Assembly: GCF_003382685.1 (NCBI RefSeq)
Contig: NZ_QLVG01000056.1
Location: forward strand, 1 to 36,801
DNA: 36,801 nucleotides
DNA from: Halorussus litoreus
GTDB lineage: Archaea > Halobacteriota > Halobacteria > Halobacteriales > Haladaptataceae
Reading direction: 5' to 3'
Part shown: piece by piece, positions 1-36,801 of the stretch
How positions within the stretch are numbered: position 1 is the first letter of the stretch
Layout of the letters: every line of letters starts with the position of its first letter
The notes under the pieces: generated by a model
What the model was told of the DNA's origin: nothing
What the model saw: only the letters and a program-made list of their open reading frames with translations
Database searches by the model: none
Translations under genes and position numbers: made by a program

Positions 1-53
1 GAGCGTCGCGCAGATAGCCAAATCACGGCTCGCGCGCAGATGAACGAACCCAC

Positions 54-71
54 ACCTTCGCGCGCGAAGGT
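54..71. repeat. 18-nt perfect palindrome downstream of the MBL-fold gene
   Basis: ACCTTCGCG followed directly by CGCGAAGGT is perfectly self-complementary with no loop. It lies in the non-coding left edge, just past the 3' end of the reverse-strand MBL-fold gene. It could be part of a termination structure or the edge of one of the palindromic repeats that are common in this window. The rest of bases 1-107 shows nothing recognisable. Confidence 0.5.
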
Positions 72-107
72 CGAAAATATTGCTTCGCGAACTGGAACGG
101 AACTGCC

Positions 108-941
108 TCAGACGTCCACGCGGTCGCCGATCTCCGCGATCTCCAGCCGCTTCGGGTACTCGAAGCTCCGGGCGTGGTCGTGGAGCGCAGTCGGGTCGGC
201 GGTCAGACCCTTCCACATATCCCAGTGGGTCGGCAGGAACCGGTCGAACTGGAGGTCGCTCGCGGTCGCGACCGCCTGATTCTCGTCGTTGTACCACCGC
301 GTGCGCTTGGGCTCTCGAGTCTCCTTGTCCGGAATGTTGCCCACGCTCCCGAACGCGAGCACGCCGAGGTCCACGTCGTAGGCCTCGCCCACGCGCTCGA
401 ACTCGTCGCTGGGCTTGGTGTCGCCGCCGTGGAAGAACGTTCGGCCGTCGTACTCCACGACGTAGCTCACCGGGTGGCTCGCGTCGGGGTCGTTGGCGGG
501 CTCGACGTGTATCGTGAGGGCCCCGACCTCGAACGAGTCGCCTTCCGAAATCTCGCGGAGTTGATCGTCGGTCACGTCCCACTCGTCGGTCCAGTGCTCC
601 GCCTCGCGCGCGACGGCGAGGCTGGCGTCCGGCGCGTAGAAGTCCGCGCCGGTGTTTTCGAGGATGGGAGCCTGACTCGGCCCGTGGACGTGGTCGGTGT
701 GCTCGTGGGTGGCGAGCACCGCGTCGGCTTTGGTCACGTCCGCCGGGTCGAACGGCACAGGTACCATCCGGATCGTTCGCGGCGGGTCGCCCAAACCGAG
801 GTACGGGTCGATGAAAACTGTCGTGTCCGCGGCCTTCAGCACGAACCCGTTGCAGCCGAGATACCAGACCGCGATACCCTCCGGGTCGGCGTCCTCGACC
901 GCGCGGACCAGCCAGTCGCCCCAGTCGCTGTGGATCGCCAT
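108..941 (-). CDS. MBL-fold metal-dependent hydrolase, UlaG-like
   Basis: A 277-residue protein of the metallo-beta-lactamase superfamily, closest in layout to the UlaG/RomA-like branch (L-ascorbate-6-phosphate lactonase and relatives). The metal-binding signature THEHTDH is at residues 78-84, giving His79, His81, Asp83 and His84. An early strand carries YLGCNGFVLKA and VFIDPYLG (about residues 27-49). GGDTKPSD in the middle supplies a further metal ligand, and LPTHWDMW near the C-terminus supplies the last conserved His. There is no signal peptide or membrane segment, so it should be cytosolic. The true substrate cannot be read from sequence; family members hydrolyse lactones or phosphodiesters, and many remain unassigned. 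The ATG start directly precedes a conserved-looking N-terminus. It appears to be a single gene. Confidence 0.85.
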   Translation of the reverse strand: MAIHSDWGDWLVRAVEDADPEGIAVWYLGCNGFVLKAADTTVFIDPYLGLGDPPRTIRMVPVPFDPADVTKADAVLATHEHTDHVHGPSQAPILENTGADFYAPDASLAVAREAEHWTDEWDVTDDQLREISEGDSFEVGALTIHVEPANDPDASHPVSYVVEYDGRTFFHGGDTKPSDEFERVGEAYDVDLGVLAFGSVGNIPDKETREPKRTRWYNDENQAVATASDLQFDRFLPTHWDMWKGLTADPTALHDHARSFEYPKRLEIAEIGDRVDV

Positions 942-1043
942 ACGCGAGGAGTCAGCGAGAATCCGGGTAAGCCTTGCGCTCTCGACGCTCCGGGCAGCAG
1001 CGACGCGAAGAAAGACGAATCGAGCGTCGGAACGACCGCCGGC

Positions 1044-2567
1044 TTAGAGGCTCCGGAGCCGGATCTCGTCGTCGCCGACCATCTCGATGCGGTCCGGAGT
1101 GACGCTGTAGGCGTCCTCGCTGTGGCCCTCCCAGCCGAGTCGGGTCTTCACGCGCTGGGCGAGTCCCGGGTGCGGGTCCACGTACAGCACGTTGTCGTCC
1201 TCGTCGACCTCGGTGACGACGCCGACCTGCTCGTCGTTGGCGTCGATCACGTCCTTGCCCACGTCGTGGTCGTCCAGTTGAATCTCCTCGCCCTCGACGA
1301 TTGTCTCGTCGCTGGCCGCCATCGTGTCGTCGGTCATCGCCTCGTCCGCCATCGTGTCGTCGGTGGACTCCACGTCGCCCATGGTGGCCTCGCTCGACGT
1401 ACCGGTCGTCTCCGTTGCCGTCATCGTGTCGTCGCTGGCCGTCACCCCCTCGTCGGTCATCGTGTCGTGGCCGGTCGCCATCCCCGCGTCGGTCACCTCG
1501 GTGTCGGCACGGTCGATGGCGATGCCCTCGATCTCGGTGTCCTCGCCCATCGCGTCCGAGCCGACGAGCATCGATTCGACCAGCACGGACTCGATGGTCT
1601 CGCTGCTCACCGTCTCCTCGTCCACGAGCTCGAAGGTGAGCCGCTTGCGGTCGACGACCTCGTCGCGGACGATGCGGCGCTCGTACAGCTCCGTCAGGAT
1701 GGTGTCGTCGTCGGAGAACTCGCTCTCGACGTGCCCGCCCTCGATGACTTCCTCGGTGGGGATCTGCCCGCCGAGGATGTCGCTCTCGAGGATGGTGCGC
1801 TGGACGCCTTCGAGGTCGACGCGGCTCTCCAGCGTCTCGGACTCGACCGTCTCGGTCTCCTCCACGTCGCGGTCGACGACCCGCGTCTCGACCGTCCGGC
1901 GCTCGACGAGTTCGCGGGTGACCTCCCGGGTCTCGTCCACGTCGACGGTGATGTACTCGTGCTCGGTGACGTCGATCTCCTCGACCTCCTCGTCCCAGCC
2001 GGTAGTCTCGCTGTCCTCGATGATAGCGACGCGGTCTTCGGCCTCCATCTCGCCGAAGTGGACGCCGGTGACCTCCCGACGGACGAGTTCGGTGTCGACG
2101 ACGTCGTCGCTCACGATCTCGCTTTCGACGACCTCGCTCTGGAACGTCTCGGTCTCCTGGACGGTCTTCTCGACCACTCTGGTCTCGGTGATCTGGGTCT
2201 CGACGGTGTCGCCCTCCAGCAGCGCTCGCTCGACCTCCTCGTCGTCGAGCGTCGCGCGCTCGATGGCCTCGGTCCGCTCGACCAGTTCGAACTCGTCGCT
2301 CCCGGTCCGGTCGGTGTGGCGGATCAGCGCGAGTTCGTGCTCCTCGAAGTCGTCGTGGAACTCGTCCCAGTCTGCCTCCTCGACGTCCTCGTCGCCCGCG
2401 TCGGGATGATAGACGTACGGTTCGCGCTCGCCAGCGTCGCTCGTCCGGTAGCCCGGCCGCGCGCCGCTCTCCTCGATCCACTCTCGGATGGTGTCGCCTC
2501 CGGTCGTCACGTTGGTCGTCGGGTCTGTTCGATCTACGTCCGTGTCTGTGGTCCTGTCGTCAGCCAT
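1044..2567 (-). CDS. Very acidic repeat protein with C-terminal PRC-barrel-like domain
   Basis: A 507-residue, highly charged protein without signal peptide or membrane segments. Residues about 60-360 consist of degenerate heptad-like repeats rich in Glu, Thr and Val, such as VEKTVQETETFQ, VETRVVDRDVEETETV and VDRKRLTFELVDEETV, which look like extended beta or coiled structure. Residues about 360-423 are a low-complexity Asp/Thr/Met/Ala linker with repeated DDTM. Residues about 424-507 (VGKDVIDANDEQVGVVTEV onward) resemble a PRC-barrel. PRC-barrels are small beta-barrels found in RNA-processing and photosynthetic proteins and commonly fused to stress proteins in haloarchaea. The function is unknown; the organisation resembles general-stress proteins with repeat plus PRC domains, but that is inference. 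It lies 102 nt upstream of the MBL-fold gene on the same strand. Confidence 0.75.
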   Translation of the reverse strand: MADDRTTDTDVDRTDPTTNVTTGGDTIREWIEESGARPGYRTSDAGEREPYVYHPDAGDEDVEEADWDEFHDDFEEHELALIRHTDRTGSDEFELVERTEAIERATLDDEEVERALLEGDTVETQITETRVVEKTVQETETFQSEVVESEIVSDDVVDTELVRREVTGVHFGEMEAEDRVAIIEDSETTGWDEEVEEIDVTEHEYITVDVDETREVTRELVERRTVETRVVDRDVEETETVESETLESRVDLEGVQRTILESDILGGQIPTEEVIEGGHVESEFSDDDTILTELYERRIVRDEVVDRKRLTFELVDEETVSSETIESVLVESMLVGSDAMGEDTEIEGIAIDRADTEVTDAGMATGHDTMTDEGVTASDDTMTATETTGTSSEATMGDVESTDDTMADEAMTDDTMAASDETIVEGEEIQLDDHDVGKDVIDANDEQVGVVTEVDEDDNVLYVDPHPGLAQRVKTRLGWEGHSEDAYSVTPDRIEMVGDDEIRLRSL

Positions 2568-2719
2568 GATTCCCCACCGGGAGACTAGTCGCCACGAGCG
2601 GACTTAGGCGTGGTTGCCGAGGGGACGGCGAAGAAACGCCGGAGAAAGCGGACGCTAACCAGATAGAGGGTCGCTGACTAGGGATCCGCTAACGGCGAGA
2701 GAAATCGACGACTGGGTAG

Positions 2720-3127
2720 TCAGTCCTCGCAGCAGCCGCCGGCCTGCTGGCCGAAGTCGACCGCGAGCGGCTCCGAGATGGCCTCGTTGACGGCCTCCAG
2801 CTTGTTCTCCAAGACCTCCTGGGCTTCGAGGTAGTCGGCCATGACGGGCAGATTGTGGAGTTCCTGCTGGGCCTGCTGGACCTCCTGGATGTCCTCCTGG
2901 GTGGCCTCGCCGGTCTGGCGCGCGAGCATGAACTCCTGACGGAGCTCCTCGAACTCCTGAACCTTCTGCTGGGCCTCGTCGTCCTCCTCGACGGCCTGCT
3001 TGGTCTCCTCGAACCGCCGGTATTCGGGCGTTTCGGTGATGGCCTCGCCGAGTTCGACGCCGAGCTGCTCGACGCGGGAACGGTCTGCGGTCTCGCTCTC
3101 GACGTCCGCTTCGGTATCGACGCTCAT
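2720..3127 (-). CDS. YlbF/YmcA family regulator-like protein
   Basis: A 135-residue, almost wholly helical acidic protein. The pattern LGVELGEAITETPEYRRFEE, then repeated Glu/Gln-rich helices and MADYLEAQEVLENKLEAVNEAI, is typical of the YlbF/YmcA (Com_YlbF) family. In Bacillus these proteins form the Y-complex that binds RNase Y and carries Fe-S clusters; the role of the archaeal homologues is not established. The protein ends in a Cys-rich tail, QQAGGCCED, which could bind a metal or cluster as in the bacterial complex (inference). The ATG start is followed by a short acidic leader. The gene is alone on this strand and its promoter region borders the repeat-filled gap before dph2. Confidence 0.8.
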   Translation of the reverse strand: MSVDTEADVESETADRSRVEQLGVELGEAITETPEYRRFEETKQAVEEDDEAQQKVQEFEELRQEFMLARQTGEATQEDIQEVQQAQQELHNLPVMADYLEAQEVLENKLEAVNEAISEPLAVDFGQQAGGCCED

Positions 3128-3221
3128 GTACCGTGATTTGGGACTGTGTGGTTTTCAACCTGCCGGATACCGCTCGGACTTGCTGGCAAACGGACGGTGA
3201 GGTTGGTAGGAGGGGCTCGCG

Positions 3222-3296
3222 CTGGTTTTCCTTCCATCTCGATTTGCACTGGTTTTCCTTCTACCTCGACTTGCACTGGTTTTGTCTTTCATCCCG
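3222..3296. repeat. 27-nt tandem repeat, about 2.7 units
   Basis: Three successive units begin at 3222, 3249 and 3276, each starting CTGGTTTTCCTTC or a variant. The first two match over almost all 27 nt (CATCTCGATTTGCA versus TACCTCGACTTGCA); the third decays after CTGGTTTT. The T-rich plus strand is compositionally unlike the surrounding DNA. It lies directly left of the first family-1 repeat copy. Confidence 0.8.
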
Positions 3297-3452
3297 GCGC
3301 GTGCGGGCGCGGCCTCTCGTGGCCGCGCCAAACCGCACGAGGGACGAGGACCGCAACGTAGTGAGGACCGCAGGAGGCTGGGGAGGACGAGGCGCGGTGC
3401 GGTGCTGTGCAGTGCTGTGCGGTCACGCCGAGGCTCAAGCAGAAGCTAGCTG
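3292..3452 (+). repeat. Family-1 structured dispersed repeat, copy A
   Basis: The left part folds as a two-tier hairpin: outer CGTGCGG (3300-3306) with CCGCACG (3333-3339), inner GCGCGGCC (3307-3314) with GGCCGCGC (3321-3328), loop TCTCGT and a 3' CAAA bulge. It continues with GAGGGACGAG, then GCAGGAGGCTGGGGAGG, a GCGGTGCGGTGCTGTGC tract, and the right end TCACGCCGAGGCTCAAGC followed by AGCTAGCT. The same order of elements recurs five more times in the window. No open frame is shared between copies. Copy B follows head to head after about 36 nt. Confidence 0.85.
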
Positions 3453-3487
3453 CTCGGCACCCAGATCGATGTTGTTGCTATTCAAGA

Positions 3488-3661
3488 AGCTAGCTATTGC
3501 TTGAGCCTAGGCGTGACCGCAACCGCGACCGCAACCGCATCGCGCCTCAGACCTCCCCAGCCCCTTGCGCTTCTCGGCCTCCGCTTCGCTCCGGCCTCCG
3601 ATGCTCGTCCCTCGCACGCTTGGGCGCGGCACGAGGCCGCGCCAGCGCGCGCCGCGCCGGG
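3488..3661 (-). repeat. Family-1 structured dispersed repeat, copy B (inverted)
   Basis: Reverse-strand copy facing copy A, so their right ends form a long imperfect inverted repeat: TCACGCCTAGGCTCAAGCA read on the minus strand, against TCACGCCGAGGCTCAAGCA in copy A. Its hairpin is inner GGCGCGGC with GCCGCGCC around the loop CTCGT, and outer GCGCGC with GCGTGC through one G-U pair. GAGGGACGAG is conserved, but the core is diverged (CAAGGGGCTGGGGAGG in place of GCAGGAGGCTGGGGAGG). The 3128-3773 gap otherwise holds only the 27-nt tandem repeat and the dph2 promoter. Confidence 0.85.
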
Positions 3662-3743
3662 AATACAAACGTGGCCCAAGCCGTGAGAGTAAGATCCTCG
3701 AAAAATCCAACAACTCGAACCGAACAGTCCGGGAACACCGTCC

Positions 3744-3748
3744 TTAAA
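3744..3748 (+). promoter_or_regulatory. TATA-like element for dph2
   Basis: TTAAA is centred about 28 nt upstream of the dph2 ATG, the usual distance for a leaderless haloarchaeal transcript. No Shine-Dalgarno motif is seen. Confidence 0.5.
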
Positions 3749-3773
3749 CGTCCTCACCGACAAACCCACTTCA

Positions 3774-4838
3774 ATGAGCCAGGAGAGCGAGTACAGCGAG
3801 GGAGACCTCAGAAAGACCGGCATGTCCCTCAAGCACGACCGGGAGTGGGACTACGAACTCGACCGCATCGTCGAGGCAGTCGAGGAGCGCGACGCCACCA
3901 AGGTCGGCCTGCAGTTCCCCGAGGGGCTGAAGCGCCGCGGGCCGAAGGTCGCCGACGACATCCGCGAACTCGTGCCCGACGACGTGACCGTGATGCTGTC
4001 GGGCCAGCCCTGCTACGGGGCCTGCGACCTCGACACGTTCCTGATGAAGCGGACCGACGTGTTCGTCCACTTCGGCCACTCGCCGATGAAGAACACGGAC
4101 AAGGTCATCTACGTCCCGCTGTTCTCGAACGTGGACGTGTTCCCCATCATGGAGGAGTCGCTGGACGAACTGCCGGACCCAGATTCCGACGAGTCGGCCG
4201 CTGAGCCAAGCGTCGGCCTCGTCACCACCGCCCAGCACATGAACCGCTTCGAGGAGATGAAGGCGTGGCTCGACGAGCGCGGATTCGACGTGAAGACCCG
4301 GAAGGGCGACGACCGGCTGACCCACGAGGGCCAAGTTCTCGGGTGCAACTACGCCAGCGCCGACATCGACGCCGACCACGTCCTCTACGTCGGCGGCGGG
4401 AAGTTCCACCCGCTCGGGCTCGCGATGGAGCATCCCGACAAGAAGGTTGTCATCGCCGACCCCGTGAACAACGTCGTGACGGTCGCCGACACCGAGAAGT
4501 TCCTCAAGCAGCGCTACGGCGCGGTCCACCGCGCGATGGACGCCGAGAAGTGGGGCGTCATCTTCTGCACGAAGATCGGTCAGGGCCGGTGGGACCAGGC
4601 CCAGGAGATTCTGGACGACAACGACGACGCCTACCTCATCACGATGGACGAGGTGACTCCCGACCGCCTGCGGAACTTCGACATGGACGCGTTCGTCAAC
4701 ACTGGCTGTCCCCGGGTCACGACCGACGACGGCCCGCAGTTCCACAAACCGATGCTCACTCCCGGCGAGTACGAGATCGCCGTGGGGAACAAGCCGCTCG
4801 ACGAGCTATCCTTCGACACGTTCCACGGCACGTGGTGA
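3774..4838 (+). CDS. dph2: Diphthamide biosynthesis enzyme Dph2 (3-amino-3-carboxypropyltransferase)
   Basis: A 354-residue non-canonical radical-SAM enzyme. Archaeal Dph2 homodimers use a [4Fe-4S] cluster to cleave S-adenosylmethionine and transfer the 3-amino-3-carboxypropyl group to the target histidine of elongation factor 2, the first step of diphthamide synthesis. The family layout is clear: VGLQFPEGLKRRGP near residue 44, the first cluster cysteine in SGQPCYGACDL (Cys80/Cys84), the second in GCNYA (Cys191) and the third in NTGCPRV (Cys312). FGHSPMKN follows the first site. The length matches archaeal Dph2. Residues 1-16 are a non-conserved acidic leader; Met17 (MSLKHDREWDY) is an alternative start, but the TATA-like element fits the upstream ATG. 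It is a single gene. Confidence 0.93.
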   Translation: MSQESEYSEGDLRKTGMSLKHDREWDYELDRIVEAVEERDATKVGLQFPEGLKRRGPKVADDIRELVPDDVTVMLSGQPCYGACDLDTFLMKRTDVFVHFGHSPMKNTDKVIYVPLFSNVDVFPIMEESLDELPDPDSDESAAEPSVGLVTTAQHMNRFEEMKAWLDERGFDVKTRKGDDRLTHEGQVLGCNYASADIDADHVLYVGGGKFHPLGLAMEHPDKKVVIADPVNNVVTVADTEKFLKQRYGAVHRAMDAEKWGVIFCTKIGQGRWDQAQEILDDNDDAYLITMDEVTPDRLRNFDMDAFVNTGCPRVTTDDGPQFHKPMLTPGEYEIAVGNKPLDELSFDTFHGTW

Positions 4839-4865
4839 GGTAGTCGGGGGCTGCGGTGAGAAACC

Positions 4866-4874
4866 TTTTGTAAG
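4866..4874 (+). promoter_or_regulatory. TATA-like element for the Tat-exported helical protein
   Basis: TTTTGTAAG is centred about 26 nt upstream of the ATG at 4896, consistent with leaderless transcription in the 57-nt gap after dph2. Confidence 0.5.
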
Positions 4875-4895
4875 GCGACCTACTGCTGCCCACCT

Positions 4896-6173
4896 ATGTC
4901 CAGCCCTCCTGACAGCGAACGCGACGAGCTCCTCTCCCGGAGGCAGTTTCTCGGAGTGTCGGGCCTCGGTGTCGGCCTCGGCGCAGTCGCGTTCGCCACC
5001 AATACCCTCCCCGCGCCCGTCGTGGACGCCCGGACGAAGCGCCGGGAAATTCCCGCGATCTCGCCCCAGATCGAAATCCCCTCAGCGCACGTGGAAGCCG
5101 CGACGGAACACGCACAGCAGGTTACCGAGGACGCGGAACGGGCGTGGAGTCGTGCCGATCCGTCCTCGCTCGACAAGATGGATCGGGCCGTCCTCGAAGA
5201 GGGCACGGAGAAGGCACGGAACGCGCTCGAAGACGTTTCGACAGATTCCGGAACTCCGAAAACCCTCGAAGAGATCCAGTACGCGACCAGTGTCGCCGCC
5301 GAGACGCTGGGCGCGGCACGATACCTGAACGACGAGTACTCGGTGGCGAACCGCCAAGCGGAGCAGTCGGAGATTCAGTCCAAAATTGGCTCCCTTCGGA
5401 ATCGAATCGAAATCGAGTGCGACGACTCGCACGAGTTTCTGGTTCACGTCGGACGGGTCGAGTATCACCTTCAGCAGGCATCGGGCTTCGCCCGTCGCGT
5501 TTCGGCACCCGAAGACGCGATGGAGGCCGGAGAGATGCTTTCGAACCTCGAATCGGTGTTCCGTGACGAAGAGGACGGACGGCGCATCTACCGACGGTAC
5601 CGGGAGCGCCAGACCGACCCGAAGTCGTTCGAGCGCGAACTGACTCGGAATCGGAAACGGCTCGAAGACGCGGCGGAGTCGCTGCTGGACCAGTACGAGG
5701 AGGATTCCGGTGGAGAGCTCCCGGACAACGCCTATCGACAGGTGCGAAGTCGAATCCACACCCACGGTTGGTTCTACGGACGAAGCCGCCTCTGGGAGGC
5801 ACAGCGCTACCGGGACGAGGGACTGGACGTTCTCGCCGCGATTACGACCGCCGAAGCTCACCAGCACCTTCTCGCGTGGCGCGACGCCAAGAACCGCATC
5901 GGCGTTCCCGAAGATGCTGATCGAGTCGACGCGAAGCGCGTGTTCCGAGCCAAACGCGATGCGGTAGACGAACTCCGAAACGCAATCGACGACGCGGAAG
6001 ACGGACCGTACGCCCGAAAACTGCTCGAAACGGCGAGAGACCGAATCGACTCAGGTGACAGTGCGCTCGACTTCTCCGACTATCCCCGCGCCGAGGCGTA
6101 CGGCCGTTATCTCCTCGGACGGACACACGCCGAAAATGCGAACGATACTGCCAACGAACTCGCTCGGTGGTGA
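4896..6173 (+). CDS. Tat-exported helical protein of unknown function
   Basis: A 425-residue protein that starts with a twin-arginine signal: SRRQFLGVSGLGVGLGAVAF (residues about 14-33), then an Ala/Pro cleavage region near APVVDA. There is no lipobox cysteine, so it is probably released or held by other means. The mature part is almost all alpha-helical, rich in Arg, Glu and Ala (ERELTRNRKRLEDAAESLLD, ATTAEAHQHLLAWRDAKNR), with a single cysteine and no motif I recognise. The amphipathic helical pattern suggests an extended bundle. The gene has its own promoter and lies between dph2 and a convergent hydrolase gene. No function can be assigned; it is likely specific to haloarchaea. Confidence 0.75.
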   Translation: MSSPPDSERDELLSRRQFLGVSGLGVGLGAVAFATNTLPAPVVDARTKRREIPAISPQIEIPSAHVEAATEHAQQVTEDAERAWSRADPSSLDKMDRAVLEEGTEKARNALEDVSTDSGTPKTLEEIQYATSVAAETLGAARYLNDEYSVANRQAEQSEIQSKIGSLRNRIEIECDDSHEFLVHVGRVEYHLQQASGFARRVSAPEDAMEAGEMLSNLESVFRDEEDGRRIYRRYRERQTDPKSFERELTRNRKRLEDAAESLLDQYEEDSGGELPDNAYRQVRSRIHTHGWFYGRSRLWEAQRYRDEGLDVLAAITTAEAHQHLLAWRDAKNRIGVPEDADRVDAKRVFRAKRDAVDELRNAIDDAEDGPYARKLLETARDRIDSGDSALDFSDYPRAEAYGRYLLGRTHAENANDTANELARW

Positions 6174-6231
6174 CTCGGTGACCCCGTAACTCGGTGAAAC
6201 GGTGAACTCGTTTTCGGGGCCCGTCCGTCTC

Positions 6232-7158
6232 TCAGAACTGCGCCGCGACCTCCGGCATGCAGCCGTCGCCGGGCTCGTGGTACGAGAAGTGGTCGGGCAC
6301 GTAGTCGACGTTGTGGTCCTGGTAGTTGCCTGGCGGCGTGCCCTCACAGCCGTCCTCGCCGACCGCCGAGTCGAACTCGCCGGTGGAGTACGCCCAGTTC
6401 AGCACGTCGTCGCCGGCCTTCCAGAAGTTGTCGAACTGGCCGACCGCGGCCGAGATGTCGTCGCCGTACTCCCCGCCGAGCGCGACCGCGTCGTTGTCCG
6501 CCGCCCCGCCGAGCAGCGTGGCCGAGGCGAGCAGGTCGTAGTAGCCCCACGAGTTGAGCGTCTTCACGCACTCGGTGACGACGCGCGCGCCGAGCGAGTG
6601 GCCGATGAGCCGGAACGTGATCCCGGGATTCTGGGCGGCGTAGTCGGTGAGGAAGTTCGCGAGCTTCGGGCCGTTGCGCTCGGCGATGTCGGTCGTCGGC
6701 CACCAGTTGTCCGTGCTGGTGTCCGAGTCCCAGCTGAAGCCCACGACCGGCGCGTCGTAGCCGTTCTGGTTCAGCGAGTGTTCCACCGTCGCGAAGTGGT
6801 CCGGCGCGTCCTCGGGTGCGTTGCGCCAGCCGTGGACCGAGACCATGATCTCGTCTGGTGCGGTCCCGCCGCCGAAACCCGGGATGTCCCCGACCGTCGA
6901 GTAGTCGGTGGCCGTGTGACCGTCGGTGAGCTGGTCGCCGTGCCACCAGTGGATGTCGAAGTGGCCGCGGGTCGTCACGCGCGGGTAGTCCGAGGGGCCG
7001 GTGATGTCGCCGTCGTCGCCCTAGAATGCCGACGCCGAGCCGGCGAACCCGGCGATTCCGGCCGTCGCGGCCGCGCTCCGCAGGACGGTTCGTCTCGCGA
7101 CTCGATTCGATTCGGAGCCTGTTCGTTCGGAGCCTGTTGGTGTCTCTGAGGCGTGCAT
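6232..7158 (-). pseudogene. Tat-exported alpha/beta hydrolase interrupted by an in-frame TAG
   Basis: Reading from the ATG at 7158 gives 45 codons of a clean twin-arginine signal (VARRTVLRSAAATAGIAGFA, ending GSASAF). Codon 46 is TAG (7023-7021), then the same frame runs on as GDDGDITGPSDYPRVTTRGH and through a complete lipase-like domain to the TGA at 6232. In full numbering the nucleophile motif is GHSLGA with Ser188, VSVHGWRN (about 107-113) is the oxyanion region, and His290/His294 near the end are candidate catalytic bases. The position of the stop exactly after the cleavage site, with both parts intact, suggests a recent single-base lesion or a sequencing error. A GTG at 6978 could start a leaderless cytosolic domain, but that is less likely. 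The substrate is unknown; it may be an esterase or lipase. Confidence 0.8.
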
Positions 7159-7159
7159 A

Positions 7160-7200
7160 CATTTTAATACATATTCAATAGTATTAAATTTAATAAAGAG
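7160..7200. promoter_or_regulatory. AT-rich promoter region between two divergent genes
   Basis: This 41-nt stretch is nearly all A/T, in contrast to the GC-rich surroundings. GTATTAAATTT (7181-7191), read on the minus strand, gives a TATA-like box about 27 nt from the ATG of the interrupted hydrolase. Plus-strand A/T runs could serve the conserved protein to the right, though that gene has a nearer candidate, TTTTTGTA, around 7262-7269. Confidence 0.45.
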
Positions 7201-7296
7201 AACCTAACTATGGTAGATTTTCCTGCCCAGCCAATCAGATTACTACTGCGCATTCACAAACCTTTTTGTATGAGTAACGGGTATGCACAGGTAACG

Positions 7297-7698
7297 ATGA
7301 GTGTCACCCGTTCCGCGGACGTTCGAACCGCCATCGAAGGCTGTCGCGTCGAGGATGCCACGCCAGTGAGCCTCGACGCCGACTCGATTCCCTCGACCGC
7401 GCCGGAGGGCCTGCGCGAACTCCAGCGCGAACTCGACGCCGACGACCTCGTTCCGGCCCGCGTGGTCGTCGACGCCTGCTTCGGCGAGGACTGCTCGTTC
7501 GCCACGCAGGCGGAGGCCGACCGCGTGCGCGAGCACGTCCGAGCCGCCTCGTTCCTCGGCGCGAGCACCGTCACCGTGGAGTTCGACGGTGTGGCCGACG
7601 AGGCGAAGGTCCGGCCCGCGCTCGCCGCGGTCGCCGAGCGCGCCCGCCGCGAGGGCGTCAATCTCGACGTCGCGGGGCCGATCACGCTCGAAAACTGA
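7297..7698 (+). CDS. Haloarchaeal conserved protein of unknown function
   Basis: A 133-residue acidic protein starting MSVTRSADVRTAI. I chose this ATG because TTTTTGTA lies about 30 nt upstream and the preceding codons look like promoter rather than protein; in-frame Met codons at 7270 and 7210 are alternatives. The C-terminal half (ADRVREHVRAASFLGASTVT, then VAERARREGVNLDVAGP) resembles the strand-helix pattern of sugar-phosphate isomerase-like TIM barrels, but only as a fragment, so this is weak inference. There is no signal peptide or membrane segment. I do not recognise a named family. It is divergent from the interrupted hydrolase. Confidence 0.65.
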   Translation: MSVTRSADVRTAIEGCRVEDATPVSLDADSIPSTAPEGLRELQRELDADDLVPARVVVDACFGEDCSFATQAEADRVREHVRAASFLGASTVTVEFDGVADEAKVRPALAAVAERARREGVNLDVAGPITLEN

Positions 7699-7767
7699 CG
7701 GCCGCCGACGAAGGGCTGACGACCGGCGATTCTTCTCTCTACTCGCGCTCAGTGCGACAGCCGCCGG

Positions 7768-7860
7768 GGGAACCGCTGGTGAACTTTTCACCCGGGAACG
7801 GTCAGTGAACCTTCCGCCGAGGGAACTGCTGGTGTGGCATCCTCCGGGAACAGCCGTTGG
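7768..7860. repeat. Degenerate 25-27-nt tandem repeat, four units
   Basis: GGGAAC recurs at 7768, 7794, 7821 and 7846, each time followed by a variant of CGCTGGTGAAC (CGCTGGTGAAC, GGTCAGTGAAC, TGCTGGTGTGG, AGCCGTTGGCA) and preceded by a C-rich segment. The regular spacing with decaying sequence indicates an old tandem array. It abuts the left end of a family-2 repeat. Confidence 0.6.
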
Positions 7861-7875
7861 CATATCCGACCGGGT

Positions 7876-8101
7876 GGGACTGAAAGGGACCGCCCGCTCG
7901 CGGTCACGTGAGCGAAGCGAACGTGACCGCGGAAATCGCAGCCCGCGCAGGAAGCGTGACGCACCGCGCCGCGACTGGCGAGCGGTGCAACCGCGAGCCG
8001 CAGGCCGAGCAGGACCGTCTTCCGGTGTCTTCGGGAGCGAAGCGACCGAAGGCTCGTCACGAGCGAAGCGAAGTGACGGTGCCGAGCGGGCGGGGGCTTT
8101 C
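7876..8101 (-). repeat. Family-2 hairpin-chain repeat, copy 1
   Basis: On the minus strand it begins GAAAGCCCCCGCCCGCTCG and ends with CGAGCGGGCGG-TCCCTTTCAGTCCC, the same termini as the copies at 14.6 and 31.3 kb. The ends pair as GAAAG/CTTTC and CGCCCGCTCG/CGAGCGGGCG, separated by an unpaired C-rich internal loop. The interior holds imperfect hairpins built on GAGCGAAGCGA and its complement, for example GGTCACG...CGTGACC around 7901-7926. It has no convincing open frame and fills most of the gap between the conserved protein and the methyltransferase. Confidence 0.75.
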
Positions 8102-8211
8102 GAAACCGTCTCAATCCAAATTCATGACGAAGGGTAAGCTACGGCGATTCTCCGCAAACCAACTGCCGAGAGAATCCGAACGTTCTCCTTTCCCGAAGAC
8201 CATCCCCAAAC

Positions 8212-8953
8212 ATGGACAAGGCCGCGCTGGAGCGTCGCCTCTCCCGCGTCGAGGGGTTCGCCGACCCTCGGGTGGAACTCGAACAGTACGCCACACCCGC
8301 CGACCTCGCGGCCCACCTCGTCCACCTCGCGGACCTGCATGGCGACCTCGCCGGCAAGACCGTGGTCGACCTCGGCACCGGAACCGGGATGCTCGCGCTC
8401 GGTGCGGCCTGTCGGGATCCCGCGCGCGTGCTGGCGCTCGACCGCGACCCGGACGCGATGGCGCAGGCTCGCGAGAACGAGCGCGCGGTCGCGGACACCG
8501 GCAAGCGTGAGCGCGGGGGGGGGGGGGGGGGCGGCGGGGGGGGGCCCCCCGGCGGGGTCCGCGGCCACGACCCCGCGCTCGGCCGCGGCCGCAGAGGATT
8601 CCACCGCCGCGACCGCTGTCGACTGGCTACTGGCAGACGCGACTCGCGCGCCGGTCTGCACTCGTCCCTCCGAGACGACCGTCCTGATGAACCCGCCGTT
8701 CGGCGCGCAGTCGGGCAACGAACACGCCGACCGCGCGTTTCTGGCGACCGCGGGCGAGGTCGCCGCAGTCTCGTACTCAATTCACAACGCGGGAAGCGAG
8801 GCGTTCGTCGAATCGTTCGCCCACGACGAGGGCGGCGCGGTGACCCACGCCTTCCGGGCGGCGTTCGACCTGCCGCGGCGGTTCGACCACCAGACCAGCC
8901 AGCGCGAGACGGTCGACGCCGAGGTGTTCCGGATCGAGTGGGATGGGGAGTGA
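8212..8953 (+). pseudogene. METTL5-like rRNA/RNA adenine methyltransferase, frameshifted at a G-run
   Basis: The first frame (8212 to about 8514) encodes MDKAALERRLSRVEGFADP, the YATPADLAAHLV segment and the SAM-binding motif VVDLGTGTGMLALGAA. The second frame (+1) carries WLLADATRAP, the adenine-methylase motif NPPFGAQSGNEHADRAFLA and the C-terminus to the TGA at 8953. This order matches archaeal METTL5-type N6-adenine methyltransferases, usually about 205-215 residues. Between the frames sit 17 G, CGGC, 9 G and 6 C, followed by an Ala/Thr/Ser-rich stretch of about 30 residues that normal relatives lack. As given the gene is broken. A miscounted homopolymer, a slippage-prone contingency tract, or a true pseudogene are all possible; the intact downstream motifs favour the first two. 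Confidence 0.8.
8515..8550 (+). repeat. Homopolymer tract G17-CGGC-G9-C6
   Basis: Seventeen G (8515-8531), then CGGC, nine G (8536-8544) and six C (8545-8550), inside the methyltransferase gene at the frame switch. Such runs are rare even in GC-rich haloarchaeal genes and are prone to polymerase slippage and to base-calling error. Confidence 0.9.
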
Positions 8954-9033
8954 TCCATTGCCAGGGTGTGGACTGTTCGACAAGCTGACGCTGGGGACAG
9001 TCAGACTGTCGAAATGCCTTGAAAACCGGTGCC

Positions 9034-10836
9034 TCAGTTGTAGCTCTCCCGCTTCGCGATTTGGATGCGCGTGTCGTTGTAGGCCGCGAACAGGTTCGAT
9101 TCCTCGCGCTCGAACCGGATGTCGCCGACGGTCACGTTCTCGCCTGCGGACGGAATCGGAACCTGGCCGACCGTCGAGTTGTTCCGGCGGAAGTGGACCA
9201 GAAAGTCGCCGTCCTGCGGGACGACCGCGACCGTGCCGTTGGCCAGCGTCGGCCCGGCGATTGCGGGCCCCGAAGCGTAGGTCTGCGTCCAGCCGTCGTC
9301 GTCCGGGCCGCGGAGCCAGACCTGATACGCGGTCCCGCCCTGGAGGGCCGACCAGCCACGGCGCTGGACCCGGACGACCTCCGACCAGCCCACCCCGCCG
9401 ACCCGGACCCCCGCACGGCCCGCAAATGCGAGGCGGCCCTTCGAGACCTCCTGGGTCCAGATCTCGCGGTCCTCGTTGACCACGATGACGCCGCTGGTGG
9501 TCACTCGCGTCGTCTCGCCGAACAGCGACACGTCGACGACCGACACCTTCCCGTTCTCGACGCCCTCCGCGTAGGTGATGGTGTAGCCGTCGACCTCGAC
9601 CGCGGGGCCGTCGCCGGGCACGCTCGCGTCGTCGAGCGCCGTGGCGTTGACCGGCAAGGCGACCCCGGCCATGACCGCCAGCGGGAGCGCGAGCGCGAGG
9701 ACGCCGACCTGCTGTCGGGAAACCTCGGAGAACCGGGAGTTCGAGTCGTCCCCGAGCAGCGAGAACGATGCATTGCCGAGCAGCGAAATCGACGCGTCGC
9801 CGAACAGCGGTCGGCGCTCCGCGGTCGCCGCGACGGTGACCACGGCCGCGAGCGCGAACACGAACACGACGCCGAGGCCCCGGTAGAGGACGTACGTGCT
9901 CTCGCCGCGGTACCACCAGATGGCCCAGATGGTCATCGAAATCCCGAGCACGACCGCGCCGGTCCAGAGTCGCAGCGCGCTGGGCCGTCCCACTTCTCCC
10001 GCCCTCTCCCGCCGACGGTACAGCACCACCACGCCGAGGAGGACGCCCAGCAGGAGTCCGAGCACGTGGCCCTGGACCGCGGTGCCGTACCACCACGGCG
10101 GGCCGTAGCTCGCGGACGCCTCGCCGACGATTACCGGATCGCGCAGCCCCCGATACACCGCCCGGACGACGCCCTGAGCCGACACCGCGACCACGGTCGC
10201 CAACGGATACCGCACCAGCGCGAAGCCGACGAACGCGAACGCGACGCCCGAGAAGCCGATGATGGGTCCCCACGCGAACACGCTGGTCGCCAGCCCGACG
10301 AGGAACACGCCCGCGGGAAAGACGACGAACGCGCGGACCCACGGGTTCGTCCGCCACGAGGCGAAGGGGTTGTGGCCCCGCCGGTCGGTGAAGTGGCCGA
10401 AGTAGTACTCCGCGAGCGGTGCGACAGCGAGGGTCGTCGTGAGGTTGCCGACGAGGTGGCCCGGCCCGGCGTGGGAGAACGGCGCGAGCAGCCACCCGAG
10501 CGGGTAGAAGTACGACCACGAGGAGAACGGGACCGTCAGCGGTGCGCGCCATCGGGCCGCGCCCTGCTGGACGAACAGGTACACCGCGAGCACGCCCAGC
10601 ACGGAGACGAGCGTCCCCCACGGGACGCCGAGCACGAACCGCGACCGGAGGCGTCGGCCCCACGCTCCGCGCGGCCTGTCGAGCCGCCACACCAGCACCA
10701 GCGACAGCGCGAGCACGAGCGGGATGGCGACCTGCTCCGGTGCGGGGAGCCACGACGGGAGCGCTCCCGGATCGGGGAGGTCGACCGCGGGAGCCGACGG
10801 AAAGTCGACAGTACGAGCCGACGGGAACTCGACCAT
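9034..10836 (-). CDS. Rhomboid-family intramembrane serine protease with a large extracytoplasmic C-terminal region
   Basis: A 600-residue protein. Residues about 35-350 form a polytopic membrane domain with rhomboid signatures: GHLVGN (His127, Asn131), the catalytic serine in GFSGVAFAF (Ser196) and the catalytic histidine in GHVLGL (His257). Rhomboids cleave substrate helices within the membrane. A further hydrophobic segment lies around residue 390-410, and the remainder to 600 is a beta-rich domain (YTITYAEGVENGKVSV, VIVVNEDREIWTQEV) with several N-X-S/T sequons, predicted to be outside the cell. This is far longer than a minimal rhomboid (about 200 residues); such extended versions are known in haloarchaea. 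Residues about 352-375 contain a short repeat (SISLLGNASFSLLG). The start is the ATG at 10836, about 28 nt from a clear TATA box. Confidence 0.88.
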   Translation of the reverse strand: MVEFPSARTVDFPSAPAVDLPDPGALPSWLPAPEQVAIPLVLALSLVLVWRLDRPRGAWGRRLRSRFVLGVPWGTLVSVLGVLAVYLFVQQGAARWRAPLTVPFSSWSYFYPLGWLLAPFSHAGPGHLVGNLTTTLAVAPLAEYYFGHFTDRRGHNPFASWRTNPWVRAFVVFPAGVFLVGLATSVFAWGPIIGFSGVAFAFVGFALVRYPLATVVAVSAQGVVRAVYRGLRDPVIVGEASASYGPPWWYGTAVQGHVLGLLLGVLLGVVVLYRRRERAGEVGRPSALRLWTGAVVLGISMTIWAIWWYRGESTYVLYRGLGVVFVFALAAVVTVAATAERRPLFGDASISLLGNASFSLLGDDSNSRFSEVSRQQVGVLALALPLAVMAGVALPVNATALDDASVPGDGPAVEVDGYTITYAEGVENGKVSVVDVSLFGETTRVTTSGVIVVNEDREIWTQEVSKGRLAFAGRAGVRVGGVGWSEVVRVQRRGWSALQGGTAYQVWLRGPDDDGWTQTYASGPAIAGPTLANGTVAVVPQDGDFLVHFRRNNSTVGQVPIPSAGENVTVGDIRFEREESNLFAAYNDTRIQIAKRESYN

Positions 10837-10838
10837 AC

Positions 10839-10867
10839 GTGGTGTTTTCGCACACCACGGTATAAAT
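10839..10867 (-). promoter_or_regulatory. Rhomboid promoter: TATA box plus perfect hairpin in the spacer
   Basis: On the minus strand ATTTATA (10861-10867) is followed by GTGGTGT, six bases, ACACCAC (10839-10858), ending 3 nt before the ATG. The 7-bp perfect inverted repeat sits between TATA box and start, where a bound repressor would block polymerase. An operator role is inference. Confidence 0.5.
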
Positions 10868-10912
10868 GAGTGGCTGGATTCGGCCGATGGCCGATCGAGA
10901 GCCGGTCGTGCC

Positions 10913-11155
10913 CTACGATCCGCCGTTCGCTGTCAGGTTCGGCAACAGCTTTCGGGTAGCGAGATTCCACGCGAACGCGAGCGCCACGACACCCATGAAC
11001 GCGAACCAGACCGCGAGCAACTGCTGGCCGCTTCCGAGCTCTTGGAGGCCGTTGTATTCGGCGAACAGCCCGACCGCCGAGAGCACGACCGTACCGACGG
11101 CGTAGGCGACGACGTTCGCCAACTCGGCCCCGGCATCGACTATCGTTTCGATCAT
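10913..11155 (-). CDS. Small two-helix membrane protein
   Basis: An 80-residue protein starting MIETIVDAGAELANVV (ATG at 11155). Two hydrophobic segments are visible, about residues 10-30 (ANVVAYAVGTVVLSAVGLF) and 44-65 (LLAVWFAFMGVVALAFAW), joined by a short polar loop, with a basic/polar tail (ATRKLLPNLTANGGS). No domain is recognised. It is tail-to-tail with nothing obvious and reads toward the rhomboid promoter, leaving about 76 nt. It is probably an inner-membrane protein of haloarchaeal origin and unknown role. Confidence 0.65.
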   Translation of the reverse strand: MIETIVDAGAELANVVAYAVGTVVLSAVGLFAEYNGLQELGSGQQLLAVWFAFMGVVALAFAWNLATRKLLPNLTANGGS

Positions 11156-11304
11156 CAAATCAGGGATAGCGCGTCGCGAGCATGAGTCTTTTCATCTGAC
11201 GAGGCCCGCTAGCCGTTGAGACCCGCCATTCGTCGAGACTTGCTATCCGTCGAGACTCGCCGGCGGTCGATAGGATTTTTACTCGCTCCGGAAAAGGAGG
11301 AGGT

Positions 11305-11532
11305 ATGGGCCGCTACGGAAACCTCGACTACCAATGGCTGACGAAGGCGGGATTCGTACTGAGCGTGGCGATGCTGGGAATCGGAGCGGGTGCCGAACTT
11401 CTCGCCGCGACGATGCACTGGTCGCTCCCGGCGTGGGAGAACACGCTGCTCGTCGACTTGGAGATACTCGGCGTTCTCGGGATGTTGCTCTGCCCGTTCG
11501 TGTTCGGCATCGTCCTGCCGCTGACCGAGTGA
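11305..11532 (+). CDS. Small haloarchaeal membrane protein (DUF7860-like)
   Basis: A 75-residue protein with two membrane helices, about residues 15-37 (AGFVLSVAMLGIGAGAELLA) and 50-72 (LEILGVLGMLLCPFVFGIVL). The MGRYGNLDYQWLTKAGF start recalls a short haloarchaeal family that I believe is DUF7860; I cannot confirm this without a search. It lies 57 nt before rpoL on the same strand and could be co-transcribed with it. Function unknown. Confidence 0.7.
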   Translation: MGRYGNLDYQWLTKAGFVLSVAMLGIGAGAELLAATMHWSLPAWENTLLVDLEILGVLGMLLCPFVFGIVLPLTE

Positions 11533-11589
11533 GGTCGCGAAGAATAGTCGTTCCGAAACGTTGAAACGCCCGAAACGGCAATCGAGTGT

Positions 11590-11871
11590 ATGGAACTACG
11601 GGTCATCGAGAAGGCCGACGACGAACTCTCCATCGAGATCGCGGGCGAGGACCACACGTTCATGAACGTGCTGAAGGGGACCCTGCTCGAACAGGAGAAC
11701 GTCGCGGCCGCGACCTACGACGTGAACCCCGAGCAGTCCGGCGGTCAGACGGAGCCCATCCTCACCGTCAAGACCGAGGAGGGCGACCCTCTCGACGCGC
11801 TGGAGACGGCTGCGGGCGAAATCAAGAACAAGACCGCGGCGTTCCGTGACGCCTACGAGAGCGCCGCCTGA
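11590..11871 (+). CDS. rpoL: DNA-directed RNA polymerase subunit L
   Basis: A 93-residue archaeal RNA polymerase subunit L (Rpo11), homologue of eukaryotic RPB11/AC19. It pairs with subunit D to form the alpha-like assembly platform of polymerase. The signature is visible early: [20 protein letters not shown] (about residues 21-40), followed by [20 protein letters not shown] and a long C-terminal helix ([20 protein letters not shown]). The length is typical of archaeal Rpo11. It starts at the ATG at 11590. In many haloarchaea rpoL lies near hisF, which is also seen here across one secreted-protein gene. Confidence 0.95.
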
Positions 11872-11997
11872 GAAGTCGACGCTTCGTTTTCCGCTGTTCT
11901 CAACGACGAGTAACCTCGGCGTAACACGGGTAATCCGCCACGGAACCCCGAAACGGTCGCGCCCGTTTAATGGCGCAGTCGGACTACGCCGTTCCGT

Positions 11998-12846
11998 ATG
12001 AGAACACGCGCAGTGATACTCGCAACACTCGTTCTGCTCGCTGGCGCATCCTCCGCACTCGCAGGATCGGCGCTCGCGGCTCCGGGCGCACAGACACAGG
12101 CCCAGACCTCTCCGCCTGCGGATGCCACGAGCGCGCTCGCCGCGCAGGACGACGAGAACGCGACCGAAGTGAGCTACGAGAATCTGACTATCGGGCAGTT
12201 GAACCTCACCAACGTGAGCGTCGCGCAGGCCGTGCTGAACGAGACGGCGCTCGATCGAGGAATGGCCGCTGAGGAAACGACCGCGGAGGGCGAAACGACA
12301 GCCGAAGACGGCGAGACCACGATGGGACAGGCCGGTGAGGGGTTCGGCACCGCCACGGCCTCGAACCTCACCGTCGTGAACGCCACGCTGGAGAACGTGA
12401 CCCTCGAAGACGTCACGTTCCGGAACGAGACGGTGGTCCAGCAGCTGTTCGGTGAGGAAGCGCCGCCCGAGGGCGAGAACGCGACCATCGAGAACGGCAC
12501 TATCGAGGAGGCCAGCGTGGACTCGCTGCTAATCAACTCGACACGCGCGAGTTCTATCGAAGTCAACGACGTGAACGCGTCGTTCTCGCCGGGCAGCGCG
12601 AACGCCTCGGTCGTCGAGGGCGAACCCAGCATCGAAGTCGACAACATGACCGTCGAATCCGGGGTCATCGACAGCGTCGAGGCCGGGAGCGTGAGCGTCG
12701 AGAACGCCTCCATCGGCATCGGCCTGCTGGGCGGCGGCCTCGGCGGTGACGGCGGCATCGGCAGCGTCGGCGCGGACGACAACGCGACTGACGGCAACGA
12801 GACCAGCGGGAACGACACCGGCGCGCTCCGGGCACCGACGGCCTAA
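11998..12846 (+). CDS. Secreted Asn-rich surface protein with many N-glycosylation sequons
   Basis: A 282-residue protein with a Sec-type signal (residues about 1-30, AVILATLVLLAGASSALAGS). The mature part is built from short repeats of the type NLTNVSV, LENVTLEDVTF, IENGTIEEAS and VEAGSVSVENAS, giving many N-X-S/T sequons and a periodic V/I/L pattern that suggests a right-handed beta-helix. An acidic Thr/Glu linker (EETTAEGETTAEDGETTMG) occupies about residues 92-110 and a Gly-rich stretch plus Asn/Asp/Thr tail ends the protein. There is no C-terminal membrane anchor, so it may be released or bound to the cell surface. The role is unknown; a glycosylated surface or adhesion-type structure is plausible. 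It lies between rpoL and convergent hisF. Confidence 0.75.
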   Translation: MRTRAVILATLVLLAGASSALAGSALAAPGAQTQAQTSPPADATSALAAQDDENATEVSYENLTIGQLNLTNVSVAQAVLNETALDRGMAAEETTAEGETTAEDGETTMGQAGEGFGTATASNLTVVNATLENVTLEDVTFRNETVVQQLFGEEAPPEGENATIENGTIEEASVDSLLINSTRASSIEVNDVNASFSPGSANASVVEGEPSIEVDNMTVESGVIDSVEAGSVSVENASIGIGLLGGGLGGDGGIGSVGADDNATDGNETSGNDTGALRAPTA

Positions 12847-12870
12847 CGGGCGGCAATTAGCGGGTGGAGT

Positions 12871-13686
12871 TCACAGCCGGACCGGCACGCCCCGCTCGTC
12901 CAGATACTCCTTGGTCTCGCGGATAGTGTAGTCGCCGAAGTGGAATATGGAGGCCGCGAGCCCGGCGTCCGCGCCCGCGTCGGTGAACACCTCGTACATG
13001 TCCTCGGGACCGCCACAACCCGACGAAGCGATGACGGGAGTCGAGACGGCGTCGCAGACCGCCTTCGTCAGCGGGATGTCGTAGCCGTCCTTCGTGCCGT
13101 CCTTGTCGATGGAGTTGACGAACAGTTCGCCAGCGCCGCGAGCCTCGGCCTCCTCGGCCCACGAGACCACGTCGAGACCGGTGCCCTCGCGGCCGCCCTT
13201 GACGGTGCACTCGAACCAGCAGGACTCGCCGTCGACCTCGACGTAGTGGTCGCCCTGCTCGTCGTACCGGCGCTTGGCGTCGACCGAGATGACGATGCAC
13301 TGGTTGCCGAACGCCTCCGCGCCGACCTCGATGAGGTCCGGGTTCGCGATGGCTCCGGAGTTGATCGACACCTTGTCCGCGCCGGCCCGGAGGGTCTCGC
13401 GGATGTCCTCTTTGGTCCGGATGCCCCCGCCGACCGTGAGCGGGATGAACACTTCGTCGGCCACGTCCTCGACCACGCCGAGCATGGTCTCGCGGCCCTC
13501 GGCGCTCGCGGTGATGTCGAGGAAGACGAACTCGTCGGCCCCGGCCTCGTTGTACGCCCGAGCCATCTCGACCGGGTCGCCCGTGTACTGGAGGTCTTCG
13601 AAGTTGACCCCCGTGTACACCGCGGGGTTGCCCTCGTCGTCTAAGTCCACGTCGATGCACGGGATGATGCGCTTGGTGAGGGTCAT
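12871..13686 (-). CDS. hisF: Imidazole glycerol phosphate synthase subunit HisF
   Basis: A 271-residue TIM barrel, the cyclase subunit that with HisH converts PRFAR plus ammonia into imidazole glycerol phosphate and AICAR in histidine synthesis. The catalytic aspartates are in [10 protein letters not shown] (Asp12) and in [12 protein letters not shown]. The phosphate-binding loops [22 protein letters not shown] and [13 protein letters not shown] are intact. The [20 protein letters not shown] segment is the haloarchaeal variant of the usual KGVNF loop. The frame stays open upstream to 14055 through a family-1 repeat, but the conserved N-terminus begins at the ATG at 13686 ([10 protein letters not shown]), which I take as the start. 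No other his gene is present nearby. Confidence 0.95.
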
Positions 13687-13793
13687 TTCGTTGGTCGTGG
13701 ATTGGGACGAACGGGGTTTCACGGTTTCGACTACGGCAGCGTCTCGGAATCGAATCAGTGACTCTGTTACTGCCGGTCGACCTTCCAGTTGCG

Positions 13794-14081
13794 GTCGGCG
13801 CGTGCGGGCGCGCCCTCGTGGCGCGACATCTCGCGCGAGGGACGAGTAGCGCAGGTCGGAGTGAAACGGAGACCGAGGCTTGCGAGACGCCGCAGGCGTC
13901 TCGCTGCTCTGCGAACTGCGTTCGCAGACAACGCAGGAGGCTGGGGAGGTGTGAGGCTCGCGGTCGCGGAGCGGTTGCGGTGCTGTGCGGTTGCGGTGCT
14001 GTGAGGTGCTGTGCGGTTGCGGTGCTGTGGGGTGCTGTGCGGTGCGGTCTCTCATATGCCTCGGAGGTAGCTAGCTTCTCC
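13794..14081 (+). repeat. Family-1 structured dispersed repeat, copy C (longest)
   Basis: It begins GGCGCGTGCGGGCGCG with the inner stem CGCGCC/GGCGCG around CTCGT and outer GCGCG/CGCGC. It continues GAGGGACGAGTAGCGCAG, then two extra perfect hairpins absent from other copies: GCGAGACGCC-GCA-GGCGTCTCGC (13882-13904) and CTGCGAAC-TGC-GTTCGCAG (13909-13927). GCAGGAGGCTGGGGAGG follows at 13933-13949, then an expanded GCGGTTGCGGTGCTGTG tandem tract (about 13971-14048), and a partial right end with GCCTCGGAGG-TAGCTAGCTTC. It occupies most of the divergent gap between hisF and the EthD-like gene. Confidence 0.85.
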
Positions 14082-14174
14082 GGTACCAAAACGTACGACT
14101 TGAGTAGCCGAGTCCACCACTCACGTCCCGAATCCCAACTTTCACCACCACAGCTACCGAATCGCCCGACGACC

Positions 14175-14501
14175 ATGACCTGCAAGATGGTGATTCTCGC
14201 CACGCGCACGGACGACACCAGCCACGAGGAGTGCATCGAGTACATGCACGAGGAGCACGCGCCGCTGGTCAACGCCCTGCCGAACCTCCGACGGTACAAT
14301 TCCTCGGTCCCGCTCGACCCCGAGGCGGCGGGCTACGACTACGTGGCCCAACTGTGGTTCGACGACCCGGGCGCGATGAACGAGGCGTTCGAGTCCGAGA
14401 AAGGGCAGGCGGTGCAGGCCGACGCTACGAACTTCCTCGACATGGACGAGACGCTGATGATCCCTGCCGCAGACGAGACGACGCACTTCGAATCGGAGTA
14501 A
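14175..14501 (+). CDS. EthD-domain (ferredoxin-like, dimeric alpha/beta barrel) protein
   Basis: A 108-residue protein starting MTCKMVILATRTDDTSHEEC. The pattern of an N-terminal strand, HEECIEYMHEEHAPLVNALP helix, RRYNSSVPLDP, YDYVAQLWFDDPGAMNEAF and AVQADATNFLDMDETLMIPA is characteristic of EthD-type proteins. This is a small stress-responsive or ether-degradation-associated family whose members dimerise into an alpha/beta barrel; the biochemical role is mostly unknown. The conserved EEHAPLV histidine is present. The start ATG at 14175 follows a non-coding C/A-rich leader; an upstream extension would run through the family-1 repeat and is rejected. Confidence 0.82.
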   Translation: MTCKMVILATRTDDTSHEECIEYMHEEHAPLVNALPNLRRYNSSVPLDPEAAGYDYVAQLWFDDPGAMNEAFESEKGQAVQADATNFLDMDETLMIPAADETTHFESE

Positions 14502-14502
14502 A

Positions 14503-14526
14503 TTGTCTCCGTTTTGGTTGATTTTC
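14503..14526 (+). terminator. T-rich terminator candidate after the EthD-like gene
   Basis: The two T-runs GTTTTGGTTGATTTT follow the stop codon directly, as in archaeal intrinsic terminators. There is no strong preceding hairpin. Confidence 0.4.
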
Positions 14527-14539
14527 GCAGTACAACGAC

Positions 14540-14547
14540 TTTTATAG
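14540..14547 (+). promoter_or_regulatory. Orphan TATA box upstream of a family-2 repeat
   Basis: TTTTATAG sits in ACGACTTTTATAGCAAAC. The expected start point, about 25 nt downstream (around 14570), falls at the left end of the family-2 repeat (14561). There is no plus-strand gene to serve, as the next gene is convergent. It could promote a non-coding transcript through the repeat, or be chance. Confidence 0.4.
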
Positions 14548-14560
14548 CAAACACCGGTTA

Positions 14561-14679
14561 GAAAGCCCCCGCCCGCTCGCGGTCGCTCAGCGACATATCC
14601 TCGCTCCCTGACGCTCGCTCGGATAGGGGCCGCTGAGGCGACTGAAGTGAGCGCGAGCGGGCGGCCCCTTTCAGTCCCG
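14561..14679 (+). repeat. Family-2 hairpin-chain repeat, copy 2
   Basis: Terminal pairing is clean: GAAAG (14561-14565) with CTTTC (14668-14672), CGCCCGCTCG (14570-14579) with CGAGCGGGCG (14654-14663), separated by a 4x4 internal loop CCCC/GCCC. Inside, CTCAGCG...CGCTGAG and TATCC...GGATA pair to extend the structure. The copy at 31.3 kb has the same inner arrangement (CAGCG..ATAT...ATA..CGCTGA) with a different apical hairpin. It ends CCCCTTTCAGTCCCGCC. Confidence 0.8.
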
Positions 14680-14732
14680 CCCGGCGGAATCTGCGGCACC
14701 GAACACTTCCCGGTGGACTGCGGAACCGAGCG

Positions 14733-14921
14733 AGAGCCTCAGACCGCCCCAGCCTCCTGCGGTCCTCAGTCCTCGCTTCGCTCGTCCTTGCGGTCCTCGT
14801 CCACCGTCGGAGCACGCTCCGACGAGCCTGCGCTCGGTTCACTCGCGCAGACCTCGCACGCTTTGGCGCGGCACAGAGGCCACGGCTCGCGACACTCGCC
14901 AAGACGCCAGCGCGCGCCGAC
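14733..14921 (-). repeat. Family-1 structured dispersed repeat, copy D (inverted, diverged)
   Basis: Read on the minus strand it has GCGCGCGCTGGCG at the left, CCGCGCCAAAGCGTGCGAGG, GAGGACCGCAAGGACGAGCG and GCAGGAGGCTGGGGCGG, then a truncated right end GAGGCTC. The left hairpin is partly decayed. An extra perfect hairpin CGTCGGAGC-AC-GCTCCGACG (14805-14824) is inserted between the hairpin and core, in a similar place to the extras in copy C. It lies in the convergent gap between the EthD-like and glycosidase genes. Confidence 0.75.
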
Positions 14922-14967
14922 GATTTAAACTGAGCCTCACACTCACTCCAGTTTCGAATCTTCGGAC

Positions 14968-16770
14968 TCACTCCAGTTCGTACACTCGCGCCTCGTAGGG
15001 GCGCAGCTCGAAGGACCGTGGCTTTGCACCGTCCACCGGATAGTTGCTCACCAGCAGTTCCGTCCCGTCGAACGCGACCTCGGCGGGTAGCGAGAACGTC
15101 GGCGTCCCGTCGCGGAAGTTCAGCACCACGAGGACTCGCTCGTCGCCGAGCGTCCGCAAGAAGGCGTACACGTCCGGGTCGTCGGGCAGGAGCAGGTCGT
15201 AGCTGCCGTACACCAGCACGTCGCGGGCGTGGCGGAGGTCGATCAGTTCCCGGTAGTAGTGCCAGATGGAGTCGTCCTTGTGCCGGGCATCCGCGACGTT
15301 CACCGCCTCGTAGTTCGGATTCACTGGAATCCACGACTCACCGTCGGTGAAGCCCGCGTACTCGTCGTCGGACCACTGCATCGGCGTCCGGGCGTTGTCG
15401 CGGCTCCGCATCGTGACCACCTCCAGAATCTCCGCTCTCTCCCAGCCGTCCGCCTTCTTGCGCTCGACGAAATTGCGGGCGCTCACGTCCCGGACCTGCG
15501 CCTCGCGCTCGAACGGGAAGTTGGTCATCCCGATCTCGTCGCCCTGATAGACGTACGGCGTCCCGCGAAGGGTGAACAGCAGGGTGGCGAGCAGCTTCGC
15601 GGACTCGATTCGGTAGAGCCCGTCGTCGCCGAATCGCGAGACGATGCGGGGCCAGTCGTGGTTGCCGAGGTAGACGCTGTTCCAGCCCTCGCCTTCGAGG
15701 CCGTTCTGCCACTTGGTGAGGACCTGCTTGAACTCCGCGAGGTCCCACTCGCCGATGGACCACCGGTTGCCCGTCTCGCCGTAGTCGAGGCTGACGTGCT
15801 CGAAGTGAAACACCATGTTCAGGCCGTCGCCGTCCGGGCCGAGGTACCGCTGGGCCTCCTCGACGGTCGCGCCGGGCATCTCGCCGACGGTCATCACGTC
15901 ACGGCCCGCCAGCACCTCCTCGTACATCTCGGCGACGAACTCGTGGGCGCGCGGCCCGGACGTGAAGTGCTCGGAGCCGGTCCAGCCCGAGTCGGCGTCG
16001 CCGTCCGGCAGCCCCTCGGCCTTTGAAATGAGGTCGATGACGTCCATCCGGAAGCCGTCGATGCCCTTCTCGAGCCACCAGTCCATCATGTCGTAGATGC
16101 GCTCGCGCACCTCGGGGTTGTCCCAGTTCAGGTCGGGCTGCTTCTCGTCGAATAGGTGGAGGTAATATCGGGCCGTGCGCTCGTCGTACGTCCACGCCGG
16201 CCCGCCGAACGCCGACTCCCAGTTGTTCGGCGGTTCGCCCTTGCCGCCCGGTCCGTCCCCACGGCCCTCGCGCCAGATGTAGAAGTCCCGGTAGTCGCTG
16301 TCCCGCGATTGCCTCGACTTCCGGAACCACTCGTGCTCGTCGGACGTGTGGTTGACCACGAGGTCCATCACGAGCTTGATCTCCCGGTCGTGGAGGCCCG
16401 CCAGCACGTGGTCGAAGTCGTCCATCGTGCCGTACTCCGGCATGATGGACCGGTAGTCGCGGATGTCGTACCCGTGGTCGGCGTCCGGCGAGTCGTACAC
16501 CGGATTGAGCCACACCACGTCGACGCCGAGTGCGTCGAGGTAGTCCAACTTGGCCTCGACGCCCGGCAAGTCTCCGAAGCCGTCGCCGTTGGCGTCGTAG
16601 AAGCTCCGAGGGTACAGCTGGTAGACGACCGCCTCTTTCCACCACTCGCGCTTCGGGCCGATGCCGGTCGAGTCCGCCGTTTCGGTGGAATCCATCGCTT
16701 CGGTCGAATCCCCAGTCCGACGCGTTCCGTTCGTCTCTCCGGAATCTCCGCCCAGCTCCCCAGAATCCAT
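14968..16770 (-). CDS. GH13 alpha-glucosidase, predicted oligo-1,6-glucosidase type
   Basis: A 600-residue glycoside hydrolase family 13 enzyme. Conserved regions: DLVVNHTS (136-143), GFRMDVIDLISK with nucleophile Asp243, TVGEMPG with acid/base Glu297, and LGNHDWPR with Asp372. WWKEAVVYQLYPRSFYDANG at 43-62 and GDGFGDLPG are typical of the GH13_31 / oligo-1,6-glucosidase group. The residue after the nucleophile is Val, which in characterised GH13_31 enzymes goes with alpha-1,6 preference (isomaltose, branch stubs), whereas maltases tend to carry Thr or Ala. There is no signal peptide, so it should be cytosolic. Residues 1-40 are an acidic Ser/Thr/Asp/Glu extension, repetitive (DSTEAMDSTETADSTG); Met26 is an alternative start. 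It appears monocistronic, and no sugar transporter is near. Confidence 0.9.
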   Translation of the reverse strand: MDSGELGGDSGETNGTRRTGDSTEAMDSTETADSTGIGPKREWWKEAVVYQLYPRSFYDANGDGFGDLPGVEAKLDYLDALGVDVVWLNPVYDSPDADHGYDIRDYRSIMPEYGTMDDFDHVLAGLHDREIKLVMDLVVNHTSDEHEWFRKSRQSRDSDYRDFYIWREGRGDGPGGKGEPPNNWESAFGGPAWTYDERTARYYLHLFDEKQPDLNWDNPEVRERIYDMMDWWLEKGIDGFRMDVIDLISKAEGLPDGDADSGWTGSEHFTSGPRAHEFVAEMYEEVLAGRDVMTVGEMPGATVEEAQRYLGPDGDGLNMVFHFEHVSLDYGETGNRWSIGEWDLAEFKQVLTKWQNGLEGEGWNSVYLGNHDWPRIVSRFGDDGLYRIESAKLLATLLFTLRGTPYVYQGDEIGMTNFPFEREAQVRDVSARNFVERKKADGWERAEILEVVTMRSRDNARTPMQWSDDEYAGFTDGESWIPVNPNYEAVNVADARHKDDSIWHYYRELIDLRHARDVLVYGSYDLLLPDDPDVYAFLRTLGDERVLVVLNFRDGTPTFSLPAEVAFDGTELLVSNYPVDGAKPRSFELRPYEARVYELE

Positions 16771-16840
16771 GTGCCGAACGACGGCCTCTGACCGCTTAGG
16801 TTTGGTTGCGCTTAAGTGGGAGGCGCGGGAAGCTCTCGGT

Positions 16841-17011
16841 ATGGACGACCACGACGACCACGAAGACGTCGAACACGGACACGACGTGGAGGGACTGGAC
16901 CGCGTGACCTCGCCGATGCAGCACTACTCGATGCGACAGGTCGGGCTGGGTACCGTGGTCCTCGCTATCGGGCTCGCTGTAGCGTTCGTCCTGCCGCTCG
17001 TCGCGGCGTAA
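16841..17011 (+). CDS. Tiny single-helix haloarchaeal membrane protein (DUF7550-like)
   Basis: A 56-residue protein: a His/Asp-rich N-terminus (MDDHDDHEDVEHGHDVEG), RVTSPMQHYSMRQV, then one hydrophobic helix at about residues 35-56 (GLGTVVLAIGLAVAFVLPLV). The RVTSPMQ motif and tail-end helix resemble a short haloarchaeal family I believe is DUF7550, unconfirmed. The His/Asp cluster might bind metal (inference). It is divergent from the glycosidase gene, sharing a 70-nt promoter region that contains CGCTTAAGTGGG about 25 nt before the ATG. Confidence 0.75.
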   Translation: MDDHDDHEDVEHGHDVEGLDRVTSPMQHYSMRQVGLGTVVLAIGLAVAFVLPLVAA

Positions 17012-17112
17012 CGGTCCCGGAACTCTACTCGAAGGAACCGTATCGCGAGAAGTGCTTTATTTTCCCTCGGCTCCGCAGCGGTGAGCAACTGGCGCAGAGA
17101 CCGAGTCGGAGT

Positions 17113-19362
17113 TCAGTCCAGTTCGCGAGCCAGCACGTCCCGCAGTTCCGCGATTTCGGCTGCGTCGTAGGTCAGCGTCTCCTCGCCGACCGTCAGGTCG
17201 AGCGCGCCCGAGTCGTCGGCCCGCCCGATGTCTGCGACCGGTGCGACGCCTGCGAAGCGCTCGCGGACCGAATCGGGGTCGGTCGTCTCCACGACAGCGC
17301 GGCCGGGCCTCTCGGTGAACAGGAGTTCCGCCTGCGTCCCCTCACCTTCGATTTCGGCCGTCAGGCCCGCCTCGCCGGTGACCATCTCCGCGAGCGCGAC
17401 CGCGAGGCCGCCGTGGCTCACGTCGTGGACCGCCCGCGTCGCGGACTGGTCGGCGACCGCGGCGAGCGCTTCGACGACTTCGCCGGGGTTCTCCGGCAGT
17501 CGGGGGAACCGGTCGCTCCCGCCTATCTGCGCGAGGTACTCCGAGCCGCCGAGAGCGGATTCGTCGTGGCCAGAGCCGCCCGTGATACCGATTCCGCCGA
17601 CGACGAGCAGCGTTCCCTCTCCGGAGACAGCCGCGGGTGGGGCGTCGTACCCCTCCTTCGTGCCGGTCATCGCCAGCGTGGGCGTCGGTGGAATCGGTCC
17701 CGAGGGCGAGTCGTTGTACAGCGAGACGTTCCCGCCGACGACCGGCGCGTCGAGTTCCCGGCACATGTCCGCGAGGCCATCGACGATTCCCTTGAAACCA
17801 CCGTACACCTCGGGCTTTTCGGGGTTGCCGCCGTTGAGGCAGTCGACCGCTGCAAGGGGCGTCGCGCCTTTCGCGGCGAGGTTAGTGGCGTTCTCCAGCG
17901 CGACCGCGCGCGCACCGTCGTACGGCGCGGCGGTGGTCCAGTTCGGGTCCGCGCCCGAGGAGATAGCGAGACCTTTTTCGGCCTCTCGTAGCGCGAGCAC
18001 CGCCGCATCGTCGCCCGGTCCGGTCGCGGTCCGGACCTGCACCTCGTGGTCGTACTGGCGGTACACCCAGCGCTTGCTCGCAGTGTTCGGACTCCCGATC
18101 ACGGCCTCGAACGCCTCGCGCAAATCGGCGTCCGGAAGGTTGCGCTCGGGCTGGGTCGGCTCCACGGAGTCGAGGTCGTTCATCGGCGCGCCGTCGCCGA
18201 GGAACTCCGCGTCGGCGTCGACGACCGTTTCTCGGCTTCCCGAGTCGCCTCGCTCCTCGGTCGGCTTTTCCGAGGCGTTCGCCTCGCTATCGAAAGTGCA
18301 GACGTAGTTCCCGTCGGTCACCTCGCCGATGACCGAGCAGCCGAGGTCGTACTTCTCGGCGACCTGCTCGACCGCCTCGACGTTCTCGGGTCGGACCTCG
18401 TAGGCCATCCGCTCCTGGGACTCGGCGAGCAGAATTTCGAGGGCGTTCATGTTCGGCTCGCGCTGGTGGACCCGCTCCAGTTCGATCTCCGCGCCGAGGC
18501 CGCCCTTCGCGACCATCTCGCTGGTCGCGCCGCCGAGACCCGCAGCACCGAGGTCACGGGCGGCCTCCACGAGGTCGCGGTCGATCAGCGCCTCGTTGGC
18601 CTCGACGAGCAGCTTCTCGGTGTAGGGATCGCCGACCTGTACTGCAGGCCGGTCCTCGGTCTCGGCGTCCTCCGAGAGGTCCTCACTGGCGAAGCTCGCG
18701 CCGCCGAGGCCGTCGCGCCCGGTCGCGTTCCCCACGAGGACGAGCTTGTTCCCGGGTTCCTTCGCGTCGGCGGTGACGAGCCTGTCGGCGTCCAGGAGGC
18801 CCACGCAGGCCACGTTGACCAGCGGGTTGCCCTCGTAGTCGTCGTGGAACACCGTGCTCCCGGCCACCGTGGGGACGCCGATGGAGTTGCCGTAGTCCGA
18901 GATGCCCTCCACGACGCCCTCTAGCAGGTAGCGGGAGTGCTCGCGGTCGAAGTCCCCGAAGTACAGCGAGTCGGCCAGCGCGATGGGGTACGCGCCCATC
19001 GACAGCGTGTCGCGGACGATGCCGCCCACGCCGGTGGCCGCGCCGTCGTAGGGGTCCACGAACGACGGGTGGTTGTGGCTCTCGACGCCCATCGTGATGT
19101 AGGTAGCGTCGCTTTGCGACGAAGACGAAGCGTCGCCTTGCGACGATTCGTCACCATCCGCGACTTCCACGACTGCGGCGTCGTCGCCGGGGCCGACGAC
19201 GACCTGCTCGCCCGTCGAATCGAACGCCGACAGGAGCGGTCGCGACGAGCGGTACGCGCAGTGTTCGCTCCAGAGGTTCTCGAACAGCGCCGCCTCGGCG
19301 GGGGTCGGCTCCCGGCCGAGTTCGGCGACCACGAGTTCGCGGTCGGACTCGGAGAGACTCAT
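17113..19362 (-). CDS. purL: Phosphoribosylformylglycinamidine synthase subunit PurL
   Basis: A 749-residue PurL, the synthetase that converts FGAR, ATP and glutamine-derived ammonia to FGAM in de novo purine synthesis, working with PurS and PurQ. The N-terminus [20 protein letters not shown], the ATP/substrate-site motif [20 protein letters not shown], and [20 protein letters not shown] near the C-terminus are characteristic. Two linker segments look inserted relative to a minimal Pur[19 protein letters not shown] near residue 74-90, encoded by a 24-nt tandem duplication of small palindromes, and a Glu/Ser/Thr segment around 355-375 encoded partly by CGAGGCG-TT-CGCCTCG. Both are in frame and in variable loops. 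No other purine gene is adjacent. Confidence 0.95.
18271..18286. repeat. Perfect palindrome inside purL (loop insert)
   Basis: CGAGGCG-TT-CGCCTCG with a 7-bp stem and 2-nt loop lies within the coding sequence for a hydrophilic loop of PurL (…SEANASEK…). The insert keeps the frame. Confidence 0.6.
19107..19145. repeat. Tandem palindromes inside purL
   Basis: CGTCGC-TTT-GCGACG (19107-19121) and CGTCGC-CTT-GCGACG (19131-19145) are two 6-bp hairpins spaced exactly 24 nt apart, so they form a 24-nt in-frame duplication encoding Ser/Gln/Asp-rich residues just before the [12 protein letters not shown] motif. Confidence 0.7.
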
Positions 19363-19561
19363 TCACTCTCCTGTACAGACAGCGCGGATTAATGCCTTTC
19401 CATGTGCAGGGACGTGGATACATCGGTCGGTGGAGAGTGAATCGGGAGCGTCGGCGGGAAATCCGACTGCTTCGTCACCAAAATCGCTCCATTTCAAAGT
19501 ACATAATCAACAAAACTTGACATCGTACTGATCTCGGCGTCCACAGGCCAACTCATAAATT

Positions 19562-19582
19562 ATATTTCGATATACGAAATAT
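19562..19582. promoter_or_regulatory. AT-rich inverted repeat, candidate operator
   Basis: ATATTTCG-ATATA-CGAAATAT is a perfect 8-bp inverted repeat with a 5-nt centre in an AT-rich patch between purL and the Bat-type HTH gene. The symmetry fits a dimeric regulator site. It lies 161 nt or more upstream of the HTH start. The flanking 19363-19790 gap also holds purL promoter-like ATTAATGC near 19390-19400 and no other recognisable feature. Confidence 0.5.
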
Positions 19583-19790
19583 GTCGCTCGCCGCTGTAAT
19601 TTCCCCTCTGGAGTTCCGGGACCCTCCGCGGCTGCTTGGCTCGAGCAAAATCCGGCGATTCAGCCGTTGAAAATGGGTTTCCTCGGAGAGTGCCTCGACC
19701 CGATTCGACCCGCTGGTCAGCGTTGCCCACCTCGACAGCCCTATGTGGACTCCCTCCGAACCCCGCAGTAACTGCGACACCGGGCTCACG

Positions 19791-20516
19791 ATGCTGGAAT
19801 ACACCTTCTCAATCGAACACGACGGCTGTTGGACCCAGAGCGTCAACGCGGTCTTCCCCGACGTCACGGCGACTATCCTCCACTCGTACCGGCTCACCGG
19901 CACGAGCATCACCATGATCGAGGTCAACGGCGTCGACGACGGGACCATCGACGAACTGGTCGACTGGCTCGCCGACCACCCCGTGATGAACGCGAGCCGG
20001 CTGGTGAGCTACGACGCCGACCGCGGGAGGGCGTTCGTCAGCCTCGAAGGCGACTACGACACCGATACCGAGCCGGTGCTGAACGTGTTGCTCCGGAACA
20101 ACGCCTTCCCGACGGTTCCCGCGACGGTGATCCGCGGGCGCGAGAACTGGAACGTCCTCGTGTCGAGCCACGAGGAGGTGAGCCGGACCCACGAGGAGCT
20201 TCAGGAGCTGGGCTCGGTCGACGTGGAAGCGCTCCGCCAGCCGAACACCGACCGGCTGCTCACCGGGCTGACGGAGCTCAAGGAGGCGGTCCAGAACCTC
20301 TCGCCGCGACAGCGCGAGTTGCTCTCGCTCGCCATCGAGGAGGGGTACTACGACTCCCCCCGGTCGTGCAACATCGAGGAACTGGCCGAGCTCGACTCGG
20401 CGAACATGTCCACCGTCGGCGAGCACCTCCGCCGGTCGGAGGCGAAGATTCTGAACGGCGTCGCGACCATGCTTGGCGACCCGGAGAAGACGGCCGAGCA
20501 GGGCGAGCGCAGTTAG
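19791..20516 (+). CDS. Bat-type helix-turn-helix transcriptional regulator
   Basis: A 241-residue protein with an N-terminal sensor-like region (MLEYTFSIEHDGCWTQSVNA, TATILHSYRLTGTSITMIEV) and a C-terminal HTH_10 (bacterio-opsin-activator type) domain: LSPRQRELLSLAIEEGYYDS followed by CNIEELAELDSANMSTVGEH and LRRSEAKILNGV. This sensor-plus-HTH_10 form is common in haloarchaeal regulators that respond to small molecules or redox state; the ligand here is unknown. I chose the ATG at 19791 because similarity-like features begin there; an in-frame ATG at 19743 would add 16 residues. Its stop codon overlaps that of the convergent ligase gene (TTAG at 20513-20516), and the neighbouring genes make it a candidate local regulator. 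Confidence 0.85.
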   Translation: MLEYTFSIEHDGCWTQSVNAVFPDVTATILHSYRLTGTSITMIEVNGVDDGTIDELVDWLADHPVMNASRLVSYDADRGRAFVSLEGDYDTDTEPVLNVLLRNNAFPTVPATVIRGRENWNVLVSSHEEVSRTHEELQELGSVDVEALRQPNTDRLLTGLTELKEAVQNLSPRQRELLSLAIEEGYYDSPRSCNIEELAELDSANMSTVGEHLRRSEAKILNGVATMLGDPEKTAEQGERS

Positions 20517-21844
20517 AACTCGTCGAGGTACTCCTCGCGTTCCCAGTCGGAGGTGTGGCCCATCGAGCGGTCGAACTCGTCGCGCTTGAGCTTCAGGAAC
20601 TCGTCGACGAGCGACTCGCCCAGCGCCTCCCGCAGCACGTCGTCGCCGTCCAGATGGTCGAGCGCGGACCACAGCGTCCGGGGAAGCATCTCGTAGTCCT
20701 CCTCGTAGGCGTTCTCCATGGTCGGCTCGCCGGGGTCGGTCTCGTTCCGGATGCCGTCCAGTCCCGCCGCGAGCGAGGCAGCGAGTCCGAGGTACGGATT
20801 GCACGCGGAGTCGGGAACTCGGTGTTCGATCCGCGTCGCCGGGCCGAGTTCCGGCGGGAGCCGCAGCACCGTCGAGCGGTTGTCGGGCCCCCACGCGATG
20901 TTGACGGGTGCCCAGATGCCGGGGACCAGCCGCTTGTATGAGTTGACCGTCGGCGCGCAGATGGCCGTCAACGCCTTCATGTGGTCGAGCAGCCCGCCGA
21001 CGAAGTGGCGGCCGGTCTCGGACAGGCCGGACTCGCCCGCGGGATGTTTGCCTGCTGGGAACTCCACGTCGTCGGTGTCGCTGGCGAACAGGTTCTCGGA
21101 CTCGTCGGCGTCCCAGAGGCTGAGGTGGTAGTGCATCCCGTTTGCGTCCTCGCCTGTGTACGGCCGGGGCATCATCGACGCCTTGTGCCCGCGGTCGCGC
21201 GTGGTAGACTTGAGCATGTGCCGCGCGAAGACGATGCCGTCGGCCATCGAGACCGCGCCGTCGTACTCGACGTTGAGTTCGTACTGGCCGGGCTGGGACT
21301 CCTGGTGGATGCCGAGCACGCGGTGGCCGGCGGCTTCCATCGCTGCGCGCCAGTCCTCGATCAGCCCCGCTCCCGAGTCGAGAGCGTCGAGGTCGTAGGA
21401 ACTCCGATCGTTGAACGGGACCCAGTCGCCGTCCTCGTCCTCGGTCATGACCGAGAACTCCAGTTCGACGCCCGCGAACGGCTCGAACCCCTCCGAGCGG
21501 AGGTCTTCGACGACGCGTTCGAGCGCGGTCCGCGCGCAGAGGTCGAACGGCGTGCCGTCGACGTTCGTCAAACTCGCGAACACCGCGGCCGTCCCGTCAG
21601 CCCACTCGACCGGCCGTACCGACTCGGGGTCCGGAACGGCCAGCATGTCCCCGCCCTCCGCGCCGTACTTCGGGTCGTCGAGCAGGTCCGGTTCGAGCGT
21701 GAGTTCGGCGACGCCGTTCGCGAACCCGACGCCCTCCTCGAGCGCGTGCTCGGCTTCCGCCGCCGGCAGCGCGATGCCGCGCCCCACGCCGTTGATGTCG
21801 GTCCATATCAGCCGCGCCCGGTCGTAGTCGGAGAGAGCGCTCAT
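20513..21844 (-). CDS. Glutamine synthetase-like ligase, probably gamma-glutamyl-amine type
   Basis: A 443-residue protein of the glutamine synthetase superfamily. ATP/metal and glutamate-site residues are present: GVELEF (Glu127, Glu129), HQESQPGQYELN (Glu182, Glu189), GMHYHLSL (His238/His240), DNRSTVLRLP (Arg323) and RIEHRVPDSACNPYLG (Arg338, Glu340, Arg342). In true type-I enzymes the flap reads VPGYEAP, whose Glu (Glu327 in the Salmonella enzyme) shields the site and helps ammonia attack. Here it reads VPGIWAP, with Trp311 in that place. The same kind of change occurs in ligases that glutamylate amines (PuuA, GlnA3 and GlnA4 types). The predicted role is gamma-glutamylation of an amine rather than ammonia assimilation. 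The start is the ATG at 21844 (MSALSDYDRARLIW). It is divergent from the aldehyde dehydrogenase. Confidence 0.85.
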   Translation of the reverse strand: MSALSDYDRARLIWTDINGVGRGIALPAAEAEHALEEGVGFANGVAELTLEPDLLDDPKYGAEGGDMLAVPDPESVRPVEWADGTAAVFASLTNVDGTPFDLCARTALERVVEDLRSEGFEPFAGVELEFSVMTEDEDGDWVPFNDRSSYDLDALDSGAGLIEDWRAAMEAAGHRVLGIHQESQPGQYELNVEYDGAVSMADGIVFARHMLKSTTRDRGHKASMMPRPYTGEDANGMHYHLSLWDADESENLFASDTDDVEFPAGKHPAGESGLSETGRHFVGGLLDHMKALTAICAPTVNSYKRLVPGIWAPVNIAWGPDNRSTVLRLPPELGPATRIEHRVPDSACNPYLGLAASLAAGLDGIRNETDPGEPTMENAYEEDYEMLPRTLWSALDHLDGDDVLREALGESLVDEFLKLKRDEFDRSMGHTSDWEREEYLDEF

Positions 21845-22014
21845 CGGAATACCGGGTGGAAGAACGTGCCGGACTATACGATTTGCCCGCACATCTGCGA
21901 GTGGTTATGAGTGCCTGCGTGAGCGAAGGGACGCCATTCCCTCCCGCCGGCACGTATAAACACCCCCAAATCCACTGGATAACACTTAGGCGACCCTGTC
22001 GACCGTGATGGGGC

Positions 22015-23460
22015 ATGGACTCGTACGACCTGCTGATCGACGGCGAACGCCGGGGGACCTCGGACACAATTCCAGTCGAAGACCCCGCGACGGGGGCGAT
22101 AATCGGTGAGGTAGCGAAGGGCGACGCCGAGGACGCGAGCGACGCCATCGAGGCGGCACACTCGGTGCGCCGCGAGTGGGCCGACAGCGCGCCCGCAACG
22201 CGCGAGTCGGCGCTTCGCGCGACCGCAGACCGAATCGAGGAGAGCGCGGACGAAATCGCCGGACTGCTTTCCCGGGAAACCGGAAAGTGTCTCTCGACGG
22301 CCGAGGGAGAAGTCGCCGAGACGGTCGCCCAGTTCCGGTTCTACGCGGGCGCGGTCGACAAGGTTCGGGGCGACACCATCCCGACCGCCTCGAACCGGCT
22401 GAACTACACCAAGCGGGTTCCCTACGGCGTCACGGCCCACGTCGTCCCGTGGAACTACCCCCTGTTGCTCGGCACCCGCGGGTTCGCGAGCGCGCTCGCG
22501 ACGGCCAACACCGTGGTCGCCAAACCGCCGAGCCACGCACCGCTGACCACGATGCTGGTCGGCGACATCCTCGTCGAGGAGTTCCCGGACGGCGTCGTGA
22601 ACGTCGTTCCGGGACCGGGCTCGTCGGTCGGCGCTGAACTGTCTTCGACCCCCGACGTGGATGCGATCACGTTCACCGGATCGACCGAGGTCGGCAAGCG
22701 GGTCCTCGCGTCGGCCGCGGACAACGTGACACACGTCGACCTCGAACTGGGTGGGAAGGCCCCGGCCATCGTCCTCCCCGACGCCGACGTGGAGAACGCC
22801 GCGCGGGGCGTCGTCGCCGGCATCTTCTCGAACGCTGGGCAGAACTGTGTCGCCACCTCGCGGTGTCTCGTCCACGAGTCGGTCCACGACGAACTGGTCG
22901 AGAAGGTGGTCGAGAAGACCGAGCGAATCGCCTTGGGGCAGGGGACCGATTCCGCGACCGACATGGGACCGGTCATCTCCCGGGATGCGCAGGCCACGGT
23001 TCTGGACTACGTCGAGTCCGCGCGCGAGGAGGGCGCGACGCTGCTGACCGGCGGCGGGGTCCCCGACGACCCCGAACTCGCGGACGGCCACTTCGTGGAA
23101 CCGACCGTGTTCGACCACGTGACCCCGGAGATGACCGTCGCGTGCGAGGAGATCTTCGGGCCGGTGCTCGCCATCGTTTCGGTCGAATCGGTCGAGGAGG
23201 CGATCTCGGTCGCCAACGACTCGCCGTACGCGCTCGCGGCGGCGCTCTGGACGGAGCACCTCGACGCCACGCAACTGGCCGATCGGCTCGACCACGGCCT
23301 CGTCGGCGTCAACACGTTCCCGGTGTCGATGCCCCAGAGCCCGTGGGGCGGCAACAAGGAGAGCGGCATCGGGCGCGAGGGCGGCCTCGAAGGCGTCGAC
23401 GCGTTCACGACCGTCGACAGCGTCGTGGTCGAGTTCGACGACGTGGACGACCCGTACTGA
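22015..23460 (+). CDS. NAD(P)-dependent aldehyde dehydrogenase
   Basis: A 481-residue member of the aldehyde dehydrogenase superfamily. Catalytic features: VVPWNYPL with the oxyanion Asn147, the cofactor motif FTGSTEVGKRV (220-230), the general base in LELGGKAP (Glu244), the nucleophile in NAGQNCVATS (Cys278) and EEIFGPVLAI. The architecture suits succinate-semialdehyde, betaine-aldehyde or amino-aldehyde dehydrogenases; sequence does not settle the substrate. A TATA-like ATAACACTTAGG lies about 30 nt from the ATG. Position next to the glutamine-synthetase-like ligase and the iron alcohol dehydrogenase suggests an aldehyde produced from an amine or alcohol (inference). The protein is full length. 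Confidence 0.92.
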   Translation: MDSYDLLIDGERRGTSDTIPVEDPATGAIIGEVAKGDAEDASDAIEAAHSVRREWADSAPATRESALRATADRIEESADEIAGLLSRETGKCLSTAEGEVAETVAQFRFYAGAVDKVRGDTIPTASNRLNYTKRVPYGVTAHVVPWNYPLLLGTRGFASALATANTVVAKPPSHAPLTTMLVGDILVEEFPDGVVNVVPGPGSSVGAELSSTPDVDAITFTGSTEVGKRVLASAADNVTHVDLELGGKAPAIVLPDADVENAARGVVAGIFSNAGQNCVATSRCLVHESVHDELVEKVVEKTERIALGQGTDSATDMGPVISRDAQATVLDYVESAREEGATLLTGGGVPDDPELADGHFVEPTVFDHVTPEMTVACEEIFGPVLAIVSVESVEEAISVANDSPYALAAALWTEHLDATQLADRLDHGLVGVNTFPVSMPQSPWGGNKESGIGREGGLEGVDAFTTVDSVVVEFDDVDDPY

Positions 23461-23560
23461 TCGGCGACAGCGGGGTCGCCCGCGCCGCAGTGATTTAAGC
23501 GACCGCAGATGTGAGACAGAACGGCGTTGGGTCGAAGCGCGAAGGTGCGCACGAACGAAC

Positions 23561-23612
23561 CGAACCATGACACGAAATATTCGAATCGAACCATGACCCG
23601 AGATATCCAGAT
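23561..23612 (+). repeat. 26-nt imperfect tandem duplication at the alcohol dehydrogenase start
   Basis: CGAACCATGACACGAAATAT (23561 onward) is repeated as CGAACCATGACCCGAGATAT from 23587, with 21 of 26 positions identical. The first copy has an out-of-frame ATG (23567) opening a 9-codon frame (MTRNIRIEP) that ends at the TGA overlapping the true start ATG at 23593. It may be a decayed duplicate of the gene start or an upstream mini-ORF. Confidence 0.65.
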
Positions 23613-24786
23613 GTGGAACGTCCCGAACCGGGTGCTGTTCGGCTGGGGGAGCGTCGAGCAGGTCGGCGAGTACATAGCGGAGTTCGACGCCGAGCGAGCG
23701 CTCGTCGTGACGGACTCGGGAGTCGAAGCGGCCGGCGTCCTCGACCCGCTGCTCGAATCGATAGACGACGCCGGGAAGACCTACGAGGTGTGGGCCGGCG
23801 TCGAACCGGACCCGACGGACGAGGTAGTCCACGAGGCGGCCGCGGCCTACCACGAGGCTGACGCCGATCTCGTCCTCGGCGTGGGCGGCGGGTCGTCCAT
23901 TGACACCGCGAAGGCCACCGCCATCCTCGCGACGAACGACGGCGGCATCCTCGACTACAAGGGAAGCGGCAACGTCTCGGACGAACTCCCGCCGACCGTC
24001 TACGTCCCCACGACCGCCGGGACCGGCAGCGAGGTCGGCCACTGGACCATCGTGAAGGACGCCGAGACGAACGTCAAGGAGGAGATCGGCGACGTGAAAC
24101 TGCTCGCCGACCTCGCGGTCGTGGACCCGGAGCTGACCGCCAGCGCGCCCGAACCGGTCAAGGCCGCGACCGGGATGGACGTGCTCACCCACGCGGTCGA
24201 GGCGTACGTCTCCATCAAGGCCCAGAGCCAGACCTCCGCGCTCGCGCTCGACTCCATAGAGAAGGTCGGTCGGTATCTGCCCCGCGCGGTCGAGTACCGG
24301 GGCGGCGACCGCGAGGCGCTCTCGAAGATGGCGCGGGCGAGCACGCAAGCCGGGATGGCGTTCAACGGCGCGGGACTCGGCGCTGTCCACGCCATCTCCC
24401 ATCAGATCGGCGGGAAGTTCGGCGTCCCACACGGACTCGCGAACGCCATCGTGCTGCCGTACGTGATGGAGTACAACCTGCCGCAGGTCCCCGAACTGCT
24501 GGTCGAGGTCGCGGAAGCGCTCGGTGAGGACGTCGACCGGTCGAAGCCCGCCAGCGTGGAGGCGTACAAGGCCGTCCGCGCGACGCGACGCCTCGCCGAG
24601 TCGGTCCGCATCCCGGAGACCCTCGCCGCGACCGACGCCGAGGCCGACGCGATTCCGGAGCTTGCCGAACAGGCGCTCGACGACGGGAGCCTGACCGGGA
24701 ACCCGCGGACGACGGAGCGGGAGGACCTCGAAGAGATTCTCGAAAACGCCTTCGCGGGCGAGTTCCGGTACGACAGCGTGCTCTGA
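23593..24786 (+). CDS. Iron-containing alcohol dehydrogenase
   Basis: A 397-residue group III (iron-dependent) alcohol dehydrogenase. It begins MTRDIQMWNVPNRVLFGWGS, has the cofactor motif GVGGGSSIDTAKA (97-109), TTAGTGSEVGHW and the metal ligands Asp196 and His200 (GMDVLTHAVEAY), His266 (GAVHAISHQIGGKFG) and His280 (GVPHGLANAIVLP), spaced as in 1,2-propanediol oxidoreductase FucO. It interconverts an alcohol and an aldehyde or ketone with NAD(P)H; the substrate is unassigned. It follows the aldehyde dehydrogenase by 132 nt, which contains TGATTTAAGC as a possible own promoter. Together the two could take an alcohol to an acid, or remove an aldehyde in either direction. Confidence 0.92.
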   Translation: MTRDIQMWNVPNRVLFGWGSVEQVGEYIAEFDAERALVVTDSGVEAAGVLDPLLESIDDAGKTYEVWAGVEPDPTDEVVHEAAAAYHEADADLVLGVGGGSSIDTAKATAILATNDGGILDYKGSGNVSDELPPTVYVPTTAGTGSEVGHWTIVKDAETNVKEEIGDVKLLADLAVVDPELTASAPEPVKAATGMDVLTHAVEAYVSIKAQSQTSALALDSIEKVGRYLPRAVEYRGGDREALSKMARASTQAGMAFNGAGLGAVHAISHQIGGKFGVPHGLANAIVLPYVMEYNLPQVPELLVEVAEALGEDVDRSKPASVEAYKAVRATRRLAESVRIPETLAATDAEADAIPELAEQALDDGSLTGNPRTTEREDLEEILENAFAGEFRYDSVL

Positions 24787-24842
24787 GGCGAACGCGACTC
24801 GTTCCGGTTTGAAAACACGTCGTAGTCGTGGCCGAGGGAGTA

Positions 24843-25112
24843 TCAGCAGTCGAGGGACGTTCCATTCCGAGGGTCGGCATTCTTGTTTTCAGTCCGGTAC
24901 GTCTCGGTAGCCGAAGCGAGATAATACGCAGTGACGACGTGATCTAGGTGCTCGTCTGGCCCGTTAGACGACGAGCGCGTGGTTCCGAAGCGAGTTTCTA
25001 CTGCTAGATACACGCCTTCCGAACGTGATTCGGTGTCGAGGATTGCAGGCTCTACTGGGTCAGTTATCGTCTCGTCATCTTTAGTTACTATTCTTTGTTT
25101 CTCCCAACGACT
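24843..25112 (-). pseudogene. In-frame continuation of the membrane ORF beyond a TGA
   Basis: Directly after the TGA that ends the small membrane ORF (25115-25113), the same frame stays open for 89 codons: SRWEKQRIVTKDDETITDPV, EPAILDTESRSEGVYLAVET, then a hydrophilic stretch to LDC and a TGA at 24843. Codons lack the strong G/C third-position bias of neighbours but are not random, with acidic halophilic composition. It has no start codon of its own. The simplest reading is a cytosolic tail of one longer protein (about 161 residues) cut by a nonsense change. Confidence 0.5.
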
Positions 25113-25328
25113 TCACTGGGGATCGATCATCCACGTGACGATTGGCAAACCAAGAATCGCAACGAGTAGGACGAGTAATGTGGGTATGTTTTCAAGGCGA
25201 CAATAATAGTAATGCGGGCCGGTAGATAAGCAGGAAGCCTTCGGGAAGAATAGAGTCGGAACTAGGATAAAAGCAAGAATGGCTACTGAAAGGACAATAG
25301 TTGCTTTTTTAATATTACTAAGGGGCAT
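25113..25328 (-). CDS. Small two-helix membrane protein, AT-rich, probably truncated
   Basis: A 71-residue protein from the ATG at 25328: MPLSNIKKATIVLSVAILAF, a helix at residues about 8-29, a short loop with two cysteines (KASCLSTGPHYYYCRLENI) and a second helix at about 47-66 (IPTLLVLLVAILGLPIVTW), then MIDPQ and a stop. Base composition and codon use are markedly AT-richer than the flanking genes, a sign of transferred DNA. The frame could be extended upstream to 25538 but that part crosses the PHP gene promoter and looks non-coding. The following 89 open codons suggest this is the anchor part of a longer protein. No family is recognised. Confidence 0.55.
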   Translation of the reverse strand: MPLSNIKKATIVLSVAILAFILVPTLFFPKASCLSTGPHYYYCRLENIPTLLVLLVAILGLPIVTWMIDPQ

Positions 25329-25452
25329 GGTGTGTTGAGTACGGGGGTTCAGTGTATGTGAATCGCTTGGCAGTTCTGGCCGCTCGATATTCGAGTTTTC
25401 AACTGAGGGGCCTGTCGAGAGACCTTTTCGCCAATTCGGGTAGTAGTATAGT

Positions 25453-25516
25453 AAACTTATACTTATTGGTCCTCCCGTATTTGGACAGGCCGTACTCCCA
25501 GACCGGGGCGTTTTTG
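25453..25516 (+). promoter_or_regulatory. Candidate promoters for the PHP / asparagine-synthetase-like pair
   Basis: AAACTTATACTTATT (25453-25467) is a strong A/T patch resembling BRE plus TATA, 75-88 nt from the GTG start. TTTTTG (25511-25516), about 27 nt from the start, would allow a leaderless transcript. Either or both could act. Confidence 0.4.
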
Positions 25517-25540
25517 CCACCCCCATCCGAACCATCACCC

Positions 25541-26224
25541 GTGCTATCGGTCGAGCTTCACGCCCACTCGTCGCTGTCGTACGACGGTCGGGACGACGTC
25601 GACCTGCTGCTGGAGCAGGCCGCCGCCGTCGGGCTGGACGCGCTGGCGATCACCGACCACGACGAGATCGACGCGAGCCTCGACGCCGCGGCGAAGGCCG
25701 CCGACTACGGGCTCGTCGGGATTCCGGGGATGGAGGTGAGTTCCGCAGCGGGTCACGTGCTCGCGCTGGGCGTGCGCGAGCGGGTCCCCGCGGGGCTGTC
25801 GTTCGTCGAGACGCTCGACCGCATCCGCGAGCAGGGCGGCGTCGCGGTCGTACCCCACCCGTTCCAGAAGTCCCGGAGCGGCGTGATGGCGAAGATCGGC
25901 GAGGAGGAACTCACCGAGGCCGACGCCATCGAGGTGTACAACTCCCGGCTGCTGACCGGCCGGGGCAACCGGAAGGCCCGGCGGTTCGCCGAGCGCCACG
26001 GCCTGCCCCAGACCGCGGGCAGCGACGCCCACATCAGCGAGATGGTCGGACAGGCGGTCACGCTCATCGACGCCGACGAGCCGACCGCCGAGGCGGTGCT
26101 CGACGCCATCCTCGACGGTCGGACCAGCGTCGAGGGCAAGCGCACCCCGTGGCACGTTAGCTTCCGGCAGGCCGCGGGCGGGGCCAAGCGCCGCGTGAAG
26201 AACCGCCTGGCGAGCTTCTGGTGA
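25541..26224 (+). CDS. PHP-domain metal-dependent phosphoesterase
   Basis: A 227-residue PHP protein. Metal-binding motifs: ELHAHSSLSYDG at the N-terminus (HxH), AITDHDEID, GMEVSS, VPHPFQKSRSG and GSDAHISEMVG near the end. PHP domains hydrolyse phosphoesters, such as nucleoside 3',5'-bisphosphate or 5'-nucleotide substrates in the YciV/RnaAM type, and histidinol phosphate in others; the exact substrate is not determined here. The start is taken as GTG at 25541, since the conserved LSVELHAHS begins there and the upstream open frame is AT-rich, promoter-like DNA. Its TGA overlaps the ATG of the next gene by one base, so the two are translationally coupled. Confidence 0.88.
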   Translation: MLSVELHAHSSLSYDGRDDVDLLLEQAAAVGLDALAITDHDEIDASLDAAAKAADYGLVGIPGMEVSSAAGHVLALGVRERVPAGLSFVETLDRIREQGGVAVVPHPFQKSRSGVMAKIGEEELTEADAIEVYNSRLLTGRGNRKARRFAERHGLPQTAGSDAHISEMVGQAVTLIDADEPTAEAVLDAILDGRTSVEGKRTPWHVSFRQAAGGAKRRVKNRLASFW

Positions 26225-27474
26225 TGCCCGACGACGAATCGAAGGAAAGCGACCACTCGCAGGCCGAAAGCGCTGCCAGAATCCGTGGCGTGCCGGTCGA
26301 ACTCGTCGAGCGAGCGGTCGCGGAGGGAAACCCGCTGCCGGGCGCGAGGGCGGACCTACGTCCGGACGAGCGGACTGCTGGCTCGCTCGCGCCCGCAGAC
26401 GCGGGCGCGAGCGAGCCAGCAGTCCGCGGATTCGCCGGGCGGCTTCCCGACGGTCGCCTCGTCCGCGACGTGCTGGGTCGCCAGCCGATCTTCGTGGAGC
26501 GAGGCGAGTCGGCCACGGCAGACGCCAGTTGGTCGTTCTCGCCCCACGACCTCGCCGCCCCCGAATCGCTTCCCGCGGGCCACGTTCTCGCTGTTGGGGA
26601 CTCTGCCGGAGACTCGAACTCCGAACAGCTGCTCTCGCTCCCCGACCCAGACCAGTTCGAGCGCGACGACGAAGCGGTCCAGCGAGTCCGAGATTCCCTC
26701 CGCGCGAGCCTCGACGCGGTCGGCGTTGACGGGCTGGCGGTCGCGTTCTCCGGCGGGGTCGACTCGGCAGTAGTCGCGAGTGCGTTCGACGCGCCCCTCT
26801 ACGTGGTCGGCTTCCCCGACAGCCACGACGTGGCGGCCGCGCGGCGCGCTGCCCGGCTGATGGACCGCGAGGACGACCTGCGGGTCGTGGAACTCGACGC
26901 CAGAGACGTCGAGCGCGCGGTGCCGACGGTCGCCCGTGCGACCGGCCGGACGAACGCGATGGACGTTCAGATCGCGATTCCGCTCTATCTCGCGGCAGAG
27001 CGCGCCGCCGCGGACGGCTTCGACCGGCTCGCCGTGGGACAGGGCGCGGACGAACTGTTCGGCGGGTACGCCAAGGTCGCCCGCGCGCCCGAGGACCCGC
27101 GCGTCGCGGCCGAGACCGTCCGCGGGGCCGCCCGCGAGATGGTCCGGAGCCTGCCCGGCCAGATCGAGCGAGACGTGCTCGCGCTCCGCGACGCCGGGGT
27201 CGAGCCGGTTGCACCGCTGCTCGACGACCGGGTGGTCCGCGCCGCGCTCCGGCTGCCGGGCGACCTGCTGGTCGACTCCCGTGGTGAGCGCAAGGCGGCG
27301 CTCCGGTTGGCGGCCCGCGAGTTCGTCCCCGACCCGGTGGCGTTCCGCGAGAAGAAGGCGGTCCAGTACGGGAGTCTGGTCGCACGCGAACTCGACCGGC
27401 TGGCCCGGCAGGCCGGGTTCAAGCGCCGGATGGACGACCACGTCTCGCAATTCGTCGAATCGCGCGTCGAGTGA
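26224..27474 (+). CDS. Asparagine synthetase-like protein (PP-loop ATPase domain)
   Basis: A 416-residue protein. The C-terminal half is an asparagine-synthase-type domain: PP-loop AFSGGVDSAVVASAF (about 174-188), TNAMDVQIAIPLYLAAE, GQGADELFGGYAKVAR (about 275-290) and PLLDDRVVRAALRLPGDLL. The N-terminal half is a short remnant where a glutaminase domain would be (IRGVPVELVERAVAEGNPLP, VRDVLGRQPIFVERG) without an N-terminal catalytic Cys, so it cannot use glutamine itself. It probably adenylates a carboxylate and joins an amine or ammonia; whether the product is asparagine is uncertain. A 27-bp-stem palindrome is translated within the N-terminal half. It is coupled to the PHP gene by a one-base overlap. 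Confidence 0.85.
   Translation: MPDDESKESDHSQAESAARIRGVPVELVERAVAEGNPLPGARADLRPDERTAGSLAPADAGASEPAVRGFAGRLPDGRLVRDVLGRQPIFVERGESATADASWSFSPHDLAAPESLPAGHVLAVGDSAGDSNSEQLLSLPDPDQFERDDEAVQRVRDSLRASLDAVGVDGLAVAFSGGVDSAVVASAFDAPLYVVGFPDSHDVAAARRAARLMDREDDLRVVELDARDVERAVPTVARATGRTNAMDVQIAIPLYLAAERAAADGFDRLAVGQGADELFGGYAKVARAPEDPRVAAETVRGAAREMVRSLPGQIERDVLALRDAGVEPVAPLLDDRVVRAALRLPGDLLVDSRGERKAALRLAAREFVPDPVAFREKKAVQYGSLVARELDRLARQAGFKRRMDDHVSQFVESRVE
26370..26427. repeat. 27-bp-stem perfect palindrome inside a coding gene
   Basis: Bases 26370-26396 are the exact reverse complement of 26401-26427, around the 4-nt loop AGAC. The arm begins GCGGACTGCTGGCTCGCTCG and ends CGCCCGC. It is in frame, encoding a surface-like Ala/Ser/Pro/Glu stretch (AGSLAPADAGASEPAV). 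A smaller hairpin CGGAC-CTAC-GTCCG precedes it at 26351-26364. A palindrome of this length cannot be explained by protein coding constraints. Confidence 0.95.
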
Positions 27475-27540
27475 GGGTCGAGGTGATGGGAGGCCGCGCT
27501 CGATTATCCTATCCACACCGCGCTCCATTACGCAAACCCA

Positions 27541-27704
27541 CCGGCGCACGCTGCGCGGCGCTCTCGTGCGCCGCGCAAAGCGTGCGAGGGACGAGGACTG
27601 CAGGTCGGAGCAACGCGGAGACCGAGGACCGCAGGAGGCTGGGGAGGTCTGCGGCCCGCGGTCGCGGTGCGTTCACGCCGAGGCGCAAGCAATAGATGGC
27701 TTCC
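27541..27704 (+). repeat. Family-1 structured dispersed repeat, copy E
   Basis: Outer stem CGCACGC (27545-27551) with GCGTGCG (27580-27586), inner GCGCGGCGC (27553-27561) with GCGCCGCGC (27568-27576), loop TCTCGT and 3' bulge AAA. The loop is identical to copy A while both stems differ by paired changes. GAGGGACGAG, GCAGGAGGCTGGGGAGG, GCGGTGCG and the right end TCACGCCGAGGCGCAAGCAA with ATAGATGGCTTC follow. It lies between the convergent asparagine-synthetase-like and NUDIX genes; the rest of 27475-27785 shows nothing further. Confidence 0.88.
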
Positions 27705-27785
27705 TCGCCACGTTCAACTCCGAATTCTCGAAGACAGACAATCAAAAAACTACGAAAGACCACAGAGAACTCCCGAATTCCCGGA

Positions 27786-28262
27786 CTAATATTCCGCCAC
27801 CTTCTCGATAGCCTCGACACCCAACTCGACGACCTCCGTCTCGATTTCGTCGCTCGCACGAAGCTCCGCAGACGTAAACCACTCCCACGCCTCGGCAGTC
27901 GCCTCATCGTGGCCCTCCGGCGCGATTTCACGACCCTCCACCTCCCCGAAGTACACGAAGTCGATGTGCTGGTGACCCACCTCACCGTCGGGATGCACGT
28001 TCACGTCGAACAGCATCACGTGCTCGGCGGGCGGTAGCTCCTTACCGGACTCAGCGTCGACGTTCGTCTCGGGTTCGAGCAGGTCCACGTCGAGGCCGAT
28101 CTCTTCGCGGACCTCGCGGCGGGCCGCCTCCCGCGGGAGTTCGTCGCGGTCGACGTGCCCGCCGGGCGCGACCCACTTGTCGAGGCGGTCGTGGTGGTGC
28201 AGGGCGAGCGCGCCGTCGTGGACGGCGTACACCGTCGCGGTAAAGTGGCGGGTCGTCTCCAT
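27786..28262 (-). CDS. NUDIX hydrolase
   Basis: A 158-residue NUDIX protein from the ATG at 28262 (METTRHFTATVYAVHDG). The NUDIX box is perfect: GGHVDRDELPREAARREVRE followed by EIGL, matching GX5EX7REUXEEXGU, which binds Mg for cleavage of a nucleoside diphosphate linked to another moiety. The flanking strands HHHDRLDKWVAPGGHV and HVMLFDVNVHPDGEVGHQHI are typical, and the substrate cannot be told. There is no signal peptide. The upstream in-frame ORF extension (to 28337) lacks family features. It precedes the TFB gene on the same strand in position, but is downstream of it in transcription with an 85-nt gap, so they may be co-transcribed. Confidence 0.9.
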   Translation of the reverse strand: METTRHFTATVYAVHDGALALHHHDRLDKWVAPGGHVDRDELPREAARREVREEIGLDVDLLEPETNVDAESGKELPPAEHVMLFDVNVHPDGEVGHQHIDFVYFGEVEGREIAPEGHDEATAEAWEWFTSAELRASDEIETEVVELGVEAIEKVAEY

Positions 28263-28347
28263 GCTCTGAGCAAGCGAGACGAGGGGCTTTCCGGTTACGG
28301 TTCCGGGTCGGCTACTCGGTTCGGACGACCGCGACAAAAACAGGAAT

Positions 28348-29358
28348 TCAGGGCGCGATAGTATCTTCCTTCGCTTCGAGGAGTTCGTGGTAGCGGTTTC
28401 TGATGGTGACCTCGCTGATGTCCGAGACCTCGCTGACCTCGCTCTGGGTCACCTTCTCGTTGCTGAGCAGCGCGGCGGCGTAGACGGCGGCGGCGGCGAG
28501 ACCGACCGGCGACTTGCCGCTGTGGATGCCCTTCTCGGTCGCGGTGTCGAGCAGGTCCCGAGCGCGGCGCTCGACCTCCTCGGAGACGCCCAGGTCCGAG
28601 ACGAACCGCGGGACGTAGCTCTTCGGGTCGGCGGGCTTGATCTCCAGATTCAGTTGGCGGACCACGTAGCGGTACGTTCGCGCGATCTCGTCCTTGTCGA
28701 CGCGCGAGACGTTGGTGATCTCGTCGAGGCTCCGCGGCGTGCCGGCCTGCCGCGCCGCGGCGTACAGCGCCGACGTGGCGACCCCTTCGATGGAGCGGCC
28801 GGGCAGGAGGTCCTCGTCGAGCGCGCGCCGGTAGATGACCGACGCGGTCTCGCGGACGTTGTCCGGGAGGCCGAGCGCGGAGGCCATCCGGTCGATCTCG
28901 CCGAGCGCCTGCTTCAGATTCCGCTCTTTTGAGTCGCGCGTCCTGAAGCGCTCGTTCCACTTGCGCAGGCGCTGCATCTTCTCGCGCTGGCGCGCGCCCA
29001 GCGAGTTGCCGTACGCGTCTTTGTCCTGCCAGCCGATGTTGGTCGACAGCCCCTTGTCGTGCATCGTGTTCGTCGTCGGTGCGCCCACGCGGGACTTCTC
29101 GTCCTTCTCGGCGGCGTCGAACGCGCGCCACTCCGGGCCGGGGTCGATCTGGTCCTCGGAGACGACGAGGCCGCACTCGGTGCAGACGGTCTCGCCGCGC
29201 TCGTCGTCGGTGGCGAGTCGGCTCCCGCACTCCGGACAGCGGTTCTGTTCGCGCTCTGCTTCCTGCTCGGATTCGCCCTCGCGTTCCGAGTGGTGTTTGC
29301 GCTCCGTTTCGTCGGCCGTTCGTTCGTCGTTCCGATCTCGAGTTCGTGTGTCGGTCAT
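28348..29358 (-). CDS. tfb: Transcription initiation factor IIB (TFB)
   Basis: A 336-residue archaeal TFB, which binds the TATA-bound TBP complex and BRE and recruits RNA polymerase. The zinc ribbon is CPEC (Cys41, Cys44) and CTEC (Cys59, Cys62). The B-finger/linker region SRVGAPTTNTMHDKGLSTNI follows, then two cyclin-like repeats (about residues 130-225 and 226-325), with YAAARQAGTPRSLDEITNVS in the first and YAAALLSNEKVTQSEVSEVS with the recognition helix in the second. The first 40 residues are a strongly charged, Glu/Arg-rich extension. Haloarchaea have multiple TFBs with different promoter choice; which paralogue this is cannot be told. A TATA-like CCTATAGCTA lies about 25 nt upstream of the ATG. 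Confidence 0.95.
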   Translation of the reverse strand: MTDTRTRDRNDERTADETERKHHSEREGESEQEAEREQNRCPECGSRLATDDERGETVCTECGLVVSEDQIDPGPEWRAFDAAEKDEKSRVGAPTTNTMHDKGLSTNIGWQDKDAYGNSLGARQREKMQRLRKWNERFRTRDSKERNLKQALGEIDRMASALGLPDNVRETASVIYRRALDEDLLPGRSIEGVATSALYAAARQAGTPRSLDEITNVSRVDKDEIARTYRYVVRQLNLEIKPADPKSYVPRFVSDLGVSEEVERRARDLLDTATEKGIHSGKSPVGLAAAAVYAAALLSNEKVTQSEVSEVSDISEVTIRNRYHELLEAKEDTIAP

Positions 29359-29462
29359 TGTGGGAGTTCGTCGGATAGCTATAGGCAGATGGTGGAATGT
29401 GCTGCAGTCGGGCCGCTCCGAAGGTCGGTCAGAAGACGATACGTTCTAGCGCCCGAACCAAC

Positions 29463-29469
29463 TTAAATA
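29463..29469 (+). promoter_or_regulatory. Orphan TATA box in the tfb-gatC gap
   Basis: TTAAATA in CCAACTTAAATACTG is a good archaeal TATA box. The predicted start point is near 29490, 170 nt before gatC, so it may serve a non-coding transcript or a long leader. A second TATA-like TTTTATATG (29580-29588) and GAAACCCTTAC (29627-29637, about 28 nt before gatC) are nearer to gatC. Confidence 0.45.
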
Positions 29470-29487
29470 CTGTGGCGTCCTCGGTAA

Positions 29488-29547
29488 CAGGCCGCGTTCG
29501 CGCTTCGGTCGACTTCGACCGGTCTTGCCGGTTGTACCTTCTATTTT
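29488..29547 (+). ncRNA. Candidate small RNA between tfb and gatC
   Basis: Downstream of the orphan TATA box are a hairpin CGGTCG-ACTT-CGACCG (29506-29521) overlapping an alternative ACCGG-TCTTG-CCGGT (29518-29532), then a T-rich run TTCTATTTT (29539-29547). Promoter, switching hairpins and a T-tract together suggest a short terminated transcript, or an attenuator if transcription runs on into gatC. No conserved RNA family is recognised and no expression data are available. Confidence 0.3.
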
Positions 29548-29659
29548 GCCCGCCCTACCGGACTGCTCGATTCACCAATCTTTTATATGAGAATAGAAGG
29601 CTGGCGGGGTCAGCGGTGGTATCGAAACCCTTACCGCCGGCCCACGGGTTGTACCCGGT

Positions 29660-29938
29660 ATGAGCGACACGTCCCCCGGTCCGGAGGAGGTCCGCCACGT
29701 GGCCGACCTCGCTCGCGTCGGCCTCGACGACGAGGAGGTCGAGCGGTTCACCGACCAGTTCGCGGACATCCTCGACTACTTCGAGACGCTCGAGGAAGTG
29801 CCGGAAGTCGACCGCGAGGCCGACCTCGTGAACGTGATGCGCGCAGACGAGGTGCGCGACTCGCTGACCCAGGAGGAGGCGCTGGCGAACGCGTCCGAGA
29901 CCGAGGACGGCTACTTCAAGGGACCGAACGTCTCGTAA
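29660..29938 (+). CDS. gatC: Asp-tRNA(Asn)/Glu-tRNA(Gln) amidotransferase subunit GatC
   Basis: A 92-residue GatC, the small subunit that wraps around GatA and stabilises the GatCAB amidotransferase. The pattern EEVRHVADLARVGLDDEEVE, then FTDQFADILDYFETLEEVPE and a C-terminal tail with DSLTQEEALANASETEDGYF and KGPNVS, is characteristic. It is followed after 18 nt by gatA, with gatB not in the window. The ATG at 29660 lies about 28 nt after GAAACCCTTAC, consistent with a leaderless start. Confidence 0.93.
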   Translation: MSDTSPGPEEVRHVADLARVGLDDEEVERFTDQFADILDYFETLEEVPEVDREADLVNVMRADEVRDSLTQEEALANASETEDGYFKGPNVS

Positions 29939-29943
29939 CTTCT

Positions 29944-29948
29944 GGAGG
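29944..29948 (+). promoter_or_regulatory. Shine-Dalgarno motif for gatA
   Basis: GGAGG lies 8 nt before the gatA ATG, within the 18-nt gatC-gatA gap. It shows that the second gene of this operon is started by internal ribosome binding, while most genes here appear leaderless. Confidence 0.7.
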
Positions 29949-29956
29949 ATTCACGC

Positions 29957-31231
29957 ATGAGCGCAGACTACAACATCTTCGTCACGGAGGAGACAATCGA
30001 GGGCGAGTCGGACGGCCCTCTCGCGGACAGGACCGTCGCGGTCAAGGACAACATCAGCACCGAGGGCGTTCGCACCACCTGCGGCTCCGAGATGCTCGAC
30101 GACTACGTCCCGCCGTACGACGCCACGGTGGTCGAGGAGCTGAAGCAAGCGGGCGCGACCATCGTCGGCAAGGCCAACATGGACGAGTTCGGGATGGGCT
30201 CGACCACGGAGACCTCTGCGTTCGGACCAACAGAAAATCCCGCCGCGCCGGGTCGGGTTCCGGGCGGCTCGTCCGGCGGCAGCGCGGCCGCGGTCGCCGC
30301 GGGCGAGGCCGACCTCGCGCTGGGCTCGGACACCGGCGGGTCGGTCCGCAACCCCGCGGCGTTCTGCGGCGTCGTCGGCATCAAGCCCACCTACGGCCTC
30401 GTCTCCCGGTACGGCCTCGTGGCCTACGCCAACAGCCTCGAACAGATCGGCCCGCTCGCGCCGACGGTCGCGGAAGCCGCCGAACTGCTCGACGTGATTA
30501 GCGGCCCGGACGAGAACGATGCAACAACCAGACAGGAGGGAGCAGAATCTGACTACGCCAGCGCGGCGACCGGCGACCTGGACGGCACCACGATTGGTGT
30601 CCCCACGGAACTCGTCGAGGGCGCGGACGAGGGCGTCCGCGAACGCTTCGAGGACGCCCTCGACGACCTCCGCGCGCAGGGCGCGACCGTCGAGGACGTG
30701 TCGTTGCCCTCCATCGAGCACGCCGTGGAGGCGTACTACGTCATCGCGATGTCCGAGGCGTCCTCGAACCTCGCGCGCTTCGACGGGGTCCGGTTCGGCA
30801 CGTCGGGCGGCTTCGAGGGCAACTGGAACGAGGCGTTCAGCAGGTCCCGCGAGGCGTTCGGCGAGGAGGTCAAGCGCCGCATCCTGCTGGGCACCTACGC
30901 GCTCTCGGCCGGCTACCACGACAAGTACTACAAGCAGGCTCAGGACGCCCGGGCGTGGGTCAAGCAGGACTTCGACGAGGCGTTCGAGTCGGTGGACGTG
31001 CTGGCGAGTCCGACGATGCCAGTCCCGCCGTTCGAGCAGGGCGAGAGCCTGGACGACCCGCTCCAGATGTACCTCGCGGACGCGAACACGGTTCCCGTGA
31101 ATCTGGCCGACCTGCCCGCGATCTCGGTTCCGGCGGGCGAAGTGGACGGTGGGCCAGTCGGCATCCAGTTCGTCGGCCCGGCGTTCGGTGAGGACGAGAT
31201 TATTCGCGTCGGAAGTGCGGTCGAGAACTGA
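29957..31231 (+). CDS. gatA: Asp-tRNA(Asn)/Glu-tRNA(Gln) amidotransferase subunit GatA
   Basis: A 424-residue amidase-signature enzyme that releases ammonia from glutamine for conversion of misacylated Asp-tRNA(Asn) and Glu-tRNA(Gln). The Ser-cisSer-Lys triad is visible: Lys30 in VAVKDNIS, Ser105 in PGGSSGGSAA and nucleophile Ser129 in SDTGGSVRNPA. GIKPTYGLVSRYGLVAYANS follows. It is shorter than bacterial GatA (about 485 residues), as usual in haloarchaea, and lacks a long N-terminal segment. A hydrophilic loop around residue 180-205 has relatively AT-rich codons. It is co-transcribed with gatC. It provides Asn-tRNA and/or Gln-tRNA routes in organisms lacking the direct synthetases. Confidence 0.95.
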   Translation: MSADYNIFVTEETIEGESDGPLADRTVAVKDNISTEGVRTTCGSEMLDDYVPPYDATVVEELKQAGATIVGKANMDEFGMGSTTETSAFGPTENPAAPGRVPGGSSGGSAAAVAAGEADLALGSDTGGSVRNPAAFCGVVGIKPTYGLVSRYGLVAYANSLEQIGPLAPTVAEAAELLDVISGPDENDATTRQEGAESDYASAATGDLDGTTIGVPTELVEGADEGVRERFEDALDDLRAQGATVEDVSLPSIEHAVEAYYVIAMSEASSNLARFDGVRFGTSGGFEGNWNEAFSRSREAFGEEVKRRILLGTYALSAGYHDKYYKQAQDARAWVKQDFDEAFESVDVLASPTMPVPPFEQGESLDDPLQMYLADANTVPVNLADLPAISVPAGEVDGGPVGIQFVGPAFGEDEIIRVGSAVEN

Positions 31232-31287
31232 ACGAATTCACTTCTTGCGGGGTTCTGATGGGACAGTAGAACTGACGAGGAGTCATC

Positions 31288-31510
31288 GAAAGCCCTCGGC
31301 GCGGTCACGCGAGCGAAGCGAGTGTGACGTTGTCTGCGTGAGCGCCGCGAACGCAGGTTCGACGGACGGGTCCGTCGGCGTCGGAGCTTGTCTCCGACAG
31401 AACTCGCGGTCGTTCAGCGGGATATGTGGCGCGCGCAGTTCTGCGCGCGCCACATAGGGCCGCGCTGAAACGACCAGGATAAACGCGAGCGCCCTCGCCC
31501 TTTCAGTCCG
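31288..31510 (+). repeat. Family-2 hairpin-chain repeat, copy 3
   Basis: GAAAG (31288-31292) pairs with CTTTC (31500-31504) and GGCGC (31298-31302) with GCGCC (31489-31493), replacing the CGCCCGCTCG/CGAGCGGGCG stem of other copies while keeping pairing. Inside are perfect hairpins CGACGGAC-GG-GTCCGTCG, GTCGGAG-CTTGT-CTCCGAC and a 16-bp stem (31423-31438 with 31441-31456, loop TT), the last enclosed by CAGCG...CGCTG as in copy 2. It fills the convergent gap between gatA and the flavin oxidoreductase; no gene is seen there. Confidence 0.8.
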
Positions 31511-31554
31511 CCATAAGGCCGGTCAGCTCACCGAGCACAGCCGTAGAACCACAC

Positions 31555-32583
31555 TCAGCGCGGCGTGAGCCCGACGCCTTCCGCCAGCAGTTCGTGCGAG
31601 CGCAGCGCATCCTCGTGGTCGCCGACGACGTGCTGAATCATCACCTCGTCGACGCCGACGCGGTCGGCGAGTTGATTTAGCAGTCCGTCGAGCGTCTCCG
31701 GACTCCCAGAGATGGCCCGCGGCCACTCGTCGGCGTCGAGCGTGGCCGGCGTGGGATCGGGAACGCCGCCGAGTTCGTCGATGGCCTCCTCAACCGATGG
31801 ACGGGTGCCGACCTCGCCGCGCTGCATGCGCTTGTACGACGCCTCGGCCACCGCGCGGAGCCGGGCGGCGTCCTCGTCGGTCTCGGCGGCGATGGCGTTC
31901 GCGGCGATCATCCCCTGCGGTTCGTCGATGCCGCCCGAAAGCTTTGACGGCTGGAACTGCTCGCGGTACTCCTCGAAGGCGTGTGTCGCGAACTGCGGCC
32001 GGATGAACGCCGCGAAGCAGAATCGCAGGCCGAGCTTCCCGGCGATGGCCGCGCTCGACGGGCTCGATCCGAGCACCCACGGCACCGGCGGCTCCTCACC
32101 AGAACGCGGGATCTCGATGTCGCTGTAGGGGTGGCTCTCGGGGTAGTCGTCGTACAGGTGGTTCGCTACGGCCTCGATCTTCTCTGTGTGGTCCTCGTCG
32201 GGGTTCTGGACGCGGCGGTCGGTCCCGAGCGCGCGGTCGACGGCCGGCGAGCCGTTCGCCCGGCCCAGTCCGGCGTCGATGCGCCCCGGCGCGAGCGCGT
32301 CGAGCGCGCCGAACTGCTCGGCGACCTTGAACGGGCTGTAGTGGTTGAGCAGGACCGCGCCGGAGCCGAGCCGGATCGAATCGGTCCCGGCCGCGAGGTG
32401 GCCGAGCAGCACCTCGGGCGTCGTTCCGGCGAGCGTGTCGGCCATGCCGTGGTGTTCGGCGACCCAGACTCGCGAGTAACCGAGCTGTTCGGCCTGCTGG
32501 GCGATCTCGACGGTGTTGGCGTACGCGTCGGTCGCGGTCCCGCCGTCTGGAACCGGTGAGAGGTCGACGATGGAGAGTTCCAT
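31555..32583 (-). CDS. LLM-class (luciferase-like) flavin-dependent oxidoreductase
   Basis: A 342-residue protein of the bacterial luciferase-like superfamily, a TIM-barrel FMN or F420 enzyme. The N-terminal LSIVDLSPVPDGGTATDAYA, RVWVAEHHGMADTLAGTTPE, IRLGSGAVLLNHYSPFKVAE and LAPGRIDAGLGRANGSP segments are highly characteristic of the group annotated as MsnO8-type LLM oxidoreductases. WVLGSSPSSAAIAGKLGLRF contributes the cofactor phosphate loop. The substrate is unknown; in haloarchaea both FMN and F420 are available. The ATG at 32583 is supported by the conserved N-terminus. It is divergent from the YegP-repeat gene with a 168-nt gap. Confidence 0.92.
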   Translation of the reverse strand: MELSIVDLSPVPDGGTATDAYANTVEIAQQAEQLGYSRVWVAEHHGMADTLAGTTPEVLLGHLAAGTDSIRLGSGAVLLNHYSPFKVAEQFGALDALAPGRIDAGLGRANGSPAVDRALGTDRRVQNPDEDHTEKIEAVANHLYDDYPESHPYSDIEIPRSGEEPPVPWVLGSSPSSAAIAGKLGLRFCFAAFIRPQFATHAFEEYREQFQPSKLSGGIDEPQGMIAANAIAAETDEDAARLRAVAEASYKRMQRGEVGTRPSVEEAIDELGGVPDPTPATLDADEWPRAISGSPETLDGLLNQLADRVGVDEVMIQHVVGDHEDALRSHELLAEGVGLTPR

Positions 32584-32733
32584 ACTCGGACTCGGAGACT
32601 GCGAGGCAAAACGGTTTGGCTACCAGCAGTTCCACGTCAGTTCGCCATCTTTCGACTGAACTCCCGCAGCGAAGAACGATTTTCACCGACTTCTATCATT
32701 TATCCCATGATTGTCAACCTTCAAGACCCTCCG

Positions 32734-32751
32734 ATGAGTAACAAATAATAG
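32734..32751 (+). promoter_or_regulatory. In-frame mini-ORF with double stop abutting the next start
   Basis: ATGAGTAACAAATAATAG encodes MSNK and two stops, and the true ATG (32752, MSTKSGD) follows immediately in the same frame. The likeness MSNK / MSTK suggests either a duplicated start with a stop acquired in the first copy, or a leader peptide that couples reinitiation. The upstream region also has TTTATCCCATGATTG as a possible promoter. Confidence 0.45.
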
Positions 32752-34371
32752 ATGTCAACTAAAAGTGGCGACAACGCGCTGATTCGAACGTACGCCGACC
32801 GGTTCGGGGAACCGCTCACGAACGACGAGGCGTACGGCTACTGGCTGTTCGTTGCCGGCGTCGTACTGGGAGCTATCGGGGTTCTCGCGATGCTGACGAC
32901 CGACGGGATCAGCACTACGCGGGAACTCGCCATCGCGCTCTCGGGGCTCGGACTGACGGGCGCGGTGACGGGCCTCGTCGTCGGCCAGTCGTTCAACCGG
33001 CGCGCGAAACTGCTCGTCTACCTCGGGGCCGCGCTCGCCGTGGCTGCGGTCGCGTGGTTCACGTCCGTCTACCCCGGCAACTGGGAACTCGGCCGCTCGG
33101 CGACCACGAACGTCGTCCTGCTGTACACCGCCGGAATCGGCATCGTCGCCGTCTCCGGCGTCGTCGCACCCGTCGTCGTCGGGCAGAGCCGCGCCCGTGC
33201 GGCCGCCGAGGAGGCGCTCGTCGCCGCCCGCTCCGACGCCACCGAGCGCGGTGAGGAGGTCGAACGGCTCCGCGAGAAGCTCGACGACCGCGAGGAGCGC
33301 ATCGAAGAACTCGAAGCCGACTTCGACATGGCCCGGACGGCCAGCGAGGTAGCCGCGGAGGAACGCGACGAGGCGCGGGCCGACGCCGAGGCACACCTCG
33401 AGCGACTCCACGACAGCAGCGCGACGTTCGAGGTGTACAAGGACAAGGCCAGCGAGTGGCGCTGGCGGCTGATCCACCGGAACAGCAACATCATCGCGAC
33501 CGGCGGCGAGGGCTACGCGAGCGACCGCAACGCCCGGCGCGGGATGCGGAGCGTGAAGCGCAACTCGCTCGGCGCGGAGGTGCGCTGGATCCGCGACGAG
33601 GAGGAACCCGAGCCCGAGCCCGAACCGGTGCTCGAAGACCCGCAAGCGACCTTCGAGCTGTACCGCGACGACGCCGACGAGTACCGCTGGCGACTCCGCC
33701 ACGACAACGGCGAGATCATCGCGGCGGCGGCCCGCGGGTTCTCCTCGAAGTCGGCCGCGCGCAACGGCCTCGACTCGGTGCGCACGCACGTCGGTCCGGC
33801 CGACTACCTCGAATTCGATCCGACCGCGTTCGAGGTGTACGAGGACGCCGCGGGCGAGTACCGCTGGCGGTTGGTCCACCGGAACGGCCGAATTCTGGCC
33901 GACTCGGGCGAGGGGTACGCCTCGCGCTCGAACGCCCGCCGCGCGGTCGAGAGCGTCACCGCGACCGCCGAGTCCGCCGAGGTCGACGCCGACTCCGGCG
34001 CACGCTTCGAGGTGTACGAGGACGCTGGTGGCGACTATCGCTGGCGACTCGTGAGTTCGAACGACGAGATCGTCGCGGACTGCGGGCAGGGGTACAGCGA
34101 CCGCTCGGGCGCGACCGAGGCGGTCGAGCGCGTGCGGGGCTACGTCCCGGACGCCGACACCCTGACGGTGGGCGAGGCCGCCGTCGAGGTGTACGAGGAC
34201 GCCGCGGGCGAGTACCGCTGGCGGCTTCGCCACCGCAACGGTACCATCCTCGCCACCGGCGGCGAGGGGTACAGCGACCGCTCGGGAGCCGTGGACGGCG
34301 TCGACAGCGTGAAGCGCAACGCGCCGAACACGCCGGTCGTCGAGGAAGACGAGCAGGAGACGCAAGTCTAG
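32752..34371 (+). CDS. Membrane protein with coiled coil and five YegP/HVO_2922-type (DUF1508) repeats
   Basis: A 539-residue protein. Residues about 28-150 contain four membrane helices (LFVAGVVLGAIGVLAMLTT, LAIALSGLGLTGAVTGLVVG, LLVYLGAALAVAAVAWFTS, VVLLYTAGIGIVAVSGVVA). Residues about 155-220 are a Glu/Arg-rich coiled coil. Five DUF1508 modules then start at residues 224, 299, 358, 417 and 476, each with FEVYED..GEYRWRLVHRN, an ILA.GGEGY element and a SR(S/N)AR..V.SV helix. Such modules are small beta-hairpin-rich domains that usually occur once or twice in small soluble proteins (YegP, HVO_2922); five behind a membrane anchor and coiled coil is unusual. The function is unknown; a scaffold or stress-related role is inference. 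Modules 2-5 are spaced exactly 59 residues apart, which indicates recent internal duplication. Confidence 0.9.
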   Translation: MSTKSGDNALIRTYADRFGEPLTNDEAYGYWLFVAGVVLGAIGVLAMLTTDGISTTRELAIALSGLGLTGAVTGLVVGQSFNRRAKLLVYLGAALAVAAVAWFTSVYPGNWELGRSATTNVVLLYTAGIGIVAVSGVVAPVVVGQSRARAAAEEALVAARSDATERGEEVERLREKLDDREERIEELEADFDMARTASEVAAEERDEARADAEAHLERLHDSSATFEVYKDKASEWRWRLIHRNSNIIATGGEGYASDRNARRGMRSVKRNSLGAEVRWIRDEEEPEPEPEPVLEDPQATFELYRDDADEYRWRLRHDNGEIIAAAARGFSSKSAARNGLDSVRTHVGPADYLEFDPTAFEVYEDAAGEYRWRLVHRNGRILADSGEGYASRSNARRAVESVTATAESAEVDADSGARFEVYEDAGGDYRWRLVSSNDEIVADCGQGYSDRSGATEAVERVRGYVPDADTLTVGEAAVEVYEDAAGEYRWRLRHRNGTILATGGEGYSDRSGAVDGVDSVKRNAPNTPVVEEDEQETQV

Positions 34372-34498
34372 ATTCGGCGGCGCTTCTGCCCCAGACTATA
34401 TTTTCGAGAGAGAAAGCAAAGAGAGTGGAGAGGCGGGAAAGACGGAAGTGGAGAAGCGGGAAAGATGAAAGTGGAGAAGCGGGAAAGAGAGGGTGAAC

Positions 34499-34843
34499 TT
34501 ACTCGCTGTACGCCAGATTCATGATCCACTGCGAGAAGGCGTCGCTCTCGGCGTCGATCTCCTCCTCGCCGATGAACGGCGACAGCATGTCCCCGGCCAT
34601 CAGTAGCGAGAAGTCAAGGTCGCGGGCCGCGGGCGTGATGAGGTAGGTGTTGTGACCGTTGTAGACGGTCTCCTCGCGCTGGACCAGCTCCTTCTCGTCG
34701 AGCGACTCCACGATGCGGCTCCCCTTCCGGGAGTCGACGCCCATCTCCTTCCAGAAGTCGCTCTGGTGGATGCCGCCGCTCTCGCGCACGAGTTCGAGGC
34801 CGGCGTACTCCTCCTCGCTGAGGTCCTCCTCGGATACTGCCAT
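34499..34843 (-). CDS. Winged-helix DNA-binding protein
   Basis: A 114-residue protein starting MAVSEEDLSEEEYAGLELVR. The helix-turn-helix core is IHQSDFWKEMGVDSRKGSRI followed by VESLDEKELVQREETVYNG, with the wing at HNTYLITPAARDLDF. The C-terminal LLMAGDMLSPFIGEEEIDAE and SDAFSQWIMNLAYSE form a helical tail. This is a haloarchaeal single-domain regulator of the MarR/Lrp-like winged-helix type. The target is not evident; it is near the NRDE remnant and divergent to nothing. An open frame extends upstream to 35005, but the ATG at 34843 gives the conserved start. Confidence 0.8.
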   Translation of the reverse strand: MAVSEEDLSEEEYAGLELVRESGGIHQSDFWKEMGVDSRKGSRIVESLDEKELVQREETVYNGHNTYLITPAARDLDFSLLMAGDMLSPFIGEEEIDAESDAFSQWIMNLAYSE

Positions 34844-34868
34844 GCGGTACTCTCGGACCGGCGACCGT

Positions 34869-35135
34869 TTAAATCTGACCGTCCGCGTCGTCGGTTTCGC
34901 TCTCATCGACGGGGTCGCCCCCACTGTCGACCACATCGTATTCGGTCTCGCAGGGCCGCCCGTCGGCGAACCAGTAGCGAGCGTCGCCGTCCGCGCCCAC
35001 GGCAATCAGCGACGACGACCGGGTGCCGAAGTCGGTCCCGAGGACGCAGGTGCCCAGATCGTGGTCGCGCATGACCGCCGCGGCGGCTATCGGAGCGTCA
35101 GCGAACACCCGCCACGCGAGGACCAGCGTACACAC
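34869..35135 (-). pseudogene. NRDE/TANGO2-family remnant with large internal deletion
   Basis: The 88-codon frame starts GTG at 35135 with MCTLVLAWRVFADAP, the hallmark N-terminus of the NRDE (TANGO2) family including the Cys at position 2. It then jumps within a few residues to MRDHDLGTCVLGTDFGTRSS and SLIAVGADGDARYWFADG, which is the C-terminal region of that family. The whole middle, including the NRDE signature and about 160 residues of a normal 240-260-residue protein, is absent. The join is in frame, around AAAAVMRDHD. TANGO2 proteins are implicated in lipid and heme handling and are uncertain in archaea. It could be a deletion pseudogene or a reduced protein still made; the former is more likely. 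Confidence 0.75.
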
Positions 35136-35310
35136 GGGGGTGACCAGGGGCCAGCAGTGCTAAAGCTTCGTGGCTGTTCGCGGGGATTTCGTGGCCGGTG
35201 AAGCCCGGTTCGCTCGTTCGGAAATCAGATGGCTCTCGGGAAGGACAACCTATCGAAATGCGCGGGCCGGTGAAACGGTCACTGGGCGTGCGCTCGTTCG
35301 ACCTTCCACT

Positions 35311-35471
35311 CGGCGCGTGCGGGCGCGACCTCCGTGTCGCGCCAAAACGCGCGAGGGACGAGTAGCGCAGCGAAGCGAGCAACGCAGGAGGCTGGGGAGG
35401 ACGAGGTGCGGTGCGGTCGCGGTTGCGGTGCGGTTGCGGTCACGCCGAGGCTCAAGCGATAGATAGCTTCA
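35311..35471 (+). repeat. Family-1 structured dispersed repeat, copy F
   Basis: Outer stem GCGCGT (35313-35318) with ACGCGC (35347-35352), inner GGCGCGAC (35322-35329) with GTCGCGCC (35336-35343), loop CTCCGT, bulge AAA. Then GAGGGACGAGTAGCGCAG, GCAGGAGGCTGGGGAGG, a GCGGTTGCGGT tract, and TCACGCCGAGGCTCAAGC-GATAGATAGCTTC. TCGACCTTCCA immediately upstream is shared with copy C. An inverted fragment of the right end (TGCTTGAGCC) recurs at 35555-35564. The rest of the gap 35136-35632 shows no gene. Confidence 0.88.
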
Positions 35472-35632
35472 GAATTCTCTTCTCCTTGCGGTGGCGAATC
35501 GGAAGAACACTCCGACTCATCACTGTGAACCGACGATTCCAACGAGCGAACGACTGCTTGAGCCACGGAGACCACATAGCACCGCCACTAAAACCACACT
35601 TCAGCGCGCCCACAACCAGCCACTTCGCCACC

Positions 35633-36801
35633 TCAACTCCCGTCCTCACCACCGACAGACTTCCGAAGAATCTCGCGCACCGCCTCGCGCTCGACGGTTC
35701 CCGAGGCCGTTCGCGGGAGTTCGTCGGCGAACGCGACCGTCCGAGGACGTTCGAAGCCCGCGAGCCGACCTTGGCAGTGGTCGACCACCGCCTTCTCTGA
35801 CACACTCGCTCCCGACTCTGGGACCACCAGCGCCCCTATTCGCTCGCCCCACTCGTCGTCGTCGAGGCCAACCACGGCCGCGTCGCGCACGTCCGGGTGT
35901 TCGCGCAGGGCCTCGACCACTTTGCCGGGATGGACGTTCTCCCCGCCGGTGACGATGCGGTCCTCGCGGCGGTTGAGCACCCAGAGCCGTCCGTCCTCGT
36001 CGCGGTAGCCCACGTCGCCCGTCCGCAAGCCGTACTCGCCGAAGGCGTCCGCGGTCGCATCCGGATTCCCGTAGTAGCCAGCCATCACCGTCGGTCCCGA
36101 GACGGCGAGTTCGCCGATCTCGCCCGGTTCGACTGGCGAGCCATCGTCACCGACCACGGTCACGTCGGTCCACAGGAGCGGCCGTCCCACGGTCCCGCGG
36201 TGCGCGAACGCCTCGTGGGGTCGCGCCGTGGCGATCTGGGAGGTCGTCTCGGTCATGCCGTAGGTCGGGTGGACCGGCACGCCGGACGATTCACAGCGCG
36301 CGAGGAGGTCGTCCGGGGTTGGCGCGCCGCCCAGCAGAACGAAGCGGAGGGAGTCGGCGAGTCCCGTATCGTTCGCGGCATCGTCCGAGGCTCCGTCCGA
36401 AACGTCGAGCATCCGGCGGAGCATCGTCGGCACGAGCGAGACGCCGGTGACCTCGTACTTCGCGATGGCGTCGACGGCCGCGCCCGCGTCGAAGCCCTCC
36501 TGCAAAACGACGGTGGTGCCGTACAGCGCCGACCGGAGAACCACCGACAGCCCGCCCATGTGGTACATCGACAGGCAGAGCAGCCAGCGGTCGTCGGGGG
36601 TCACGCCCAGCCGGAACGCCGAGGCGGTCGCGCTCGCGAGGAAGTTGCCCGTCGTCAGCTCGACCGCCTTGGGGTCGCCCGTGGTGCCGGAGGTGAACAG
36701 CAGCGCCTGCGTGTCCGACCGGGACCACTCTGCCGGGAAGGAAGGGCCAGTTGCTGCACCATCGGTTGCTGGGCTCGCGGCGGCCGGCTCGCCGGCCGCC
36801 G
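35633..36801 (-). CDS. menE: AMP-dependent acyl-CoA ligase, probably O-succinylbenzoate-CoA ligase MenE (partial)
   Basis: The visible 3' part (about 389 codons) is an adenylate-forming enzyme truncated by the right edge of the window. Motifs: LLFTSGTTGDPKAVELTTGN (P-loop A3) near the start of the visible part, LSMYHMGGLSVVLRSALYGT, TYGMTETTSQIATARPHEAF (A5), YGLRTGDVGYRDEDGRLWVL (A7/A8) and LPRTASGTVEREAVREILRK with the catalytic Lys replaced or shifted (TASGTVER in place of the common T.SGK..R). The MYHMGGLS stretch and YGTTVVL layout are typical of MenE, which activates O-succinylbenzoate for menaquinone synthesis. The missing Lys at the A10 position is noteworthy. The start lies beyond the window. 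Confidence 0.8.
   Translation of the reverse strand, partial: AAGEPAAASPATDGAATGPSFPAEWSRSDTQALLFTSGTTGDPKAVELTTGNFLASATASAFRLGVTPDDRWLLCLSMYHMGGLSVVLRSALYGTTVVLQEGFDAGAAVDAIAKYEVTGVSLVPTMLRRMLDVSDGASDDAANDTGLADSLRFVLLGGAPTPDDLLARCESSGVPVHPTYGMTETTSQIATARPHEAFAHRGTVGRPLLWTDVTVVGDDGSPVEPGEIGELAVSGPTVMAGYYGNPDATADAFGEYGLRTGDVGYRDEDGRLWVLNRREDRIVTGGENVHPGKVVEALREHPDVRDAAVVGLDDDEWGERIGALVVPESGASVSEKAVVDHCQGRLAGFERPRTVAFADELPRTASGTVEREAVREILRKSVGGEDGS
36778..36801. repeat. Perfect palindrome at the right edge, within menE
   Basis: CGGCGGCCGGC-TC-GCCGGCCGCCG has an 11-bp stem and 2-nt loop, and it may extend past the edge. It is in frame in the ligase, encoding an Ala/Gly/Glu/Pro loop just upstream of the P-loop. 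It resembles the in-gene palindromes of purL and the asparagine-synthetase-like gene. Confidence 0.75.

Follow-up and report, generated by a model that had tools for sequence, protein, structure and literature searches.

Long perfect palindromes in the coding DNA of Halorussus and their probable origin by fold-back template switching

Palindromes within genes in other organisms and in Halorussus

Rickettsia palindromic elements (RPEs) are translated in frame inside genes and belong to homologous multi-copy families. The palindromes described here, found in the haloarchaeal genus Halorussus, are translated in genes as well, but they are mutually unrelated in sequence. In Escherichia coli, quasipalindrome hotspots are turned into perfect palindromes by hairpin-templated correction. 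These corrections are small and, unlike what we observe in Halorussus, do not amount to long perfect palindromes spread over the whole genome. The evidence for template switching, well established in E. coli as in yeast, has come from scattered events and reporters.

In genes of Saccharomyces cerevisiae, the homogenisation of arms and the inversion of the spacer are the marks of repeated template switching (PMC8604942). Halorussus resembles yeast in the passage from imperfect to perfect arms, the clustering of changes, the inversion of the spacer, the recurrence at the same site, and the resulting amino acid changes. However, the yeast arms are mostly 7-11 bp long, with 30 genes significant, whereas those of Halorussus, an archaeon, reach 29 bp and number up to 28 palindromes (arms of at least 13 bp) per 100 kb, with sister species near zero. 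The mitochondria of Nematomorpha offer another parallel, with perfect inverted repeats in protein genes, gain and loss between species, concerted arms, and an excess in one clade (PMC6649704). We also found perfect inverted repeats inside genes to be enriched in one clade, but they are on cellular chromosomes and have 13-29 bp, whereas those of Nematomorpha are mitochondrial and reach 284 bp. Moreover, Halorussus, unlike Nematomorpha, provides comparisons of orthologues before and after the event, which show the conversion of a single arm. A study on RNA hairpins reports that template switching can create and maintain their perfect stems (PMC8794818); it concerns RNA, whereas the palindromes of Halorussus are mostly in protein-coding DNA. 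Finally, a 2026 survey of 118,019 genomes reported perfect inverted repeats to be mainly intergenic, in a text that is without any "halo-" word (PMC13155455). Our search for literature on palindromes in Halorussus, or on template switching in haloarchaea or other archaea, returned no relevant report. The mechanism is already known; what is new, relative to the literature searched, is such a density in prokaryotic coding DNA and the switching from one species to another.

A 27-bp palindrome within an asparagine-synthase-like gene

The window, i.e., the whole stretch of 36,801 nt analysed here, contains on the forward strand an asparagine-synthase-like open reading frame of 417 aa (26221-27474, stop included, starting at GTG 26221 or ATG 26224). 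It matches PF00733 (E 1.1e-27), the matches to PF00733 and TIGR01536 being partial. Within it, at 26370-26427, we find an inverted repeat whose two 27-nt arms (26370-26396 and 26401-26427, forward strand) are 100% complementary and separated by a 4-nt loop, AGAC (26397-26400, same strand). The left arm carries the codons RTAGSLAPA and the right arm those leading to PAVR; the whole is translated in frame as RTAGSLAPADAGASEPAVR and the reading frame is open throughout. The first-pass annotation had described a perfect 27-bp palindrome with a 4-nt loop, in frame in an asparagine-synthetase-like gene, and the coordinates, the complementarity and the PF00733 match all agree with this description. 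The number of such repeats expected by chance (arms of at least 27, loops of 0-4) is 1.6e-10 for the whole window given its base composition, and the single strand has a folding energy of -57.5 kcal/mol (z -9.4). No Rfam model matches the window and there is no tRNA in it. The second, small hairpin that had been noticed just before the palindrome is also there (CGGAC-CTAC-GTCCG, 26351-26364, forward strand), but it is unremarkable, since arms of 5 bp around a 4-nt loop are ordinary in such G+C-rich DNA. On the same strand, the motif GCGGAC at 26350-26355 repeats exactly the 6 nt with which the left arm begins (26370-26375), and is a possible return microhomology of a template switch.

We found orthologues of this gene in 17 of the 18 Halorussus genomes, the remaining one (G015, 62% complete) giving a weak match only. 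Their alignment, a check proposed with the first description of the palindrome, revealed that most lack the extra loop. Their junction reads ..SGT-RGFAG.., against ..PGARADLRPDERTAGSLAPADAGASEPAV-RGFAG.. in the window gene, and the left arm is absent from them. The sister species G005, whose protein is ~77% identical to that of the window gene, has the junction PGAETDDVSDARPDDAPAVRGFAG; the window linker is longer than this one by a net 10 codons, in frame. The PAVR codons are CCG GCG GTT CGG in G005 and CCA GCA GTC CGC in the last 12 nt of the right arm (26416-26427, forward strand; CCAGCAGTCCGC / CCGGCGGTTCGG). Since only their third positions differ, we take the right arm to be the probable ancestral one, and its reverse complement on the left would be the newer copy, a direction read from 12 nt of homology and from an ancestor visible only through a sister species of ~77% identity. 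The orthologue of G012 has at the same junction a different, independent palindrome of its own, with 15-bp arms (CGCGGATTCCGGCGC-TC-GCGCCGGAATCCGCG). Elsewhere in the gene, it has a palindrome with 29-bp arms and no loop, the longest arm that we have seen, whose right arm spans AV..VRDAL, a stretch that can be aligned, while its left arm does not resemble the relatives. On the 3' side of the window gene, the interval 27540-27660 is a G+C-rich intergenic block with inverted and repeat-like sequence.

Abundance and relatedness of palindromes across species

The first-pass annotation knew of no haloarchaeal counterpart to this palindrome, but the genome that carries it and several sister species turned out to hold many. 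In 400 kb of the genome, which include regions picked owing to prior hits, perfect hairpins with arms of 14-26 are common, whereas Markov sequences gave none above 13. Ten regions picked without prior hits contained 7 palindromes (arms of at least 13, loops of at most 8) in 200 kb, hence a total of the order of 100 palindromes or more genome-wide. The distribution of arm lengths is bimodal, with 1.1 palindromes per 100 kb for arms of 11-12, 1.1 for 13-15, 3.0 for 16-19, and 2.7 for at least 20. The search for further palindromes that had been recommended returned many perfect ones, with arms of 13-27 bp and loops mostly of 0-4 nt.

The density of palindromes with arms of at least 13 varies widely between species. 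It is 27.9 per 100 kb in G012, 25.0 in G001, and 24.0 in G017. It drops to 8.3 in G011, 6.9 in the genome of the window, and 6.2 in both G003 and G004, and G002 and G016 have none in 200 kb each. Haladaptatus species range from 0 to 7.5 per 100 kb. For comparison, 1.38 Mb of other haloarchaea contained none, matching the Markov null. The palindrome-poor species also match this null at long arms, and the rich ones add to it a separate mode, with arms of 13-29. Among 80 named loci, palindromes are confined to Halorussus and Haladaptatus, one adapter artefact aside. The latter, from the assembly of Natrinema limicola JCM 13563 (L140:14143), has 23 bp and an N in its loop; it resembles the Nextera transposon-end (adapter) sequence and is presumably an assembly artefact. 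Rich and poor species are adjacent (G012 with G008, G017 with G006) in a tree of six loci from the vicinity of the window, not all of them available for every genome. Nor does G+C content account for density: G010, with ~69% G+C, has none. Pairs of palindromes ~50-250 bp apart are frequent (10/11, 12/13 and 16/17 in G001, 39/40 in G012), which suggests local hotspots. We also observed long homopolymer tracts of G or C, of ~17 or more, at 8509-8580 of the window and at L055:7182-7245, which are uncommon in haloarchaeal DNA or possibly reflect assembly trouble.

To characterise the palindromes, we compared 116 of them from seven species. Their loops have 0-4 nt in 112 cases, and their arms are richer in G+C than their flanks (80% vs 69%). 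Among the 59 palindromes located around the orthologues of the window gene, 41 are in reading frames whose homologues align to the left and right of the palindrome. Only 4 of the 6670 pairs have a 13-mer in common: one of these comes from a distinct family of intergenic repeats, two represent orthologous sites, and the last is within the genome of the window. When the window arms were searched against their own genome, as had been advised, they proved to be unique: there were only weak matches, the best being other palindromes that have a common G+C-rich 10-mer. A dispersed intergenic palindromic repeat, probably a family of its own, is found at 31290-31520 of the window (core 31423-31456), near 1500 in L006, L007 and L013, and at L059:14133. 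Its core is TATGTGGCGCGCGCAG-TT-CTGCGCGCGCCACATA and its ends ..GAAAGCCC.. and ..CCTTTCAGT.., with loops AA or TT, in either orientation.

Origin of the palindromes and control of their rate

Comparisons between relatives revealed two forms of palindrome: gap-free conversions inside conserved proteins and expanded linkers, the form of the window gene. Gap-free palindromes often have one arm that is nearly that of the relatives and one that is changed. For example, palindrome 11 differs from three relatives at 1/16 positions in the left arm and 9/16 in the right. The arm that was copied can be either one relative to the coding strand, and an ancestral arm facing a new reverse complement was found at several sites. 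Over 20 gap-free cases, divergence is 0.46 in the faster arm and 0.27 in matched controls (p 1.6e-6), a difference partly biased by the conditioning on finding a perfect palindrome. Because of this conditioning, one site in the sister pair G004/G014 is stronger evidence. There, 6 changes are clustered in the 28 nt of the inverted repeat, whereas 80 nt of flank have a single one; pairing goes from 9/14 to 14/14, and the loop is AA in one species and TT in the other.

Another informative site is in menD (best NCBIfam match TIGR00173, a fragment below the cut-off), which we read in some of the 18 Halorussus genomes. A palindrome occupies the same codons in four species, with a constant outer arm, CCGACGCGA, and an inner part that is different in all four. 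Yet the two arms match every time (CGATTTGC/GCAAATCG, CGAGTCGC/GCGACTCG, CGACTCGC/GCGAGTCG, CGATTCGC/GCGAATCG), a covariation whose control is weak, with 4 sequences and a score reached by 10/500 shuffles. Three species have the loop TCG, and the fourth has CGA, the reverse complement. The left arm, GACCCGACGCGACTCGC, is kept without its partner in G002 and G016, and the palindrome is missing in G014, the sister of G004. Its presence in several species could be due to age, not recurrence. Arm homogenisation and spacer inversion are seen in menD and in G004/G014, and they are not seen in the window palindrome.

We think it likely that fold-back template switching, at a rate specific to the lineage, made the window palindrome and the others. 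During DNA synthesis, the growing 3' end would fold back on itself with a loop of ~4 nt (an intrastrand, hairpin-templated switch), copy its own fresh strand, and then rejoin the normal template, with the result that the reverse complement of one side would take the place of the other side or lengthen it. The template in the window gene would have been the right arm, with its PAVR-GFAG junction, and the copy the left arm with the RTAGSLAPA codons. Repeated switching would hold the arms identical afterwards, and the same process would operate genome-wide at very different rates among Halorussus species. Hairpin repair by template switching was one of two origins proposed in the first-pass annotation, and it gains good support from the one-sided conversion of arms, their matched changes, the inversion of loops, and the before/after sister pair.

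Among the alternatives, the one that survives best, though we regard it as improbable, is that the hairpins play a role at the DNA or RNA level (supercoil relief, protein binding, mRNA stability), their arms being kept matched by selection. This would account for the matched changes at common sites and for the strong folding, but close relatives have no hairpin at the same sites, two species have none at all in 200 kb, the hairpins are scattered over unrelated genes, mostly in coding sequence or variable linkers, and their arms alter amino acids. Somewhat less probable still is the writing of palindromes by a dedicated lineage-specific enzyme or a mobile replicon, instead of template-switch errors of the ordinary kind that have become more frequent. 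The on/off pattern among close species and the narrow range of arms and loops would fit such a writer. Yet we have no candidate for it: reverse transcriptase is absent, the genes for DinB, MutS, NucS and the Rad50-like protein are in all near-complete genomes, and ExoVII is patchy with no clear association. We see very little room for the other proposed origin, the in-frame insertion of a selfish palindromic element of the RPE, MITE or REP kind. The window gene does have an in-frame insertion relative to most orthologues, and its genome has many palindromes. However, the window arms are unique and the palindromes have no sequence in common, so that we find neither a multi-copy family with a common sequence nor a whole element facing an empty site; the window right arm keeps the ancestral PAVR, one arm is ancestral host sequence, and several palindromes lie gap-free inside conserved codons, where nothing was inserted. 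A sequencing or assembly artefact, with fold-back chimeras from library preparation, can practically be dismissed, as the 75-contig draft state of the window genome is countered by the same phenomenon in genomes of one to five contigs (G004, G012, G017, G003), by reading frames that remain open, and by sites common to independently sequenced species.

Under fold-back template switching, a heritable difference in repair or replication would set the rate. A bolder and rather doubtful version is that sister Halorussus species might differ by the gain or loss of a heritable factor, which would switch on a distinct mutator that writes perfect 13-29-bp hairpins across the coding genome and supplies new protein linkers, be it a dedicated enzyme or a missing suppressor of hairpins. 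Some species, unlike those close to them, appear to have about a hundred or more long, perfect and mostly translated palindromes in a cellular genome. This contrast between rich and poor species is a natural experiment on the suppressors of fold-back synthesis in archaea. Template switching would also change several residues of a protein at once, a kind of change that ordinary substitution models mistake for selection.

None of the genes that we examined follows the density of palindromes. Profile searches found no reverse transcriptase in the 18 Halorussus genomes, and no exonuclease of the RNase_T (ExoI) type above threshold in the 28 genomes of the family. MutS and NucS are in all 18 Halorussus genomes, DinB is in 17 of them, missing only from the incomplete G015, and the Rad50-like AAA_23 is present in all 28 family genomes; none of them distinguishes rich from poor species. 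In G027, from the third genus of the family, there is no Rad50-like AAA_23 match of ~900 aa, only one of the size of SMC. The Rad50 zinc hook, sought with a model too weak for a verdict, gave no distinction between the two groups either. ExoVII was also rejected: among Halorussus genomes it is present in G002, G005, G007, G008 and G017 only, i.e., in four low-density species and a rich one, whereas other species, rich and poor alike, lack it. In these five genomes, the gene of its large subunit is on minor contigs, with near-identical scores in three of them, and these contigs are perhaps plasmids.
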